Shown: piece by piece, positions 1 through 64,000 of the stretch
Numbering within the stretch: position 1 is the first letter of the stretch
Layout: each line of letters starts with the position of its first letter
Source: Candidatus Poribacteria bacterium
GTDB lineage: Bacteria > Poribacteria > WGA-4E > WGA-3G
Assembly (NCBI GenBank): GCA_022821965.1
Contig: JAJECN010000015.1
Location: 304,785 to 368,784, forward strand
DNA length: 64,000 nt
Reading direction: 5' to 3'
Made by a program: the position numbers and the translations under genes
Notes under the pieces: generated by a model
Told to the model about the DNA's origin: nothing
Database searches by the model: none
What the model saw: only the letters and a program-made list of their open reading frames with translations

Positions 1-2
1 TC

Positions 3-242
3 TCATTTAACGGAAACTATCTCGGATTTTATCAATCTGCTGCCGCTTGGGCTGGAGAGCGGGATATTAATACCGGGCTACGTTATAGCATGGCAGCACT
101 CGGTATGTCTTTGGCAACATTAGAAGGTGTTTCTGTGTCTGCCAATGTCATGTTTCCACTAACGCAAGAGACGCTTTATGATGAAGGCGATGCAATTGAA
201 TTCGGCACTTTAGTTTCTTTGACTACGTCCTATTCATTTTAA
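3..242 (+). CDS. Outer-membrane beta-barrel protein, C-terminal fragment
   Basis: An open frame runs in from the left window edge and stops at TAA 240-242, giving about 79 visible residues. It alternates hydrophobic and polar residues and ends in the aromatic tail SYSF, the usual C-terminal signature of barrels inserted by the BAM machinery. The visible part has strand-like stretches (GLRYSMAALGMSLATLEG, LVSLTTSYSF) separated by a polar turn. It lies just upstream of the metal-efflux locus and may be functionally linked, but the N-terminal part is outside the window, so no family can be named. The main uncertainty is identity; that it is coding is fairly clear from the long unbroken frame and the ending. 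Confidence 0.7.
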   Translation, partial: SFNGNYLGFYQSAAAWAGERDINTGLRYSMAALGMSLATLEGVSVSANVMFPLTQETLYDEGDAIEFGTLVSLTTSYSF

Positions 243-381
243 TTTAATGGATAGATAACATGACAATCCCAAAGTTGGCATATTATGCGAACTAACAAGT
301 GTCATTTGAGTTATGTTGTGGGGTATGTTGCCTCTGTTTGTCAACACACCGTCCAAATTCAAAATAAAAAAGGAGAAAAAC

Positions 382-1011
382 ATGAAAACGAAATTGACGC
401 GGCGAATCGTCGCAGCTTTCATGGCAATCACAGCCGTGCTACTTTCCTCAATTTTCTCGCTTAATGCAGAGGAGGCGCACAAAGAGCATAAAGCCCATCA
501 TCACGGCGAGCACACGGCTCCTGATGAAAAAGTGCGTTGCGTAGTTGTTGGCATGATGATGAAGCCTTCAGCAATGGTCAAGGTCGAACAGGATGGAAAA
601 GTCTACTATTGCTGCAACGATATGCAGGCAGAAATGTTCAAGGCGAATCCGAATAAGTTCCTCCAAACGATTTCAGTGGGGAATTTGACATTCGACTTTA
701 ATGTATTAACCACCGATGTCTACAACGGAATGATGTCTCACATGGGAATGGCGGGCATGATAAAAACCGGCGAGATTAAAGGGAAAACGCACTATATTAG
801 TGTGTATCCCACCGAAGATCACGGAGAGATTACGTTAGGTGATGTTAAACTCGCTGTTCAAGTTACCAATACCGAAGGCGAAACGAGGATGGCATTGCTG
901 AAATACAGCAAAATGATGCACACCTACGAGGGATTCATTGTTATGCCAAAAGGTAAAGAACATGAGGTTCGCATTCGCGTAACAAGTCCAGCGGTCAAGA
1001 TTTCACTTTAA
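382..1011 (+). CDS. Secreted YHS-type metal-binding protein of the efflux locus
   Basis: A 209-residue protein with a signal peptide (MKTKLTRR followed by a hydrophobic core ending near SLNAEE). A His-rich stretch (HKEHKAHHHGEH) follows, then a YHS-like module (VRCVVVGMMMK ... YYCCND ... FKANPNKFL) of the sort that binds soft metal ions through Cys and Met. The C-terminal half (residues about 110-209) contains further Met/His clusters (GMMSHMGMAGM, KMMHTY) and probably folds as a beta domain. The start at 382 is chosen over the upstream in-frame ATG at 313 because AAGGAG lies 7 bases before it and the signal peptide begins there. Its place before the TolC/CusB/CusA genes suggests a periplasmic metal chaperone or sensor; that role is inferred. 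Confidence 0.8.
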   Translation: MKTKLTRRIVAAFMAITAVLLSSIFSLNAEEAHKEHKAHHHGEHTAPDEKVRCVVVGMMMKPSAMVKVEQDGKVYYCCNDMQAEMFKANPNKFLQTISVGNLTFDFNVLTTDVYNGMMSHMGMAGMIKTGEIKGKTHYISVYPTEDHGEITLGDVKLAVQVTNTEGETRMALLKYSKMMHTYEGFIVMPKGKEHEVRIRVTSPAVKISL

Positions 1012-1037
1012 TGTGGCTATCGGTGTCGGCTATCAGC

Positions 1038-1070
1038 AAAGAGGGCTCCTGATAAACCAGAGTCCTCTTT
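1038..1070 (+). terminator. Probable intrinsic terminator after the YHS gene
   Basis: Two 11-base arms, AAAGAGGGCTC (1038-1048) and GAGTCCTCTTT (1060-1070), pair completely with one G-U wobble around an 11-base loop. The following T tract is short, so termination may be weak and allow read-through into the TolC genes. Confidence 0.5.
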
Positions 1071-1144
1071 CTGACGGCTGACCGCTGATTTCTGACGGTT
1101 ATTCTTCTGAGAACTAAATTGCCCATCCTGTCAAGGAGACGATA

Positions 1145-2500
1145 ATGCGTAGCATTAATTCACTATATCAATTAGCGGTTATTGTTATCGGAAGCATGAT
1201 GGTGTTCCATGTTCTGGTGCCAACGAAAGCTTATGGGATGACTCAGACAGAGGCACCCCCGGAAAAAACCGATATAGCAGCTTTATTTTCTGAAACGCTT
1301 GAGTTGCCGAATTTAATTCAGGTTGCGGTTGCGCGGAATCCAAAAGTTAAAGCCGCAAAGGCACGATGGCAAGCGACAATTGAACAGTACCCGCAAGTGA
1401 CAGCATTGCCTGATCCGATGTTCATGTATGGCTATTTCTTGCGAAGCGTGGAGACGCGAGTCGGACCTCAACGCCATCGGGTTAGTTTTTCACAAGCGTT
1501 TCCATATCCCGGCACCCTTGATGCAGCTGGGGAGGTCGTCAAAAAGGCGATTGAGATTGAACGTGTGAAGCACGAGCAAGTGATACGCGATCTTATTGTT
1601 CAACTGAAACTGAGTTACCACGAATTGGCATATCTCCAACGCGCAGTCGAGTTGACACGACAAAATCATGAACTGGTAGCCTCTATTCTCACGATTGCCA
1701 CAGCCCGTTATGCCGAAGGAAAGGTAGCACTCAATGATGTCCTGAAGGCACAAAGTCAACTCGCGCAGTTGGAATACGATCTCGTGCTGTTGGAAGAATT
1801 GCAGCGCGTTGAGCATGCCAACATCAAGGGTATCCTATCTGTCTCTTCAACAACGCAGCTTGGGGCGACAGTGTCTGTTCCGTACGAGCCGCTCGATGCG
1901 ACGTTAGCCGATGTGGAAAAGCAGGCATTAGCAAAACGACAGGAATTGCGAATCGCGGAGTTAACCATCGAAAAAGCCACCGAGGGGATCGCCCTTGCAG
2001 AACTCCAAACTAAGCCCATGCTTAAGTTTGACTTAATGACAATAGAAACGGGCAAAGCCCTGATGTTCGACGCACCCGGCAGCGGTAAGAACCCTTTTAG
2101 CATCGGTGTTGGTGTGACAATTCCGTGGTCAAGCTTGAAGAACAGCAGCAAAGTTCGCGAGGCGCAGCAAAATCGTGAGGCTGTCGCAGCGAACAAGCGC
2201 GCCTTGGAGGACGAAACGAAGGTTGCCCTCCAGAAAACTTATTTTCGGCTTGAAAACGCGCGACGGCTTATTGAGCTCTATGAAACGACACTTATTCCGC
2301 AAGCCGGTGCTGCTATTGAAGTTGCTGAGACGTGGCATCAGGAGGGACCCAAGAGCATTACAGGATTTCTGGAGACACAGAGCGTTTGGTTAAATTTTAA
2401 TCTTGCGCGGCTGCGTGCGATTACAGACTATCAACAGAACGTAGCTCGGTTGGAGCAGCTTGTTGGGGGAAAGATTGATGATTCACATACTGAGCAATAG
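1145..2500 (+). CDS. TolC-family outer-membrane efflux channel (CusC/CzcC type)
   Basis: A 451-residue outer membrane efflux protein. It has a signal peptide (residues about 1-31) and the two-repeat, long coiled-coil architecture of the OEP family. The first repeat begins near LIQVAVARNPKVKAAKARW and the second near ALAKRQELRIAELTIEKA. The motif GVGVTIPWSS followed by KVREAQQNREAV corresponds to the conserved strand and helix of the second repeat. Such trimers form the outer-membrane exit duct for RND pumps. AAGGAGACGATA precedes the ATG. No lipobox cysteine is evident at the signal cleavage site, unlike the next gene. The last 23 bases overlap the next gene, so the two channels are co-translated with the adaptor and pump downstream. 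Confidence 0.9.
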   Translation: MRSINSLYQLAVIVIGSMMVFHVLVPTKAYGMTQTEAPPEKTDIAALFSETLELPNLIQVAVARNPKVKAAKARWQATIEQYPQVTALPDPMFMYGYFLRSVETRVGPQRHRVSFSQAFPYPGTLDAAGEVVKKAIEIERVKHEQVIRDLIVQLKLSYHELAYLQRAVELTRQNHELVASILTIATARYAEGKVALNDVLKAQSQLAQLEYDLVLLEELQRVEHANIKGILSVSSTTQLGATVSVPYEPLDATLADVEKQALAKRQELRIAELTIEKATEGIALAELQTKPMLKFDLMTIETGKALMFDAPGSGKNPFSIGVGVTIPWSSLKNSSKVREAQQNREAVAANKRALEDETKVALQKTYFRLENARRLIELYETTLIPQAGAAIEVAETWHQEGPKSITGFLETQSVWLNFNLARLRAITDYQQNVARLEQLVGGKIDDSHTEQ

Positions 2501-4178
2501 AGGCGGATTGCAAGAGTTGTTTGTGCCTATGGTTGTGCATTTCAAGAGCGTCCTGCGTAACTTCTCTTTCAGGACGCTATATCGCCCCCGTTTTTGCTAT
2601 CGGAAATACTGTGTTACCGTACTTATTGGTTTCATAATGCTCACTGTTTTGGTAGGCGGATGTGCGAATCATCGACTGGAGACGTACCAAGAGTTGCGTA
2701 GCACTGAGGTCCAACCGCCAGCATATTACTATACCGAAGTCGAAAAAAAGATTACCAATACTGAAAGCAATTTGATTGTGGAACCAGACCAGTATCTCAA
2801 TGAGATTGAAGCGAAGGTGTTGGAATACCAGAAACAGTGGCAAACGCAATTAGAAAGTGAAACACCGATGTCGAATCTCTTTTACGATCTTTCAACAGAC
2901 ACCATGAAGGCACATCGCCAATTGGCAGCGTCACCTGAAGAAGCAAGAGCCCAGCTTGCCCAACCTATTGCCTTGGAATTCCTTGTCGCACTTGGATACG
3001 AATGGAGTCCGGGGTTGAAATCTGCGCGTGAAAAAATTCGGGCGATACTGGAGCAATATCCACAAGCCGTCTACTTAGAGAATGTGTTACGTCAGTATAA
3101 CGCTTTCACAAAACAACTTGATACCAAAGTTGGACCGGTGCGCCATAAAGAGATGATGGCAATGGAATTTCCGTTTCCAGATACCTTAGCGTTGAAAGGG
3201 CAGATTGTTACTGAAGATGTACTGATTGCCCAAAAAGAGTTTGAAATTGCCCTACGAGATTTGGTGACCGAAATCAAGTTAGCTTACTATGATTATCTTT
3301 TTGTCATTGAGGCAACCCATATTAACGAGGAAAACCAAAAATTACTGCAGCAGATGATTGCGATTGCCCAGACGAAATTTCGTGTTGGACAAGGTAAATA
3401 TTCAAATGTCATTATGGCGCAGGTGGAGTTATCGAAGTTGGCAAATGTGATTATTACGCTTGAACAACAGCGGGAAACTATCATCGCGCGTCTTAATACG
3501 TTATTAAACGCTTCAGCGGATTTGCCGTTAGGAATTCCTATCCCAATTGAAGAGGAACGTGTTATTTCTACTTTGGCTGAGTTGTATGAATTAGCAGTTC
3601 GGAAACGTCAAGAAATCCAAAAACAGAAGTTGGCAATCAGTAAAATGGGTTTGGTTGTGGAAATGGCAAAACAGATGACCTATCCTGACCCGACCCTCGG
3701 GGCAAGCTACTTTGAAAACCGGAGCATGGCGGACTTGAAACATACACAAAAAATGCCGATGACTTTTATGACGCAACGCACATTAAATCCGACAAACGCG
3801 GCGTGGTTCGGACACCGAAATTCCTACATCCATGAAATGGGTGTAAAAATTGAGGCAATGGAGCATCGGATTGAAGAACTTGAAAGCAGTCTCCGCTTTG
3901 TTGTGAAAAAACATCATTTTGGAATGGAAACCGCGAATCGGAGTATTCGCCTCTATCGCCAGACGCTGCTTCCACAAGCACAGCAAGCGTTGGATGCCGC
4001 GAATACAGCCTATCAAGCGGCGCAAATCGACTTTTTGAGTTTTCTTGATGCCCAGCGCACTTTGTTAAATTTGAGAATTGAAGAGCAGCGAGCATTGCGC
4101 GATTATCACCAACATCTCACGCAGTTAGAACAGGCAGTTGGCATGATATTGCCCAAGCAACCACTGATCCGAGAGTAG
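2478..4178 (+). CDS. Second TolC-family channel, lipoprotein form
   Basis: A second OEP-family protein, about 566 residues, overlapping the preceding channel gene. It has an unusually long N-terminal lead, then a hydrophobic segment ending in a lipobox (LVGGC, near residue 65), so the mature protein is probably lipidated like CusC. Several segments match the neighbour clearly (both have KVGPxRH or RVGPQRH followed by an F-P-F/Y-P strand), which points to a tandem duplication that later diverged. The second repeat is irregular: after the MGLVVEMAKQ helix comes a Met/Phe/Asn-rich stretch rather than a typical strand. The ATG at 2478 has GGGGGAAAG before it; TTG at 2460 and ATG at 2529 are alternatives. 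Having two channels for one pump is uncommon. Confidence 0.85.
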   Translation: MIHILSNRGGLQELFVPMVVHFKSVLRNFSFRTLYRPRFCYRKYCVTVLIGFIMLTVLVGGCANHRLETYQELRSTEVQPPAYYYTEVEKKITNTESNLIVEPDQYLNEIEAKVLEYQKQWQTQLESETPMSNLFYDLSTDTMKAHRQLAASPEEARAQLAQPIALEFLVALGYEWSPGLKSAREKIRAILEQYPQAVYLENVLRQYNAFTKQLDTKVGPVRHKEMMAMEFPFPDTLALKGQIVTEDVLIAQKEFEIALRDLVTEIKLAYYDYLFVIEATHINEENQKLLQQMIAIAQTKFRVGQGKYSNVIMAQVELSKLANVIITLEQQRETIIARLNTLLNASADLPLGIPIPIEEERVISTLAELYELAVRKRQEIQKQKLAISKMGLVVEMAKQMTYPDPTLGASYFENRSMADLKHTQKMPMTFMTQRTLNPTNAAWFGHRNSYIHEMGVKIEAMEHRIEELESSLRFVVKKHHFGMETANRSIRLYRQTLLPQAQQALDAANTAYQAAQIDFLSFLDAQRTLLNLRIEEQRALRDYHQHLTQLEQAVGMILPKQPLIRE

Positions 4179-4284
4179 TCTTTCCTTGTGTAAGATTTTA
4201 GTGTGCGCCGATTCCTAATTTCTTCTTAGAACCTCGCGTTTGGTTTACAAAACTACAATGCAAACAATACAAGGAGTTCACAAA

Positions 4285-6150
4285 ATGCCTAAAAATTTCT
4301 GCCTCGCAATTACACTGATGATTACTGTGCTATTCATATTCGGTTGTGGTCAGCAAGAGAAAACTGAAACGGAACAGCATGTTAGTGAAAAACGTGAAAC
4401 GGGACCAGAGGACACATCTGGCATGGATGAACACGCCGCTCATACGCCAACTGAACAACGTGAAATGACATCGGAGGACATGTCAGGTCTGGATGAACAC
4501 GTTGCTCATGCCCCAATGGTGGCATCCTCAGATGATGCAAAGACGATTCGCTCCTGGACGTGTGTTATGCACCCCACAGTCAAAATGCCGGAGCCTGGCA
4601 GTTGTCCAGTTTGTAAGATGGATCTAATTCCTATCTACGAGGGTTCAGGATTAGAGCTAACTGAACAACAGAAAGCATTGATTCCAGTACGTACTGAACC
4701 TGTCGCTTTTCGAGAGGTTTCGCGTGAAATTCGGACCGTTGGTATTCTGGATTATAACGAGACCCGTATGGCTTACGCTTCAACACGAATTTCTGGGTGG
4801 ATTGAGGACTTGTACATTGATTTCACAGGTATCAACGTGCGTGAAGGCGATGAACTCTTGTCCATCTACAGCCCAGAATTAGTCACAGCACAGGAAGAAT
4901 ATTTGACGGCGCTTAAAAGTATTGAGGAACTTCAGAATACAGAATACCCGGAACTGCGCAGATCTATTGAACAGACCCTTGCCGCCGCGAAATCCAAACT
5001 TGAATTGTATGGATTAACCTTAGACCAGATTGAGGGTATACGCGACCGCGGAGAAGTCAGTACAACCTTACCCCTCTTCGCACCGATAGCTGGCACTGTC
5101 GTGCACATGAACGTCACACAAGGTCAACACGTGAACAAGGGCATGAATCTTTACCATATTGCTGACCTTAATAGTTTATGGATTATGGCGGACGTTTACG
5201 AATATGAGCTGCCGTGGATTTACATGGGGCAGGCGGTTGAAATTGCTGCACAATCAATGCCGGGACAGACCTTTTCTGGTAAAGTCACCTACATTTACCC
5301 ATTCTTTGACACGCAAACGCGAACCCAGAAAGTCCAAATAGAAGTCCCCAATCTGACCGGACGACTCCGTCCAGGAATGTATGTGACGCTTCTAATAAAA
5401 CCAACCCTTGCAGAAATCTATACCCAAGGTGCCATTATCATTGGGTCTGAAGCGGAGGGGAAGTGGGTCTGCCCGATGCATCCTGAAGAGCAATCTGACG
5501 AATTCGGTGAATGCTCCATCTGCGGTATGGATCTTGTTGAAAGAGCAGAGGCATCTACACCTACAGAGACCATAGCAACTAAATGGGTCTGTCCAATGCA
5601 TCCCGAAGTGCAGTCTGACGAATTCGGAGAGTGTTCCATCTGTGGCATGGATCTCGTTAAAAAACAATCAACAACTGGTGCGCATTCTCACGCACATCAG
5701 CACGCCCCCTCGCCTTCCATCTATGCAGATCAGCCACCACTGATTTTCAAATACGTGTGTCCTGATTATCCTGATGAGTATGCGACCGTACCTGGGTTAT
5801 GTCCACGTGATGGGAAACCCCTCCACATGACAGGTGAAGTCCTAACTATACCGAAGAGCGCAGTCATTGACACCGGTTTGCGGAAAATTGTCTTCATTGA
5901 TCGCGGTGAATCAGGTTATGAACAGGTTGAAGTTGAGGTGGGTCCCGAAGCTTGGGGAACATCGGGCGATTCAGAAACCAAACGTCGATACTATCCAATT
6001 GTGAGCGGACTTACGCCTGGCGATATGGTCGTCACCCATGGCAATTTCTTGATAGACTCGCAGACGCAACTAACAGGTTCCGCATCCGGTGCTTATGGTG
6101 GGGCACTCGGTGGTGAAGAAGAATCAAAACCCCCTGTTCATCAACATTAA
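4285..6150 (+). CDS. cusB: CusB-like periplasmic adaptor with four heavy-metal-binding modules
   Basis: A 621-residue RND membrane-fusion lipoprotein (lipobox FIFGC). After a His/Glu/Met-rich linker it carries a heavy-metal-binding module at residues about 91-118 (CVMHP ... CPVCKMDL). The barrel-sandwich hybrid and beta-barrel adaptor domains follow (LFAPIAGTVVHMNVTQGQHV; GRLRPGMYVTL). Two almost identical modules lie at about 394 and 434 (CPMHPE ... CSICGMDL), and a fourth, divergent one at about 490 (CPDYPDEY ... CPRDGKPL). A C-terminal adaptor strand region closes the protein. CusB delivers Cu(I)/Ag(I) from the periplasm to CusA; the modules probably capture metal. AAGGAG sits 9 bases before the ATG, which is preferred over the GTG-type upstream extension. 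The gene lies directly upstream of the pump. Confidence 0.93.
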   Translation: MPKNFCLAITLMITVLFIFGCGQQEKTETEQHVSEKRETGPEDTSGMDEHAAHTPTEQREMTSEDMSGLDEHVAHAPMVASSDDAKTIRSWTCVMHPTVKMPEPGSCPVCKMDLIPIYEGSGLELTEQQKALIPVRTEPVAFREVSREIRTVGILDYNETRMAYASTRISGWIEDLYIDFTGINVREGDELLSIYSPELVTAQEEYLTALKSIEELQNTEYPELRRSIEQTLAAAKSKLELYGLTLDQIEGIRDRGEVSTTLPLFAPIAGTVVHMNVTQGQHVNKGMNLYHIADLNSLWIMADVYEYELPWIYMGQAVEIAAQSMPGQTFSGKVTYIYPFFDTQTRTQKVQIEVPNLTGRLRPGMYVTLLIKPTLAEIYTQGAIIIGSEAEGKWVCPMHPEEQSDEFGECSICGMDLVERAEASTPTETIATKWVCPMHPEVQSDEFGECSICGMDLVKKQSTTGAHSHAHQHAPSPSIYADQPPLIFKYVCPDYPDEYATVPGLCPRDGKPLHMTGEVLTIPKSAVIDTGLRKIVFIDRGESGYEQVEVEVGPEAWGTSGDSETKRRYYPIVSGLTPGDMVVTHGNFLIDSQTQLTGSASGAYGGALGGEEESKPPVHQH

Positions 6151-6192
6151 CTCGGATAGGACTTACACACTTGAAAATTTCTGTGCAAAGTA

Positions 6193-6219
6193 GTAGGCAC
6201 GCTCCGTCGTGCCGTCTAC
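6193..6219. repeat. GTAGG-type intergenic palindrome
   Basis: The arms GTAGGCACG and CGTGCC...CTAC enclose CTCCGT. The GGCACG/CGTGCC core is a perfect 6-bp stem. It is one of several GTAGG...CTAC hairpins in intergenic gaps of this window, and lies between the adaptor and pump genes. Confidence 0.6.
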
Positions 6220-6390
6220 CAATAATCAACGCTAAGGATCAGCTCCAGGGTTTACCCAGACGCACGTTTATATAAAAATGCATAGTCTTACTGAAGATTT
6301 CCTCAGCTTTTATCTGGAGTTGTTCCGGCGAATCATTCTTAAGAGTAAAGTTCCGCTGACAAAATACACCTATAAGAAGCGAGAGAAAAA

Positions 6391-9300
6391 ATGATTAACC
6401 GAATTATTGAAACCTGTATGAAGAACCGCCTGTTGGTGTTAGTTATCTTTGTATTTGTCACAATGGCGGGTTGGTGGGCATTGAACCGGACACCAATTGA
6501 TGCTATGCCGGACATCGGCGAAAACCAAGTTATTGTCTTCGCGGATTGGCCCGGGCGAAGCCCACGAGATATTGAAGATCAAGTTATCTATCCGTTGAGC
6601 ATTACCATGCTTGGGATTCCCGATGTCAAAGATGTTCGCGCAACCTCAATGTTTAGTTTTGGTTACATCAACATTATTTTCGAGGATGATGTCGATTTCT
6701 ATTGGGCTCGCACACGTGTACTGGAGCGTATGAATCTCGCACAGAAAGATATGCCAGACGGAGTTGTACCGGTCCTCGGTCCCGATGCGACGGGCGTTGG
6801 ACAAGTATTTTGGTACACCGTTGAGAATGGGTACTATTGCCCTAATCATCCGACGGAACGTTATGCCGAGCCGGGCACCTGTCCGGAAGATGGAGAAACG
6901 CTTATTGCCTCCAATTTGGAGCTTCATGAACTTCGGACACTCCAAGATTGGACGGTTCGGTACTACCTCGCTTCTGCTGATGGCGTTTCCGAGGTCGCCT
7001 CGGTCGGTGGATATGTTAAACAGTATCAGATCGACATCGATCCGAATACGTTATTAGCCTATAATGTGCCGTTATCAGCGGTTTATAACGCTGTCCGAGG
7101 CAGCAATCTTGATGTTGGTGCCAAGGTCATTGAAGAAGGCGGAATGGAATTCCTGATTCGGGGTTTGGGATTTATCAAAAGCATCGAGGATATAGAAAAC
7201 ATCGTTGTCAAGGAGCATAACGGCGTACCTATCTACGTCAAAAACCTTGGAACAGTCAGCGAAGGTCCTGACTTTCGGCGCGGAGCTTTAGACAAAGCAG
7301 GCATCCCAGCAACCGGCGGGGTCGTGTTAATGCGCTACGGTGATAATCCGTTACGTGTGATTGAGAATGTCAAAGCGAAGATAGCGGAGCTCACGCCTGG
7401 GCTTCCGTCAGGGGTCCGAATTGTCCCGTTTTATGACCGGAGCCATCTCATTCACCGCGCAACAGACACGCTAAAGGAAACATTGACAGAGGAAATCATC
7501 GTCGCTGCAGTTGTCATATTGCTTTTCTTGGGGCAAGTTTCGAGTAGTTTGATAATAGCACTTGTCTTACCAATGGGGGTTCTGCTTTCGTTTGTGGGCA
7601 TGCGGATTATTGGTTTACCATCGAACATCATGTCGATGGGGGGCATCGCCATCGCGATTGGGGTCATGGTAGATGCCGGTATTGTAATGACAGAAAATAT
7701 CACGCGACATTTACGAGAACCGCACGGAGATGAAAGCAAACTTCAGGTTGCAACCCGTGCTGCTAAAGAGGTGGGCCCACCCATTTTCTTTGCGATGCTC
7801 ATTGTTATCGTTGCCTTCATACCTGTCTTTTCTCTTACCGGCCAAGCGGGTAAACTCTTCAAACCACTTGCCTATACAAAAACTTTCGCTATGATCGGTG
7901 CCGCCCTCATAGCGATTAGTCTGGTTCCAGTTTTAGCGTCATTTCTACTCGCGGACCCAACCCGTACTCGGACAGGTATAGTTTCCAAACTCGTAGCACA
8001 GTTCTTTGCGCTACTCAGCTGGCCCCTGAGAAAGTTAGCCGATGGGATTACGTGGGTACTCAGAACCAGCTATCGTCCGATTATTCAGTTGGCTGTAAAG
8101 AATGTTTGGACGAAACTCGCTGTTGTTATCTTGGCGCTGCTTATTTTTATCGCAAGTATACCACTGACCCCTTTCTACAAAAATATTGGGCAGGAATTCA
8201 TGCCCCCACTTAACGAAGGTGCGCTGCTGTTTATGCCGGTGCTGCTTCCCGGTGCTTCAATTACGCAAGCAAAAGATGTAATGGCGAAGCAAGATTTGAT
8301 TATGAATCGATTTCCAGAGGTTTCACTTGTGGTGGGAAAATTGGGACGAGCAGCAACGGCAACCGATCCTGCTCCAATTGGCATGTTTGAAACCATTGTC
8401 AATATAATTGATCCAGCGGAGTGGCCCCGACGGGCGGTTAAACACAATTCAACGGAAGAACTCGTGTCCGATCTTGTCCAACGTTTAACACACGATAGGC
8501 TGATAAGCGAGGAACATGCCAGTCATATCAATGCTGATTTTCTGGGTGATGTTGTTACGGCGACCGTAAAAAGGTTTGATACCTTAGCGACAACATATCA
8601 TAACTCTTATCTGTCGGTTGACGAGCGCGAACACCTGTATCGCATTTGGTTATTACGAATCCTTTTAGAAGAACTCCTCGCTGAAAAACGAATGGGTGGG
8701 ATGGGATTGGAACAGGTTAAAATAGGTGAATCTGAGACCGAAGCGAAACTTCATCGGATTGCTGAAGAAATTGAGCCTATCCTCAAGCATAAGACTTACT
8801 TCCGGACCAAAAACCGTAATGAACTCATCACCGAACTGACGGAGGCTACCCGAATGCCGGGAGTTTCTCCTATTATGACGCAGCCCATACGCAATCGCGT
8901 TGATATGCTTGCAACGGGTATACAAACCCCAATTGGAATAAAAGTGTTTGGTAAAGACCTTGCGAAAATTGAAGAAATTGCCGTCCGGATTGAGCAGGAA
9001 CTCCTTAAGCTTGAGGGAGCACAGGGTCCCTATGCCGAGCGCATTGGAAATAAGCCGTACCTTGAATTTCACATTAACAGAGAAGAAGCCGCGCGCTACG
9101 GCATCCAAATCAAAACAGTACAACAAATCATCATGACAGCAATTGGTGGAATGAATTTAACTTATACCGTTGAGGGACGAGAACGATTTCCGATTCGTAT
9201 CCGTTACATGAGAGAATTGCGAGATAATATTGAAGCACTTAAGCGCGTCCTCGTGCCAGCACCAAAAGGACTGCATATTCCGCTTGAGCAACTCGTAAGA

Positions 9301-10059
9301 ATCGAAAGACGACCTGGGCCTGCGAAGATCGCCAGCGAAAATACATTACTCTTTTCTCGCGTCTTTTGTGATGTGGACGTTGACACCATCGGACTGGTTG
9401 ACTTTGTCGCATTAGCCCAAAAGACACTCGATGAAAAGATTAAGCCGACACTACCGCAAGGTTACTTCTATGCTTTTAGCGGACAGTACGAGGCTGAATT
9501 GGAAGCCCGCAATCGATTAACGATTGTCGTACCAGTATGTATCGCTGTCATCTTCATGTTGCTATACCTTCAATTCAAGTCGCCTTCTGCGATGTTTTCA
9601 ATTTTCTTTGCAATCCCCTTTGCATTCATCGGTGGCATGTGGATGCAGTGGTTGATGGCATACGTACCGGAGGCACTCGGCGGCGGTTACGCTATTAAAT
9701 ACAGTACAGCAGTCTGGGTGGGGTATATAGCCTTATTTGGTATAGCTGTTGAAGACGGAATAGTCTTAATTGAATACCTACTGGAACGCGTCCGAGGCGG
9801 TGAACCTATTGACGAAGCAGTAATCAATGCTGGCTTATTGCGCGTCCGACCCATCATCATGACCACAGCAACTACAATCTTGGCGTTGTTACCAATCATG
9901 TTAGCAGAAATCAGCACTACTACTGGCGCGGAATTGATGAAGCCTATCGCGGTCCCTACCTTCGGCGGAATGGTCTCGGCAACGGTGGCTAACCTTATCT
10001 TGGCACCTGTGTTGTTTTCTCTTTTCTATCCCGTTGAACACTGGGTTCGCCAGCGGTAG
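6391..10059 (+). CDS. cusA: CusA-type RND heavy-metal efflux pump (Cu+/Ag+), enlarged
   Basis: A 1222-residue inner-membrane RND transporter; CusA proteins are usually near 1050. Transmembrane segments start at residue 14 and follow the 1+5+1+5 plan. The proton-relay segment MVDAGIVMTEN is present. The three methionines corresponding to the CusA substrate triad are conserved: Met615 (LLFMP), Met665 (APIGMFE) and Met839 (RVDMLATG). This favours Cu(I)/Ag(I) over divalent metals. Two features are odd. A CP-type metal module (CPNHP ... CPEDG, residues about 148-175) is embedded in the periplasmic porter domain, and about 125 extra residues, helical and charged, lie between the second and third triad methionines. 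The ATG has GAGAGAAAAA before it. It forms the core of the tripartite pump with the neighbouring adaptor and channels. Confidence 0.95.
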   Translation: MINRIIETCMKNRLLVLVIFVFVTMAGWWALNRTPIDAMPDIGENQVIVFADWPGRSPRDIEDQVIYPLSITMLGIPDVKDVRATSMFSFGYINIIFEDDVDFYWARTRVLERMNLAQKDMPDGVVPVLGPDATGVGQVFWYTVENGYYCPNHPTERYAEPGTCPEDGETLIASNLELHELRTLQDWTVRYYLASADGVSEVASVGGYVKQYQIDIDPNTLLAYNVPLSAVYNAVRGSNLDVGAKVIEEGGMEFLIRGLGFIKSIEDIENIVVKEHNGVPIYVKNLGTVSEGPDFRRGALDKAGIPATGGVVLMRYGDNPLRVIENVKAKIAELTPGLPSGVRIVPFYDRSHLIHRATDTLKETLTEEIIVAAVVILLFLGQVSSSLIIALVLPMGVLLSFVGMRIIGLPSNIMSMGGIAIAIGVMVDAGIVMTENITRHLREPHGDESKLQVATRAAKEVGPPIFFAMLIVIVAFIPVFSLTGQAGKLFKPLAYTKTFAMIGAALIAISLVPVLASFLLADPTRTRTGIVSKLVAQFFALLSWPLRKLADGITWVLRTSYRPIIQLAVKNVWTKLAVVILALLIFIASIPLTPFYKNIGQEFMPPLNEGALLFMPVLLPGASITQAKDVMAKQDLIMNRFPEVSLVVGKLGRAATATDPAPIGMFETIVNIIDPAEWPRRAVKHNSTEELVSDLVQRLTHDRLISEEHASHINADFLGDVVTATVKRFDTLATTYHNSYLSVDEREHLYRIWLLRILLEELLAEKRMGGMGLEQVKIGESETEAKLHRIAEEIEPILKHKTYFRTKNRNELITELTEATRMPGVSPIMTQPIRNRVDMLATGIQTPIGIKVFGKDLAKIEEIAVRIEQELLKLEGAQGPYAERIGNKPYLEFHINREEAARYGIQIKTVQQIIMTAIGGMNLTYTVEGRERFPIRIRYMRELRDNIEALKRVLVPAPKGLHIPLEQLVRIERRPGPAKIASENTLLFSRVFCDVDVDTIGLVDFVALAQKTLDEKIKPTLPQGYFYAFSGQYEAELEARNRLTIVVPVCIAVIFMLLYLQFKSPSAMFSIFFAIPFAFIGGMWMQWLMAYVPEALGGGYAIKYSTAVWVGYIALFGIAVEDGIVLIEYLLERVRGGEPIDEAVINAGLLRVRPIIMTTATTILALLPIMLAEISTTTGAELMKPIAVPTFGGMVSATVANLILAPVLFSLFYPVEHWVRQR

Positions 10060-10098
10060 AAAGATTTCTGATCGCACTGTGAAGTCAATGGAGGAATC

Positions 10099-10713
10099 AT
10101 GAAACTTCTAACTACATTCAGCATCTGTATATTTGCCGGTCTTATCGGGTTTCCAACTGTCGGCACTGCCCTTGAACTTGAAAAATATTTACATGTCGCA
10201 AAAGGTAGCGTAATAAGCACTGGTCGCGGATTGGTAATCACCAATAACGAATTGGAAACCGCACGCACCGAAGAATTCTCTATCGGATTTCAATTGACAC
10301 CTGCACTCCGGTTCTCAGTTCCGTTCAGCAGTTCCATTGTGGATACTCGCGGAAATAGCGATGATATCCTGCCCTTCGGCATGTTGAATGTTGAGACTGT
10401 TGGTATGATGCTGACACTGAGTGGACGTGGGAAATGGACACCATTTATCGGACTCGGAACAAATTTCTACGATTTTACTGAGCAATTCGCTGCACCAGCG
10501 AATATTCAGAATACTTTTGGTGCGGAAGCGTCTACTGGTCTCAGCGTAAGACTGATTGACAGTATCTTTGAGGTCGCACAGTTAAAAGGGATGCTCGGCT
10601 ATCAGTTCAGTTTTTTAAACCCGAAAGTTAACGTTCCTACCAGACCGGACGTTGAAGCGTTATTATTAAACCGCCATAGTATCACCTTTCGGTTAGAAAT
10701 CTTAGGGTTGTAA
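10099..10713 (+). CDS. Small outer-membrane barrel-like protein (OmpW-like)
   Basis: A 204-residue protein with a signal peptide (MKLLTTFSICIFAGLIGFPTVGTA) followed by strand-like stretches typical of an eight-stranded barrel: EEFSIGFQLTPALRFSVPF, VGMMLTLSGRGKWTPFIGLGTNFY and TFRLEILGL at the end. The TPFIGLGTNFY strand recalls OmpW-family proteins. AATGGAGGAATC gives a strong ribosome binding site. It is 39 bases after the pump stop codon and so probably the last gene of the efflux operon. A role in outer-membrane passage of metal or small molecules is possible but not shown by the sequence. The family call is tentative. Confidence 0.65.
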   Translation: MKLLTTFSICIFAGLIGFPTVGTALELEKYLHVAKGSVISTGRGLVITNNELETARTEEFSIGFQLTPALRFSVPFSSSIVDTRGNSDDILPFGMLNVETVGMMLTLSGRGKWTPFIGLGTNFYDFTEQFAAPANIQNTFGAEASTGLSVRLIDSIFEVAQLKGMLGYQFSFLNPKVNVPTRPDVEALLLNRHSITFRLEILGL

Positions 10714-10969
10714 GCGAGAGAATTGAGTCGTTCGTGAGTTGTCTTAATTTCTGGGTGTGTAAAGTTTTAGTATTAAGCGTTTCATTTCCCTTGTAGGAGG
10801 GTTTCTAACCCCGATTTTGGAACGCATTTCAGCCTCAGTAGGGCGACATCTGTGTAGCAGCAATTAAATAAAAGCCTTTCTAAAAATCAATATCTCTGAT
10901 AAACTTGCAGAAATAGCAAAAAACTTGCATGTAGATAAAAATATTTGGAATACTATAAGGGGACTACAG

Positions 10970-11944
10970 ATGTTTTTTAAAACTTACCCTCAGTCTCGTG
11001 CTGGAATTCTGCTTGGGCTTGTCTTTTTTATTCTAAGCATACCATTACTTGCCGACGTTCATGAAAAAGAGTGGCACGAACAGAAGTTAGTGGCTATCTT
11101 CCCAAAAGCCAAGAAATTTGTTCAGCGAAACCCTATCCTTTCTTCAGACAAGATAATTTCTATTGAGAAGGAACTCGGTGCTAAACTTCGGACAGAAGAT
11201 CAGAAGCCGATCTTCTATATTCCAATCCGAGAGAAGAAACCGATGGGTCTCGTTTTGTTGGTTGGTGTAGAGGGACCGAGTGGTGTCATCAACGGTGCTG
11301 TCGGTTTGAACATGCAGGGGAGGGTCGTCAGAGTGGAGGTCTATGATCACAAGGAATCGGATGCAATCGCAAGCGAGGAATTTCTCAAGCAGTTCATCGG
11401 TATGGGCATAGAAGATACTTTCAAGGTTGGGATAGATGTTAAAACTGCTGAAAGACATGAAGATGCCGCAAACGCGGTCGCTCTAATTCCGAAAAAGACA
11501 TTGGTAATGAGTTATGCTCTCTTTCTGAAACAGGAACCGGAAGCTGATGCAGAGAAAGCACCAGAGCCTGATATTCCAAAGGAAGAGATGCCTGATGTTG
11601 AAGACCTTAAAGCACTTATGACCTTGATGGTAGATGACTACTTCGTTATCGTCGATTATTTCGATGAGAAAGAAAGCAAAGAGAAAGCCATTGAAGCAGC
11701 GAAACGGCTCGCTAAATATGCAAAGGTCATCTCGGACTTCGAGCCACCTAAGAACGCAGATCAAATGGACGAGTACGTCTATCTACAAGACAAATTTAGC
11801 GAAACCCTTCTTAAATTTGCTGACGCACTTGAAAGGGACGGGATTTCTGACGAAACGCGCAAACAGTGGGATGCTATTGTTACTTTAGTCAATCAAGCAC
11901 ACCTCCGCTTTAGCGAGGCGGAGATTGATTTGGAGGCGTATTAG
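10970..11944 (+). CDS. Envelope protein with FMN_bind-like domain and helical C-terminus
   Basis: A 324-residue protein with an N-terminal signal or anchor segment (GILLGLVFFILSIPLLADV). Residues about 80-185 resemble the FMN-binding domain found in RnfG/NqrC/NosR: a strand pair GLVLLVGVEG...GAVGLNMQGRVVRVEVYDHKES followed by EEFLKQFIG. The Ser/Thr-Gly-Ala-Thr flavinylation motif normally found after this is absent, so covalent FMN is not supported. The C-terminal 120 residues are acidic and helical (four-helix-bundle-like, no CxxCH). The start at 970 within this kilobase has AAGGGGAC upstream and is preferred over ATG 10929-type extensions without a site. It ends 53 bases before the VWA gene and is likely co-transcribed with it. 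Function unknown. Confidence 0.6.
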   Translation: MFFKTYPQSRAGILLGLVFFILSIPLLADVHEKEWHEQKLVAIFPKAKKFVQRNPILSSDKIISIEKELGAKLRTEDQKPIFYIPIREKKPMGLVLLVGVEGPSGVINGAVGLNMQGRVVRVEVYDHKESDAIASEEFLKQFIGMGIEDTFKVGIDVKTAERHEDAANAVALIPKKTLVMSYALFLKQEPEADAEKAPEPDIPKEEMPDVEDLKALMTLMVDDYFVIVDYFDEKESKEKAIEAAKRLAKYAKVISDFEPPKNADQMDEYVYLQDKFSETLLKFADALERDGISDETRKQWDAIVTLVNQAHLRFSEAEIDLEAY

Positions 11945-11997
11945 TGGATGTCACATTGTACCGCAGCTTTTGGTCGAATTTTAATCGGAGAAGAGAT

Positions 11998-13368
11998 ATG
12001 AAAAAGTGGATATGTTGCTTGTGTGTAGTGGGTATGTTGGTATCCACATTGCAAGCAGCAGCGCAAGTTCGTCCGCCTCGACGAAAACATAGAATTATGG
12101 TGGATCCAGCAGCGAAGAAGGAAAAGACCCTCAGGGCAGATATAGGCGCAAGCCTTAAAGACATTGCAGAACGCACAACGCAACACGCACAAAACCCGAA
12201 GGTGGATATTGTGTTTGTCGTTGACGTTAGCCAACAGATGTTCGCACCCGTTGCTATCCTTGAAAAGAAACTCGTCGATATGCTCACCGTTATAGAAGCA
12301 AAAACGATGGACTACAGATTTGCTCTCGTGAATTTTAAATCAGGGCAAGGGGAACCGAGATACACATTTCATCAATGGACATTTGACTACATTGGTATTG
12401 AAAATGCTCTGCGAGAGGCGCGGGTCGAGACTGACATTTCTGAATCTGGGTATGGACTTGATGCAATCATGAAAGGTTTGAATGAGTTGGAATTCCGTGA
12501 GGATGTAACGACGCAGTTTGTTGTGGTTACCAACTCACGGCTGCGGACTTCATGGACAGAAGCAAAAGCCAAAAGCAAAATTAGTAAACAGATTGTTGAC
12601 CTCTGCCGACAAAACAACGCGCAGCTCAACTTCATCGGCATTAGCGAGAAAGTTCAAGCGGAACTTACCGACGAAACCGGCGGCGTATGGTACCCAATTG
12701 ATTCAAACCAGCAGCGGATGGATGGTCAACGCATTCGGAGTGGTGAGACAATAGCGGACAAGGCACTCCTCCGAATTGATGGCTTGTTTAAGCGCATTGC
12801 CGAAAACCTCGTTGAAAGTAGACCCGGCAAAGTAGATATAGTGTTCGTTTTCGACTATAGCCTGAGCATGGAAACCAAAACAGATCCGGCTTGTGATGGC
12901 TTAGATCTGATGGTTTCGGTGTTCAAAGCATCTGGATTGGACTATCAATTTGGGATTATCCGGTTTTGGACAGCGGTCAGTGGTGGTGAAAGCACAGTCG
13001 TCGTAACCAGACCGCCGTTGGAGCCGGAACAGGTGAAAGCACTGTTTCGCCTGCCAAAAATCGGTGATGAGCATCTACTGGATGCGATCATTGAAGGCGT
13101 ACCGAAACTCCGGACAGAACAGGGACGCGACCTTGTCCTTATCATCGTCACAGATGAATCAACGAGCAAGCGTCCAGAAAAAGGGTATACCGCGGGGAGA
13201 GCAATTTCAGTATGCCGAGGGGCACTTGCCCGTGTCTACGTTATTGGTGGTATTACCTCTATGAGTAGTAACACACTTGGGGACAACTTTCAGCGTCAAG
13301 TCGCCCAACTCACCAAAGGTATACATTACATCATGCCGGGGTCTACGATCGCTGATGAGCGGAGATAG
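11998..13368 (+). CDS. Secreted protein with two tandem VWA domains
   Basis: A 456-residue protein with a signal peptide (MKKWICCLCVVGMLVSTLQAAAQ) and two von Willebrand factor A domains. The first begins KVDIVFVVDVSQQM (residues about 63-76); its metal site reads DVSQQ, so the third residue of DxSxS is lost. The second begins KVDIVFVFDYSLSM (about 280) and keeps DYSLS, so it can bind a divalent ion. Each domain opens with nearly the same KVDIVFV strand, evidence of internal duplication. VWA domains mediate protein-protein contacts. GGAGAAGAGAT precedes the ATG. It converges tail to tail, with a 30-base gap, on the cyclase-fold gene. The binding partner is unknown. Confidence 0.85.
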   Translation: MKKWICCLCVVGMLVSTLQAAAQVRPPRRKHRIMVDPAAKKEKTLRADIGASLKDIAERTTQHAQNPKVDIVFVVDVSQQMFAPVAILEKKLVDMLTVIEAKTMDYRFALVNFKSGQGEPRYTFHQWTFDYIGIENALREARVETDISESGYGLDAIMKGLNELEFREDVTTQFVVVTNSRLRTSWTEAKAKSKISKQIVDLCRQNNAQLNFIGISEKVQAELTDETGGVWYPIDSNQQRMDGQRIRSGETIADKALLRIDGLFKRIAENLVESRPGKVDIVFVFDYSLSMETKTDPACDGLDLMVSVFKASGLDYQFGIIRFWTAVSGGESTVVVTRPPLEPEQVKALFRLPKIGDEHLLDAIIEGVPKLRTEQGRDLVLIIVTDESTSKRPEKGYTAGRAISVCRGALARVYVIGGITSMSSNTLGDNFQRQVAQLTKGIHYIMPGSTIADERR

Positions 13369-13398
13369 AGGCACGGCTTTCGCATTTTGCCCATTACA

Positions 13399-14373
13399 TC
13401 ATTGCACCTTCAATTCATCTGCCGTTTTGGCGTGGATGGCGATGAGCACAAAACAGGTGGACTGTAAATTGGAAGTCGGTTTCGTCAATTCAATCGGGGT
13501 ATTGCTGACGAAGCTACCGTCCGCTTGCCGTACATTTGTCAGATAATTGATAGCGATCCGACGCGTATTGAGCGGATCATTCCCAGCGGCGAGTGCCATA
13601 ATAGCGATAGCCGTGATTTCTGGATCACTCGGACTCGCCTTATATCTACCAAATCCGCCATCATCATTCTGAAACTGCTTCAGCCATGCCATCTGGAAAT
13701 CGATGTCATAAACAGGCTCTAACCCTTGTATTACCCAGGATGTCACAAAAACGTCCGACCGGCTCCCGCGTTCCAATGCCCAGCCGCCGTCAAAATTAAT
13801 GCCCTTTTCAAGCCACTCCGCACCTTTGGAGATGGGTTCAAAATTCCGTTCAAAGCCGAGCCGTCTGAATCCTGCCAACACAGCAGCCGTATAAAGAATG
13901 TTGTCGGGACTCCGCTCTTTTTTGCCCCATCCGCCGCTGGCTTTCTGTGCTTTTTTTAACCAGCGAAGCCCTCTAAAACGCACTTCTGGATCGGTCTCTG
14001 CTGTCGCTAAGGCGACGAGCGCAAAAGTGGTATGCGCGGTGTTGTTGTTCCAGCTTCCGTTATCCCACTGCTTATTTCTGAGATACTGAACGCCTGTTCG
14101 GATTACCTGCGATCCGGTGCCCCAGCCTGCATCGATCAATGCCCAAATAGCGAAAGCAGTACTCTCTACATTGCTATCCTCACCGGGGACCAGGGGCCAA
14201 CCGCCATCTGAGTTTTGGTGCTGCACGATGTAGGTTTTCGCACTTTCTATGGTTTTATAGAGGGGCACTCCGTCTGGCGATTCACTATCTGCAGCCCCGG
14301 CTTTAACCTCAATTAAGGAGCTTAACAGCATACAGCAACAAATTAGGATGAACGTTCTTCTGTGGTCTTTCAT
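13399..14373 (-). CDS. Secreted alpha/alpha-toroid protein (prenyltransferase/squalene-cyclase repeats)
   Basis: A 324-residue protein with a signal peptide (RTFILICCCMLLSSLIEVKAGA). It carries six repeats of the prenyltransferase/squalene-oxidase type, each with a helix pair and a D/N-G-G/S-W/F turn: NSDGGWPL, DNGSWNNN, SGGWGKK, DGGWALE, DGGFGRY and DGSFVSN. These repeats form a toroid in squalene-hopene cyclases and related proteins. At about half the length of a cyclase (650 residues), with no DxDDTA acid motif visible, it is unlikely to be a hopene cyclase. Export points to a periplasmic or surface role such as binding. It is transcribed towards the VWA gene. Confidence 0.75.
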   Translation of the reverse strand: MKDHRRTFILICCCMLLSSLIEVKAGAADSESPDGVPLYKTIESAKTYIVQHQNSDGGWPLVPGEDSNVESTAFAIWALIDAGWGTGSQVIRTGVQYLRNKQWDNGSWNNNTAHTTFALVALATAETDPEVRFRGLRWLKKAQKASGGWGKKERSPDNILYTAAVLAGFRRLGFERNFEPISKGAEWLEKGINFDGGWALERGSRSDVFVTSWVIQGLEPVYDIDFQMAWLKQFQNDDGGFGRYKASPSDPEITAIAIMALAAGNDPLNTRRIAINYLTNVRQADGSFVSNTPIELTKPTSNLQSTCFVLIAIHAKTADELKVQ

Positions 14374-14447
14374 TTTTTCGTCTCATTTATGATCTTGGTT
14401 GGTAACTTTAAGCCTTTGGAAACCGCACTCGCAAATTTCTGTCGTCG

Positions 14448-15572
14448 CTACAATTGCGGTTCAATAACAATCTTGTAAACCCCTTCTTGCCCAAGCATAT
14501 CAATACCTTTTTCTAATTGATGCAACGGCAGATGATGTGTTATCAATTCATGCAACGGGGCACGTGTTATCTGGAGGAAGTCCAACGCCGTTTGAAACTG
14601 AATTTGTGGATATGCCCATACCCCGCAAACGTCCAGATCTTTGTTACAAATCTGGTAAGGTCGGATTTGGGTATCCCCAGAATCTGTGTAATGTCCGACT
14701 TCGATAACCTTCCCGCCTCGTCTCACCACGTCCAATGCCTCGGAGAAAACTGCTGGCAATCCTGCACACTCGATCACAATATCCACACCGACACCGTTTG
14801 TGAGGTCCTGGATCTGTTCTACCCGCTCTTCAGGTGTGGTATCCCCGACATTGATGACCACATCTGCCCCCATCTGTTTCGCCATCTCTAACCTGCTGTC
14901 AACGAGATCGGTGGCAATGATAGTACCGGCACCACTATCTCGTAAAACAGCAACGACGAGGAGACCAATCGGTCCACATCCGAGAACCGCTACCCGACTC
15001 CCAATACTATATCCATCTCCCACTTGCGGCAGACCGGGGGCATACGCACGTCCAACAACACGCGTTGCGACTGCCACAGGTTCTGTCAAGACGCGAATCT
15101 CTTCCGGGATACCCTCTGGTATTTTGTACACCCAAGAATTGCCGTGGATATACGTATACTCAGCGAAGTCGCCGTTTAGATAGGGTGGAGTTTCGCTGTT
15201 GCCAAAGCCGTATATCCTTCTGTTGGAACACAAAGTCGCGCGACCCGGCACATGCAAACAGTAGTAGCATCCACCACAGTTTTTTGAGCCAGGCACCACA
15301 GTTACACGGTCGCCAGCTTTAATGGGACCGCCCATCACATTCATTACCTGATTCGCATTTTTGCCGATCTCAGCAACCGTACCAACAACTTCATGTCCTG
15401 GGATGATAGGGAATGGCAGGTCAACGTGCCCGAGATACACGTGCTTATCAGTCCCACAAATGCCGACTCCATCGACTTGTAAGAGGAGCGCGTCATCTGC
15501 AGGAGACGGTTTCTCAAATTCACGGATTTCTATCTGCCCTGGCTGGAGCATCACTGCTGCTTGAACTTGCAT
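14448..15572 (-). CDS. Zinc-dependent medium-chain alcohol/polyol dehydrogenase
   Basis: A 374-residue MDR-family dehydrogenase. The catalytic zinc site is intact (GICGTDKH, PGHEVVG), as is the structural zinc loop (CGGCYYCLHVPGRATLC). A Rossmann segment VAVLGCGPIGLLV binds NAD(P). The family (threonine, sorbitol and related dehydrogenases) oxidises secondary alcohols; the substrate cannot be read from the sequence. It stands alone between the cyclase-fold gene and the CoxE-like gene, both on the same strand. A 41-base gap separates it from the upstream gene, so co-transcription is possible. Confidence 0.9.
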   Translation of the reverse strand: MQVQAAVMLQPGQIEIREFEKPSPADDALLLQVDGVGICGTDKHVYLGHVDLPFPIIPGHEVVGTVAEIGKNANQVMNVMGGPIKAGDRVTVVPGSKNCGGCYYCLHVPGRATLCSNRRIYGFGNSETPPYLNGDFAEYTYIHGNSWVYKIPEGIPEEIRVLTEPVAVATRVVGRAYAPGLPQVGDGYSIGSRVAVLGCGPIGLLVVAVLRDSGAGTIIATDLVDSRLEMAKQMGADVVINVGDTTPEERVEQIQDLTNGVGVDIVIECAGLPAVFSEALDVVRRGGKVIEVGHYTDSGDTQIRPYQICNKDLDVCGVWAYPQIQFQTALDFLQITRAPLHELITHHLPLHQLEKGIDMLGQEGVYKIVIEPQL

Positions 15573-15603
15573 AGTTAGAATTCCTTATCGTAGTTTTAGT
15601 TTG

Positions 15604-15625
15604 TGGGCACCATTCATCGTGCCCA
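15604..15625. repeat. Palindrome covering the stop codon of the CoxE-like gene
   Basis: The arms TGGGCAC and GTGCCCA (7 bp, perfect) flank an 8-base loop. The stop codon of the minus-strand gene lies inside the hairpin, and its last codons (W-A-R) come from the repeat. No T run follows, so it is not a clear terminator. Confidence 0.5.
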
Positions 15626-16774
15626 GATCGGAATCAATATCTTTGTCAACTGCGCCAAACTTTCCAAATTATGTGCTGGGAGGAAATAGTCTACGTATGG
15701 CAAAGCCGTACGAATGCCTCGACAGATCGGTTGATAGCCGTCACTACCGAGCAACGGGTTGAGCCAGATGAGACGATAAGCATGTCGGTGGATCATCTCC
15801 ATGGAACGGCGCAACATATCTACATCACCTCGGTCCCATCCATCGCTGATAAGAATGACAACCGAACGATACGCCGATAGAGAAGGCGCAAACTCCCGAC
15901 AGAATTCTAATAAACTTTCGCCTATTTTTGTTCCACCCGACCAGTCCGGCACAACATTCGCCACTTCGTTCAATCCCTCCGCTAACCCCTTTCGACGGAG
16001 AAGTCCTGTAATATCTGTCAGGTGTGTGCTGAAGACAGCGACTTCTACCTCTCTTAACTCCTGTTGCATGCCGTAGATGAATTGGATGAGAAACTTGGCA
16101 TAACAATCCATAGAACCGCTGACATCACAGAGGAGTAGAATCTTGGTCTTCTTAATCTTCTGCTGTTTCCGAATGAGTTCGAGTGGTTCGCCACCGTGTA
16201 CAAGACTTTTTCGCCAACTTCGTCGGAAGTCGATAATTTTACCCTTTTTACCAACGACTTTTCTACGACTGAGTTTTGTCGCCAACACTGCCGCTAATTT
16301 CGCCACGATTTCCCGTGCTTTCTCCATATCCTCTTTTGTAAATTCGCTGAAATCTTTCCGCGTCAGTACTTCTTCTACACTATAAGCGAGCGGGTCGTCT
16401 TCCTCTCCTTCTTCCTCATCGTCTTCTGTCTCGGCATCCAACCACTGTTCTATGACATCTTGCTCATCGGTAGCATCGGAGAGCTCTTGGAGACTGGACG
16501 GTTCAGCTGGCTCCTCCTCTGTCTCAACAGCTTGAAATTCGGGACGCGGGTATCGCCAAAACAGATTGAAGGCGGTATCAAATATCTCCCGATCTGTTTC
16601 ATTAGCGATAAGGTTCGTCCGCGCCGTATGGTAAAACGCCTCCCGCTCACCGATGTCGATGAGATGAACACTCTCACACCAACTCAGTTGATTGGTCGTG
16701 CTCACATTGATACCCATCTGTCGGAGCAAGCGGCAGAAGTCTGTAATTTGTTGGAGAAGGGTTTGTTCAGTCAT
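15614..16774 (-). CDS. CoxE-like VWA-domain protein
   Basis: A 386-residue cytoplasmic protein (no signal) of the CoxE/YehP VWA family. The N-terminal half is helical with a very acidic linker (residues about 110-150). The VWA domain starts with ILLLCDVSGSMDCYAKF, a complete DxSxS metal site, and later has GGTKIGES (the conserved Thr) and ILISDGWDRGD. Such proteins usually work with a MoxR-type AAA+ ATPase as metal-insertion or protein-remodelling machines. No MoxR gene is in the window, so the partner lies elsewhere. Its ATG overlaps the stop of the MNT-HepT gene by 8 bases (ATGACTGA), so the two are translationally coupled. Confidence 0.85.
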   Translation of the reverse strand: MTEQTLLQQITDFCRLLRQMGINVSTTNQLSWCESVHLIDIGEREAFYHTARTNLIANETDREIFDTAFNLFWRYPRPEFQAVETEEEPAEPSSLQELSDATDEQDVIEQWLDAETEDDEEEGEEDDPLAYSVEEVLTRKDFSEFTKEDMEKAREIVAKLAAVLATKLSRRKVVGKKGKIIDFRRSWRKSLVHGGEPLELIRKQQKIKKTKILLLCDVSGSMDCYAKFLIQFIYGMQQELREVEVAVFSTHLTDITGLLRRKGLAEGLNEVANVVPDWSGGTKIGESLLEFCREFAPSLSAYRSVVILISDGWDRGDVDMLRRSMEMIHRHAYRLIWLNPLLGSDGYQPICRGIRTALPYVDYFLPAHNLESLAQLTKILIPIWAR

Positions 16775-17720
16775 TTTCTTCTTTCTTCAGCCACATTATG
16801 AACGCGTCCAGTTCTGTAGATAGATCGTCAAATATATTGCAGACTTGCTGTGCGTTCTCAACCGTTTTCTCGATCTCCAATTCAAATACATAGATGTTTC
16901 TAACACGGTGGCGGAACTTTAAAATAAGCGTTAAAGCGGTGACCGTTTTTTCAGAAATCACAAATGGACGCGATGCGCGTGACGTTGACATTTGTTGTAA
17001 TAAGTCTGTGTGCCAGTTTTTTCCTTGAGGTTCATCCATATCAATTTCTTCAGCAATTCGTTTGAAAATGTTCTCTACTCCCATATAGAAAACAGGAAGA
17101 CGCATGGCAATCAAGTCTTTGAGATCTGCCAAATCTTCAGCAGATGCCTCTTCCATTTTTTTCAGGCGGACCTTAATTTCTTCGACAGTTCGTCCTATTT
17201 TTCTGCGTTCATCAGCAATTCGTTCAATAAGATCTTGCTTATCCACGTCGTAAGTGTCCGCTGTTTTCGTATGGTTTACCTGACAGTTAGTGGTCAATTT
17301 GTTAAAGTCTGTTTCGCCTCTTTGAATAGGAAGAGCTTGGCTCTGGATCCGCTCGCGAAATCGTCCTTTCGCGCTATGGAAGTTGACGAGATCGATTTTG
17401 AATTCTGGACTAAAGTTTCTGGTTTCCCACAACGCGTCAAGATATGTGTCACCAGGGAGACCCCAGACAACAATATCAATATCTGACCCTTTCGAGAACC
17501 ATTTCCGTCCCGCGAGTGATCCAAAGACAGCGACTTGTGTTGCACCGAAGTCTTCATAAAGCATCGCTGCAACCCGATGTGCCGTTTGCCAGGCGCGTTG
17601 TAGCAACGCCTCATCTACCTTCCGATTCTGGAGGTGTTGATCAAGCCGTCGACGGCATTCCGCTAATTCTTCAGGCGATAAATCTTTCGCTGTGCGATGG
17701 TTTTCTGTGGGTTGATGCAT
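16767..17720 (-). CDS. Single-chain MNT-HepT protein (nucleotidyltransferase fused to HEPN), copy 1
   Basis: A 317-residue fusion. Residues about 12-130 form a minimal nucleotidyltransferase with VAVFGS (Gly67-Ser68) and SDIDI (Asp80, Asp82), as in the MntA antitoxin that AMPylates HepT. Residues about 195-317 are a HepT-like HEPN domain. The expected R-x4-H-x-Y reads Arg270-x4-Asn275-x-Tyr277, so the catalytic His is replaced by Asn. In known systems MntA and HepT are separate adjacent genes; here they are one chain. GGAGATAGCGAT precedes the ATG. The 3' end overlaps the CoxE-like gene. A closely related copy lies at 20966-21907. It may be an inactivated or regulatory toxin-antitoxin derivative; that is inference. 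Confidence 0.75.
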   Translation of the reverse strand: MHQPTENHRTAKDLSPEELAECRRRLDQHLQNRKVDEALLQRAWQTAHRVAAMLYEDFGATQVAVFGSLAGRKWFSKGSDIDIVVWGLPGDTYLDALWETRNFSPEFKIDLVNFHSAKGRFRERIQSQALPIQRGETDFNKLTTNCQVNHTKTADTYDVDKQDLIERIADERRKIGRTVEEIKVRLKKMEEASAEDLADLKDLIAMRLPVFYMGVENIFKRIAEEIDMDEPQGKNWHTDLLQQMSTSRASRPFVISEKTVTALTLILKFRHRVRNIYVFELEIEKTVENAQQVCNIFDDLSTELDAFIMWLKKEEND

Positions 17721-17771
17721 ATCGCTATCTCCTTAGAGAATAGGATAGCATGAAATGGGTTGGCGTGCAAT

Positions 17772-17810
17772 AAAAAAGAGACAGGAGGACTTTTTCGACT
17801 CTCCCGTCTC
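17772..17810 (-). terminator. Intrinsic terminator, minus strand
   Basis: On the minus strand GAGACGGGAG pairs with the arm ending CTCCTGTCTC, and six T residues follow (A run at 17772-17777 on the plus strand). It lies downstream of the MazF operon and upstream of the MNT-HepT gene, so it separates the two transcripts. Confidence 0.65.
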
Positions 17811-18068
17811 AATTATTTGCTTCTTGTTTTTATTTTCTGGTTAATCACATGCTGTAACTGACTATTGCTCTATTACTGCATTCATTGTAATTTTGTGGAA
17901 GTTAGTATTGGATTGCTGAAATGGGTTTAATTCTCTCTGAACAACTGTGGAGGTGGTATTGGATCAAATCCTACATAAGGATCGTGGAAACTTATTATAG
18001 CGATAGCACGCCGGAAAAATATCTGTCCCCATCATGGTGATGAACTCTTAATTACCGCAAAATATACC
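17811..18068. other. Intergenic stretch with nothing recognised
   Basis: AT-rich gap between the toxin-antitoxin operon and the minus-strand terminator. No open frame with a ribosome binding site, tRNA fold or clear repeat was seen. It probably includes the promoter of the MNT-HepT/CoxE-like pair only if transcription starts downstream of the terminator at 17772-17810. Confidence 0.4.
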
Positions 18069-18320
18069 CTATCTCGGTGACGCTGCCAATAGTGCCTTTT
18101 CAATAGCAATAGGCAGTTGAATTAAGTGAAAACGGTTAGTTGTATAGGCATAGTCCTCGCCACTTTCATCTATGACGCGGATATAGCCGTGGTTTGCTGC
18201 TTTGGTATCACGAATAACGCGATATACCTTTCCTACCTCAAGAGAAACCGGATAGCCTTCGTTATTAAGACATAAGCCGAATTGCGGAAGTCGATTCTCT
18301 TTCACTTGTTTATCTACCAT
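18069..18320 (-). CDS. Small protein, third gene of the MazF operon
   Basis: An 83-residue protein that I do not recognise with confidence. Its middle (VSLEVGKVYRVIRDTKAANHGYIRVIDESGEDYAY) looks like a small SH3-like beta barrel. The ATG overlaps the stop of the MazF-type gene by 7 bases (ATGGTAG), so translation is coupled. There is no signal peptide or membrane segment. It could be an accessory or second regulator of the toxin, or an unrelated passenger. It is the last gene before the minus-strand terminator near 17.8 kb. Confidence 0.7.
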   Translation of the reverse strand: MVDKQVKENRLPQFGLCLNNEGYPVSLEVGKVYRVIRDTKAANHGYIRVIDESGEDYAYTTNRFHLIQLPIAIEKALLAASPR

Positions 18321-18688
18321 ATTTTCACGAGAGTCCCAACGATTTGTAGAACCTGATTCAGTGTATCGTTAGGCATCTCGCCTGCGTACCTTGCTCCTCT
18401 TTCTAACCAATCAAGGCTCTTGATATGATCGGCCTGAATAACGCCGGTCAATTCAATAAATCCTGTGAAGTCTTTGTTGCGGATCGCCACCCTCGGTGGA
18501 ATAGAGACATCAAGATCTTTTCGATAAGGCGCGCGGCGCGTTGTAATTGGACACATAATCGCTAGCCATAACCTGCGATTATACTGTTCATCTGATAGGA
18601 CAAGCGCGGGACGCTCATTTGCTTGCTCATGTCCTGCTTGTGGATCGAAGTCAATCCAGACTATATCACCGCGCCGGGGTGTATACAT
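18314..18688 (-). CDS. MazF/PemK-family endoribonuclease toxin
   Basis: A 124-residue MazF-family toxin, which cleaves single-stranded RNA at short motifs. It shows the N-terminal RRGDIVWIDFDPQAGHEQANERPALVLS pattern in pieces: the GDIVWIDF strand, the GHEQANERPALVLSD loop with the catalytic Arg region, then CPITTR as the third strand and the VIQADHIKSLDW helix. Length and motif order fit the family well. It lies 8 bases after the proposed antitoxin and overlaps the 83-residue gene downstream. It is probably autoregulated with its partner, although the partner lacks a visible DNA-binding domain. Confidence 0.92.
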   Translation of the reverse strand: MYTPRRGDIVWIDFDPQAGHEQANERPALVLSDEQYNRRLWLAIMCPITTRRAPYRKDLDVSIPPRVAIRNKDFTGFIELTGVIQADHIKSLDWLERGARYAGEMPNDTLNQVLQIVGTLVKIW

Positions 18689-18696
18689 AATAGTAC

Positions 18697-18930
18697 TTAC
18701 CAGACCTCCTTGCCTACTGGCCGTCCTGTATCCACTTCACCAGAAAAATCTGGGTCTGGTACTTTGGAACTCGGTTCGGGTATGTTTTCGAGGAGTTCCT
18801 CTAATGTATAATCTGGGGGTGGCACGGGCTTGCTCTTTTTTTTCGGTGGTGGCACATCGCTGTTTGCCGCTGCCCTCTTCTGATCAGGTAAACTCGGTTT
18901 TGGGGCTTTTGATGAAATTTTCTCTGACAT
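18697..18930 (-). CDS. MazE-like antitoxin without a recognisable DNA-binding domain
   Basis: A 77-residue protein encoded just before the MazF-type toxin. Its C-terminal part (YTLEELLENIPEP ... GRPVGKEVW) matches the toxin-wrapping tail of MazE/PemI antitoxins, including the closing GxxVW. The N-terminal 40 residues are a Lys/Pro/Ser-rich, probably disordered stretch (PKKKSKPVPPPD) instead of the SpoVT/AbrB fold expected there. GGAGTTACTACA precedes the ATG, supporting the start; no longer in-frame extension with a ribosome site was seen. It may neutralise the toxin but not repress the promoter by the usual route. Confidence 0.75.
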   Translation of the reverse strand: MSEKISSKAPKPSLPDQKRAAANSDVPPPKKKSKPVPPPDYTLEELLENIPEPSSKVPDPDFSGEVDTGRPVGKEVW

Positions 18931-19044
18931 TGTAGTAACTCCTTTTCGCCGACAGGGAAGTCAAATGCTGTAGTTTTTAGGTGGATCCTGTTTAAGTCTA
19001 ACATATTTCAAATCCGCTTGCAAATGAAAATTCGCTAAATCAGG

Positions 19045-20976
19045 CTACGGCCAGAAGTTATACATCGGCTGCTGTGTAACCACACTGACAAGGCTCCAGA
19101 TACCACCGACCGTAAAATCACCCAACATCAACCCAATCGCGAACATCACTAACTGCTGCGATGCACGCGGTCCACCAATCTTTAGAACACTCCACTTGAT
19201 AATCGAACTCACCAACATACAGCTCCATAAATACCGCATCCCCCAATCACTGGAGACAACAAACCCGATTGGATGGAAGGGCCACCAGAAGAAACGCGCC
19301 CGCATAAACATCAGGAGCGTCGAAAAGAGTAAACCGAAGACGATACCACCAGTGGCATAGAAATTCGGCTCCGTCGGGTAATAGATCCAACGCTGAAGTC
19401 CATTAAACACTCGCCCACCGAAACCTGTTGCCCAACTACTGCTCCCACTCATGTTCAAAGCACCATACGTGTAAAAGAGATAGAGGATAACCCCAAATAC
19501 CATCACAGCAGCGAACCCTGAGACACCTAATAGCGCGAAGAACAACCGCCGCGGTGCGATCCCAGAACGTTCCGAGAGTTTGAAACCTTCTAACTGATGC
19601 GGCATCGGGTTGCTTGTATAGCTCCGATTGAACCAACGGTAGAGTGTCAGAGCAACGAGATTGTTTGTGCCAAGCATCCGCGTCCCGAAGCTGTCAACGA
19701 GAATATGATGGTTCGGCATATTTTCCATCGCATGCACCGGAAATCCCTGTTCTGCACGCATCCGTGTGAGCACTAAGACGATGATGAGATAAATTGCGAA
19801 AAAGAGCGGAATCAACCAGAAGGACATACCAATGCGTCCCGAAAAAATAAAAAGGAAGACAAGCCCTCCGACAATGCCCCAGAGCGCAAACCTATAGGAA
19901 ATAGGTTCATCGGCATCTTCACCTGTACGGCGACGCGCGATACGGAATACACCTCGGAAATGACGCAGATTCAGCACTAATACGGAGATGAAAATCCCTA
20001 TGGCAGCACCAAAGCACTGCCGATCAATGTAGGGAAATCCCGGTAGGCTGGATAACCCAGCAGCACTCGCAAAAACTAACTGCGCCTTGTAAAAAATAAA
20101 GAAAAACCAACTGGAGAACGAAAGATCGAGCGGCATCAACAGCCCAAGCCCTATAACGAATGGGTAGTAGGACATGCTGACACCACCGATGGCGTTCCAA
20201 GGTTTTTCCGTGAACAGATGTCCAAACCCACGCCAACCACCGATGCGCTTAATGGGTAAGGTAGGAAGCGTCGGATACAGAAAACTCAAACCGTTGAGAA
20301 TAGCAATAGAGGCCGCGATCCCAAATCCGAGCCATGTAATGCGGTGCGAAAACAGCGATTTCGTATTGTGAGTGACGTGGAACGCAATCTGCGTTATCGG
20401 ATAGGCAAGCCGTTCGCGTTCTACCCACTGTTTCCGCAAGATGACGTTGATGCACAACATCACAAGGATAAGCACTGTCATGAACGCTGCCCAAGACAAG
20501 ATTGGCACTATCCACGCACCGAGGATATCCAGTGTAGAAAGATTAGATTCACCCGTATAATATCCTGTCAACGCTTTTGGGTCGTCCACAAGAAGCCACT
20601 TCGGAAGGTAATCCCAGAAGAGTTGTTTCCATTCATTTTCGGGGGTTGCGAACCAGAAAGCGTGCCCGATGGTCGTGACGAGAATCGTCATCAGCGTAAT
20701 AGAGGGAAAAGCACACGCCGTGCTGAGTAGAATGTATATTGTGAGGAGTTCCGCGTCGGTGAATAATCGGCGGCGAGTCGCAATATTGAGAAGGGTAAAG
20801 GCAAAAACAACAAAGACGACGTTGTAAAACGGCACGGCGTAAGTATTCAGTGCGTAACCTACAAGCCCAACTTCGCCCGCAATGATCCAGTAAAAATTAA
20901 ACGGAATCAACACGAGCGTAATAGCAATAGATTTCCATGTCACACCGTGTGATTTTGGGGGGTCATCAACCTTCAT
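19045..20976 (-). CDS. Large polytopic membrane protein (DUF6785/DUF6784-like)
   Basis: A 643-residue integral membrane protein with about a dozen or more hydrophobic segments, beginning SIAITLVLIPFNFYWIIAG. A long loop with conserved-looking charged motifs (RAEQGFPVHAMENMPNHH) lies between helices near residue 420. It resembles the DUF6785/DUF6784 proteins, which are distantly like oligopeptide transporters (OPT); they are frequent in Poribacteria, Planctomycetes and Armatimonadetes and have no established substrate. The ATG lies within the last codons of the upstream MNT-HepT gene (11-base overlap), so translation is coupled. Transport is inferred from topology. Confidence 0.75.
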   Translation of the reverse strand: MKVDDPPKSHGVTWKSIAITLVLIPFNFYWIIAGEVGLVGYALNTYAVPFYNVVFVVFAFTLLNIATRRRLFTDAELLTIYILLSTACAFPSITLMTILVTTIGHAFWFATPENEWKQLFWDYLPKWLLVDDPKALTGYYTGESNLSTLDILGAWIVPILSWAAFMTVLILVMLCINVILRKQWVERERLAYPITQIAFHVTHNTKSLFSHRITWLGFGIAASIAILNGLSFLYPTLPTLPIKRIGGWRGFGHLFTEKPWNAIGGVSMSYYPFVIGLGLLMPLDLSFSSWFFFIFYKAQLVFASAAGLSSLPGFPYIDRQCFGAAIGIFISVLVLNLRHFRGVFRIARRRTGEDADEPISYRFALWGIVGGLVFLFIFSGRIGMSFWLIPLFFAIYLIIVLVLTRMRAEQGFPVHAMENMPNHHILVDSFGTRMLGTNNLVALTLYRWFNRSYTSNPMPHQLEGFKLSERSGIAPRRLFFALLGVSGFAAVMVFGVILYLFYTYGALNMSGSSSWATGFGGRVFNGLQRWIYYPTEPNFYATGGIVFGLLFSTLLMFMRARFFWWPFHPIGFVVSSDWGMRYLWSCMLVSSIIKWSVLKIGGPRASQQLVMFAIGLMLGDFTVGGIWSLVSVVTQQPMYNFWP

Positions 20977-21907
20977 GAGTGCCTTCGGTTTCGGTTAAAA
21001 AGGCGATCAACGTATCCAGTTCTTTAGAAACGGTTGCAAATAGGTCTCCAATCGGTTTGGCATGTTCTTCGGCTTTTTCGTAAATCAACTCATAGCGATA
21101 AATGTTATTGACTTTGTGTCGGAAGTCTAAAAGTTCTTTTAATCTTGATAAAGTGTTTGGGGAAATCACGGGTGGACGTTCTGATTGCCGTTCTGCCATT
21201 TGTTCAAGTAGATCGTTATGCCAGCGATGCCCTCCCGGTATTTGCATATCTACCTCACGGGCAATTCGCTCAAAAATTCTCTCAATGCCGCTGTAAACTT
21301 CAGCGAGATCAGAAGCGATTGTCTTTTCTACATATTTTTTGTGATTAGCGGCAATGATTTCAATATCTTGTAATGCATTCGCGATGCCTCGGACGGTTCT
21401 TTCTATTTTTGTGCGTTCATCAGAGATGCGTTGAATGAGTTTGTTCCGATTCACTATGTAAGTTTCTCCATTTTCCGGGACTGATGTGTTTACCAGTGTG
21501 AGAATGTCTGTTCCTGCTTTATCGATAGGGACAGCTTGACTCAGAATCCGCTCACGGAATAAACTGTTAATGGATTTAAAGTTAATAATATCTATCTTAA
21601 ACTCGGAACTCAAGCCTTTTGTCTCCCAGAGCGCGTCCAAGCATTTGTTATATGAGACCCCCCAAACAACAATATCAATATCTGAGTTTTCGGTGAACCG
21701 TTCCGGTTCAGTGAGAGATCCGAAGACAGCAACTTTCGTCGCACCAAAGTCTCGATAAAGGACAGTAGCAAGACGACGCGCGGTCTCCCACGCGCGTTGG
21801 AGCAGCTCTTTATCAACTTGACGATTTTCCCACTGACGTTTAAGATTTTCCCTGCATTCAGCGAGTTCTGATGGAGACATTTTGCCTGTCGTAGTTGCGT
21901 TTTGCAT
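20966..21907 (-). CDS. Single-chain MNT-HepT protein, copy 2
   Basis: A 313-residue paralogue of the protein at 16767-17720, with the same order: nucleotidyltransferase with Gly63-Ser64 and Asp76/Asp78 (SDIDIVVWG), then a HEPN-like helical domain. Its HEPN motif reads Arg263-x4-Asn268-x-Tyr270, again Asn where HepT has the catalytic His. The two copies are clearly homologous throughout (shared LAECR, LLQRAW, DFGAT, LDALWET and SEFKID). The weak Shine-Dalgarno AGGGG lies in the arm of a hairpin 5 bases upstream of the ATG. Its stop overlaps the DUF6785-like gene. Role unknown; it could modify a target by AMP transfer or be a decayed toxin-antitoxin fusion. Confidence 0.75.
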   Translation of the reverse strand: MQNATTTGKMSPSELAECRENLKRQWENRQVDKELLQRAWETARRLATVLYRDFGATKVAVFGSLTEPERFTENSDIDIVVWGVSYNKCLDALWETKGLSSEFKIDIINFKSINSLFRERILSQAVPIDKAGTDILTLVNTSVPENGETYIVNRNKLIQRISDERTKIERTVRGIANALQDIEIIAANHKKYVEKTIASDLAEVYSGIERIFERIAREVDMQIPGGHRWHNDLLEQMAERQSERPPVISPNTLSRLKELLDFRHKVNNIYRYELIYEKAEEHAKPIGDLFATVSKELDTLIAFLTETEGTHEG

Positions 21908-21910
21908 GTT

Positions 21911-21938
21911 TAAAAACCCCTGACTATTTGGGTTTTTT
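21911..21938 (-). promoter_or_regulatory. Hairpin covering the ribosome binding site of MNT-HepT copy 2
   Basis: On the minus strand AAAAACCC pairs with GGGGTTTTT, 9-base loop, only 4 bases before the ATG. The only Shine-Dalgarno-like bases (AGGGG) are in the 3' arm, so the start site is sequestered. The same hairpin could also act as a terminator for the E1-alpha gene upstream. Confidence 0.45.
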
Positions 21939-21945
21939 GAAGTCA

Positions 21946-21988
21946 GGCGAGGTTGCTATAGGAAATACCCAAGCAAAAACACCTCGCC
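21946..21988. repeat. Inverted repeat GGCGAGGT / ACCTCGCC
   Basis: Perfect 8-bp arms at 21946-21953 and 21981-21988 between the E1-alpha gene and MNT-HepT copy 2. A second small inverted pair (CCTGACT...AGTCAGG) overlaps its left side. Confidence 0.45.
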
Positions 21989-22024
21989 AGCAAGGGCGAA
22001 CCCAATTAGAGTTCTGTATCATAA

Positions 22025-23011
22025 TCACGGCTGAATGGAGCCAGCGTATACGTCATTCAAAGCGTCTTCTGGAAGCGGTTCAGGGCTGCTCTTGGCGAAT
22101 TCAAGTGCCTCCTCAAGTTCGTTTGCGAGTTCCGTCTCCAGTGCTGAGAGTTCATCTTCGCTCACACCCTCTTCTTCAGTGAGGACTTGAACAAGTCTCC
22201 GAATCGGATCCCGTTGCCGTTCCTGCTCTTGTACCTCTTCACGGTCGCGATAGGATGTACCGGGGTCACCGATATGATGCCCACGGAATCTGTAGGTATC
22301 GCAGTTGAGGAGCGTTGGTCCGCCGCCTTCACGTGCCCGTGTGACGGCTTCATCGGCCGCAGCGTAGACCTTGAGCACATCGTTCCCATCGACGGTGAGA
22401 CCGGGCATGTCATAAGCAGGGGCGCGAACAGCAGCAATATCCTCTACCCGCTGATGCTCCCGTTGCGGTGTTCCCATACCGAACCGATTGTTTTCACAGA
22501 CAAAAACGACCGGTAGTTCCCAAACAGCCGCGAGATTAAGCGTCTCATGGAATACGCCTTGATTCGTCGCGCCATCGCCAAAAAAGGACACTGCCACTTG
22601 CTTCGTGCCGCGTAGTTTCGCGGAGAGTGCAGCACCCGCAGCGAGTGGAATGCCCGCACCGACAACGCCATTGGCACCCAAAATACCGGTCTCTTTATCG
22701 GCAATGTGCATCGAACCACCCTTCCCTTTACAATAGCCGGTCGTGCGTGCGAACAATTCTGCCATCATCCGATCGCGTTTGCCACCCTTTGCGATGAGGT
22801 GACCGTGACCGCGATGTGTGCTGGTGATGTAATCATCGTCTTCCAAATGCGCACAAACCCCGACTGCTGTGGCTTCCTCACCAATATAGAGGTGAAGGAA
22901 GCCGGGAAGTTGACCACTTTGATAAAGTGTCCCCGCGGCTTCTTCAAATTGACGAATCTCTAACATTTTACGATACATGAAGAGCATCTGCTCTTTACTC
23001 GGTTTCGACAT
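22025..23011 (-). CDS. Thiamine-diphosphate dehydrogenase E1 component, alpha subunit
   Basis: A 328-residue E1-alpha protein of the pyruvate/acetoin/branched-chain 2-oxoacid dehydrogenase family. The ThDP motif is complete (GDGATNQG ... VCENN), as are THRGHGH and the phosphorylation-loop-like segment RFRGHHIGDPG. It would decarboxylate a 2-oxoacid (or cleave acetoin) with a beta subunit and E2. No E1-beta, E2 or E3 gene is in the window, so it is a single gene here and its substrate is uncertain. The start at 23011 has AAAGGAATT before it; the longer frame to 23236 would overlap the SRAP gene and adds Arg-rich sequence unlike the family. Confidence 0.9.
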   Translation of the reverse strand: MSKPSKEQMLFMYRKMLEIRQFEEAAGTLYQSGQLPGFLHLYIGEEATAVGVCAHLEDDDYITSTHRGHGHLIAKGGKRDRMMAELFARTTGYCKGKGGSMHIADKETGILGANGVVGAGIPLAAGAALSAKLRGTKQVAVSFFGDGATNQGVFHETLNLAAVWELPVVFVCENNRFGMGTPQREHQRVEDIAAVRAPAYDMPGLTVDGNDVLKVYAAADEAVTRAREGGGPTLLNCDTYRFRGHHIGDPGTSYRDREEVQEQERQRDPIRRLVQVLTEEEGVSEDELSALETELANELEEALEFAKSSPEPLPEDALNDVYAGSIQP

Positions 23012-23075
23012 AATTCCTTTCCTGTCTCGGCGTAAGCGTTGAGGACACTTTGCCGGTTTCATAGCCGTTTGGTTA

Positions 23076-23780
23076 TTATGTAATTTCAAAAGGAGCGATA
23101 CATTCCGGTGAATTGTTCGTAGGACGATTAACGAATCTTGACACCGGGTACGCTTCCATCTCCTCATCAGAATAAGGGACAAGAAGCGATTGAAGTGCAC
23201 TGCTCGGTTGTGCCTCTGCCGCAAGCCACTCCTCATAAGCGTCTTGTGGCAAAATCACAGGCATTCTATGGTGAATTTCTTCCAACAAAGCGTTCGGTGG
23301 GCATGTAATAATAGTGCAGGAACGGAGCGGTTCATCCATATCCTGCGATTGCCATGTCTCCCACAACCCCGCGAGCGCGAACGGTTTCTGAGATTTAAGA
23401 CGGATGTAGACCGGTTGTTTAAGCCTGTCACCGGGTATCTTTTGCCATTCGTAGTAGCCATCTGCTAAGATGAGACATCTCTTGTGTTTGTAGGCATTTC
23501 GGAACGAAGGTTTTTCCGAAAGCGTTTCCGAACGGGCGTTAATCATTCTGTTTCCAATCTTCGGATCTTTCGCCCAAGACGGAATGAGTCCCCAGTGAAA
23601 AAATTCCACCTGTTTCGCATCTACGGATTCCACTGTATCAGGCGATGTATTTGCAATAACAGCCACATCTTGTGTCGGTGAGATATTGTAGCGCGGGGAC
23701 AAGTTCACCGGTACTTCAAAGTTAAAGAAAGTTTGACTTAACGCTTCAGTATCACTTGTAAGAGTAAATCGTCCACACAT
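23076..23780 (-). CDS. SRAP-domain protein (HMCES/YedK family)
   Basis: A 234-residue protein of the SOS-response-associated peptidase (SRAP) family, which forms a DNA-protein crosslink at abasic sites in single-stranded DNA. The catalytic Cys2 is exposed after removal of Met1 (MCGRFTLT). Other family positions are present: RYNISPTQ, MINARSET (Asn-Ala-Arg), LADGYYEW (Glu) and EIHHRMPVIL (His). The length is typical. It lies 65 bases upstream of the E1-alpha start on the same strand and downstream of an SDR gene, with no obvious functional link. Confidence 0.93.
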   Translation of the reverse strand: MCGRFTLTSDTEALSQTFFNFEVPVNLSPRYNISPTQDVAVIANTSPDTVESVDAKQVEFFHWGLIPSWAKDPKIGNRMINARSETLSEKPSFRNAYKHKRCLILADGYYEWQKIPGDRLKQPVYIRLKSQKPFALAGLWETWQSQDMDEPLRSCTIITCPPNALLEEIHHRMPVILPQDAYEEWLAAEAQPSSALQSLLVPYSDEEMEAYPVSRFVNRPTNNSPECIAPFEIT

Positions 23781-23833
23781 TTCGTATCTCCTGAAAAAAC
23801 ATAGACACAGGTGTCCACTTCTACAAAACTACC

Positions 23834-24673
23834 CTACGTATCTTTTTTCGATTGCGGAACAAGAATATCGTCTCTCCAACGAAGACGGAAAGATGGGCGC
23901 ACGAGTGCTTCTGGAGACTGAAGAGTTAAACCGCCGTCCGCAGTCAAGACGATGCCCGTAACGAAATCCGCCTCATCAGATGCCAAAAAAAGCGCAGCGT
24001 TGGCAATGTCTTCGGGTTTCCCATAGCGTCCAATCGGATAGCAATCACGGGAGGCTTGCTCCTCCAGTGTATCCTCAGCGAGAGAGGCTTCACCGCGTTC
24101 GCCGACAATCTGTCCAGGGGCAATAGCGTTCGCTCGGATACCTTCCCTGCCGTAATCAAGTGCAATGCTGCGAGTCAAGGCGTTCAAGCCACCTTTTCCT
24201 GCGCCGTAAAGCCCAAATCCCGGGTTCGTAATTGTGGCGTTGACCGTAGAAATAAAGACTAAAGAACCACCGCCGTTACGAATCATTTCTGGAATACAAT
24301 ACTTTGCACCGAGCCATGGACCGCCGAGCGTCACACCGAGGCTTTCATTCCACTCTTCGGGCGTGAATTCAATCGCTTTTTTCGTGTAGGAGTGGGCAGC
24401 ATTATGGACAAGGGTTGTTATTTTCCCATAGTTCGACAAAGCCGTTTTGACGAGTGTCTGCCAAGTCGTTTCATCGGCGACATCTCCCATGACAGCGACC
24501 GCTTGTCGACCAGCATCCTGAATGCGGTTTACAGTTTCAACAAGTTTTTGCTCGCGGCGGCGCGTGTTAACGACCACTTTCGCACCTTCGCAAGCGAACC
24601 TATATGCAGTCGCCGCCCCGATACCACCCCAAGCAGCACCCGCGACAATCGCAACCTTTCCTTCCAATCTCAT
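23834..24673 (-). CDS. Short-chain dehydrogenase/reductase
   Basis: A 279-residue SDR with the NAD(P)-binding start VAIVAGAAWGGIG, the NNAG-equivalent HNAA, the catalytic Ser in VFISTVN and the YGAGKGG Tyr/Lys pair. The C-terminal segment (DEADFVTGIVLTADGG) is typical of classical 3-oxoacyl-reductase-like SDRs. A C-terminal tail of about 25 residues (PSFRLRWRDDILVP) extends beyond the usual end. The substrate is unknown. A second SDR at 36829 has the same arrangement but differs in sequence. Confidence 0.92.
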   Translation of the reverse strand: MRLEGKVAIVAGAAWGGIGAATAYRFACEGAKVVVNTRRREQKLVETVNRIQDAGRQAVAVMGDVADETTWQTLVKTALSNYGKITTLVHNAAHSYTKKAIEFTPEEWNESLGVTLGGPWLGAKYCIPEMIRNGGGSLVFISTVNATITNPGFGLYGAGKGGLNALTRSIALDYGREGIRANAIAPGQIVGERGEASLAEDTLEEQASRDCYPIGRYGKPEDIANAALFLASDEADFVTGIVLTADGGLTLQSPEALVRPSFRLRWRDDILVPQSKKDT

Positions 24674-24827
24674 AGTTGATCCTTTCCCTCTAAGGAATTA
24701 CACAAATTCCCCTCGTCTATTAGCGTTGTTTACAATTAGTCTTAGAGGGGATTACGGTTCGATTTCCACTATTTTAGCGTAACCCTTCAAAAATATCAAG
24801 CAGATTTTCGCACAATTTTCGTTTTTA

Positions 24828-24836
24828 TGCTACAAT
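24828..24836 (+). promoter_or_regulatory. Extended -10 promoter element (TGCTACAAT)
   Basis: TGC followed by TACAAT is a good extended -10. The -35 region (TTCGCA around 24807) is poor. Transcription would begin about 30 bases before the GTG start at 24869, supporting that start. Confidence 0.4.
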
Positions 24837-24868
24837 GTATAGTAATCGTAATGAAGGGAGAAACTCGT

Positions 24869-25228
24869 GTGAAATCAGCGATAAAAGAATGGCTTGAAGA
24901 TTGTATCGAAAAACTTAAGATGGGCGAGTTGACCGAGGCGGACCTGCGCAATGTAACTGCTGTCTTGAATTCGGAAAAGCAGTTGATTCTCTATCTCTAT
25001 TCTAAGTCAACGAACCTACGCTCACCGCTTGGCGGGTGGGCTTTGTACGACGCAACCGCACCCGATGAACCTGTGCTACCCTCGCAAGAGGCACCCTATG
25101 CATCAGTACTGGATGCGGTTAACGACGGATGGAGGATTGTCCAATTTCCACGTCCTGAACTCTACAACTTTACGGATGTTGACAACGCCTATCTTACTTA
25201 TGAGTTTATTTTAGAAAAATTTGTATAA
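24869..25228 (+). CDS. Uncharacterised cytoplasmic protein, paired with the dioxygenase
   Basis: A 119-residue protein I do not recognise. The N-terminal 45 residues are helical (AIKEWLEDCIEKLK, LTEADLRNVTAVLN) and the rest looks alpha/beta (QLILYLYSK, GWRIVQFPRPELYNF). No signal, metal motif or repeat was seen. GTG at 24869 is chosen because AAGGGAG lies 8 bases upstream and an extended -10 lies about 35 bases upstream; ATG at 24851 and 24827 are alternatives. It ends 12 bases before the dioxygenase gene and is likely its operon partner. Confidence 0.65.
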   Translation: MKSAIKEWLEDCIEKLKMGELTEADLRNVTAVLNSEKQLILYLYSKSTNLRSPLGGWALYDATAPDEPVLPSQEAPYASVLDAVNDGWRIVQFPRPELYNFTDVDNAYLTYEFILEKFV

Positions 25229-25240
25229 AGGAAGAACGCG

Positions 25241-26035
25241 ATGATTAACATTGACCCAACGCTAAATGACCACGATGTCATGCAGTTTATCCATAACGGC
25301 TATATCACATTAGAAAGCATCATTGATACCGGCTTCAATCAGGAGTGTGAATCGGTCCAGAGTGGACATCTCAACGACTTCGTTCTTACAGATGAATTCC
25401 GCCGGAACGTCCTATTACATCCAGAAGTGGCTGGTGTAGTCCGTTCACTGCTGGGGGCGAATTTCCTCGTGCCCACGAGCGCGCATCATCACCTTTTTGA
25501 AGCAGCACACCGCGGACAAACGTGGCACTCCGACGGGATCACCGAATACGGATACGGAATCACACATCTCCAATGTTATTACTACCCGAAAGAGGTGAAA
25601 ATTGAAGATGGACCGACAATGATATTGCCGGGGTCACACCACCGACTCGTGGATAGAGAGGCGATCGCTCACTACGGCGATATTCTCGGACAACTCTCAC
25701 TCACCGTTCCAGCAGGCACCGTCGCGATGACCCGTTATGGCATTTGGCATAAGGCGGGTCCAAAACTCAATGACGATAGACGTGGAATGATTAAGTTTTC
25801 CTACTTCCGTACCGCTATGCCCAAACGGGATTGGGTACGTGATTCCAATGAAATTCCACCTTACCATCACCAAGGAAGGCACCCGTACGTAACGGAGATA
25901 GAATCCTATCGCGACCGGCGCAGGGGTGAATTGACATGGAACTGGCTATGCGGATTAGCAGAAGTAGAGGAGGAAATTCCACCAATACAAATGTTTAACA
26001 ACGGCATTCCGTTATCAGAAATCCAACTTCAGTAG
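25241..26035 (+). CDS. Phytanoyl-CoA dioxygenase (PhyH) family oxygenase
   Basis: A 264-residue Fe(II)/2-oxoglutarate dioxygenase of the PhyH family. The facial triad is visible: His and Asp in TWHSDG (HxD) and the distal His in GIWHKAG, with the 2-oxoglutarate-binding Arg in DRRGMIKFSYFR. A second His-rich stretch, GSHHRL, precedes the distal half. PhyH proteins hydroxylate varied small molecules; the substrate is not predictable. AAGGAAGAACGCG precedes the ATG. PhyH genes are expanded in Poribacteria, consistent with the suggested origin. Confidence 0.9.
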   Translation: MINIDPTLNDHDVMQFIHNGYITLESIIDTGFNQECESVQSGHLNDFVLTDEFRRNVLLHPEVAGVVRSLLGANFLVPTSAHHHLFEAAHRGQTWHSDGITEYGYGITHLQCYYYPKEVKIEDGPTMILPGSHHRLVDREAIAHYGDILGQLSLTVPAGTVAMTRYGIWHKAGPKLNDDRRGMIKFSYFRTAMPKRDWVRDSNEIPPYHHQGRHPYVTEIESYRDRRRGELTWNWLCGLAEVEEEIPPIQMFNNGIPLSEIQLQ

Positions 26036-26131
26036 CGAAACAGATCGGTTCTTATTGCTGCTTCAAACGCACTATTTTATTTCTGGTAAATTATTCGGAT
26101 AAAGGAGAAGGAGAGTAACTTCTCAAAGTGT

Positions 26132-27190
26132 TCACATAGTTTCGGATTTTACTATAAATTGGCGTAGAAAGTCCTCAACATCGTCTTTCAGTTCTATATC
26201 CACTTGCGAGCCTTCGGAATTTGAGTCACCTTGACCTAAAAAATCTTCGATATCGTTTTTTAGTTCTGCATTGCTTGCCTGTGTTGCGAATTTCAAAGCG
26301 GTTTGGAAGTCCTGTTTCGCCTCCGAAGTCCTGTTGAGAGCCCTCTTCGCTAATCCTCGACCGAAGTAAGCACTCGCATCATGCGGGTCCAGCCGAATGG
26401 CGGTATCATAGTCAACAGTTGCTGCTTTGTATTCACCTATATCAGCCTTTGCTATCGCACGATTGAAGTATGCAACAGCACCATCATCCTTACGGGCAAG
26501 TTCAATAGCAGTGTCGTAATCTGCAATCGCCGCTTTATGTTGACCGAGTTTGCTCTTGATGTTCCCTCGGTTGTAGTAGGCAGTTGCAGCACCCGAGTTC
26601 ATCTGAATAGTGGTATTGTAATCCACAATCGCTGCTTCGTATTCACCGAGATCTGCTTTAGATACGCCCCGACTGAAGTAGGCTTTGGTATACTTAGGAT
26701 TGAGTCGAATCGTGGTATCATAGTCCGTGATCGCCGCTTTGTGTTGATTGAGTTTTGCCTTTGCGACCCCTCGATTGTAATGGGCGTTGACGTAATTCGG
26801 TTTCAGCCCAATGGCGGTGTCATAGTCGGTGATTGCTTCCTTATATTCTCCAAGGTTTTTCTTTACAATCCCACGATTGTTGTAAGGTGTCCCCAAGCTC
26901 GGATCCAAGCGTATCGCGGTGTCATAGTCGGCGATTGCTCCTTGGTATCCACCGAGCCTTTTCTTTGCAACCCCCCGATTATTGTAGGCAACTGCGTAAT
27001 TGGGAGCCAGTCGGATGGCGGCGTTATACATCTCAATTGCCTCCATGTATTCACCGCTCTTTGCCTTTGCTAACCCACGGCTATTGTAGTCCTTAGCTTC
27101 CTCCGAGATTTCCTTTGAAGTTTTCTCAGATCCACAGCCCAAGCAAACGATGCACATCAGAAGCACGGTCAGCAATTTTATGTCTTTCAT
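26132..27190 (-). CDS. TPR-repeat lipoprotein
   Basis: A 352-residue lipoprotein (lipobox CLGC after MKDIKLLTVLLMCIV). Residues about 32-305 hold eight consecutive 34-residue tetratricopeptide repeats of the type AIADYDTAIRLDP...AYNNRGxAKxxLGEY. The repeats are so alike that a long antisense frame results. The last 45 residues contain two acidic copies of IELKDDVEDFL-like sequence. TPR arrays bind partner proteins; the lipid anchor places it at a membrane, probably facing the periplasm. It has no evident operon partner; the downstream dioxygenase gene is convergent. Confidence 0.9.
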   Translation of the reverse strand: MKDIKLLTVLLMCIVCLGCGSEKTSKEISEEAKDYNSRGLAKAKSGEYMEAIEMYNAAIRLAPNYAVAYNNRGVAKKRLGGYQGAIADYDTAIRLDPSLGTPYNNRGIVKKNLGEYKEAITDYDTAIGLKPNYVNAHYNRGVAKAKLNQHKAAITDYDTTIRLNPKYTKAYFSRGVSKADLGEYEAAIVDYNTTIQMNSGAATAYYNRGNIKSKLGQHKAAIADYDTAIELARKDDGAVAYFNRAIAKADIGEYKAATVDYDTAIRLDPHDASAYFGRGLAKRALNRTSEAKQDFQTALKFATQASNAELKNDIEDFLGQGDSNSEGSQVDIELKDDVEDFLRQFIVKSETM

Positions 27191-27394
27191 CGCGTTTCTC
27201 CTCCCTTCTATATTATTTAACCCAAGTTGCCACTTAATAAAATAGCCTTGTTTTTACCACAGAGTCAGCACCAGCGGGACGAACGGCGAAAAGAAATTGA
27301 GAAGAATTAAAATTCCACCTGATAGTATAACAAAAAGCAGCTTCTGCTTCATGGTGGATCGTTCATGTTTAGTATACGACTGGAAAGTTCCACG

Positions 27395-27422
27395 AGTAGG
27401 CAGGCTATTAAACCCGCCTACT
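27395..27422. repeat. GTAGG-type intergenic palindrome
   Basis: AGTAGGCAGG (27395-27404) and CCCGCCTACT (27413-27422) pair over 10 bp with one mismatch. It lies 11 bases downstream of the end of the isomerase-like gene. Confidence 0.5.
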
Positions 27423-27433
27423 AAATTCGTAAA

Positions 27434-28231
27434 TTACCGTGCGCCGCACGCTTGCAGACACGCTTGCATGTGTCCACGGGACTCTGCAGCAATCGTGCAG
27501 CACTGCTCTAAACTATATTCTTTTGCACCGATGACTTCAAGGTTCAACGGACCGGTATAGCCATTCTCATGCAGAACGCGGATGTAACCGACAAGATCGA
27601 TGTCCCCGCGTCCATTCGCCTGCAATTCAGGGGTACCGGGACCCCGTTCCATTCCCTTACAATCTCGAATATGCACGTGTTTGACACGTGAGACCACAGC
27701 CGCAATTGCTTCCACCGGATTTTCACCAGCACGATGGATATGCGACGGATCCATGTCAATTCCGAATGCTGGCGATGAGATCGCTTCCATGATGCGGAGT
27801 GTCGTCGGCGTGTTATAAATGCTGGCACCGACATGTGCCTTGACACAAAGCACCACACCGTAATGTTCTGCGCGCGCCGAAAGATTCCCCAACGAGTCAA
27901 CCACTTCGGGCCACGCGGATTCATCGTCAGAGGTGCCGCCAGGACCGCAGTTGATAATCGGAACGCCTATCTCAGCTGCCGCTTGAAATGCAAGTTCCAT
28001 TCTCTCTGGGTCGCGTGAGGGCTGCTCCATTGCTAACAGTTCCAGTTCGTACGTTTTTGCGAAACCTTTAATGTCGTTAGCAAGTTCTTGCCAGTTTGCG
28101 AGGACGAGGTGCTGGCTCATCCCGTCAATCGCAGAGAGTTCAATGCCATCGTAACCAGCCATAGCGATATGCTTGAAGGCGGTTTCCATATCGTAACCGC
28201 CGAACAACACTGAATTTGCTCCTAATTTCAA
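27434..28231 (-). CDS. Sugar-phosphate isomerase/epimerase-like TIM barrel
   Basis: A 265-residue protein of the xylose-isomerase-like TIM-barrel family (AP endonuclease 2 fold). Characteristic pieces are MAGYDGIELSA near the N-terminus, a metal-ligand region PIINCGPGG, FGIDMDPSHIHRAG with Asp/His ligands, HVHIRDCKG and GPLNLEVIG with the last Glu. Such proteins isomerise or epimerise sugars or polyols, or cleave keto-sugars, and often work with Gfo/Idh oxidoreductases. A Gfo/Idh gene lies 49 bases upstream on the same strand, which supports a joint sugar pathway; the substrate is unknown. Confidence 0.88.
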   Translation of the reverse strand: MKLGANSVLFGGYDMETAFKHIAMAGYDGIELSAIDGMSQHLVLANWQELANDIKGFAKTYELELLAMEQPSRDPERMELAFQAAAEIGVPIINCGPGGTSDDESAWPEVVDSLGNLSARAEHYGVVLCVKAHVGASIYNTPTTLRIMEAISSPAFGIDMDPSHIHRAGENPVEAIAAVVSRVKHVHIRDCKGMERGPGTPELQANGRGDIDLVGYIRVLHENGYTGPLNLEVIGAKEYSLEQCCTIAAESRGHMQACLQACGAR

Positions 28232-28247
28232 ATGTAATTCTCCTTCT

Positions 28248-28278
28248 GTAGGGGCGGATGTTACGTCGCCCTCTCTAC
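28248..28278. repeat. GTAGG-type intergenic palindrome
   Basis: GTAG and GGGCG (28248-28255) pair with CGCCC and CTAC (28267-28278). It sits between the Gfo/Idh and isomerase-like genes. Confidence 0.45.
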
Positions 28279-28280
28279 AA

Positions 28281-29357
28281 TTATCCCTTTAATGTCGGAA
28301 GTGGATGCGGACGCACGAGAATACCACCCTGTTCGTAGGATTCCATCGCTGCCCAAGTGTACTCAAGCGCGGCGAGGGCATCTCTACCAGAGGCACGCAG
28401 CTGCTCTTTCGGCACACCGTTCGTGATATCCTCTAAGAACGCGTGAATCCGTAAGGGGAACGTCTGACCGAAATCAGCGATGCCGGATTCGGTAACAACA
28501 GGCTCATCGCCATCGGGTGAACCCGGAGAGGGCCAATAGGTCACCTTTTCAATGCAGTTTTCAATACAGAATGTGCCGCGCGTGCCTGCGAGTTCAACAC
28601 TCCACCAGCCACCGAGACCGAACGTAGCATCACCGCGTTGGCTTAGCAGATAACCAATGCACCCATTCTCAAACCGGAGATGGATGCTGTTGATAGAGAC
28701 CATTAGATCTCCTGCGTCGCGCCTAAAATGTGGACGTTCCATAAAGGCTTGCACATGCGTCACATCGCCACAGAAATGGCGCATCACACTAAACGGGTGC
28801 GATAGGAAGGCTTTCACGTGAAAATAGGGGAATCCATCAGAGCGCGGGGCTTTTGAGTAACTATAGTTAAATTCACCACCAGCAAACCCCATTTTGTGGA
28901 GACAATAAACCTGCTCCCCGATTTGTCCATCGTCGATATATTTCTTCGCTTGCTCCGCGGGCGGTGTGAAATAGTGGTTCAGATTACAGCCGAGATAGAG
29001 GTCCTCTTCCGCGGCTTTCGCGACCATCTCCCGTGCTTGTCCGATGTCGTTAGAAATCGGTTTCTCGACGAGCACGTGCTTCCCGTTATCGAGAGCCTCC
29101 ATCGTCGGTTCATAGTGCCAGCTCCCGTTCTCATTTCCACCAGTGCCGACATCAACGATATCCAGGTCGGGTTCGCCGTCGATCATGTCAGCGACGCTAT
29201 AATATGCTTTTACACCAAGACGTTCCGCCGCGCTGTCCGCACGCTCTTTCACAATATCGCACACCGCAACCAGTTCCGCTAAGTCGTCATTCATGTGGCA
29301 ATTTGCGTGATTATTCCCAATGCCACTCATGCCGACAACGCCAACTTTTAATGCCAT
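28281..29357 (-). CDS. Gfo/Idh/MocA-family oxidoreductase
   Basis: A 358-residue NAD(P)-dependent oxidoreductase. The Rossmann start is VGVVGMSGIGNNH, the conserved EKPI follows (HVLVEKPIS), and the C-terminal alpha/beta domain includes the HHF-like segment NLNHYFTPPAEQAKKY. Members oxidise sugars, inositols or related polyols. GGAAGGA lies 8 bases before the ATG at 29357; the longer frame to 29426 lacks a site. Together with the TIM-barrel gene downstream it forms a two-gene carbohydrate unit. It is divergent from a second Gfo/Idh gene. Confidence 0.92.
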   Translation of the reverse strand: MALKVGVVGMSGIGNNHANCHMNDDLAELVAVCDIVKERADSAAERLGVKAYYSVADMIDGEPDLDIVDVGTGGNENGSWHYEPTMEALDNGKHVLVEKPISNDIGQAREMVAKAAEEDLYLGCNLNHYFTPPAEQAKKYIDDGQIGEQVYCLHKMGFAGGEFNYSYSKAPRSDGFPYFHVKAFLSHPFSVMRHFCGDVTHVQAFMERPHFRRDAGDLMVSINSIHLRFENGCIGYLLSQRGDATFGLGGWWSVELAGTRGTFCIENCIEKVTYWPSPGSPDGDEPVVTESGIADFGQTFPLRIHAFLEDITNGVPKEQLRASGRDALAALEYTWAAMESYEQGGILVRPHPLPTLKG

Positions 29358-29507
29358 TTTATTGTTCCTTCCAATAGATGAAGTTTGATTTCGCCTATAG
29401 GGAAGACTCGCAGTTGAAATTTGCAATTGCTCATAACACCCTACAGCGATTTTGTATTTATTATAAGACTGTTCGTGGTTTTGTCAACAAATATCTTGAA
29501 AAATTAC

Positions 29508-29536
29508 TTGACAGGATTCCTAATACGTGCTATTTT
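29508..29536 (+). promoter_or_regulatory. Sigma-70-type promoter for the plus-strand Gfo/Idh gene
   Basis: TTGACA (29508-29513), 17-base spacer, TATTTT (29531-29536) preceded by TGC, an extended -10. Transcription should start about 50 bases before the ATG at 29593. Confidence 0.65.
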
Positions 29537-29592
29537 CCCATAACAGAACTTGTGCACCTTAATCCTTGTAAGCGCGGAGGAGGAAATGACGG

Positions 29593-30693
29593 ATGAGTAT
29601 CAGTGTCGGGATGGTAGGCTTAGGGATGTTCGGACCCTCGTTTATCCAATCGTATAAGGCACATCCGGATGTACATCGGCTTGCGTTGTGTGATTTACGC
29701 GAAGATCGCCTCACAAAATGGGCAGAGCAATTTGAGATTTCTGAGACCTACACAAGTCTTGATGATATCTGCAAATCGGATTTAGATGCCCTTGTGATTA
29801 TCACCCAGCACTGGATGCACGCACCACAGGCGATTCAAGCAATGGAGGCGAGAAAGCACGTTTATACGGCTGTCCCTGCTGCCGCATCGTTGGATGAGTG
29901 CGAACAACTCATCAGAACCGTTGAACGAACCGGGATGATCTATATGAATGGTGAGACGAGTTATTTCCGTCCGGAAACTGCCTTCTGTCGCCAGAAAGCA
30001 GCGGAGGGCGCGTTCGGAGAATTTGTCCACTGTCGTGCTGAGTATTTTCACGATATGGACCACGGACTTTACGATGTGGCGAAAAACCGATGGGGCGCAC
30101 AGTGGGGTCGCGACAAAAGTGGGAATATTCCTATGTACTATCCGACCCATTCAACCTGCTTTCCTATTTCTGTAATGAAGGCGCATGCAACATCGGTTTC
30201 CGCACAAGGGTATATCTATCCAAATGACGACTGGTTTCGCAAAGATACCATTCACAAAAATCCGTTCTCCAATGAAGTCGGGCTTTTCACAATGAGCAAT
30301 GGGGCGACAATGCAAATCTGTGAATTTCGACGGATTGGACACCCCGGTTCTGAACGCGTCAGCGGTATCTATGGAACGGAAGGGAGTTACGAGCAGAGTT
30401 TGGCGGGGTGTGTTTGGGCACGGAAAAATGAAAGAGAGATCGTCCAGCCTTCACAAACGCACGAACACCTGCCTGAGGCACTCGCAGCAGACCTCGGCGG
30501 ACATGGCGGTTCACATGCTTATCTCGTACATGAGTTTGTGGATTCTGTCAACCGTCAACGATTACCGCGCGTCAATGTTTGGGAAGCCGTTCGGTACTGT
30601 GCCCCCGGATTTGTCGCACATGAATCCGCGCTGCGGGATGGCGAATTACTCCCGATCCCAGATTGGGGAGATGCACCAAACAGTGACATTTAG
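29593..30693 (+). CDS. Gfo/Idh/MocA-family oxidoreductase (divergent partner)
   Basis: A 366-residue protein with the Rossmann start VGMVGLGMFG, but the usual EKP motif is changed: the strand reads KHVYTAVPAAASLDE, with Pro kept and the Glu-Lys pair absent. EKP Lys is a catalytic residue in many members, so this may be a variant activity. The C-terminal domain has YPTHSTCFP and several Trp/Tyr-rich strands. GGAGGAAATGACGG precedes the ATG, and a strong promoter lies upstream. It is transcribed away from the other Gfo/Idh gene, with 235 bases between start codons. Confidence 0.88.
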   Translation: MSISVGMVGLGMFGPSFIQSYKAHPDVHRLALCDLREDRLTKWAEQFEISETYTSLDDICKSDLDALVIITQHWMHAPQAIQAMEARKHVYTAVPAAASLDECEQLIRTVERTGMIYMNGETSYFRPETAFCRQKAAEGAFGEFVHCRAEYFHDMDHGLYDVAKNRWGAQWGRDKSGNIPMYYPTHSTCFPISVMKAHATSVSAQGYIYPNDDWFRKDTIHKNPFSNEVGLFTMSNGATMQICEFRRIGHPGSERVSGIYGTEGSYEQSLAGCVWARKNEREIVQPSQTHEHLPEALAADLGGHGGSHAYLVHEFVDSVNRQRLPRVNVWEAVRYCAPGFVAHESALRDGELLPIPDWGDAPNSDI

Positions 30694-30732
30694 TTTTGAG
30701 TCTGTTTTAGTGATTTTGATGTTTTTATGTGT

Positions 30733-30778
30733 GTTGTACCAATCCTGATTGAAAACTTCCAATCCGAATTGGTACGAC
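30733..30778. repeat. Inverted repeat between the oxidoreductase and LamG genes
   Basis: GTTGTACCAAT and ATTGGTACGAC are 11-base arms with one mismatch. No T run follows, so it could be an operator or a weak terminator. Confidence 0.4.
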
Positions 30779-30853
30779 ATACTTCACCTTAAACTATAGC
30801 CAATTGATACTTCACTGAATATCACTTTAAGAGTGATGAAGGAGAAAATAAAG

Positions 30854-31648
30854 ATGAAAGTTACGGTTGCAACGTTAAAACTATTGTGTGTCAATTTCAT
30901 GGTTATGAGCCTGATGTTTGTAGGTATCAGTTCTGCTGAAATTGACCTTGAAACTTGTGTCGGAAAGTGGCTCTTTAATGAGGGGAGTGGTACTGCCGCC
31001 GAAGATTCCTCTGGGATGGGCAATCACGCCACAATCCACGGTGGCGCAAAATGGGTTGATGGCATGTTTGGCAAGGCTTTAAGTCTTGACGGTTCGGATG
31101 ATTACGTCGAAATTGCGCACGACGATTCTTTAAACGTTGGTGGCGGACATACGATTGCGCTTTGGTTTAAATTAAATACGGTTCCTGGTGGTGGCATGGG
31201 TGTTATGACCAAAGATGATTGGGCGCCTGGATTTTGGTGGGATGCGACCAGAATTCGACATCACACGCATGACCCAGCAGCTACGCTTCATTTTGTGGAT
31301 GCCGAGTGGAAGCCAGATACAGACTGGCATCATGTCGCTGTTACTTGGGATGGTGAAGCGTTTGCCGTATATCTGGACGCTGATGAGATTGGTTCTGGCG
31401 TAACTGGAGCAAACATAGGTAGGAACCCGCTAACTGACAAACCCCTTTTATTCGGTATTTATTTAGCCACTGGACAGCATGGTCAGTGGGGTGAGTTTCT
31501 CGGTGCAATAATTGACGACGTTGCTATCTTCAATACAGCGTTGGTCGGTGCTGATATTGAGACACTCATGGATGGATTAGAAACAACAACTGATATTGAA
31601 CCTTCAGGGAAGCTCACAACCACCTGGGCTACCATTAAAGCCGATTGA
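30854..31648 (+). CDS. Secreted LamG/ConA-like lectin domain protein
   Basis: A 264-residue secreted protein with a signal peptide ending near GISSAE. Residues about 38-235 form a LamG-like jelly roll: KWLFNEGSGT at the start, then DSSGMGNHA, KALSLDGSDDYVEI, TIALWFKLN, WHHVAVTWDGE, YLDADEIGSG and IIDDVAIFNTAL. This fold commonly binds glycans or extracellular matrix. The short C-terminal tail (GKLTTTWATIKA) resembles the end of many poribacterial LamG proteins. GAAGGAG precedes the chosen ATG at 30854; an ATG at 30833 in frame lacks a site. Probably surface-exposed or secreted. Confidence 0.88.
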   Translation: MKVTVATLKLLCVNFMVMSLMFVGISSAEIDLETCVGKWLFNEGSGTAAEDSSGMGNHATIHGGAKWVDGMFGKALSLDGSDDYVEIAHDDSLNVGGGHTIALWFKLNTVPGGGMGVMTKDDWAPGFWWDATRIRHHTHDPAATLHFVDAEWKPDTDWHHVAVTWDGEAFAVYLDADEIGSGVTGANIGRNPLTDKPLLFGIYLATGQHGQWGEFLGAIIDDVAIFNTALVGADIETLMDGLETTTDIEPSGKLTTTWATIKAD

Positions 31649-31986
31649 TCTGCTTCCAAACCTAAAGATTGCGTTAATTAGCAATTTTCGATGTTGGCTG
31701 GCAATCTCGTGCTTTGTCGTTATTCAAATGGACAGGAGGGGATTGGGCTTCTTTTACCTTTTACCAATCCCCACTGTTCTCAAGATATGGGCATCTACAT
31801 AGGATGCCCACCCCGCATTGAAAATTAGACTTGATTTTTATTCCGTTTTGCAGTATACTGTACTATTTAAAGGGCTTCTACTCGGAGATGCTGTGCAATA
31901 TCGGCTTGCAAGCTTCCCCTAAATAGAAAGCAGCGGACATCAATTAATGCAGACTATGAACTTGAGGTTATTATAAGGAGTACAGG
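31649..31986. other. Intergenic region before the sulfite-reductase gene
   Basis: No gene is seen. It contains a 9-bp perfect hairpin, GGGGATTGG (31738-31746) with CCAATCCCC (31764-31772), without a T run, and the promoter at 31831-31859. The first part is the 3' region of the LamG gene. The last 125 bases are the leader of the reductase mRNA, with an AAGGAG site just before the ATG. Confidence 0.5.
31831..31859 (+). promoter_or_regulatory. Promoter of the sulfite/nitrite reductase gene
   Basis: TTGATT (31831-31836), 17-base spacer, TATACT (31854-31859). The spacer end TTTTGCAG directly before the -10 is nearly shared with the promoter at 34958, which suggests common control. Confidence 0.55.
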
Positions 31987-34431
31987 ATGGCTATTGAATA
32001 CGCGGGAGCTTACGATGCCTCGGCAATCCCGCCGGATGTTGCCCGCGAAATTGAAATTTATGAGATTCAACTTGATCGGTTCCAAGCCGGTCAAGTGGAA
32101 GAGGCAACCTTTACTGAATTTAGACTTCGGCGCGGCGTTTACGGACAGCGCGATGATAGATCGCAGATGATCCGTGTCAAGATCCCGTTCGGCGGGCTTA
32201 CAGCGGCACAACTCGAAATGCTCGCAGATGTTGCCGAAGAATTTTCGGATAACATCATTCACATTACGACGCGTCAAGATGTGCAATATCATTACGTAGA
32301 CATCAACACCACCGCTGAATTGATGCGTCGCCTCGCAAGCGTTGACATCACAACAAAAGAAGCGTGTGGCAATGTCGTGCGAAACGTCACAGCATGCCCT
32401 CTCAGTGGTGTGTGCAATGACGAGACGTTTGATGTAACACCCTACTCTAAGGCGTTGTCAGCGTTTCTTTTGGGACACCCGGATGCGGAGAACTTTGGTC
32501 GTAAGTTCAAAATCGCATTTTCCGGATGTGAAGAACACGCGTGCGGCTTGGCAAATATGCACGACATCGGTGCGGTTGCTGCGGTTAAAGAGGTGGACGG
32601 TGAAGTCAAACGCGGCTTCAAACTCTATGTTGGCGGCGGTCTCGGTGCAGTCCCGCATCAGGCAAAAATCTTTGACGATTTCGTTCCAGCAGAAGAACTC
32701 CTCCCAATTTCACAGTCAATCTGCAGAGTCTTCACCCGTTTAGGTGAACGCAGAAATCGGAATAAGGCACGTCTGAAGTTTGTTATTGCCAAATACGGCA
32801 TTGAGGAATTCCGTAAACAGGTGCTTGAAGATCGAGAAACACTACGGCATGACCCCCGATGGACGGCATATTTGGATAATTTAGATGCCTACGATGAGAG
32901 TCCGCTCAAGGCACCGACGCAGCTCAACGGCACCACGAAACCTGAAGGGTTTGAAGAGTGGTATCAATCTAATGTGCAGTTACAGAGTCAACCCGGTTAT
33001 GCTTTTGTAACGATTACGCTGCCGCTTGGCGATATTACCGCAGATCAGACGCGTGCTTTGGCAGATATTTCGCGAAAATACGTTAAAGACACCATCCGCG
33101 CCACAGTCGAGCAGAACATCGTTCTCCGCTGGGTAACGATGACGGATTTGCCAGCACTCTATCGTGAACTGAAAGAGATCGGTCTCGGCGACCCAGGGGC
33201 AGAGTCTATGGTTGATATTACCGCTTGCCCCGGTACTGACTCCTGCAAACTCGGTGTTTCTTCTTCACGGGGTCTGGCAGCGCACCTGAGAAGCCATTTC
33301 ATTGAAGCCGGTGTGCAGAATGAAATCAAAGACTTTCGGATTAAGATTAGCGGATGTCCTAACTCATGCGGACAGCACCACATCGCGAATATCGGCTTCT
33401 TCGGTTCCTCGCGCCGAATGGGTACACGTTCTGCGCCCTTCTATCAGGTCCTACTCGGTGGACACATGGTTGAAAACGCCAGTTCTTATGGACTTGCCAC
33501 TGGAAGAATCCACGGCAAATATATTCCGGCGTTCATCGAGGAACTAACTGGTAAGTACACGGCGGAACGAAATGAGGAGGAATCCTTTACCGATTACGTC
33601 GCACGGCTCGGTAAAGCGGAAATCAAAAATATCTTGTCCCAGTACGATCAAATTCCGTCCTACGAGGAAGCACCGGAATTCTATGTAGACACTGGCGACA
33701 CGAAAGATTACCAACTCAAAACCGGTGTCGGTGAGTGTGCTGGAGAGGTAATCGCACTTGTCTCCATGAAGTTGGAAGAAGCAGACCGCCTCATCTACGA
33801 ATCCGGGTTGAACTTGGAGAAGGGTGAATATCAGGATTCCGCGGAGTTGGCTTTTGATGCGATGATCAGAGCCGCAGACGGACTCTTGACGACGGTAGGT
33901 CTGCAGTATATCGACGACGCTACCACCGTTGAGGCATTCCGCACCCATTTCTTTGAACCCGGTAACTTCTTCCCCGGTTACGGCGCACACATCTTCAAGG
34001 CAACGGAAGAAGATGCTTCTACGTTTGACCATGAATTGGCACACCGTCGCGTTGAAGAAGCGACGCTCTTCGTCGAAGAATCGCATAATGTCTACGGACG
34101 GATGCGTATCAAGCAAGAGGAAGAAGAAAAGAGCCGTCGTAAAACACGTCGCTCGCGACCCGCACGGAAACCGAAGGTTGTCAAGGAGACGAAACCCGTT
34201 GAGGAAATCGTGGATAGCCTCGACCTCAAAGGTGTCGCCTGCCCGTTCAACTATGTCCAAGCAAAAGTCCGCTTGGAAACGATGGACCTCGGTCAACTCC
34301 TTGAAGTCACCATTGACGATGGTGAACCGATTGAAAATGTACCGAAGAGCCTTACCAATGATGGGCATGAGGTCGTTGACACCAAGAAGGTCGGAAAACA
34401 CTACCGCCTTACCATTCGGAAAGGTGAGTAA
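31987..34431 (+). CDS. Siroheme sulfite/nitrite reductase fused to HEPN-like and TusA-like domains
   Basis: An 814-residue protein. Residues about 1-550 are a two-half siroheme reductase, which makes sulfide from sulfite (or ammonia from nitrite). The second half has the standard cluster ligands, Cys414-x5-Cys420 and Cys457-x3-Cys461. The first half also carries paired cysteines (Cys137-x5-Cys143, Cys181-x4-Cys186), where most homologues have none. Residues about 580-700 are a helical HEPN-like bundle. After a basic linker (RRKTRRSRPARK), residues about 740-814 form a TusA-like domain (DLKGVACPFNY, Cys752), the family that passes persulfide sulfur; its usual CPxP reads CPFN. AAGGAGTACAGG precedes the ATG. 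The fusion with a sulfur-relay domain and the E1 gene downstream favour sulfite over nitrite. Confidence 0.88.
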   Translation: MAIEYAGAYDASAIPPDVAREIEIYEIQLDRFQAGQVEEATFTEFRLRRGVYGQRDDRSQMIRVKIPFGGLTAAQLEMLADVAEEFSDNIIHITTRQDVQYHYVDINTTAELMRRLASVDITTKEACGNVVRNVTACPLSGVCNDETFDVTPYSKALSAFLLGHPDAENFGRKFKIAFSGCEEHACGLANMHDIGAVAAVKEVDGEVKRGFKLYVGGGLGAVPHQAKIFDDFVPAEELLPISQSICRVFTRLGERRNRNKARLKFVIAKYGIEEFRKQVLEDRETLRHDPRWTAYLDNLDAYDESPLKAPTQLNGTTKPEGFEEWYQSNVQLQSQPGYAFVTITLPLGDITADQTRALADISRKYVKDTIRATVEQNIVLRWVTMTDLPALYRELKEIGLGDPGAESMVDITACPGTDSCKLGVSSSRGLAAHLRSHFIEAGVQNEIKDFRIKISGCPNSCGQHHIANIGFFGSSRRMGTRSAPFYQVLLGGHMVENASSYGLATGRIHGKYIPAFIEELTGKYTAERNEEESFTDYVARLGKAEIKNILSQYDQIPSYEEAPEFYVDTGDTKDYQLKTGVGECAGEVIALVSMKLEEADRLIYESGLNLEKGEYQDSAELAFDAMIRAADGLLTTVGLQYIDDATTVEAFRTHFFEPGNFFPGYGAHIFKATEEDASTFDHELAHRRVEEATLFVEESHNVYGRMRIKQEEEEKSRRKTRRSRPARKPKVVKETKPVEEIVDSLDLKGVACPFNYVQAKVRLETMDLGQLLEVTIDDGEPIENVPKSLTNDGHEVVDTKKVGKHYRLTIRKGE

Positions 34432-34472
34432 GGTTTAAGATCGCTATTCATCGAAACTAAGTTTCACACAAA

Positions 34473-34522
34473 AGCGGTTGCCGCCCGCGCCCGAGACGGG
34501 CAGGGCAGGCAATCGCTTTTTT
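34473..34522 (+). terminator. Intrinsic terminator after the reductase gene
   Basis: AGCGGTTGCC pairs with GGCAATCGCT (one G-U), with an inner GCCCG/CGGGC stem, followed by TTTTTT. It separates the reductase from the downstream genes, so they are transcribed on their own. Confidence 0.8.
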
Positions 34523-34576
34523 ATACATCAGAGAACGCGCGAAAACTTATTGGTTGCAATACAAGGAGGCGCACTT

Positions 34577-34954
34577 ATGAGAAAAATGCGAACCTTGCGG
34601 GAGTACCTCATCGAGCGTCTTGGCGACAAGGAGAGGGCGATTGGCTACCTCCAAGCAATTCTCGACGATTACTATATCTGCGGGGGAGCTGCTGTGGTCA
34701 AGGATGCCCTTGAAACCGTTGTTAAAGCACAAGGTGGCGTTTCTAAAGTTGCCAAGCAGATTGATATGGATCCACAACTTCTTTCAAAGGTGCTATCCAA
34801 GGAAGATACGCCGCTTATTGACGCACTTGGAATCGTTCTTAAAGCACTCGGTTGTCAACTTTCAATCAAGCCGTTAGAAACCGAAAACCCTAACCTCGAA
34901 GCTGATCCTTTACAAACGGCACATGTAGCAGCGGAGCCAACCGCTTCACAATAA
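34577..34954 (+). CDS. HTH antitoxin-like DNA-binding protein (HigA/prophage-antidote type)
   Basis: A 125-residue protein. Residues about 25-95 match the addiction-module antidote family: AIGYLQAILDD followed by VVKAQGGVSKVAKQIDMDPQLLSKVLS, a helix-turn-helix, then ALGIVLKALGCQLSIKP. The C-terminal 25 residues are a disordered acidic tail. AAGGAGG lies 7 bases before the ATG at 34577, which is preferred over a longer frame starting at 34478 inside the terminator. These antidotes normally sit next to a RelE-type toxin; none is seen on either side. It could be an orphan or a local regulator of the sulfur cluster. Confidence 0.8.
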   Translation: MRKMRTLREYLIERLGDKERAIGYLQAILDDYYICGGAAVVKDALETVVKAQGGVSKVAKQIDMDPQLLSKVLSKEDTPLIDALGIVLKALGCQLSIKPLETENPNLEADPLQTAHVAAEPTASQ

Positions 34955-34957
34955 AAA

Positions 34958-34986
34958 TTGACTTTTCCGAAAACTTGCAGTATAAT
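34958..34986 (+). promoter_or_regulatory. Promoter of the 81-residue / unknown / E1 gene group
   Basis: TTGACT (34958-34963), 17-base spacer, TATAAT (34981-34986). It starts immediately after the stop of the HTH gene. Transcription would begin about 50 bases before the ATG at 35045 and probably runs through the E1 gene. Confidence 0.7.
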
Positions 34987-35044
34987 AAAGAAGCAGTCGA
35001 TTAAACTAAAGACACCGAAACGCAATACACTTACGGAGAAATAG

Positions 35045-35290
35045 ATGGCAACAATCGTTAAACATAAAGAGACTGGCAAACGTTACTGTCTGCTCGGTGC
35101 GGGTTTTGGAGTCTTTCAGTCCTCGAAACCGAACGTCTTTCTCGGAAATTTGATGGCTGATGTGGAAGAAGGCGAGTACGCATTAGTTTGCGTCTGTAAT
35201 AGCAAAGGGGAGATTTTTTGGTTAGAGGCGACGCAGGTTACTGTTGTCAGTATTGATGGTCAAAACATCCAAGAACTCGCAGCGGAATAG
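35045..35290 (+). CDS. Small conserved-looking protein of the sulfur cluster
   Basis: An 81-residue protein I do not recognise. It begins MATIVKHKETGKRYCLLGAGFG and continues with alternating strand-like stretches (EGEYALVCVCNSKGEIFWLEATQVTVVSIDG), so a small beta barrel is likely. Three cysteines are present (RYC, VCVC). There is no signal peptide and no C-terminal Gly-Gly. TTACGGAGAAATAG precedes the ATG. A near-consensus promoter upstream and the short distance (71 bases) to the next gene suggest it opens the operon that ends with the E1 enzyme. Confidence 0.75.
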   Translation: MATIVKHKETGKRYCLLGAGFGVFQSSKPNVFLGNLMADVEEGEYALVCVCNSKGEIFWLEATQVTVVSIDGQNIQELAAE

Positions 35291-35361
35291 ATAATTTTCT
35301 TATAAGGATTGGCACTCTAACTTTCTTGTTATTCACTCACGAAAGGAAATTTTTTAGCAGA

Positions 35362-35940
35362 ATGGATCTACAACAGATTAACGTCAAGGTTTTCGCAACC
35401 GAAGATAGCAAAATTAACTATACCAACTTCATCAAAGTCTTTAACCGCTGGATGGAGGAGGCTGATTCAGATGACTATCTGAACTACGCCGATTATTCTC
35501 ATGTTGATGCCGGACCGGGTGTATTGTTGATTTTGAAGCAAGCCAACTATAGTATCGACAATGCTTACCATGAGCACGGTTTCCTCTACAACCGCAAGCA
35601 TGCAGTCGAAGGTGATAACGCTGATAAGATTCGCCAAGCACTCACAGAGGTGCTCTCCAAATGCGAACAGCTCGAGGCATCAGCGGAGTTGGAAAATGCA
35701 GTGCATTTCAGCGGCGCAAACCTCTTGTTTATGATAAATAACCGCCATATCGCACCGAATACACCGGAAGTTGCTGCATCCGTTGAGGCAGACCTGACAC
35801 CTGTCCTGCAACAGATGTACGGCGATAGCGATTTCACAGTGGAACGCACCTCCGAAGACGCACGCGAACGCTTCGCGCTACGAATCTCCGCGAATTCGGA
35901 TAAACCGATTTCAGAACTCCTCTCCAATCTCGGAGGCTAA
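35362..35940 (+). CDS. Uncharacterised protein ending in Gly-Gly, directly upstream of the E1 enzyme
   Basis: A 192-residue protein, cytoplasmic and without a known domain that I can name. Readable segments are INYTNFIKVFNRWMEE, YADYSHVDAGPGVLLI, YSIDNAYHEHGFLYNRK and INNRHIAPNT; I recall similar hypothetical proteins in several phyla. The C-terminus is SELLSNLGG. A terminal Gly-Gly is the mark of ThiS/MoaD/CysO-type sulfur carriers, which the E1 enzyme encoded next would activate. However, the two Gly codons (GGA GGC, 35932-35937) are also the GGAGG ribosome site of that gene. The ATG at 35362 has a weak site; a TTG at 35326 is an alternative. Confidence 0.75.
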   Translation: MDLQQINVKVFATEDSKINYTNFIKVFNRWMEEADSDDYLNYADYSHVDAGPGVLLILKQANYSIDNAYHEHGFLYNRKHAVEGDNADKIRQALTEVLSKCEQLEASAELENAVHFSGANLLFMINNRHIAPNTPEVAASVEADLTPVLQQMYGDSDFTVERTSEDARERFALRISANSDKPISELLSNLGG

Positions 35941-35941
35941 G

Positions 35942-36748
35942 ATGTTTAACTTCAGCAACGAACAGATTGAGCGCTATAGCCGACATATTATCCTCAAAGA
36001 GGTCGGTGGGATGGGGCAGACGAAGCTGCTGGAATCAAAAGTGCTGCTCATCGGTGCAGGAGGGCTTGGTTCTCCTGTTGGAGTTTATCTCGCAGCAGCT
36101 GGGGTTGGCACACTCGGCATTATTGACGACGATGTCGTTGATCTCAGCAATTTGCAACGCCAAATCTTGCACGGCACGAGTGACATCGGCATCCCGAAAA
36201 CGAAATCCGCAGAAGCCAGTATCGCAGAGATGAATCCCGATGTCAAGGTGGTTTCTTACAATGAACGCCTCACCTCGGAAAACGCCTTACAGATTCTGGA
36301 ACAATACGATCTGATTGTAGACGGGTGTGACAACATACCAACGCGTTACTTACTCAATGACGCATCCGTTATGTTAGGCAAACCGGTTGTGCATGGCAGC
36401 ATCTTCCAATTTGAAGGACGGGTGACTGTCCTCTATCCGGGCAAGGGACCCTGTTATCGATGCATCTATCCCGATCCACCACCACCCGGAATGGTCCCGA
36501 CCTGTCAAGAGGCAGGCGTTTTTGGGGTGTTGCCCGGTATTATTGGAACGATTCAAGCCGTTGAAGCGATTAAAGTCCTACTGGACATCGGCGACCCGTT
36601 AATCGGAAGCCTTCTGATTTTCGACGCGTTATCGATGGATTTCAAGCGACTGAAACTTCGTCGAGATAGAAACTGCCCGATGTGTGGTGAAAATCCGACA
36701 ATCCACGAGTTAATTGATTACGAAGAATTCTGTCAGGTTCAGTGGTAA
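35942..36748 (+). CDS. MoeB/ThiF/HesA-family E1-like adenylyltransferase
   Basis: A 268-residue E1-like enzyme, which adenylates the C-terminal glycine of sulfur-carrier proteins. It has the FSNEQIERYSRHI start, the nucleotide-binding GAGGLGSP, DDDVVDLSNLQRQ, the IVDGCDN motif, PTCQEAGVFGVLPG with the family's catalytic-type Cys, and the zinc pairs CYRC and CPMC. It has no C-terminal rhodanese domain, so a separate sulfur source is needed; the TusA-like domain of the reductase upstream could supply it. The ATG is 1 base after the upstream stop and uses GGAGG inside that gene. No ThiS or MoaD gene is seen in the window. Confidence 0.95.
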   Translation: MFNFSNEQIERYSRHIILKEVGGMGQTKLLESKVLLIGAGGLGSPVGVYLAAAGVGTLGIIDDDVVDLSNLQRQILHGTSDIGIPKTKSAEASIAEMNPDVKVVSYNERLTSENALQILEQYDLIVDGCDNIPTRYLLNDASVMLGKPVVHGSIFQFEGRVTVLYPGKGPCYRCIYPDPPPPGMVPTCQEAGVFGVLPGIIGTIQAVEAIKVLLDIGDPLIGSLLIFDALSMDFKRLKLRRDRNCPMCGENPTIHELIDYEEFCQVQW

Positions 36749-36764
36749 GCCAACGACTTTTGTT

Positions 36765-36789
36765 GTAGGGCGAGGTTTCCGGGCCTCGC
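36765..36789. repeat. GTAGG-type intergenic palindrome
   Basis: GTAGG followed by GCGAGG (36770-36775) pairing with CCTCGC (36784-36789), loop TTTCCGGG. It lies between the convergent E1 and SDR genes. Confidence 0.5.
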
Positions 36790-36828
36790 TCTTGCCTGTT
36801 TGTGTCAAAATTTTTTAACCTAACCCTG

Positions 36829-37590
36829 CTATTCCAAAACTGCCCGCCGGACTGACGAATCAATGAATAGCGAATCGCCACCATCAATCGTCAATTCCAA
36901 TCCTGTAACCCACGCCGCCTCGTCTGAGCAGAGCCATAGTGCTGCATAAGCCACATCAATCGGGTTACCGAGCCGTTCCAGTTGTGTCGCTGCAGGAGCG
37001 ATTTCTCCATCTGGCAACGGATCCCAAATAATACCTGGGGATAACGCGTGGACGCGAATGTTTTTATCATACAGCTCTTTCGCGAGATTTTTTGCTGCCG
37101 CCACCATTCCTGCTTTCGCGACGGCATAAGCACTGTTTGCGTCTTGTCTCACCCGTTCACCCGCAGAAATCGTGATAAGACATCCACCGCCACGCGTCTC
37201 TAAAATCGGAACAAGTCGGCGTACAGGGTTGAACAACGTTTGCAAGTTGTTTTGTAACGCGCCATCCCAATACGCTACTTCCATCGTGGTAATATCGTGT
37301 TCGGTTGAGAAGAACCCACCCGCTGCATGGATAAGGCAATCAACACCACCAAACGTCGCTACGGCAGCGTCAACCAGGGCATCTACCTGTGCTGCGCCCA
37401 TTAGATCTGTCTGATGCGTTAGCACATCACCACCGTTGGCACGGATACGTTCCGCTGTTTCGTCCATTGTTTCTGTTGTGCGTGCAGCGAGCACTACTTT
37501 TGCCCCTTCTTGGGCAAAAAGCAAGGCAGTCGCACGGCTCATGTTTGATCCGGCACCAGCGAATAACGCAACCTTATCTTTCAATCGCAT
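36829..37590 (-). CDS. Short-chain dehydrogenase/reductase
   Basis: A 253-residue classical SDR. The cofactor motif reads VALFAGAGSNMSRA, a variant of TGxxxGxG. The catalytic residues are Ser in ITISAG and the pair in SAYAVAKAG (YxxxK). The final segment DEAAWVTGLELTIDGG is typical. AAAGGAAATCAAAA precedes the ATG at 37590; the longer frame to 37629 has no site. It is 49 bases downstream of the aminotransferase gene on the same strand. Substrate unknown. Confidence 0.92.
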   Translation of the reverse strand: MRLKDKVALFAGAGSNMSRATALLFAQEGAKVVLAARTTETMDETAERIRANGGDVLTHQTDLMGAAQVDALVDAAVATFGGVDCLIHAAGGFFSTEHDITTMEVAYWDGALQNNLQTLFNPVRRLVPILETRGGGCLITISAGERVRQDANSAYAVAKAGMVAAAKNLAKELYDKNIRVHALSPGIIWDPLPDGEIAPAATQLERLGNPIDVAYAALWLCSDEAAWVTGLELTIDGGDSLFIDSSVRRAVLE

Positions 37591-37639
37591 TTTTGATTTC
37601 CTTTCTGGGGTATTATCTTGTAAACACACCGGTTGAAGA

Positions 37640-38977
37640 CTATAAATTTTCTTGGCTATAGGCTATTGCCGATTTCATATATTTCAACGCCGCGTGAATC
37701 TGAGGCAGCTCCTCAAACCCGTAGGATATACGTAACTGCTGCCTCCCTACCTCAACCATATCGCCGCTTGGATGGACACAGTGTTCACCGGGGATGTAAA
37801 TCACCTTCGGATGTTGGGAATCTGAAGGACCATCGAAGGCTTCCCGTCCAGTTGTTCGCGTCAAGAACTTGAAAAAGTCGGAAGTCGAACCCGTCGCGAC
37901 ATTCGCTAATGTCAAATAGAAGTAGAATCCCGCACTTCCGCCTCGGCACTCTTGAAGGTTATCACCCAGTAACTCAGCCATCCATATTTTGACCTGTTTC
38001 GCCTTTTGCTCGTATCCGCTATTTACCTTCTCAATTTGTGCTTCGATACCGTGGTCAAGCAAGTAGCTTGCGATCTCCTGATTGATTAAAGGCGCGCTAA
38101 AGCCGATGTCGCTTGTGCGTTGGATGATACTGTCGAGAAATCGACCTGTAGAACCGATGAGATAGCCGATGCGCAATCCAGGGGCGAGAATCTTTGACAG
38201 CGTACCAACCTCATACACGATCCCAAGTGTATCATAGCATAAAGCGGACTCCAAAGGTTCAACACTGCTATCATGTACAAGATCACTATAGGCGTTGTCA
38301 AAAAAGAGTGGGATTTTCTGTCCAATTTCGTGCGATAAACCCGTGACGATATTGACCAATTCTCTCTTGCGATTGTTGGAAAGGATTGTGCAGGTTGGAT
38401 TGTTAACCGTCACCACATAGAAGAAACGGATGGCTTCTCTTTTGTCACCGAGGACTGCAAGTTTTGACTTCAAGAGTTCAGTATCAAGTCCTTCATCATC
38501 TTCAGGTATCGCGATAACACTGAAACCTTTCCGCTCTAAGTCGTTGCAGTAGATATAATACATCGGATCTGCGGTAACCACAATGCCAGTAGGAAGAAGG
38601 TGGGTGATGCTCTCCAATAGACTCGTCGCGCCGTTCGCACCAATAACAATATCTCGGTTGTTTAGGGTCTGTTCGGTTATACTACCAATCCGGTTTTCAA
38701 TATAGAATCTTCTAAGGGATTCGATAAGGTTTGGCGAACCTTGTGCACCACCGTAATTAAGAGAAGCGCGGTACTTTTGGGGTTGAGCGAGAACGCTTTC
38801 GCAGGCAAGTTGAATCTGTTGGTGAGGAATCGTCTGTTCATTGACATATCCAACGCCGAGATTGATGTCGCGTCCATCTCGAAAACCGATAGCAAAATCT
38901 GTCATTAACCGGTTAACAGGGGAAGGTATACTTGAGGCTCTGCCGTATTCAGAAAGTAGGACATCGCGAATCTTCAT
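37640..38977 (-). CDS. PLP-dependent aminotransferase, class I/II
   Basis: A 445-residue fold-type I aminotransferase. Visible positions include YGGAQGSPNLIESLRRF near the N-terminus, IVIGANGATSLLE, FYVVTVNNPTC with the Asn-Pro pair, FFDNAYSDLV with the PLP Asp/Tyr, the lysine loop GTLSKILAPGLRIGY and a C-terminal Arg region QQLRISYGF. The sequence is close to the MocR-free, valine-pyruvate/AAT-like group; the amino donor cannot be read. It is preceded on the same strand by the TIGR01777 gene, 48 bases away. Confidence 0.92.
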   Translation of the reverse strand: MKIRDVLLSEYGRASSIPSPVNRLMTDFAIGFRDGRDINLGVGYVNEQTIPHQQIQLACESVLAQPQKYRASLNYGGAQGSPNLIESLRRFYIENRIGSITEQTLNNRDIVIGANGATSLLESITHLLPTGIVVTADPMYYIYCNDLERKGFSVIAIPEDDEGLDTELLKSKLAVLGDKREAIRFFYVVTVNNPTCTILSNNRKRELVNIVTGLSHEIGQKIPLFFDNAYSDLVHDSSVEPLESALCYDTLGIVYEVGTLSKILAPGLRIGYLIGSTGRFLDSIIQRTSDIGFSAPLINQEIASYLLDHGIEAQIEKVNSGYEQKAKQVKIWMAELLGDNLQECRGGSAGFYFYLTLANVATGSTSDFFKFLTRTTGREAFDGPSDSQHPKVIYIPGEHCVHPSGDMVEVGRQQLRISYGFEELPQIHAALKYMKSAIAYSQENL

Positions 38978-39025
38978 ATTTCGTTTGGATTCCGCGTTAC
39001 GGGGTGAATTTCAATATCCGCGCGT

Positions 39026-39934
39026 CTATAGCAAATCTCTCAAAGCCGGCTCAAGTGTTCGATAGCGAAAGTCATAGCCGCTGACTTCCGTCTTTTCTGG
39101 AAGCACATTCTGACTTAGTAAAACGAAATCCGCAAATTCACCCATCATTAATCTCAAGCCGAATTTTGGGACTGGAAACAGCGTTGGCCGGCGCAACACT
39201 GACCCAAGCGTTTTCGTAAACTCCGTGTTCCTAACTGGAACAGGTGCTGTCGCGTTTAACGGACCGCTAATCTCACCATTTTCTAAAGCGTGCAGTACGA
39301 TACCTACCACATCGTCAACATGAATCCAAGACATCCACTGTTGACCACTGCCGAGTATGCCGCCGACTCCCATTTTAAAGGGTAAGAGAACCTGTGCTAA
39401 TAACCCACCACCTAATCCAAGCACAAGCCCAATACGAACCATGACCACCCGAATCCCAAACGCAATTGCCTTTTGTGCTTCTGCTTCCCACTCTTGACAG
39501 ACTTCGGCGAGAAAATCGGTGCCAGCAGGTGACACCTCTGTAAAGTGTTCGTCACCACTGCCTCCATAATATCCAATTGCAGAGGCACAGACCAGCACGT
39601 CAGGCTTTGTATCTACTTCTTCAAACGAGGTAACAAGATTACGTGTAGAAAGAACTCGGCTGTCCCGTATCCGTCGCTTTTTTTCAGTGTTCCACCTACC
39701 TGCAATAGTTTCACCTGCTAAATGAACTACCGCGTTTACATCTGATGTCGCTTCCGAAGGAAGTTTTTCAGTTTCAGGAGTCCAACCGTAGAACTCTCTT
39801 GCCCATTTTAATTTAGTTTGGGCACGTGTTGCGTTTCGAGATAACACGCGCACCGTATCACCCTGTTGGTGGAGAGCAGTGCAGACCCGAGTGCCGATGA
39901 ACCCAGTGCCGCCGGTGACTAATACATTTGCCAT
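39026..39934 (-). CDS. TIGR01777-family epimerase-like protein (YfcH/SulA type)
   Basis: A 302-residue atypical SDR. It has VLVTGGTGFIGTRV, VVHLAGETIAGRWN with the characteristic GExIA-RW motif of the family, IRDSRVLSTRNL, CASAIGYYGGSGDE with Tyr, and the DUF1731-like C-terminal end. Members are conserved across bacteria and linked loosely to cell division or envelope, but the reaction is unknown. It is followed 48 bases later by the aminotransferase gene and is 18 bases downstream of the HAD gene, so the set of four minus-strand genes may be one operon. Confidence 0.93.
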   Translation of the reverse strand: MANVLVTGGTGFIGTRVCTALHQQGDTVRVLSRNATRAQTKLKWAREFYGWTPETEKLPSEATSDVNAVVHLAGETIAGRWNTEKKRRIRDSRVLSTRNLVTSFEEVDTKPDVLVCASAIGYYGGSGDEHFTEVSPAGTDFLAEVCQEWEAEAQKAIAFGIRVVMVRIGLVLGLGGGLLAQVLLPFKMGVGGILGSGQQWMSWIHVDDVVGIVLHALENGEISGPLNATAPVPVRNTEFTKTLGSVLRRPTLFPVPKFGLRLMMGEFADFVLLSQNVLPEKTEVSGYDFRYRTLEPALRDLL

Positions 39935-39952
39935 TTTTCCCCCTGGTGTTCC

Positions 39953-40681
39953 TTACTTCGATAACTTAGCAATCGTAGTTTCCAACTTTCTATAGTCGTC
40001 AACGACGGCATCGCTAAGTGTATCATCACCTTCTCCTTTATTGAATCCTGCGAAGCGAATTGCCTTCATTCCAGCATTTTTCGCACCGACGATATCCGTT
40101 CGGAAAATATCACCGATGTGTACCGCTTCCGCTGGTTTGGCATTCAATTCGGCTAAGGTAGAATGGAATTGGACCACTTGAGGCTTTGTATAGTCGGTTT
40201 CATCGGAAAAAGTGAATGCTGTGAAGAACTGCAGAATACCGTCACGTTCCATCAATTTCCGAGCAAAGCTGCCTGGGGTCAGTGCTGAGTCTGAGATAAT
40301 TCCAAGTGGATAACTTTTACTCAACCGAGAAATGACCGGTTTGACGTATGGCATTATAATCGGCGGTGCTTCCAAGAAAGCTGCACCAAGACACTCAATT
40401 AACTGATCAAGATCGGCATCCTGAAGTTGAAGTTGAAGGACCTCTGCGAATCGCTCCATGCACCGTTTTACCGATATCCCTCGGTGTTTATGCCACAGAG
40501 ACGACACCAAGTTGTAGGCTTCTTCAAGTCCGAATTCCACGTCAGTCAGTGAGCAAGCATAACCACAGTTTGAAAGATACGTATGACACCGTTTAACACG
40601 TATTGCCTGACGTTTTCGCCAATTCTTGTCAGAATCTGCATAGAGGGTTTGCCAAAAATCAAATGTAATTGCTTTGAGCAT
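39953..40681 (-). CDS. HAD-superfamily hydrolase
   Basis: A 242-residue haloacid-dehalogenase-type protein. Motif I is TFDFWQTLY, where the nucleophile Asp is followed by Trp at the usual second-Asp position, as in a common HAD subgroup. Motif II is GIISDSAL, motif III the KPQ lysine, and motif IV HIGDIFRTDIVGAKNAG. The helical cap lies between residues about 20 and 110. Probably a phosphatase. ATG at 40681 is chosen because it precedes LKAITFDF directly; an ATG at 40729 in frame is a weaker alternative. It is the first gene of the minus-strand group. Confidence 0.88.
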   Translation of the reverse strand: MLKAITFDFWQTLYADSDKNWRKRQAIRVKRCHTYLSNCGYACSLTDVEFGLEEAYNLVSSLWHKHRGISVKRCMERFAEVLQLQLQDADLDQLIECLGAAFLEAPPIIMPYVKPVISRLSKSYPLGIISDSALTPGSFARKLMERDGILQFFTAFTFSDETDYTKPQVVQFHSTLAELNAKPAEAVHIGDIFRTDIVGAKNAGMKAIRFAGFNKGEGDDTLSDAVVDDYRKLETTIAKLSK

Positions 40682-40984
40682 CAAATGTTTCCATTCCACT
40701 GTATAAAACCTATAAATTATAGATTTCATTTTACCCTATTTATCCAAAAAAGTCAAATGATATGTTATTTCACTGGAGGTTCTTAGTCTTCTGGGAACTT
40801 TAGATTTTTTCAAGAAAAGAGGGATAGATTACAACAAACGTTACAGACATAGAAAAATAGGAATTTGCTGCTAAGTTTTAAAACGAAATGCTCCGAATCA
40901 AATTAGACTTGCAATTTCGTTTTAAAGGTGATACTATTAAATATGTTGATATGTCGCGTCTAATTTGTATGGAGGAATACGAAA
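40682..40984. promoter_or_regulatory. Divergent regulatory region with a 13-bp inverted repeat over the kinase promoter
   Basis: Two arms, TTTAAAACGAAAT (40877-40889) and ATTTCGTTTTAAA (40914-40926), are perfect inverse copies 24 bases apart. They flank and overlap the -35 of the promoter at 40909-40937 that drives the kinase gene. This is a good candidate operator. Nothing else is recognised in the gap besides the minus-strand gene's upstream DNA. Confidence 0.5.
40909..40937 (+). promoter_or_regulatory. Promoter of the histidine kinase gene
   Basis: TTGCAA (40909-40914), 17-base spacer, TACTAT (40932-40937). Transcription would start near 40944, about 41 bases before the TTG start codon. 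Confidence 0.6.
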
Positions 40985-42478
40985 TTGCGGCTGAATCGTC
41001 GAATTATCCCCAGATATACGACCACCCGCTTGATGTTCGTCTACTTCATCGTTGGATTGGGGACACTGATATTCGGGTTCTTCCATTATACCCAGCAGAT
41101 CTCTCGATTAAACGCCGATATAGAAGCCCAGATAGACATCTTCGCCGATCTAGCGGCGGAACTTCCGGGGGTGGACAACCGGGGATTGCAACAGAAGTTA
41201 ATTAAGATCGTCAGAAAGTCATTTGATGAAGACAGATCACGGGCATTCTCGTTTATCATTACAGATGCGCAAGGAAAGGTCTTAGTCACGCGAGGCGTTG
41301 ACCAACAATTAGACGCAAAAATCGACAATTTGGACATCAAAGTCAACGAAAATGAGGAGATCTCGTTAACACAAGATGAACGCGCCTTGTTGCAGTCAAC
41401 ATTAGCGCGTATGAAAAAAAAACATCTGCCACGCGAAATACCGATGCTCCTTGAATACAGGCAGTTAAAAGGGTATATTTACTACGGTGATGCCGCACCC
41501 AGTGAAATGCAACACTTGCCTTTTGTGATAACTGATACAGCCGGTATACCCCAGAAATGGCAGATATGGGGCGATGTGATTACTGCGGAGGAGGCAACTG
41601 CGGAGCAGCGAGAGCGAGCGGAAATTTTCATTCAGAACGCACCGGCATCCTCTGTGATTGAAACAACACCCGAATGGCACAAGGGATACTTTTATTATGA
41701 AAGTAAACCATACTATGGGTTATTAGTGGTGCCGTTTATAGTACCGACAGTTTTATTAGCATTTGGGATTGTTTGTTTCCTCGTCTATCAACGGATAAAG
41801 TCTTATGAACACTCGGCAATTTGGGGAGGGTTAGCTAAAGAGACTGCGCATCAACTCGGAACACCGATTTCGTCGCTGCTGGCATGGACAGAACTCTTGC
41901 ATGCCCGGAGTAAAGAGACAGACGATATAACACTTACTGAACTTTCCGAGAGTATGCAAAATGATCTGGAGCGTTTACAGAAAACAACGGCACGCTTCGG
42001 TATGATTGGCACGCAACCCCCTCTAACTCAAGTGAACGTAGAGGAAGTATTTGAAGAAGTTCGATCATATTTTGATAAACGGCTACCACATATTAGTCGC
42101 CGCGTTGAGATTCAGCTGATACTACATAAGGTCCCGTCCGTTCTCGCAAACGCGCAATTACTACATTGGGTGTTTGAAAACTTAATCCGTAATTCATTGG
42201 ATGCTATGGATAAACCGGAAGGATGGATTCTGATTGAACCAACGCACGACAAACGACATAACGATATTGTTATCCGGTATGCCGACAATGGAAGCGGGAT
42301 AGCCCGCGAGCATCAACGAAAAATCTTTGAACCCGGGATGTCTACTAAGGCACACGGGTGGGGACTCGGGTTGACAGTCGTACAACGTATCATCCGAGAG
42401 TATCATCACGGAAGCATTCGTATCGTTAAAACGAGTCCTGAGGGAACAACTTTTGAAATTCGATTGCCAGTTGCGTAG
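40985..42478 (+). CDS. Membrane sensor histidine kinase (partner of the PorX-like regulator)
   Basis: A 497-residue kinase. The N-terminal membrane helix (residues about 15-36) is followed by a periplasmic sensor region of about 200 residues and a second helix (about 240-262). The kinase core has H-box GLAKETAHQLGTP with His289, N-box ENLIRNSLDAM, G1 DNGSGI and G2 GWGLGL. The TTG start at 40985 is supported by GGAGGA 8 bases upstream; the next Met (41033) lies inside the first helix. It is followed 127 bases later by the PorX-like gene, which fits a kinase-regulator pair. Confidence 0.92.
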   Translation: MRLNRRIIPRYTTTRLMFVYFIVGLGTLIFGFFHYTQQISRLNADIEAQIDIFADLAAELPGVDNRGLQQKLIKIVRKSFDEDRSRAFSFIITDAQGKVLVTRGVDQQLDAKIDNLDIKVNENEEISLTQDERALLQSTLARMKKKHLPREIPMLLEYRQLKGYIYYGDAAPSEMQHLPFVITDTAGIPQKWQIWGDVITAEEATAEQRERAEIFIQNAPASSVIETTPEWHKGYFYYESKPYYGLLVVPFIVPTVLLAFGIVCFLVYQRIKSYEHSAIWGGLAKETAHQLGTPISSLLAWTELLHARSKETDDITLTELSESMQNDLERLQKTTARFGMIGTQPPLTQVNVEEVFEEVRSYFDKRLPHISRRVEIQLILHKVPSVLANAQLLHWVFENLIRNSLDAMDKPEGWILIEPTHDKRHNDIVIRYADNGSGIAREHQRKIFEPGMSTKAHGWGLGLTVVQRIIREYHHGSIRIVKTSPEGTTFEIRLPVA

Positions 42479-42605
42479 ACCCAAATTAACGGGCGTTGGC
42501 GAGTAAACGATTATCTGGTCATTTGTTTGACACCTGTTAAGAAGACTTTCGCGCATGTTAATTTGGATATGATACCGTATCTGAGCAGATTCTATAAACT
42601 TACGT

Positions 42606-44174
42606 ATGTCACAAACACACCAAATTTTATGGATTGATGATGAAATAGAAGCGTTGCAACCGCATATTCTTGTGTTACGCGACAGAGGCTATGCCGTCAC
42701 GCCTGTAACAAATGGCGAAGATGGTATCGCTCTCTTAACGCGTGGTGAAACGCAATATAGTGCTGTTCTACTCGACCAGGTTATGCCCGGTAAAGATGGA
42801 ATGGCGACGCTCGAGGCAATCCGTACCATCAATCCACAAATCCCAGTCATTCTCGTCACCCAATCCAGCGACGAACAGTTTATTGAGAAGGCACTCGGCA
42901 AACAGGTAACCGATTTCTTGGTAAAACCGATCGGTGTAGCCCAGATCGTCTCAACGCTAAAACGCGTCCTGGATCAACCGCAGATAGTCATAGATCAAAT
43001 TCCGGGTCGGTATACGACAGATTTCAACGCTATCCGTGCGATGAAAGATTCCGAACCAAGTTGGCAAGACTGGATTAACATCTATGTGAAACTATTGCAA
43101 TGGGATTTGGTATCTGAAAAATTAGCTGAAGGTGGGTTGGAGGAAACACATCTTGCACAGAAGAAGGAGTGCAATACCGAATTCTCGGATTTTGTTGCAT
43201 CACGGTATCCTGACTGGGTCGAAGGCAGCCCGGACGCACCCTCGCTGTCGGTGAATGTCTTAGACCGATATGTTATTCCTCAACTTCAAGCTGGAAAATC
43301 TGTCTATTTTATTGTGGTTGACTGCTTTCGCCTAGACCATTGGTTGGCGGTAGAGTCCCTGTTGTACCCCTATTTCTCCATTGAACGCCAATATAGTTTT
43401 TCGATCTTGCCGAGTGCGACAATGTACTCACGGAACGCCCTTTTCAGTGGGCTGTTCCCATTAGAGATTGCAGAACAGTATCCACAATATTGGCAGGAGG
43501 AATCTGATGGAAACACGAGCACAAATCGGTATGAGCGCCAACTTCTCGAAGCACATCTGAGGCGTAGAGGCATCAAGTTGAAACCCGGGCTCCAGTACTT
43601 CAAGATTTTTGACGCGCGCGGTGGAAACACTTATAAAAAGCGAGTCGCGGCAAATACACGCGTGAGCCTCTCAGCGTTGGTTATCAACTTCATTGATATT
43701 TTGACACATCAGCGTTCACAATCAGATATCTTACAGCAACTTGCACCGGATGAATCCGCTTTCCGGGCTTTGGCGCGCTCATGGTTTTCTCATTCGGTAC
43801 TTTTTGATATTTTACGTATTATTGCAGCACAAAACGCGACTGTGGTTCTCACGAGTGACCACGGTTCTGTCTTTTGTAACCGTGCAACCCGTGCTTACGG
43901 TAATCGCGAGACCACTACCAGCCTCCGGTTCAAAATCGGTTCTAATTTAGGGTGTGAAGAGGGCGAGGCGGTCTATCTGCGAAACCCGAATGAATATCGG
44001 TTACCAGCGGAAAATGCTAGCAAGGACTACATTCTTGCGAAAGACGATTATTATTTCGTCTATCCAAACGATTTTTATAAGTATAAACGGCAGTTTCAAG
44101 GAGGGTTCCAACACGGTGGTATTTCGATGGGAGAACTGATAACCCCCGTCGTAACACTGACGCCGCGACTGTAA
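42606..44174 (+). CDS. porX: PorX-like regulator: receiver domain fused to a PglZ phosphatase-type domain
   Basis: A 522-residue protein. Residues 1-120 are a CheY-like receiver (phosphoacceptor Asp57 in VLLDQVMPG, KPIG with Lys about 108). The remainder is a PglZ/alkaline-phosphatase-superfamily domain: metal ligand in VVDCFRLDHW (Asp239), nucleophile Thr272 in PSATMYSRNALFSGLFP, DHGS and QHGGISMGELITP. The same two-domain order and these motifs occur in PorX, which controls type IX secretion in Bacteroidota and hydrolyses oligonucleotide signals. Here it is outside that phylum if the poribacterial assignment is right. A kinase lies just upstream. Confidence 0.9.
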   Translation: MSQTHQILWIDDEIEALQPHILVLRDRGYAVTPVTNGEDGIALLTRGETQYSAVLLDQVMPGKDGMATLEAIRTINPQIPVILVTQSSDEQFIEKALGKQVTDFLVKPIGVAQIVSTLKRVLDQPQIVIDQIPGRYTTDFNAIRAMKDSEPSWQDWINIYVKLLQWDLVSEKLAEGGLEETHLAQKKECNTEFSDFVASRYPDWVEGSPDAPSLSVNVLDRYVIPQLQAGKSVYFIVVDCFRLDHWLAVESLLYPYFSIERQYSFSILPSATMYSRNALFSGLFPLEIAEQYPQYWQEESDGNTSTNRYERQLLEAHLRRRGIKLKPGLQYFKIFDARGGNTYKKRVAANTRVSLSALVINFIDILTHQRSQSDILQQLAPDESAFRALARSWFSHSVLFDILRIIAAQNATVVLTSDHGSVFCNRATRAYGNRETTTSLRFKIGSNLGCEEGEAVYLRNPNEYRLPAENASKDYILAKDDYYFVYPNDFYKYKRQFQGGFQHGGISMGELITPVVTLTPRL

Positions 44175-44512
44175 AGCACAGTTTGCCAGTTCGGAACTGA
44201 ATAGATAACACGCGGTTCTATAATTTATATCAAATTGACTTTGTCAAGGGTCTTGGAAAACAGCAAAACGCTAACATACGGAAACAGAGTTTCTATATAG
44301 GTTGATTTGGTAGACTCCTGATAAGGGCAGCCTCACGCTTGTGGATTTATTTGCTGAGGAGTCCTAACTGAAGAGGCACATGCCTTGCATCGCGTGAACA
44401 AAGCGCAGGACGTAATTTTTTAAGCCCTCACTACTTTTTGCAACGCTGCCGATTTTTGACATGATAATTAACCGAGGTGCCTCTTGGAAAAGAAGCGCGA
44501 TAGGAGGTAACA
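44175..44512. promoter_or_regulatory. Long, structured upstream region of the RNase G gene
   Basis: AAGAGGCAC (44371-44379) and GTGCCTCTT (44477-44485) are perfect 9-base inverse copies about 100 bases apart, the right one ending 17 bases before the ribosome site. A second nested set, GACTCCT/AGGAGTC with CCTCA/TGAGG, lies at about 44312-44363. RNase E/G genes are often autoregulated through their 5' leader; this may be one. No small gene was seen. Confidence 0.45.
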
Positions 44513-46093
44513 ATGGAAAAGGAGATACTTATTTCTGACGATGAGTATGAAACACGTTGTGCAGTACTTGATGAGGGGGTGTTGAATGAAATTTACATTG
44601 AACGAAAAGCAGCGACGCAAACATTGGGGAATCTCTATAAAGGGCGGGTTGAGAACGTATTACCTGGTATGCAGGTAGCTTTCGTTGATATAGGGTTGGA
44701 ACGGCATGCTTTCCTACATATTTCGGATCTCAAATACGAGAGCATTGACGAAGACGAGGACGAAAATGGAAAACAGAATGGACACCAAAAATCCCATACG
44801 GACACTGCAGTATTGGATTTGAAAGCAAAGCCCTCCAAGCAAACACGCGGTGGACGTGGGTTTCCATTTCTTATAAGCGACCTTATTTCAAAAAAACAGG
44901 AACTTCTGGTCCAAGTCGGCAAGGAGCCTATTGGGACAAAGGGCGCGCGGGTTACCAGTAACATCACACTACCTGGACGCTACGTTGTTTATATGCCCAA
45001 TTCCTCCAACATCGGGGTATCACGACGAATTGAGGCTGCCACTGAAAGAGACAGGCTCCGAAACATGGCAAAAACCGTGAAAGCGGATGTTGAAGGGGGC
45101 TTTATCATTCGTACTGCTGCTGAGGGTTTGAACGAAACCGAGTTCACCGCTGAAATTCGATACTTAATCGACCAATGGAAACAGACCTGTGAGCGGGCAA
45201 AACGAAAATCCGCACCGAGTCTGGTGAGTAAAGACCTCAGTTTCACCAATAGAGTCGTCCGGGATATGCTAACGAAGGATGTCAAGCGTCTGCTCATTGA
45301 TTCAAAGGCGGGATACAAGGAAACAATAGATTATGTATCCTCTGTTATGCCGAACCTTGAATCTCGAGTCTCGCTCTATCAGGAAAATGCAACACTCTTT
45401 GACGCTTATGGTGTTGAACGCGCACTCAAGGATGCACTGAGTGAGAAAATTTGGCTCAAATGTGGTGGACATATTATAATCCAGCAAACTGAGGCTATGG
45501 TTTCGATTGATGTCAACACCGGGCGGTTTGTTGGAAAGTCTGATCCAGATAACACCATTCTTAGTGCCAATCTTGAAGCTGTTGAGGAGGTCGTCCGCCA
45601 AATTCAGTTACGAGATTTAGGAGGGATTATTGTCGTTGATTTCATTGATATGGAAGAAGCATCGCACCGGAAACGAGTCTTCAAAATGCTACAAGAAGCA
45701 CTCCGAAAGGATCGCGCCCGTACGAATATCCTCCATTTTTCAGATTTAGGACTCGTTGAGATGACGCGCCAACGCACCCGGCCAAGTCTCTCTACCCTGC
45801 TGATGGAGGAGTGCCCTTATTGTGACGGGCATGGCACCATCCTATCTATCGAAACCGTCGTTATTCAGTTGCTGCGCGCAATAAAAATGGCGCATAAACA
45901 AACACGCCAGTCTGAATTGCGTGTTATTGCCAATGACTATGTCATCTCGCATATAAAATCGCAGATGGCAAGTAAATTGCGTGAACTCAAGAAGTCGTTA
46001 AAATTAGATCTCGTTCTGGAATCCGATGCTGACCTGCACCTTGAAGATTATCGAATCTTTGTTGGGAAAGGTGAAGAGTTATTTTTAGACTAA
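44513..46093 (+). CDS. rng: Ribonuclease G/E family endoribonuclease
   Basis: A 526-residue RNase G/E. The start is ILISDDEYETRCAVLDEG. The S1 domain (residues about 38-125) is interrupted by an acidic, disordered insertion (about 78-110). The RNase H-like and DNase I-like catalytic part contains VSIDVNTGRF and VVDFIDME, which hold the two metal-binding Asp residues, and the zinc-link CPYCDG joins subunits. Length fits RNase G, not the longer RNase E. The strong GGAGGT lies 5 bases before the ATG. It probably initiates mRNA decay and 5' rRNA maturation. It is followed by rplU and rpmA, a common bacterial neighbourhood. Confidence 0.97.
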   Translation: MEKEILISDDEYETRCAVLDEGVLNEIYIERKAATQTLGNLYKGRVENVLPGMQVAFVDIGLERHAFLHISDLKYESIDEDEDENGKQNGHQKSHTDTAVLDLKAKPSKQTRGGRGFPFLISDLISKKQELLVQVGKEPIGTKGARVTSNITLPGRYVVYMPNSSNIGVSRRIEAATERDRLRNMAKTVKADVEGGFIIRTAAEGLNETEFTAEIRYLIDQWKQTCERAKRKSAPSLVSKDLSFTNRVVRDMLTKDVKRLLIDSKAGYKETIDYVSSVMPNLESRVSLYQENATLFDAYGVERALKDALSEKIWLKCGGHIIIQQTEAMVSIDVNTGRFVGKSDPDNTILSANLEAVEEVVRQIQLRDLGGIIVVDFIDMEEASHRKRVFKMLQEALRKDRARTNILHFSDLGLVEMTRQRTRPSLSTLLMEECPYCDGHGTILSIETVVIQLLRAIKMAHKQTRQSELRVIANDYVISHIKSQMASKLRELKKSLKLDLVLESDADLHLEDYRIFVGKGEELFLD

Positions 46094-46165
46094 CGCACCG
46101 GTCCCTGTCGCGTGAGAAAAATACGTCTTCTGAAACAGGACAGGCAAACAAAATGCAAGTCTGAA

Positions 46166-46194
46166 TTGACATTGACGCGTTTTTAGGGTATAAT
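46166..46194 (+). promoter_or_regulatory. Consensus sigma-70 promoter of rplU-rpmA
   Basis: TTGACA (46166-46171), 17-base spacer, TATAAT (46189-46194); both hexamers match the consensus exactly. Transcription would begin near 46201, only about 20 bases before the rplU ATG, right at the ribosome site AAAGGAG. Confidence 0.85.
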
Positions 46195-46222
46195 TTTAAG
46201 CAGAAAGGAGTGATATTCAAAA

Positions 46223-46561
46223 ATGTATGCAGTCTTTGCGAGCGGGGGAAAGCAGCATCGGGTGGAAGTGGGAAACCTAATTGATGTTGAAAAACTTGAT
46301 GCAGATGTTGGCGACAGTGTCACATTCCCATCCGTTTTGGTTGTTGTTGACGATGAAGGTCAGTTACAAACCGGCTCGCCCTATCTTGAAAATACTTCAG
46401 TTACAGCCGAGGTGATTCAACAGGCACGCTCGAAGAAAACGATTGTGTTCAAATCGAAACGCCGTAAAGGTTACAAACGCAAATTAGGACACCGTCAATC
46501 ATTTACACGCGTGAAAATTACCGCAATCGGTGCGGTAGAGGAGCAATCTGATGGCACATAA
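46223..46561 (+). CDS. rplU: 50S ribosomal protein L21
   Basis: A 112-residue L21 with the family start [18 protein letters not shown] and the basic core [29 protein letters not shown]. It binds 23S rRNA. AGAAAGGAGTGATATTC precedes the ATG. The C-terminus ([12 protein letters not shown]) runs about 9 residues past the usual end, and the last 11 bases are shared with rpmA, so the two genes are translationally coupled. A consensus promoter lies directly upstream. Confidence 0.98.
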
Positions 46562-46817
46562 GAAAGGTGGAGGAAGCACCCGGAACGGACGGGACAGTAT
46601 TGGAAAACGGCTCGGGGTCAAAAGATTTTCCGGACATTATGTCACTGCCGGAAGTATCCTCGCTCGACAACGTGGAACACATATCCACCCCGGAAACAAC
46701 GTTGGGGTTGGAAGAGACTATACGTTATTCTCAAAAATTGATGGATACGTATGGTTTGAACGAAAGGACAAATATCGCCGGAAGGTGAGCGTCTATACAG
46801 AGCGTCCTGCATTTTAG
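46551..46817 (+). CDS. rpmA: 50S ribosomal protein L27
   Basis: An 88-residue L27 with [49 protein letters not shown] and the C-terminal basic segment. Its N-terminal tail reaches the peptidyl-transferase centre. The start is already in the native AHKK form, with no cleavable leader of the Firmicutes type. It overlaps rplU by 11 bases. A strong intrinsic terminator follows at 46850. Confidence 0.98.
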
Positions 46818-46849
46818 CGGATACATCGATCTCAGGAACGAAGGACCCG

Positions 46850-46901
46850 AAGCCTCGCCTTAGGGTGTTGCAGCGCGCACCACCCCAAGCGAGGCTTTTT
46901 T
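46850..46901 (+). terminator. Intrinsic terminator after rplU-rpmA
   Basis: AAGCCTCGC (46850-46858) pairs with GCGAGGCTT (46889-46897), extended by CTTAGGGTG/CACCCCAAG with one mismatch, followed by a T run. Strong, long stem. Confidence 0.88.
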
Positions 46902-46961
46902 AATCCACAAAAATTGTATTCTGACACAATAACCCTCTTTTTAAACATATCCATTCCACAA

Positions 46962-47402
46962 ATGACACTCTTGAAAAACAGACAGCACAAATTAACAATA
47001 AAATGGATAATCTGTCTCACCACGCTAACGGCATTGATAGGGTGTGGCGGGCAGTTGCAACAGCTCGCCGTGGAAACAATGGAGAATGCCCATGTCGCCC
47101 TCTCCTCCGCAAACGCGATGGGAGCACAAGAAACCGCCGAGACATCTCTGCGTACGGCTCAAGAGATGTTGGTTACCGCTGAAAACGCAATGAAGGCTGG
47201 CGATGCAGAGCGGGCATATCGGTTGGCACTTCGGGCATACCTTCATGCCCGGATCGCAACTGAAACTGCTATTGCTATTCGCGAAGAAGCGCGCGTTCAA
47301 GAAGCACAAGCACAGCTGACACTCAGTGAACAGAGCCTTGACGAGGTTCTTCAGAGACTTGAGGTTATAAGGGCTGAACTTGATGCCTTGCGAGAATTTT
47401 AA
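46962..47402 (+). CDS. DUF4398-like lipoprotein
   Basis: A 146-residue lipoprotein, with a hydrophobic segment ending in the lipobox ALIGCG. The mature part is a single long helical region rich in Ala, Glu and Gln (NAHVALSSANAMGAQETAETSLRTAQEML, then a coiled-coil tail). This composition matches DUF4398, found in envelope proteins and often fused to or placed beside OmpA domains. ATG at 46962 is chosen because it precedes the basic n-region; the site before it is weak. The next gene holds a similar segment fused to OmpA, so the two probably act together at the outer membrane. Confidence 0.75.
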   Translation: MTLLKNRQHKLTIKWIICLTTLTALIGCGGQLQQLAVETMENAHVALSSANAMGAQETAETSLRTAQEMLVTAENAMKAGDAERAYRLALRAYLHARIATETAIAIREEARVQEAQAQLTLSEQSLDEVLQRLEVIRAELDALREF

Positions 47403-47484
47403 GAAAATCGAAGGATATAGTTATGTACCGGCTGGGTGAATACGCAATCGGGAATCCAAGGTTTGCATGACACGAGGAAAACTG

Positions 47485-49131
47485 ATGAAATTTTACGGTT
47501 TGCTATTCTTATTGACGTACCTCATTGCTTTCGGATGCACCGCACCAGAGATTGATGAAGTTATGCTTGCGACGCAGTTTCAAGACGCGCAGCAAGCGAT
47601 TAATAATGCAGCAGAGTTGGGAGCTGAGCCTTTAGTTCCAGATGAATTCGGGAGGGCTGTAAAACTCCTGAACTTCGCTCGGAATTCACAGGAAAATGGA
47701 GACATTCCTCAGAGTGCGGAGTTCGCGTATCAGGCAGAATTAGTTGCACAGATTGCCAGTGCAAAAGCAAGACAACACCATGCCCAACAAAAAGTTGTTG
47801 CCATTCGAGAACAGATATATCAACAAACCATAAAGTCGCTGGAGCATGAACTCGAAATTGAGCGCACCCGTCAAGCGATCACCGAAGAGCAGCTCGCGCG
47901 TACTATGAGATCGCGTGAGGCAGGACAACAACAGACAGACCAGCTCTCATCTGAAATTGCTGATTTAAAAATAAAATTGCGTCAAGCTGAACTGCGCGTG
48001 CCACTCGTAAACATAGAGTCGCTCGTCAATATTGCTGCCGAGATCCACCCGGCTATTAAAGAGACCGCTGACTATGAACGTGTTCAGGCAGCAATTGCCT
48101 CGATCGTGAACCTGATTGAGCAGAAGGTGTTTCATGATGTGGAGAACGCCACCACTGATGCCCAGACATTGGTCAACAATCTCTATCAATTGGCGGTGCA
48201 GAACCAAGAGGCAGAAGCAGCAGCAAAGACGAACGCGCAAATCTCAATCGCGAAAACAGAAGTGATTATTCAGCGTGCCCAATACTTCAACGCCAGTCAA
48301 CATGCCCCGAAGCAACTTCAAGAGGCGAGTTCGCATCTGCAACGTGCGAAACAGGAATTGGATGTGAATCGCTATGAACAGTCGCAACAATCCGCGCAAC
48401 AGGCACAACAAGCAGCTGACCAAGCCGTCGCAATTGCAGAGGTTGCAGAATTCACGGAGCGTGCCCAAGAGGAATTAGATAGACAAGCAACAGAGGCGCG
48501 ACAAGCGGTTGATGCTTTGAAACAAAAACTCTCCGCACAAGCACAGACGCAGGTCCCGCAGTTAGAGGAACAACTCTACGAACTCGCCAATTCGGCTTAC
48601 GTAACGGCAAACGCTGCGTTAGCAAGTAAAGAATATCAAAGCGCGATTGAGAAATCGGCGGAGGGTAACGATTACCTTGAGCGTGCCATTACAAACACAC
48701 ATCTCGCAACATCGGTGAAGTCGGATTTGTTGAAAGCGTCAAGACAGATTCCCAAAGCCACCGTCAGAGAACAAAAAAATAGTGTACTCATCCGTATTAA
48801 TGGGAACGTATTTCCCTACGGCAGCACGCAACTCCAAGAAGAATTTTTTACGACGTTTAATGAACTCGCAAGAGTCCTTCGGATCGCTAAATTCAAGAGT
48901 TATTCGGTCCGTATTGAGGCACACACGAGTGCTATGGGAGATACGAGTGTCAATCGAAACATAAGTATAGGACGTGCAGACTCAGTGAAAAAGTTCCTTG
49001 TTGATAAAGGACGTATGGATCCAAAGCGTCTTACCGCTGTCGGTTTGGGTGAGACACAACCTATTGTCAAAGAGGGCGCGAACAGAGCTGAACAGAATCG
49101 CAGAATTGATATAATCATCGGGACAAACTGA
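47485..49131 (+). CDS. OmpA-family lipoprotein with DUF4398-like and coiled-coil regions
   Basis: A 548-residue lipoprotein (lipobox AFGC). An N-terminal DUF4398-like helical segment (residues about 20-100) is followed by a long Gln/Ala/Glu-rich coiled coil and a C-terminal OmpA peptidoglycan-binding domain (residues about 430-548). The domain shows INGNVFPYGSTQLQ, VRIEAHTSAMGDTSVNRNISIGRADSVKKFL, the RLTAVGLGETQP motif and the EQNRRIDIII end. It should tether the outer membrane to peptidoglycan. ACGAGGAAAACTG precedes the chosen ATG. It is 82 bases downstream of the other DUF4398-type gene. Confidence 0.92.
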   Translation: MKFYGLLFLLTYLIAFGCTAPEIDEVMLATQFQDAQQAINNAAELGAEPLVPDEFGRAVKLLNFARNSQENGDIPQSAEFAYQAELVAQIASAKARQHHAQQKVVAIREQIYQQTIKSLEHELEIERTRQAITEEQLARTMRSREAGQQQTDQLSSEIADLKIKLRQAELRVPLVNIESLVNIAAEIHPAIKETADYERVQAAIASIVNLIEQKVFHDVENATTDAQTLVNNLYQLAVQNQEAEAAAKTNAQISIAKTEVIIQRAQYFNASQHAPKQLQEASSHLQRAKQELDVNRYEQSQQSAQQAQQAADQAVAIAEVAEFTERAQEELDRQATEARQAVDALKQKLSAQAQTQVPQLEEQLYELANSAYVTANAALASKEYQSAIEKSAEGNDYLERAITNTHLATSVKSDLLKASRQIPKATVREQKNSVLIRINGNVFPYGSTQLQEEFFTTFNELARVLRIAKFKSYSVRIEAHTSAMGDTSVNRNISIGRADSVKKFLVDKGRMDPKRLTAVGLGETQPIVKEGANRAEQNRRIDIIIGTN

Positions 49132-49136
49132 AACTC

Positions 49137-49439
49137 GTGCAACACAAAGATCCTTATCTCGTCAATCAGGTCGCGATACATCTGTTTGGAGACAGATATA
49201 TCATCATTTACGGGAATACGATTCAGTTCCACAACCACTGTTACCATCTGCGCTCCATCAAAACACCCGGGCATCCGCATCATGGATGCTACTATTTAGA
49301 GGACGCAAACACTGGCTTGGCAATGTCAAGCGATGTCGATTTCGCTCCCCCTGGGGCGTACGGTGTAATCTTCGAGCCACAGACCGGTGTCATTATTGAT
49401 TGCGAAACAGTGCCATACAGTAGCCATACTTGCACGTGA
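49137..49439 (+). CDS. Hypothetical small protein, GTG start
   Basis: A 100-residue frame beginning with GTG five bases after the OmpA stop. It has an unusual richness in His, Tyr and Cys (HLFGDRYIIIYGNTIQFHNHCYH, PGHPHHGCYYLEDA), and codon use looks coding. No signal peptide or known domain. There is no good ribosome site, but coupling to the upstream gene is possible. It might bind metal through the His/Cys stretches. It could also be a chance frame; moderate confidence only. Confidence 0.4.
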   Translation: MQHKDPYLVNQVAIHLFGDRYIIIYGNTIQFHNHCYHLRSIKTPGHPHHGCYYLEDANTGLAMSSDVDFAPPGAYGVIFEPQTGVIIDCETVPYSSHTCT

Positions 49440-49466
49440 AATCGAAAGTGTCCGATCCATTAAAAT

Positions 49467-51044
49467 ATGCGTAACACCAATAGTCCAAAAACAGAATCCG
49501 CACAGCAAGAGACTATCCTTATTCTGGATTTCGGCTCACAATACACGCAGCTGATTGCACGACGCGTCCGTGAGCAAAACATTTACTGCGAAATTTATCC
49601 ACATACCCTACCACTGTCGCAGATAGAAGCCATTGCGCCAAAAGGAATTATCCTCAGCGGTGGACCCGCAAGTGTCTACGAAGCTGATGCGCCAAAGGTT
49701 GACGCGAAACTCTTTGAATTGGAGACACCGATATTAGGCATCTGCTACGGTATGCAGCTCATGGCGGCACTATTAGCAGACGGAAAAGTCCATCCAGCTG
49801 CTGAACGAGAATATGGGCACGCACCACTCCAAGTTCTTAACACAACCGATCCGCTCTTTGCAGGACTTTCCTCACGCTTTTCTGCTTGGATGAGCCACGG
49901 TGATCGTATTGACAAACCGCCTGTCGGATTCCAGATAATCGCACAAACAGAAAACGCACCGATTGCTGCTATGGTGGATCCCGCGCGTGCGTTTTACGGA
50001 TTGCAATTTCATCCTGAGGTTGAACATACTGAAGATGCCGATCGGATTTTGGCAAACTTTGCGCGTAATATTTGTGGATGCCACAACACGTGGACAATGC
50101 GCGCTTTTATTGCGAGAGTCACGGCACAAATACAGGAACAGGTCGGAGATGAGCGTGTCTTATGTGCAGTCAGTGGTGGAATCGATTCGATGGTACTGGC
50201 AACACTCCTCCATCAAGCGATCGGTGATGCACTCGTGCCGGTTTTTGTTGATAACGGACTACTTCGCAAAAACGAAGCTGCCGAAGTGCTCAAAACCTGT
50301 GAGCGGCTCGGTATCCCTCTTGTCGCTGTTGATGCAGTGGAGCGTTTTCTCAATGGGCTGGCAGGGATCACCGACCCCGAAGAGAAGCGAAAGGTAATCG
50401 GCGCGCAGTTCATTGAAACCTTCAAAGCAACAGTGACAGAAATGGGGCATGATTTCCGATTTCTCGCGCAAGGCACGCTCTATCCGGATGTCATAGAGAG
50501 TGTCTCTGTGAAAGGACCTTCGGCTACAATCAAGACACATCATAATGTCGGAGGGCTACCCTCCGACATGCCGTTTGAGTTGCTTGAACCTTTCAGGGAA
50601 CTTTTTAAGGATGAGGTGCGAGCGGTTGGTGCAGAACTGAATGTGCCTTTGCCTGTCCTTGGACGACATCCATTTCCGGGACCGGGTCTCGCTGTCCGCA
50701 TCTTGGGCGAAGTAACACACGAACGTTTGGAGGTACTCCGCTCAGCGGATGCTATCTTTATTTCTGAAATCAAAGAGGCGGGATTGTACGACGAGATTTG
50801 GCAGGCTTTGGCTGTTCTTCTACCTGTTAAAAGTGTCGGGGTGATGGGGGATGCGCGGACGTATGAAAATGCAATCGCACTCCGTGCTGTCACGAGCAGC
50901 GATGCGATGACGGCGGATTGGGCGCGCATACCAACGGATGTGCTCGCCAGAGTCTCCAACCGTATCATCAATGAGGTGCAAGGCATCAACCGTGTCGTCT
51001 ATGATATTAGTTCAAAACCGCCCAGCACGATTGAGTGGGAATAG
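49467..51044 (+). CDS. guaA: GMP synthase (glutamine-hydrolysing)
   Basis: A 525-residue two-domain GMP synthetase, which aminates XMP to GMP. The N-terminal class I glutaminase has GICYGMQ (nucleophile Cys) and FHPEVEHT (His, Glu). The ATP pyrophosphatase has the PP-loop [11 protein letters not shown], and the C-terminal dimerisation domain ends [18 protein letters not shown], the classic ending. Length and motifs are all typical. It is a single gene between envelope genes and an aminotransferase on the other strand. Confidence 0.98.
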
Positions 51045-51046
51045 TA

Positions 51047-51276
51047 GTCAGTTATCAGTAGTCAGTTATCAGTAACGAACCTTGTGACTCAAGATTTTGT
51101 CGTCTCTGTTTTTTTGCCGTTTCGGTTGTATCGTTAATTGGACACTTTACTATGTCATTGAGTAAGATGTAGCGTCCGTTGTCTGCATCAAGATTTACAG
51201 CTTTGATGAACGATGATCTTATTAGAAACACCAAAGTCACGAGTTGTGTACTAAAAACTGATAACTGATAACTGAA
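51047..51276. mobile_element. MITE-like element with terminal inverted repeats, 230 bp
   Basis: The left end has two tandem copies of GTCAGTTATCAGTA (51047-51074); the right end carries ACTGATAACTGATAACTGA (51257-51275), the inverse of the same motif. Inner arms also pair (CTTGTGACT with AGTCACGAG, one mismatch). It fills exactly the gap between the guaA stop and the aminotransferase stop. It contains no credible gene; a 61-codon frame inside is probably accidental. Confidence 0.55.
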
Positions 51277-51278
51277 AA

Positions 51279-52475
51279 CTAATACACCTGCGATGCTGCG
51301 TGAACAGCCGTACCTTGTTCTACTTTATGCCCTGACGCAATGAGCAGTTTCTCTAACGCATTAAGGACGAGCATAACATTTCGTTGGTTTGACGATTCAC
51401 CCATCAGTCCAATTCGCCAAGCCTTTCCAGCAAAAATACCCAATCCAGCACCAATTTCTATCCCATAGTCGGTAATTAAGCCTTGCCGAATAATTGTATC
51501 ATCTATGCCATCAGGGATGCGCAAGGTCGTGAGCATCGGTGCGCGATAGCCTTCCTCGGCTGCCGGTTGCAGTCCGATTGCTTTTGCCCCCGCAAGGAGC
51601 GCACGAGCATTGTGCTCATGTCGTTCATAGCGGGTATCCAACCCCTCTTCCAACACAACACGCAATGCTTCCCGCAACGCGTAGATAAGTGACATTGAGA
51701 CGGTATGGTGATAACTCCGCTTCTCACCGTGCCAATAATTTTCGAGGAGTGTCATGTCAAGATAGAAACTTTGGATAGGTGTTTTTCGGTTCCGAATCAC
51801 TTCGACGGCACGTTCGCTGAAACTGATTGGTGAAAGCCCAGGGGGACCGGCGAGACACTTTTGGGTGCAACTATAGGCAATATCAATGCCGAGAGCATCC
51901 ATCTCTACGGGTTGTCCGCCGAGACTGGTCACACAGTCTGCCAAAAAAAGGGCACCGTTTTGATGCGCAATCTCAACGGCATCTCGTAGCGGTTGCAGAA
52001 TACCTGTAGAGGTTTCCCCATGTACCAACGCAACCAATTTTGGTGTGGAAACTTTCGTTACGGCTTCAGCAATTTTTTCGGCGGGGATGTGTGTGCCCCA
52101 TTCTGCTTCTACTCTTGTTACAACACCACCACATCGGGCAGCAATATCGGCTATTCGTTCACCGAAATAGCCTTTGACACCGACAACCACGCTGTCACCA
52201 GGTTCAATAACATTGGTAAGCGCGGCTTCCATTCCTGCGGTACCCGTACCCGAGACCGGTAAGGTCAAACTATTTTCGGTTCCAAAGACACGACGGAGCA
52301 GCCCGACCGTGTCATCCATGATTTGAACAAATTCGGCATCTAAATACCCCAGCATCGGGGTCGTCATTGCTTTAAGAACCCGCGCATTGGCTTCGCTCGG
52401 TCCTGGACCGAGTAGCACGCGCGGGGACGCTATTAATTCATCATACACTGTTTTAGCAGGCTCCTCAGACATCAT
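51279..52475 (-). CDS. Class V aminotransferase (alanine/serine-glyoxylate type)
   Basis: A 398-residue fold-type I class V aminotransferase. Visible positions are LLGPGPSEANARVLKAM, PVSGTGTAGMEAAL, LVALVHGETSTGILQ, FLADCVTSLGGQPVEMD with the PLP Asp, and the PLP lysine in SCTQKCLAGPPG. This matches the alanine-glyoxylate or serine-glyoxylate aminotransferase group; the substrate is uncertain. There is no ribosome site, and the bases just before the ATG belong to the inverted repeat of the element at 52475, so expression may depend on it. Confidence 0.93.
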   Translation of the reverse strand: MMSEEPAKTVYDELIASPRVLLGPGPSEANARVLKAMTTPMLGYLDAEFVQIMDDTVGLLRRVFGTENSLTLPVSGTGTAGMEAALTNVIEPGDSVVVGVKGYFGERIADIAARCGGVVTRVEAEWGTHIPAEKIAEAVTKVSTPKLVALVHGETSTGILQPLRDAVEIAHQNGALFLADCVTSLGGQPVEMDALGIDIAYSCTQKCLAGPPGLSPISFSERAVEVIRNRKTPIQSFYLDMTLLENYWHGEKRSYHHTVSMSLIYALREALRVVLEEGLDTRYERHEHNARALLAGAKAIGLQPAAEEGYRAPMLTTLRIPDGIDDTIIRQGLITDYGIEIGAGLGIFAGKAWRIGLMGESSNQRNVMLVLNALEKLLIASGHKVEQGTAVHAASQVY

Positions 52476-52581
52476 TTATAGTAAATTTGAAAAATAAATA
52501 CACACTTTCAACCCCCGGTAGGTGCGGTTTCCTAACCGCACCGATGCTAAGTGTATAAGTAATTGCAAGATCTACTATAAA
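52475..52581. mobile_element. Small palindromic element with TTTATAGTA ends, overlapping the aminotransferase start
   Basis: TTTATAGTA (52475-52483) and TACTATAAA (52573-52581) are perfect inverse 9-base ends. Inside lie ACACTT/AAGTGT arms and the perfect hairpin GGTGCGGTT-TCCT-AACCGCACC (52521-52542). The T of the aminotransferase start codon (52475) belongs to the left end. A MITE-like mobile repeat is the best reading. Confidence 0.55.
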
Positions 52582-52603
52582 TCACAATTTTCAGAATTCA
52601 GAT

Positions 52604-52634
52604 AAAAAGGGAGGGTGCTATACGGCACCCTCCC
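52604..52634 (-). terminator. Intrinsic terminator of the TPR gene
   Basis: On the minus strand GGGAGGGTGC pairs perfectly with GCACCCTCCC, followed by five T residues (52604-52608 on the plus strand as A). It ends the long minus-strand transcript. Confidence 0.85.
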
Positions 52635-52685
52635 TTCAGAAGAACTTCGCTCACGAGAGCGAGGCTATAGGGCAGAATGTGGCAA

Positions 52686-55600
52686 TTACTCACCACCGCC
52701 ACCACCAACAGTCTCACGAATTTCCAGATTATTCGATTGCATATAACTTCGAATCGTCTGGATCTGACTGATTGCATACGTCAATGCTTGGTTGACTTTC
52801 GTGTCTACAGGCGGTGTTGTCTCATATTTTGCCCACAACCGGTTGAAGTAATCCAATGCGTCGTTGAAGTACGCATCATCGCCATCGGCTAACACCATAT
52901 ATGCTTCACCAATCTGTACGAGACCAAGGTCCGCATATTTAGTTGTCGGATATGCCTCAATGATCTTCTGGTACTCACTGATAGTACCTTCGATTGACGT
53001 TTTTTGCTCTTCACCTTTCGCGAGTTTCGCTTCATTTAGCATGTCAGTTGCCTGCTCATACTCGTAGAAGGCAAGTGCATTGGCGGTGTCGTTGAGATAG
53101 CCCATTGCTGTCGATTTTGACTCGTTGCCGATACCAGGTGTATTGATCGCCGTCTGATAATTCTCTATCGCCATCTGATAGAGACGAATCCGTTCCGCTT
53201 GCTCCAGACCTTGTTCGGAGCCAGCGTTGTAGTACTTATTGCCGATATTGATGAGTGCATCGGCGGTGTACTGACTGTTCGGATATTCAGCGGCGAGTAC
53301 CTCGTTCGCCTCAAAGAGTCGATCATACCAGCGTTGTTTCGCTTCTTCATCGCCTGATTTTTCGGCTGCTTCACTGAGAAGCTGCGCACAAGTAGAGATA
53401 GCATACAAAGATTCAGCCGCGCTCTTGTGCGTTTTGTTCACAGAACGGACCTTTTCATACTCTTCGATGGCTTTCTCAAATTGTTGTGCGGCGTAGTAGG
53501 ATTCCCCAACGTGATACTGCCAGAAGGCGGCATCGTTCGCACTTGGATAGCGACTCACCATACCTCGGAAGACATCTCCAGCGGCAATGAAATAACTCAC
53601 CGCTTTTTCAGACATCTCACCGTCCATACCGACCTGCATACGACCGAGTTCAAAGTTCGCAGCAGCGAGGTAATTCAGCGCGGTCTCCGTGTTTTTACGA
53701 AGTCCGTCCGATTTCGGGAAGAGTCCTTTATCGGCGTAACTCACGAAAGTCGTGAGCGGCGTTAAGGCGCTCGTAAGGTCTTGCGGGAGTTTCACGCCAA
53801 TCCCGACAGAGTAGTAAATCTGACCGGCTTGGAACAGCGAATTCTGAACATACGGGATGACCGTCTGTTTGTCCGCTTTTTCTACGGGTGCCGCGATTGA
53901 GGTGACTTCAAAGAATGTCCCCGCAGCATTCCGACTTGCATCGATGTAAGGCTGCAGATCTGTGCCTGCCTCCGTGGAGAAGAGGGAGCGCGCCTTATCG
54001 GAATAGAGGAAACCGAGGTTATATTGTGCAGCGGCTTTTTCTGCCACAGTCGCTTTCGCACTTCCTTTGGTCCGATCAAGGGCTTCAACCGCTTCAGCGA
54101 TCGCTTCATCCAAGCGTCCTAATTCAACATAAAGGGTTGAACGGCGAATACCGGCATCAGCTACCATCGAAGCAACACTTGCGTTTTCTGAACCGCTATG
54201 TTCTCCGATTAAGGTTTGGAAGACTTCCAGTGCCTTACTCGGCTGTTGCAGTTGGTCTTGATAAATCAAGCCCATCCGATAGTAGGATTGCGCTTTGACG
54301 AGCGCGTCCTCTACCAACTCAACGGCGTTCTGGTAGCTCATCAACGCGTCCTGATAAGCTTTCAGTTGTTCCTCTTGGGCAAATGCCATCGCGAAGTAGG
54401 AACGTCCCTTCATGTCCGCGTCATCGGTGTTTTCAATAATATACTGATACTCTTGCACCGCTCCGGCGTGGTCGCCGAGTGTGGCGTTGAGTTCAGCGAG
54501 ACGTGAGTGCGCTTGGAAGATAAGCGTCTTCCGCGCTTCATCTTCGGTCTGTCCTTCTAACGCCGTAACTTTCTTGAATGCGTCTGCTGCACCTTGGTTG
54601 TTCTCTAAACCGAGATGTGCTAAACCGGCAGTGTAGTTAGCGCTGATTCGGTTGTCCGCCTCGTCGGTTAGCGTTTCCACTTTTTCCGCCGCAGCAACAG
54701 CATTCTGGAGGCTCAACTGCTTGCTGCCTGCATCTGTCGCAGCTTGTGCGATTTGATAATGACAAACTGCTGCTTGATACTGCGCATTCGGTGCGAGTTC
54801 GTTATTCGGGAAAGTTTGCACGAAGAGGAGATACTCCGCAAGTGCTTCGTCATAGCGTTTCGCACTATAGTAGGTGTGACCGATCTTCAACTGTGAGCGA
54901 CTCCGTGCTTCTACCTGTGCACCTGTGTTATCAACAATCCGCTTGAGTGAAGCCACGAGTGCATCAACATCAACATCTTCGCTGGTGTTTTCAATGGCGG
55001 TAGCCTTAATCAATTCGATCTGGCCGAGTGCCTTGAGAACAGCCTCGTTGTCACTGTCGGTGTATTTTTCGTGTGCTTCGTCGACGAGTTGAAGGATGAG
55101 GGGCCATTTTTCCGTATCATCCTGTTTTTGGGCGGCATCGCGATAGGCGAGAGCCAAACCGTAATACGCTTCAATAGCGTTAGGGCTATCGGCATAGTCG
55201 GTAATCACACGTTTGAACGCGGTCTCGGCGGACTCCAAGAGTGCCGGATTCTCAGAAGCTACTTGATAGTAACAGAGTCCGACAAGGTAAAGCGCATCAT
55301 CTGCGTATTCACCTACTGGGTTGCCATCAACCACAGCTTGGTACTGGACAGCTGCCTCTTCAAACCGTTCTTCAGCACGAAGCATGTCAGCGAGTTTGAG
55401 TTCTGCCAACGAACGGTTATTCGGATCGGCGAGTTTGTCTAAAATACTATTGTAGTAGTTAATCGCACCTTCTTTATCGCCTTCTTTGACATGGCTATTG
55501 GCGACGAGAAGGAGTGCGCGTTCGTAGTATTCACTCGTCTCAGGGATAGATGCATAGCGGTCGCGGGCTTCACCCCAACCACCGAGCATTTCATGAGAGA

Positions 55601-57383
55601 GTGCTTCGTTCATGATACACGCTTCTACCTGAGCGACACGTTCGCCGAAGTCATCGTAACGTTCCTCAGCGACACCGGGGAGGAAGGCGTCGTCACTAAA
55701 CATGGCGATGGCTTCCTGATATGCAGAAACGGACTTCTCAAGGTAAGCTTGGTTGAAGTCGGTGCCTGCATCGCCTTCCTGATAGCCTTCAGGTTTGGCG
55801 GCTTCGTAGTAGGAACGACCTTCAAAGAATTTACCCATCAACTTGACGAGATGGAATTTCGGTAGCGGGCGGTAATCCCACAACTTCGCATATTCTTCAG
55901 CGGCTTCAACGTACTGTTTGAATTCAGTTCGTTTAATGTCAGCGAAGCGGAGTTGCACCTCTGCAGCGAGAATGTCGAATTCATTGTCGTTTTTGTTTTT
56001 CTCGATAAACTCGTGTGCGACTGCTTCCAACTCTTCCTTCCGTCCGAGATCGTTGAGTGCCCAAATTGCTCCGTAAAGTGCATGGGGGGCAACAGGATCC
56101 TGCGGGTAGTTGTCAATAGTTTTTTGATACCACTGTAGGGCAACTTCGAGCGTTGCCATCCCTGCTTCGGTTTCTCCAGCCTTTGTCTGGTTGGTACCGA
56201 ATTGATAGTACGCTTCACCGATCTGATAGGAGCAATAAGGAATGTAATCGGTCTCTTCTTCGTGTTCATTAATAGCACGTTCATAAGCGACAGCCGCCTC
56301 ACTCCAATTCTCTAATTTGAAGTGACTATCAGCAATACCAACTTTCGCTAAAGCGATAAAGTCCCTCTCTGGGTATTCTTCAAGGAGGCTGTTATAGGAG
56401 ATAATGGCGTTTTCATAGTCGCCTTGGTCGAAGTAAGTGCTCCCGATAGCAGACTGGATTTCTGCTTGAAGTGTGCGGTCAGCGGTGTTTTGGAGTGCCA
56501 ACTCGTAGTTAACACGGGCGTTGTCATAGTCCTTCTGCCGCGCGTAAATCGCGCCTTGGTCGAAGTATGCCGCCGTGACGTATTGACTTTCAGGGAACTG
56601 CGTGATGAAGTTGGTATACCGACCGATCGCTTCATCGTCCCTACCGAGTTGGTTCAAGCTATAAGCGGCTTTATACATCGCTTCGGCTTGCAGATCGGGA
56701 TAGTTTTTGAATTCTTCTGTCGCGATCTTATCGAATTCCTGATACGCCTGCTCATAGTTGGATTCATTAAGGAAGGACTGCGCGATCAAGTGCTGTGCAT
56801 CATCCTTAAAATCGGAGTTTGGGAAACCATCAAGAACAGCTTTGAATCCCTGTCGGGATTCTTCATAGTTTTGTAGTTTATAGTTGAGCTGCCCGATAGC
56901 ATACCAAGCGTTTTCAACGGAGAGACTGTTCGGGAAGTTCTCAATGAGCTGCATGAATTTTGGCTCAGCCAGTTCAAACTGCTCTGTCCGATAGAGGATG
57001 TGTCCCCAGAGATAGGTCAACCCCTCTTGGTGTTTCGGAATAGTTGCTGTCGGTGCAACCTTTTCAATGTACTCAAGTGCAGTGTCGTAGTGGTTGACAT
57101 CGCCTGATTGGTCAGCGAGGCGTGAGTAACTCACTGCGATCCTAAAGTTGGCGAGGGTCGTGAAATCCTTGTCAATAACTTCAGTTTTCACACCGCGCTT
57201 TGTTGCTTCTTCGAGTGCCTCAGCATACTTGTCAATCGCGCCCTCATAATCCGCTTGTCCATATAAATCTTCAGCGGATTGGAAGAGTTGCTCTACCTTT
57301 TTGGAACTACCCATCATAAAAGGTGAAAGGAGCGCAACCAGTAAGGCGAGGCCACCAATAATGCCCAAAATCCTTGGGTTCAT
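52686..57383 (-). CDS. Giant TPR-repeat envelope protein, 1565 residues
   Basis: A 1565-residue protein with an N-terminal signal anchor (ILGIIGGLALLVALLSPFMMG) and otherwise almost entirely tetratricopeptide-type helical pairs, with recurring DYEGAIDKYAEAL, YEQAYQEFDKI, FPNSLSVENAWY and YPERDFIALAKVG patterns. The repeats resemble those of BamD, YbgF and other lipid- or peptidoglycan-linked scaffolds, but no C-terminal domain is seen; the end is Gly-rich (VGGGGGE). AAGGAGAATACGA precedes the ATG. It lies downstream of the ECF sigma and anti-sigma genes on the same strand, so it may belong to their operon or regulon. A large protein-binding scaffold at the inner membrane is the likely role. 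Confidence 0.85.
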   Translation of the reverse strand: MNPRILGIIGGLALLVALLSPFMMGSSKKVEQLFQSAEDLYGQADYEGAIDKYAEALEEATKRGVKTEVIDKDFTTLANFRIAVSYSRLADQSGDVNHYDTALEYIEKVAPTATIPKHQEGLTYLWGHILYRTEQFELAEPKFMQLIENFPNSLSVENAWYAIGQLNYKLQNYEESRQGFKAVLDGFPNSDFKDDAQHLIAQSFLNESNYEQAYQEFDKIATEEFKNYPDLQAEAMYKAAYSLNQLGRDDEAIGRYTNFITQFPESQYVTAAYFDQGAIYARQKDYDNARVNYELALQNTADRTLQAEIQSAIGSTYFDQGDYENAIISYNSLLEEYPERDFIALAKVGIADSHFKLENWSEAAVAYERAINEHEEETDYIPYCSYQIGEAYYQFGTNQTKAGETEAGMATLEVALQWYQKTIDNYPQDPVAPHALYGAIWALNDLGRKEELEAVAHEFIEKNKNDNEFDILAAEVQLRFADIKRTEFKQYVEAAEEYAKLWDYRPLPKFHLVKLMGKFFEGRSYYEAAKPEGYQEGDAGTDFNQAYLEKSVSAYQEAIAMFSDDAFLPGVAEERYDDFGERVAQVEACIMNEALSHEMLGGWGEARDRYASIPETSEYYERALLLVANSHVKEGDKEGAINYYNSILDKLADPNNRSLAELKLADMLRAEERFEEAAVQYQAVVDGNPVGEYADDALYLVGLCYYQVASENPALLESAETAFKRVITDYADSPNAIEAYYGLALAYRDAAQKQDDTEKWPLILQLVDEAHEKYTDSDNEAVLKALGQIELIKATAIENTSEDVDVDALVASLKRIVDNTGAQVEARSRSQLKIGHTYYSAKRYDEALAEYLLFVQTFPNNELAPNAQYQAAVCHYQIAQAATDAGSKQLSLQNAVAAAEKVETLTDEADNRISANYTAGLAHLGLENNQGAADAFKKVTALEGQTEDEARKTLIFQAHSRLAELNATLGDHAGAVQEYQYIIENTDDADMKGRSYFAMAFAQEEQLKAYQDALMSYQNAVELVEDALVKAQSYYRMGLIYQDQLQQPSKALEVFQTLIGEHSGSENASVASMVADAGIRRSTLYVELGRLDEAIAEAVEALDRTKGSAKATVAEKAAAQYNLGFLYSDKARSLFSTEAGTDLQPYIDASRNAAGTFFEVTSIAAPVEKADKQTVIPYVQNSLFQAGQIYYSVGIGVKLPQDLTSALTPLTTFVSYADKGLFPKSDGLRKNTETALNYLAAANFELGRMQVGMDGEMSEKAVSYFIAAGDVFRGMVSRYPSANDAAFWQYHVGESYYAAQQFEKAIEEYEKVRSVNKTHKSAAESLYAISTCAQLLSEAAEKSGDEEAKQRWYDRLFEANEVLAAEYPNSQYTADALINIGNKYYNAGSEQGLEQAERIRLYQMAIENYQTAINTPGIGNESKSTAMGYLNDTANALAFYEYEQATDMLNEAKLAKGEEQKTSIEGTISEYQKIIEAYPTTKYADLGLVQIGEAYMVLADGDDAYFNDALDYFNRLWAKYETTPPVDTKVNQALTYAISQIQTIRSYMQSNNLEIRETVGGGGGE

Positions 57384-57491
57384 TCGTATTCTCCTTGTTT
57401 ACGTCGCGCGCTGAAAAGCACGCCCACGGGATTTAAATACTTAAGTTAACTTCAAGCACTTTTCGATAAAATCTTTAATTATCATACCTAT

Positions 57492-58487
57492 CTATAACTC
57501 TTTGGAATCGTAGACTTCTGGAACCGATAATGTTTCCAATGGCACGTCCAACAATTTTTCTGAGAAGCCTTTAAACTCGTTCCACTTTCGTTCATACTCT
57601 TGCAGTCCGTGTTGTCCTGCCTCAATACCTTTCAACAGGAGCAATGCATACCTATTTTCGGTTAGCACATCACGACTGGTAAGACCTGTTCTGAATGCTC
57701 CGTGTGCTGGGAGTTCGGCATAAGCAAGCAATTCCGAATCAATGTCTAACGCGACGCTCGGGACTGCTTCGGAATTATTCTTGCGGAGTGTCGTGAAAAT
57801 ATATCCGTCTGTTATCGGTTCATTCGTGAATTCCCAAACGTCGGAACCTGAATCGACAGCCGGAGTTTCTGTTGTGCGTTCACTACTGACATTTCGCCGG
57901 ATACCCATCGATTGAGCGACGGTATTATCCTGTTTGATAGCAAGCGTTGCGGTGGGCTGAACCGAGACAGGTGAGTTGGCAGAGAAAATTCGGGTTTTCG
58001 CTGCTGTATACAAGCGTCCAATCAGATGCTCTCCATTATCGTGTGGTGAAATCTGGTGTAGTAGGAGCGGTGCAGCAACCAACATTGTCATTGTCAGCGC
58101 GAAAACATAATACGAGAAAGCGTGTCGTCTGATGGATAGAAATCCGATCAGTCGGGACCGATCAATGCGTCGATGTACCTGGGTCAACAGGTGCCATCCA
58201 AGACGAGTTAAGGCTGCGTGAAACCGTTGATGGAATGCAGTTGGCGCGCTCTGTTCAATGCGTTGTTGGAGTTGTGTTGTAAACCGCGCGTAATAGGCAT
58301 CGGATGCTTCCGGTTCAACGTAAAAGTTTTCGAGGAGGTGGTTCGTCTTTTTGAGGTTAACGATTTCCTGTTTACAAGATCGACAGGAACGGAGATGCAA
58401 AGCAACATCGGCTGTCTGCCGTTCGGAAAGCGTTCCATCTATATAGTCGGATAAAAGGCGTTCTATTTTGTCACACTTCGATCTCAT
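57492..58487 (-). CDS. Anti-sigma factor with zinc-binding domain
   Basis: A 331-residue membrane anti-sigma protein. Residues about 3-42 carry the ZAS motif, with Cys then H-x3-C-x2-C (HLRSCRSC), which holds an ECF sigma factor. A single membrane helix (FALTMTMLVAAPLLLH, about 130-147) leads to a periplasmic domain of about 180 residues with no known motif, the probable sensor. GCGGAGAATAATA precedes the ATG at 58487, preferred over the frame to 58505. It lies 100 bases downstream of the sigma gene. Confidence 0.88.
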   Translation of the reverse strand: MRSKCDKIERLLSDYIDGTLSERQTADVALHLRSCRSCKQEIVNLKKTNHLLENFYVEPEASDAYYARFTTQLQQRIEQSAPTAFHQRFHAALTRLGWHLLTQVHRRIDRSRLIGFLSIRRHAFSYYVFALTMTMLVAAPLLLHQISPHDNGEHLIGRLYTAAKTRIFSANSPVSVQPTATLAIKQDNTVAQSMGIRRNVSSERTTETPAVDSGSDVWEFTNEPITDGYIFTTLRKNNSEAVPSVALDIDSELLAYAELPAHGAFRTGLTSRDVLTENRYALLLLKGIEAGQHGLQEYERKWNEFKGFSEKLLDVPLETLSVPEVYDSKEL

Positions 58488-58587
58488 TATTATTCTCCGC
58501 GACATCGCGTGCTTTCACGCGCCTACAACTATGAGAATCAACCGATTTCAGTCGTTCGTTGAAATCTATCTTTCAGTCAGAATCTAC

Positions 58588-59172
58588 CTAAATATGACTT
58601 GCATCAACATAAGGTTTGAGCAAAGTTCGGAGTTTTTTACGCGCATAGTGCAAACGCGAACGGACTGTGCCCTCGGAGCAGTTAAGAATTGAAGCGATCT
58701 CTGCGTGCGTTAAGCCTTCAAATTCATGGAGGATAACGACTGTTCGATGCTTGAGTGAGAGGCTGTTAACTGCCTTTGTGACGTAGTGTCGAAGTTCGGC
58801 TTTTTCGGCGTGAACATGTGGGTCACTGGCGATCTGCGCTTGGTGTCTCGTGGCGACTTCATATTCGCTTTCTGCCGCTGCCTCAAGTGCGGATTCCCGC
58901 CGCCGCTCCCTACGCTTGACAAAGTTCAGTGCTTCGTTGACTGCTATTCGATAGAGCCACGTTTCAAAAGCCGCATCCTTTCGGAACGTCCGAATCGAGC
59001 GGTATACCTTAATAAAGGTCTCCTGCATGACATCATCAGCATCGGTATGGTTTTTGGTAATCTGCATCGCGAGACGGTAAACCATCCGTTTATATTTTTC
59101 TACCAAGGGTGCCAATGCTGTCTCGTCGCCTTCACAAAGATCGGCAATGAGCAATGCTTCAGTTCTTTCCAC
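58588..59172 (-). CDS. ECF-family RNA polymerase sigma factor
   Basis: A 194-residue RpoE-like sigma factor. Region 2 (residues about 22-90) has DADDVMQETFIKVYRSIRTF and AFETWLYRIAVNEAL; region 4 (about 130-190) has LSLKHRTVVILHEFEGLTHAEIASILNCSEGTVRSRLHYARKKL pieces, forming the -35 helix-turn-helix. The linker is somewhat longer than usual. GTG at 59172 is used, with AAGGAGAT upstream. The anti-sigma gene follows directly, so the pair should respond to an envelope signal. The giant TPR gene is next and may be a target. Confidence 0.95.
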   Translation of the reverse strand: MERTEALLIADLCEGDETALAPLVEKYKRMVYRLAMQITKNHTDADDVMQETFIKVYRSIRTFRKDAAFETWLYRIAVNEALNFVKRRERRRESALEAAAESEYEVATRHQAQIASDPHVHAEKAELRHYVTKAVNSLSLKHRTVVILHEFEGLTHAEIASILNCSEGTVRSRLHYARKKLRTLLKPYVDASHI

Positions 59173-59394
59173 CGAACTTTATCTCCTTCAGGTTTCTAAC
59201 TGATTAATCGGTTAGACAACGCCTTTTCAAAAACTGTTCAAAAAATTTTGGTTATTAGTTTTCAGAGGTCGGAAATCGGAGCGTTTGCTTGTGGCGTTTC
59301 CCGCCTCTTACCATTTTATTATAGCATTATTCCGAAAATTGTGTAAAGGAAAATTTGGTTATCAATGACTGACAACTGGTAACTGCCAACCATT

Positions 59395-59432
59395 AAAAAA
59401 GGGCAACGTATTAAAAATACGCTGCCCTTTTT
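59395..59432. terminator. Bidirectional intrinsic terminator
   Basis: GGGCAACGTATT and AATACGCTGCCC pair with one mismatch, bounded by A and T runs on both sides. It serves the minus-strand lipoprotein gene ending at 59451. Confidence 0.85.
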
Positions 59433-59450
59433 ATCGAAATAGCCTCGACT

Positions 59451-60107
59451 TTACTCTTTACCCTTGGTTACAAAGGTTACGCTGACCTTAGTCTCGTTAC
59501 CGGCAGCGTCTTTGACTGTGCCCGCGATAACATAGGTCGTTTCGTTACCGATCTCTTTACCTGCGACAGAGTCGAGTGTTCCTGTGGTGCCTTCGACTTT
59601 TCCAAGCCAACCGACATCATCGCCACCTTCGGTCTGCAGGGCAATGTTACCGGTAACATCTTCACTGAAGGTAATCTCGATGCCATCGGTGTTAAGAGGT
59701 TCGGGATCGACATCTTTATCACCATCTTTGACGGTTCCACCGGTGACTGTGGGTGCCTCGGTATCCGGTGCTGTGACCGTATAGTTGAGGGTCGTGCTCC
59801 CACCGCCGTTTGTCCAACTAACGTTGAGGGTCAGGGCACCGGGGGTAAATGGACCCGAAACTGTACGGGACTTCCCAGCACCTGATACAACACCAGCCGG
59901 ACTCACCGTTACGTCGCCCGGGTCGTTGTCAAAGTTCAGCGTGATAGAGCCGTTTGCTGCAAGTTCTCCGCCAGGTGGCGTTGCACTCGTGAAAGCGGCA
60001 TCTGCAGCAGCTTCTTCTTCATCTTCGCCGCCGCCACAGCCGACCATCAGCGAGAGGGCAAACAAGCCTGCCAGTAATAAAGCGAAGGTTCTAAACAATT
60101 TTGTCAT
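59451..60107 (-). CDS. Lipoprotein with two Ig-like domains
   Basis: A 218-residue lipoprotein (lipobox MVGC, after MTKLFRTFALLLAGLFALSL). An acidic stretch follows, then a first beta domain (residues about 38-112, TPPGGELAANGSITLNF) and a second (about 115-216) with VKDGDKDVDPEPLNTDGIEITFSEDV and TFVTKG, of the bacterial Ig-like/SbsA type often found in surface proteins. The domains probably act in adhesion or as structural modules. AAGGAGTTAACTCT precedes the ATG. The mRNA has an unusually long leader of about 390 bases. Confidence 0.88.
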   Translation of the reverse strand: MTKLFRTFALLLAGLFALSLMVGCGGGEDEEEAAADAAFTSATPPGGELAANGSITLNFDNDPGDVTVSPAGVVSGAGKSRTVSGPFTPGALTLNVSWTNGGGSTTLNYTVTAPDTEAPTVTGGTVKDGDKDVDPEPLNTDGIEITFSEDVTGNIALQTEGGDDVGWLGKVEGTTGTLDSVAGKEIGNETTYVIAGTVKDAAGNETKVSVTFVTKGKE

Positions 60108-60497
60108 TAGAGTTAACTCCTTAAATTGTAAAGTTTATCAAAATACACCCCTTGAATAAGGTGCTCTAAAACTTTCGGTACTTTCCCGTAGATACTCGCG
60201 AAAGCACCAAGGGAAAGTCGGTTCAGTTACGCCGTTGCTTGTACAATTCAACAGCGTCCTTGAAAACCTACGATCATATTCTCGTTAAGTCAAGTAACAT
60301 AGGGCTATTTCGTTTGTTGTTCTCTCCGCAGGGCGTAAAGAACAAACCGACACGTTGAGAACAGAATTTCGCGAGGGCAGTTAACAGAGTAAAACACCAT
60401 TGGATTGTTGCACCCCTCGCCCGAAAGTCAATGTCTGAACGAGTACCTCAAAGTTTAGCAAAAATTGCAAACTTTGTAAAGGTAAATTACGGATTTT
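60108..60497 (-). ncRNA. Long structured 5' leader of the Ig-like lipoprotein mRNA (candidate cis-regulatory RNA)
   Basis: Between a consensus promoter (60504-60532) and the gene lie about 390 bases with several perfect or near-perfect stems on the minus strand. Examples are CAAAGTTT/AAACTTTG (8 bp), GCGAGGG/CCCTCGC (7 bp), GTTTGTTCT/AGAACaaCAAAC, ACTTTCCC/GGGAAAGT (8 bp) and CTTTCG/CGAAAG. No open frame with a ribosome site was seen. It matches no riboswitch class that I recognise by eye. Confidence 0.4.
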
Positions 60498-60503
60498 CTC
60501 AAA

Positions 60504-60532
60504 ATTATACAAAAGTTAGTCTCTTTTGTCAA
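60504..60532 (-). promoter_or_regulatory. Consensus sigma-70 promoter of the Ig-like lipoprotein
   Basis: On the minus strand TTGACA, 17-base spacer, TATAAT, both exact. Transcription would start near 60497. Confidence 0.8.
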
Positions 60533-60716
60533 GAGAAAACTCCATTTTACGATAAATTTACCATAAATTTAAACGGTGTCAAGTAAAAAATCATACACGT
60601 ACTCGGACAATCAAGTTTAAGGACATTATATAGTATACCACAAACCCTTAAAAAAAGCAATTTTTTTTAGGGGCTATCGGCTATCAGCCATCAGTAAGAA
60701 TGCTGATAGCCATTTG
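60533..60716. other. AT-rich gap between the lipoprotein promoter and dprA
   Basis: No gene. Contains further promoter-like AT-rich bases, a T run and the inverted repeat GGCTATCAGC (60679-60688) with GCTGATAGCC (60702-60711), which lies just past the dprA stop on the minus strand. The preceding TATCGGCTATC repeats a motif also found at 1015-1037. Confidence 0.45.
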
Positions 60717-61676
60717 CTATTCTTCAAACAATCCTATCTGCTCGCTTGCTGTAACACTTGTGTATGTTTCGAGGCGTTCTGGATGTGTCAGTATATCAAT
60801 GACTTTTTCGATTTCTGTTGGTGCGAAGGGAAGCGCGCCAGTCTTTATCAACTCTTGGGGCCCGTCGCGCTGCGGGTGCTGTGTGTCCCATCGACAGGTG
60901 AGAACGGACCTGTCCTGACGCTGGGCATACCGTGCCGTATGCATTGCACCACCGGTTTTTCGGGTCTCAATCACAATCGTTGCCATAGAAAGCCCACTAA
61001 TAATACGGTTTCTCTGTACGAGATTCGCTGGCGATGGTGCTGTCGGGAATGGATGCTCCGAAAATAGACACCCGTGCTCACAGATTTCCTGAGCGAGATG
61101 GTTGTTTCGTCTCGGATAGATGGCGGAAATATCTGTGGCGATGACCCCAATCGTTTTGCCCATACCGGCGAGCGCGCCAGAGTGTGCATACGTATCAATG
61201 CCGGATGCAAGCCCACTGACGACGGTAAATCCGGCGAGCACAAGCTGCGTTGCGAGCGAGAGGGTCAACTCCATCCCTTCCATGCTCGGATTTTGGCTCC
61301 CTACAATTGAGACACATTGATCATTGATTTCGGTCAACGCACCGGTGCTGCAAAGGATGCCGGGGGCATCAGGAAGGTTTTTCAGTTGCGGTGGGTAGTC
61401 TGGATCTTCAAGACACATCACCCTGACATTCTGGTTTTCGAGTGTGTCAAGTCTCTCACGGAATGTCAGAAAGTTGCCGGATACCGTGAGTATCCGCGAC
61501 GCGAGCACTGGATTGAAGGAGGGCAGTCGTGCGATTTCAGGGAGTTCCGCTTCAAAAATCGCTTGTGCGCTGCCGAAGCGTGCGATCAACCGTCTGATCC
61601 GGACGCTACCGAGACCTTCAACCGAGGCGAGCGCCAGCCAATACTCAAGAGGTGTCTTCTGTTTTGGGTGGGTCAT
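60717..61676 (-). CDS. dprA: DNA-processing protein DprA/Smf
   Basis: A 319-residue DprA, which loads RecA on incoming single-stranded DNA during transformation. After an N-terminal helical (SAM/HhH-like) part with SVEGLGSVRIRRL comes the Rossmann core: SIVGSQNPSMEG, VSGLASGIDTYAHSGAL, GKTIGVIATDISAIYPRRN, LVQRNRIISGLSM and ETRKTGGAMHTARYA. The usual IVGTR start reads IVGSQ. No winged-helix DML1 domain is visible at the C-terminus. Start codon at 61676 has no strong site. It is divergent from livG, with a shared upstream region of 144 bases. Confidence 0.95.
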   Translation of the reverse strand: MTHPKQKTPLEYWLALASVEGLGSVRIRRLIARFGSAQAIFEAELPEIARLPSFNPVLASRILTVSGNFLTFRERLDTLENQNVRVMCLEDPDYPPQLKNLPDAPGILCSTGALTEINDQCVSIVGSQNPSMEGMELTLSLATQLVLAGFTVVSGLASGIDTYAHSGALAGMGKTIGVIATDISAIYPRRNNHLAQEICEHGCLFSEHPFPTAPSPANLVQRNRIISGLSMATIVIETRKTGGAMHTARYAQRQDRSVLTCRWDTQHPQRDGPQELIKTGALPFAPTEIEKVIDILTHPERLETYTSVTASEQIGLFEE

Positions 61677-61759
61677 GTGGATTTACATTTCCAGAAAGTG
61701 GTTTTTTATACCTTAATATATAATAGCGTAACATTGGAGCGGATGTCAAAAAAAACAGA

Positions 61760-61789
61760 TTGACATTGCCTTTTAATTAAAGGTATACT
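61760..61789 (+). promoter_or_regulatory. Promoter of livG-livF
   Basis: TTGACA (61760-61765), 18-base spacer, TATACT (61784-61789). Transcription starts about 25 bases before the livG ATG. Confidence 0.7.
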
Positions 61790-61820
61790 TTAGGATAGAG
61801 AATCGGATGAGGAGACAAAA

Positions 61821-62600
61821 ATGGAGAACACCCCCATACGCCTGCTCTCAACAAACGGAATCAGCAGGCATTACGGTGGTGTCATTGCATTGTCTGAAGT
61901 GACAATGGCTGTACACCCCGGACAGATTTTCAGTTTGATCGGACCCAACGGTGCAGGTAAGACGACGCTCTTTAACTGCGTCACCGGTCTGGATAAACCG
62001 ACCTTCGGTACCGTTGACTTCTTAGGGAAATCCATCACTGGGTATCGACCGGACGAGGTCACGGCACTCGGTATCAGCAGAACTTTTCAGAACATACGGC
62101 TCTTCGCGGAACTCACCGTCCTTGATAACGTCAAGATCGGCAGGCACCCGCGCACCAACAGTACCTTCATCGGTGCTGTCTTCCGTACGAGTCGGCAGAA
62201 AAGCGAAGAAGCGGCTATCACGGCACATGCACGCGAGATGCTGGAATTCGTCGGGTTAGAGGACATCAGCGATCAAACTGCTGGCAACCTTTCTTATGGC
62301 GACCAACGACGTGTCGAGATCGCGAGAGCTTTAGCGACTGATCCGAGGCTCCTCCTCCTCGATGAACCCGCCGCCGGAATGAACCCACAAGAGACACAGG
62401 AACTTATCGAACTCATCTACGCTATACGAGAGCAAGGTGTCACCGTACTTCTCATCGAGCACGACGTGAAACTCGTGATGCAGATTTCAGATTGGGTCAC
62501 GGTGCTGGACCACGGTGAAAAAATCAGTGAGGGGTTACCGACAGATGTGCAGAACGACGAACGCGTGATTGAAGCATACCTCGGCGCATCGGAGGAATAG
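61821..62600 (+). CDS. livG: Branched-chain amino acid-type ABC transporter ATPase LivG
   Basis: A 259-residue ABC ATPase. Walker A is GPNGAGKTT, the signature LSYGDQRRVEIARAL and Walker B LLLLDEPAAGMNPQ. The segment GISRTFQNIRLFAELTVLDNV and the C-terminal ASEE tail are LivG-like. With LivF it powers import of branched-chain amino acids, amides or urea; the permeases and binding protein are absent from the window, so the substrate is open. ATG is preceded by GAGGAGACAAAA. LivF follows 7 bases after the stop. Confidence 0.94.
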   Translation: MENTPIRLLSTNGISRHYGGVIALSEVTMAVHPGQIFSLIGPNGAGKTTLFNCVTGLDKPTFGTVDFLGKSITGYRPDEVTALGISRTFQNIRLFAELTVLDNVKIGRHPRTNSTFIGAVFRTSRQKSEEAAITAHAREMLEFVGLEDISDQTAGNLSYGDQRRVEIARALATDPRLLLLDEPAAGMNPQETQELIELIYAIREQGVTVLLIEHDVKLVMQISDWVTVLDHGEKISEGLPTDVQNDERVIEAYLGASEE

Positions 62601-62606
62601 TGGAAG

Positions 62607-63311
62607 ATGCTTGAACTTAGAAACATTCATACATACTACGGGAATATACGCGCGGTCCGAGGTATCTCCATCACGGTTAACCAGGGCGAGATGGTATGCT
62701 TGATTGGTGCCAACGGGGCGGGAAAATCGACGACACTCATGACGGCATCCGGTATCCACACACCCGTTGAGGGCAGTGTCCATTTTGATGCTGAAGACAT
62801 CACAGCGATACCGGCAGAGGAACGCGTCGCCTTGGGCATCTCACAGGTGCCGGAGGGACGGCTCATCTTTGCAGAAATGAGCGTCCTCGAAAACTTGGAG
62901 CTTGGTGCTTACACCAGAGCGGACAAACAGGGGATCAGAGACGATTTAGACAGAATTTTGCAGTTTTTTCCGGTGCTGCAGGATCGTCAGAAACAGCGCG
63001 GCGGCAGCCTCAGCGGCGGCGAACAACAGATGCTGGCGATCGGACGCGCTCTGATGTCGAAGCCGAAACTTCTCTTGTTAGATGAACCCTCCTTAGGACT
63101 CGCACCGCTCATTGTTAAGCAGATCTTTGAGATCATCGAACAGATTAATGCCGATGGCACAACCATCCTGCTCGTCGAACAGAACGCGCAAATCGCACTA
63201 CAAGTGACCGATAGAGGTTACGTCATGGAAACCGGTGAGATTACAATTGAAGGCACCTCAGATGACCTGTTAGCGGATGAACGCGTGCGGCAGGCTTACC
63301 TCGGAGAATAG
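62607..63311 (+). CDS. livF: Branched-chain amino acid-type ABC transporter ATPase LivF
   Basis: A 234-residue ABC ATPase, partner of LivG. Walker A GANGAGKST, signature LSGGEQQMLAIGRAL, Walker B LLLLDEPSLGLAP, plus the LivF-type VPEGRLIFAEMSVLENLELGAY. GGAGGAATAG lies before the ATG, partly within the end of livG. No permease gene follows; lgt comes next, so the livGF pair is split from its membrane components or those lie elsewhere. Confidence 0.94.
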   Translation: MLELRNIHTYYGNIRAVRGISITVNQGEMVCLIGANGAGKSTTLMTASGIHTPVEGSVHFDAEDITAIPAEERVALGISQVPEGRLIFAEMSVLENLELGAYTRADKQGIRDDLDRILQFFPVLQDRQKQRGGSLSGGEQQMLAIGRALMSKPKLLLLDEPSLGLAPLIVKQIFEIIEQINADGTTILLVEQNAQIALQVTDRGYVMETGEITIEGTSDDLLADERVRQAYLGE

Positions 63312-63317
63312 CACACT

Positions 63318-64000
63318 ATGTATCCAACGATCGTTGATTTCGGTCCTATCGGTATCCACTCTTTCGGGTTGATGTTAGCCACGGCGTTTATTACTTCCAC
63401 CTTTGTTATACAATCCGAATTGAAACGGCGGGGTTTTGTCCCGGAGCTTGCATCCACTATTATCATGGCGGCGGCGATCGGTGGGATTGTGGGCGCGAAG
63501 ATCTATTCTGTGCTCCTTGACGGTCACTTCACGTTCCGGGAACTCTTCTCGACAAGCGGATTGGTCTGGTATGGCGGCTTCATCGGTGGGTGTCTCGGTG
63601 TTGCCTTCGTGGTCATCCGCTCTCCAAACCCGACCCTACCGACAATCGATATCGTCGGTCCGGTAGTCATCCTCGGCTATGGGATCGGCAGAATCGGGTG
63701 TCTCCTCGCTGGCGATGGCGACTACGGACCCCCCTCCGATGTCCCCTGGGCGATGGCGTTTCCGAACGGCACCGTCCCAACCGATGTTCCCGTTCATCCG
63801 ACCCCTATATATGAAACGCTTATGTCGTGGACGTTTTTCGGTATCCTCTGGTCCCAACGGCGTAAATTTGAGGCGATGCCGGGTGTCGTGTTCGGTGCGA
63901 GCCTGATGCTGTTGGGCGTGGAGCGGTTTATCGCCGAGTTTTGGCGGCTCACGTCGCGGGTGTGGGGATGGATGACAGCAGCGCAAATGCTGAGTATCGT
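63318..64000 (+). CDS. lgt: Prolipoprotein diacylglyceryl transferase, N-terminal part
   Basis: The frame starts at ATG 63318, six bases after livF, and runs off the right edge with 227 residues visible. It has the Lgt pattern: MYPTIVDFGPIGIHSFGLMLA, several membrane helices, the GLVWYGGFIGG segment with the Tyr-Gly-Gly core, and the signature GRIGCLLAGDGDYGPPSDVPWAMAFPNG in pieces, followed by HPTPIYE. Lgt attaches diacylglycerol to lipobox cysteines. Several lipoproteins in this window would be substrates. The C-terminus is outside the window. Confidence 0.9.
   Translation, partial: MYPTIVDFGPIGIHSFGLMLATAFITSTFVIQSELKRRGFVPELASTIIMAAAIGGIVGAKIYSVLLDGHFTFRELFSTSGLVWYGGFIGGCLGVAFVVIRSPNPTLPTIDIVGPVVILGYGIGRIGCLLAGDGDYGPPSDVPWAMAFPNGTVPTDVPVHPTPIYETLMSWTFFGILWSQRRKFEAMPGVVFGASLMLLGVERFIAEFWRLTSRVWGWMTAAQMLSI

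Follow-up and report, generated by a model that had tools for sequence, protein, structure and literature searches.

A predicted sulfite reductase, a HEPN-fold helical bundle and a TusA-fold domain are joined in one chain of 814 residues encoded in the window, that is, the whole stretch of 64,000 nucleotides that was analysed, and we consider it quite likely that this fusion reduces sulfite for assimilation and is devoted to the protein-thiocarboxylate-dependent synthesis of cysteine (here) or of homocysteine (in many relatives). This kind of amino-acid synthesis is indicated by the partners of the fusion, which are an E1 enzyme, a ThiS-like carrier, a JAB peptidase, a cysteine synthase or O-acetylhomoserine (OAH) sulfhydrylase, and a PAPS reductase.

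An earlier note, made from the letters of the DNA, had described an 814-residue chain composed of a reductase, a HEPN-like part and a TusA-like part, and the open reading frame, its coordinates and its length are all as given there (Table 1). Pfam searches, which that note had proposed, rendered significant matches to NIR_SIR (E 4.1e-53) and NIR_SIR_ferr (E 5e-39), each in two stretches, and to TusA, whose match covers residues 745-812 with an E of 1.4e-16 and passes the gathering threshold, while no significant Pfam match to HEPN was found in the 814-aa protein. An AlphaFold2 model of the full chain, built from the aligned sequences of 61 fusions, had a mean pLDDT of 86.0 and a pTM of 0.77. 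Foldseek comparisons of this model paired the reductase with Mtb NirA (1zj8, E 1.6e-33), the middle part with the HEPN protein 2hsb, and the C-terminal part with TusA of E. coli (3lvj_C, TM 0.86 by target). Pfam, the models of the full chain and of the middle domain, and the fold matches agree, so that the three-domain reading is right, and the C-terminal 75 residues, for which another fold had been contemplated, belong to TusA. The basic linker mentioned in the earlier note is present here, but it is not a conserved trait, since the corresponding segment of the relatives comprises 15-45 residues and is often acidic; its pLDDT in the model falls below 50 at residues 709-737.

Table 1. Position in the window of the fusion gene, of its predicted domains and conserved residues, and of two downstream genes.
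Feature	Position (nt)	Strand	Basis and remarks
Predicted sulfite reductase-HEPN-TusA fusion protein	31987..34431	+	814 aa; ORF, Pfam, alignment and model
N-terminal half of siroheme reductase, ~residues 45-282	32119..32832	+	Pfam NIR_SIR 127-282; alignment to Mtb NirA 1zj8
N-half cysteine set C137/C143 + C181/C186, possible second Fe-S site	32395..32544	+	Alignment
K173-x-K175, sulfite-reductase-type anion-binding lysines	32503..32511	+	Lys at both positions in 61/61
C-terminal half of siroheme reductase, ~residues 333-543	32983..33615	+	Pfam: NIR_SIR_ferr 333-397; NIR_SIR, second stretch
[4Fe-4S]-siroheme ligands C414, C420, C457, C461 (CX5C...CX3C)	33226..33369	+	Conserved in 61/61
Invariant Glu583-Cys584, loop between reductase and HEPN bundle	33733..33738	+	61/61; low-confidence loop in model
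HEPN-fold helical bundle, ~residues 588-721, without RX4-6H nuclease motif	33748..34149	+	Models, fold comparison
Charged linker, ~residues 709-740	34111..34206	+	Low model confidence
TusA domain, residues 745-812, invariant Cys752 in CPxN motif	34219..34422	+	Pfam, Foldseek, alignment
204-aa conserved protein	35326..35940	+	Same-strand downstream neighbour of the fusion in 12 Poribacteria loci
E1-like adenylyltransferase (ThiF/MoeB) of 268 aa without rhodanese domain; putative partner	35942..36748	+	Pfam ThiF E 7.7e-84

The fusion is common across phyla and not an oddity of this genome. Nearly all the sampled relatives keep it, so that the possibility, considered in the earlier note, of its being missing from all of them does not hold; among 60 relatives it is nearly always present and in most of them full length, with an identity of 91-97% for members of the genus, 73-78% at the level of the order and 37-58% at that of the class. 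When GTDB genomes were scanned with the HEPN-TusA portion, 418 stretches were confirmed, of which the best 80 were inspected. These best 80 are distributed in about 20 named phyla, and in most of them the reductase lies in the same open reading frame, the exceptions being mostly cuts at contig ends. An assembly artefact or chance was rejected as an explanation, because the fusion is full length in most of the relatives and of the best 80 loci from other genomes. The fusion may also be of help in gene annotation: most Nitrospinota MAGs of classes other than Nitrospinia have been reported to lack Sir (PMC10839748), and the Nitrospinota contig JADGAW010000142.1 (locus L092) encodes a copy of the fusion truncated by the contig end.

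Mtb NirA, which is a sulfite reductase, shares with the fusion the two pseudo-symmetric halves, the cluster motif of the C-terminal half and the K-x-K sequence, and differs from it in having neither the HEPN and TusA extensions nor the cysteine set of the N-terminal half. Residues R63, R132, K173 and K175, which by comparison with known sulfite reductases make up the anion-site set, are unchanged in the 61 aligned members. The position of Lys175 is occupied by Lys in Mtb NirA and by Asn in tobacco nitrite reductase, of which an N226K mutant is available as a PDB entry. The genome contains only one other NIR_SIR protein, which bears K-x-N instead of K-x-K, for which plant nitrite reductase is a far better match (E 7.5e-98), and whose gene lies in a nitrate-type locus, next to genes for an MFS transporter and for an oxidoreductase of the molybdopterin type. 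Taking these features together, it is very likely that the fusion is a sulfite reductase and that the other NIR_SIR protein is the nitrite reductase of this genome. The fusion itself could have been taken for a nitrite reductase of nitrate assimilation, given that its best NCBIfam match, below the cut-off, is the NirA family and that its best PDB sequence matches carry the name of nitrite reductase. This was rejected, and we regard it as very improbable, because the discriminating position is Lys, not Asn, in 61/61 members, because another NIR_SIR protein already adjoins the nitrate-type genes, and because the neighbourhood of the fusion in the relatives is one of sulfur assimilation.

At the other end of the chain, PF01206 (TusA) was matched in all the 61 members, every one of which contains C752-P753 and has Asn755 in place of the second Pro of the CPxP motif. 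On the basis of these residues, the C-terminal domain is treated here as a CPxN-type TusA-fold domain, not as a canonical TusA. The fused domain is the only TusA found in this genome. At four loci from other genomes (L064, L084, L085 and L118) a separate TusA is encoded beside a DsrE-like gene in the operon, besides the fused TusA.

The middle domain was recognised mainly by its fold. The HEPN profile was matched in 5 of the 61 relatives, with a best E of 3.1e-4, and a profile of the domain searched against PDB sequences rendered weak matches only, HEPN among those; it was the fold comparison that settled the assignment, since the PDB entries that best matched the separately modelled domain (mean pLDDT 88.3) were proteins of the HEPN fold, 2hsb being the first of them (E 5.9e-4, TM 0.78 by target). 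An HEPN fold, together with a protein similar to addiction-module antidotes, with a helix-turn-helix (HTH), encoded directly downstream, could suggest that the bundle is an RNase or toxin-type module and the fusion a stress-coupled enzyme. We give this next to no credence and rejected it, because the RX4-6H motif was not found in the protein of the window and is matched as a string in only 9 of the 61 members, and because the HTH gene is not a recurrent neighbour of the fusion. The most likely role of the HEPN bundle would be to position the carrier arm or to mediate dimerisation, without nuclease activity.

The operon context was studied at 93 loci, with neighbour clusters that were named from sequence resemblance and not each by profile. 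An E1 (ThiF/MoeB) is found near the fusion at 48 of them, and at the remaining 45, some of which are affected by contig ends, there is no E1 within about 6.5 kb, which counts against the proposed pathway. A JAB peptidase is present at 39 loci, usually adjacent, an OAH sulfhydrylase-type PLP enzyme at 36, a cysteine synthase at 32, a ThiS-like carrier at 26 and a PAPS reductase at 25, and less frequent neighbours are Rrf2 (14), a CysN-like GTPase (13) and a siroheme methyltransferase (11). The recurrent order is CysK - ThiS-like carrier - O-acetylhomoserine sulfhydrylase - E1 - JAB - fusion - CysH (PAPS reductase). In most of the ThiS-like carriers encoded there, Gly-Gly is followed by further residues that would have to be trimmed off, which explains the presence of a trimming peptidase (JAB). 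The cysteine synthase of L062, L074, L093 and L126 starts with a ThiS-like stretch, apparently as a carrier-synthase fusion.

In this genome only the E1, whose gene lies 1.5 kb downstream, is near the fusion; the genes of the carrier, the JAB and the cysteine synthase lie on another contig, which also speaks against the proposed pathway, as the co-operonic evidence comes from the relatives. On contig C41, genes assigned by profile to cysteine synthase, PAPS reductase, carrier and JAB are contiguous, the carrier ending in GG-RNQS (Gly-Gly plus a tail) with the JAB adjacent, and ATP sulfurylase is encoded on contig C10. The 204-aa protein, for which neither Pfam nor NCBIfam gave a significant match, is encoded directly before the E1 in several Poribacteria loci. 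Between the fusion and this gene the window contains, 47 bp after the fusion, the gene of the HTH protein (positions 34478-34954; 158 aa, N-terminal start uncertain), which weakly matches the addiction-module antidote HI1420, and an 81-aa ORF (35045-35290) with no Pfam or NCBIfam match. Elsewhere in the genome (G000), a second JAB is found beside another ThiF-family protein as a separate E1-JAB pair (contig C48, ~26485-27656), and a second MoeB-like E1 is located at 174866-175570 of contig C32, with one in-frame TGA in the match.

This operon type, which occurs in about twenty bacterial phyla, probably serves to charge a small protein similar to ubiquitin with sulfur, from which cysteine or homocysteine would be made. 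From the domains, the conserved residues and the co-occurring genes, which derive from sequence and context, we infer the activity, the flow of the pathway and every sulfur-transfer step as follows. ATP sulfurylase and PAPS reductase would convert sulfate to sulfite, the siroheme half of the fusion would reduce the sulfite, and the attached TusA would catch the reduced sulfur on Cys752, perhaps via Cys584 first. The JAB would trim the tail of the ThiS/MoaD-like carrier, whose C-terminal glycine would then be adenylated by the E1, and TusA would give the sulfur to the carrier adenylate, forming the thiocarboxylate. Finally, the PLP enzyme would add the thiocarboxylate to activated serine or homoserine, and the JAB would free the amino acid. 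A direct transfer of the product from the reductase to the carrier fused to it, as the earlier note had suggested, is plausible and in line with the invariant cysteine of TusA and the operon context, and the likely gain of the fusion is that reduced sulfur would reach the E1-carrier complex without diffusing away.

It could also be the case that the fusion reduces sulfite for assimilation in the ordinary way and lets the sulfide go free, TusA having only a docking or regulatory function or feeding other sulfur needs, such as tRNA thiolation and cofactors. The reductase half is indeed complete and resembles Mtb NirA, and in some relatives the operon encodes a further, free-standing TusA next to DsrE. 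On the other hand, the invariance of Cys752 and Glu583-Cys584 in 61/61 members, and the maintenance of the fusion across about 20 phyla in the best 80 of 418 stretches, would not be expected for a passive domain, and we find this explanation improbable. Within the reading of a dedicated assimilatory reductase, the fact that both Cys584 and Cys752 are invariant favours, without proving it, a covalent sulfur-transfer step, in which a relay would run from the siroheme to Cys584 and then to Cys752. It is possible, although we put it forward only tentatively, that the relay is intramolecular throughout, the sulfur of partly reduced, siroheme-bound sulfite passing to Cys584 in a mobile loop, much as DsrC accepts it from DsrAB, then to Cys752 and to the adenylated carrier with no free sulfide, and that half of the family has in addition a second Fe-S site in the N-terminal half. 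Against such a relay, free sulfide from the reductase could serve the pathway without any covalent hand-over.

The operon context of the fusion, judged by gene content, matches class 4e among the sulfur operons of Iyer, Burroughs and Aravind (2006), for which the parts of the paper available to us describe an E1 without rhodanese, with SirA/TusA expected as a stand-in (PMC1779556). Common to both are a ThiS/MoaD-like carrier, a JAB, a rhodanese-less E1, SirA/TusA, PAPS reductase, sulfite reductase and O-acetylhomoserine sulfhydrylase, whereas SirA and sulfite reductase are separate items in those parts, which mention a ThiS-sulfite reductase fusion and not a reductase-HEPN-TusA one (PMC1779556). 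An earlier description of the latter was not found in the open-access literature, in the portions available, a scope outside which most subscription papers fall. The operon class is, then, already known, and what appears to be new is the union of sulfite reductase and TusA in one chain with HEPN between them. If our proposal is true, a sulfite reductase and a sulfur donor would have been identified for a widespread and little-studied route to cysteine and methionine.

Three other systems can be compared. In DsrAB-DsrC, a sulfite reductase hands sulfur to a protein cysteine, of which the fusion would be, if the proposal is true, an assimilatory counterpart; DsrC is, however, a separate and unrelated protein, whereas the carrier here would be the attached TusA. 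The recurrent gene order at the 93 loci agrees with the other two, which are protein-thiocarboxylate pathways. The CysO/CysM/Mec+ cysteine pathway of Mycobacterium is a protein-thiocarboxylate route with a carrier, a cysteine synthase and a JAB, the three of which are also encoded on contig C41, and we know of no sulfite reductase-TusA fusion in it. The HcyS/HcyD/HcyF/MetY methionine pathway of Wolinella succinogenes was described by Krishnamoorthy and Begley in 2011; the sulfur donor there was reportedly bisulfide made by Sir, with no role of TusA known to us, which counts against a hand-over through TusA. Its genes encode a carrier, a JAB, an E1, a PLP sulfhydrylase and a sulfite reductase, a set common to the fusion operons, and it differs in using MetY, the cluster of this genome containing a cysteine synthase. 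The protein-thiocarboxylate methionine pathway of W. succinogenes is known biochemically, as cited in PMC6271081 and PMC5764234.

The cysteine set of the N-terminal half is a variable trait of the family, with all four residues in 31 of the 61 members, none in 28 and a mixed pattern in 2. Its spacing is CX5C plus CX4C here, and CX3C in most of the relatives having the set. On the tree, its distribution needs 2 to 3 changes, versus about 20 for shuffled labels. The simplest reading of the alignment is that these cysteines would constitute a second Fe-S site, and their presence or loss in blocks bears on the divergence of the halves of siroheme reductases after duplication. A nitrite reductase with three of the four N-half cysteines (by inspection) is encoded in L042 (184-5465), a likely nitrate assimilation locus that also contains genes for an MFS transporter and a molybdopterin-type oxidoreductase.
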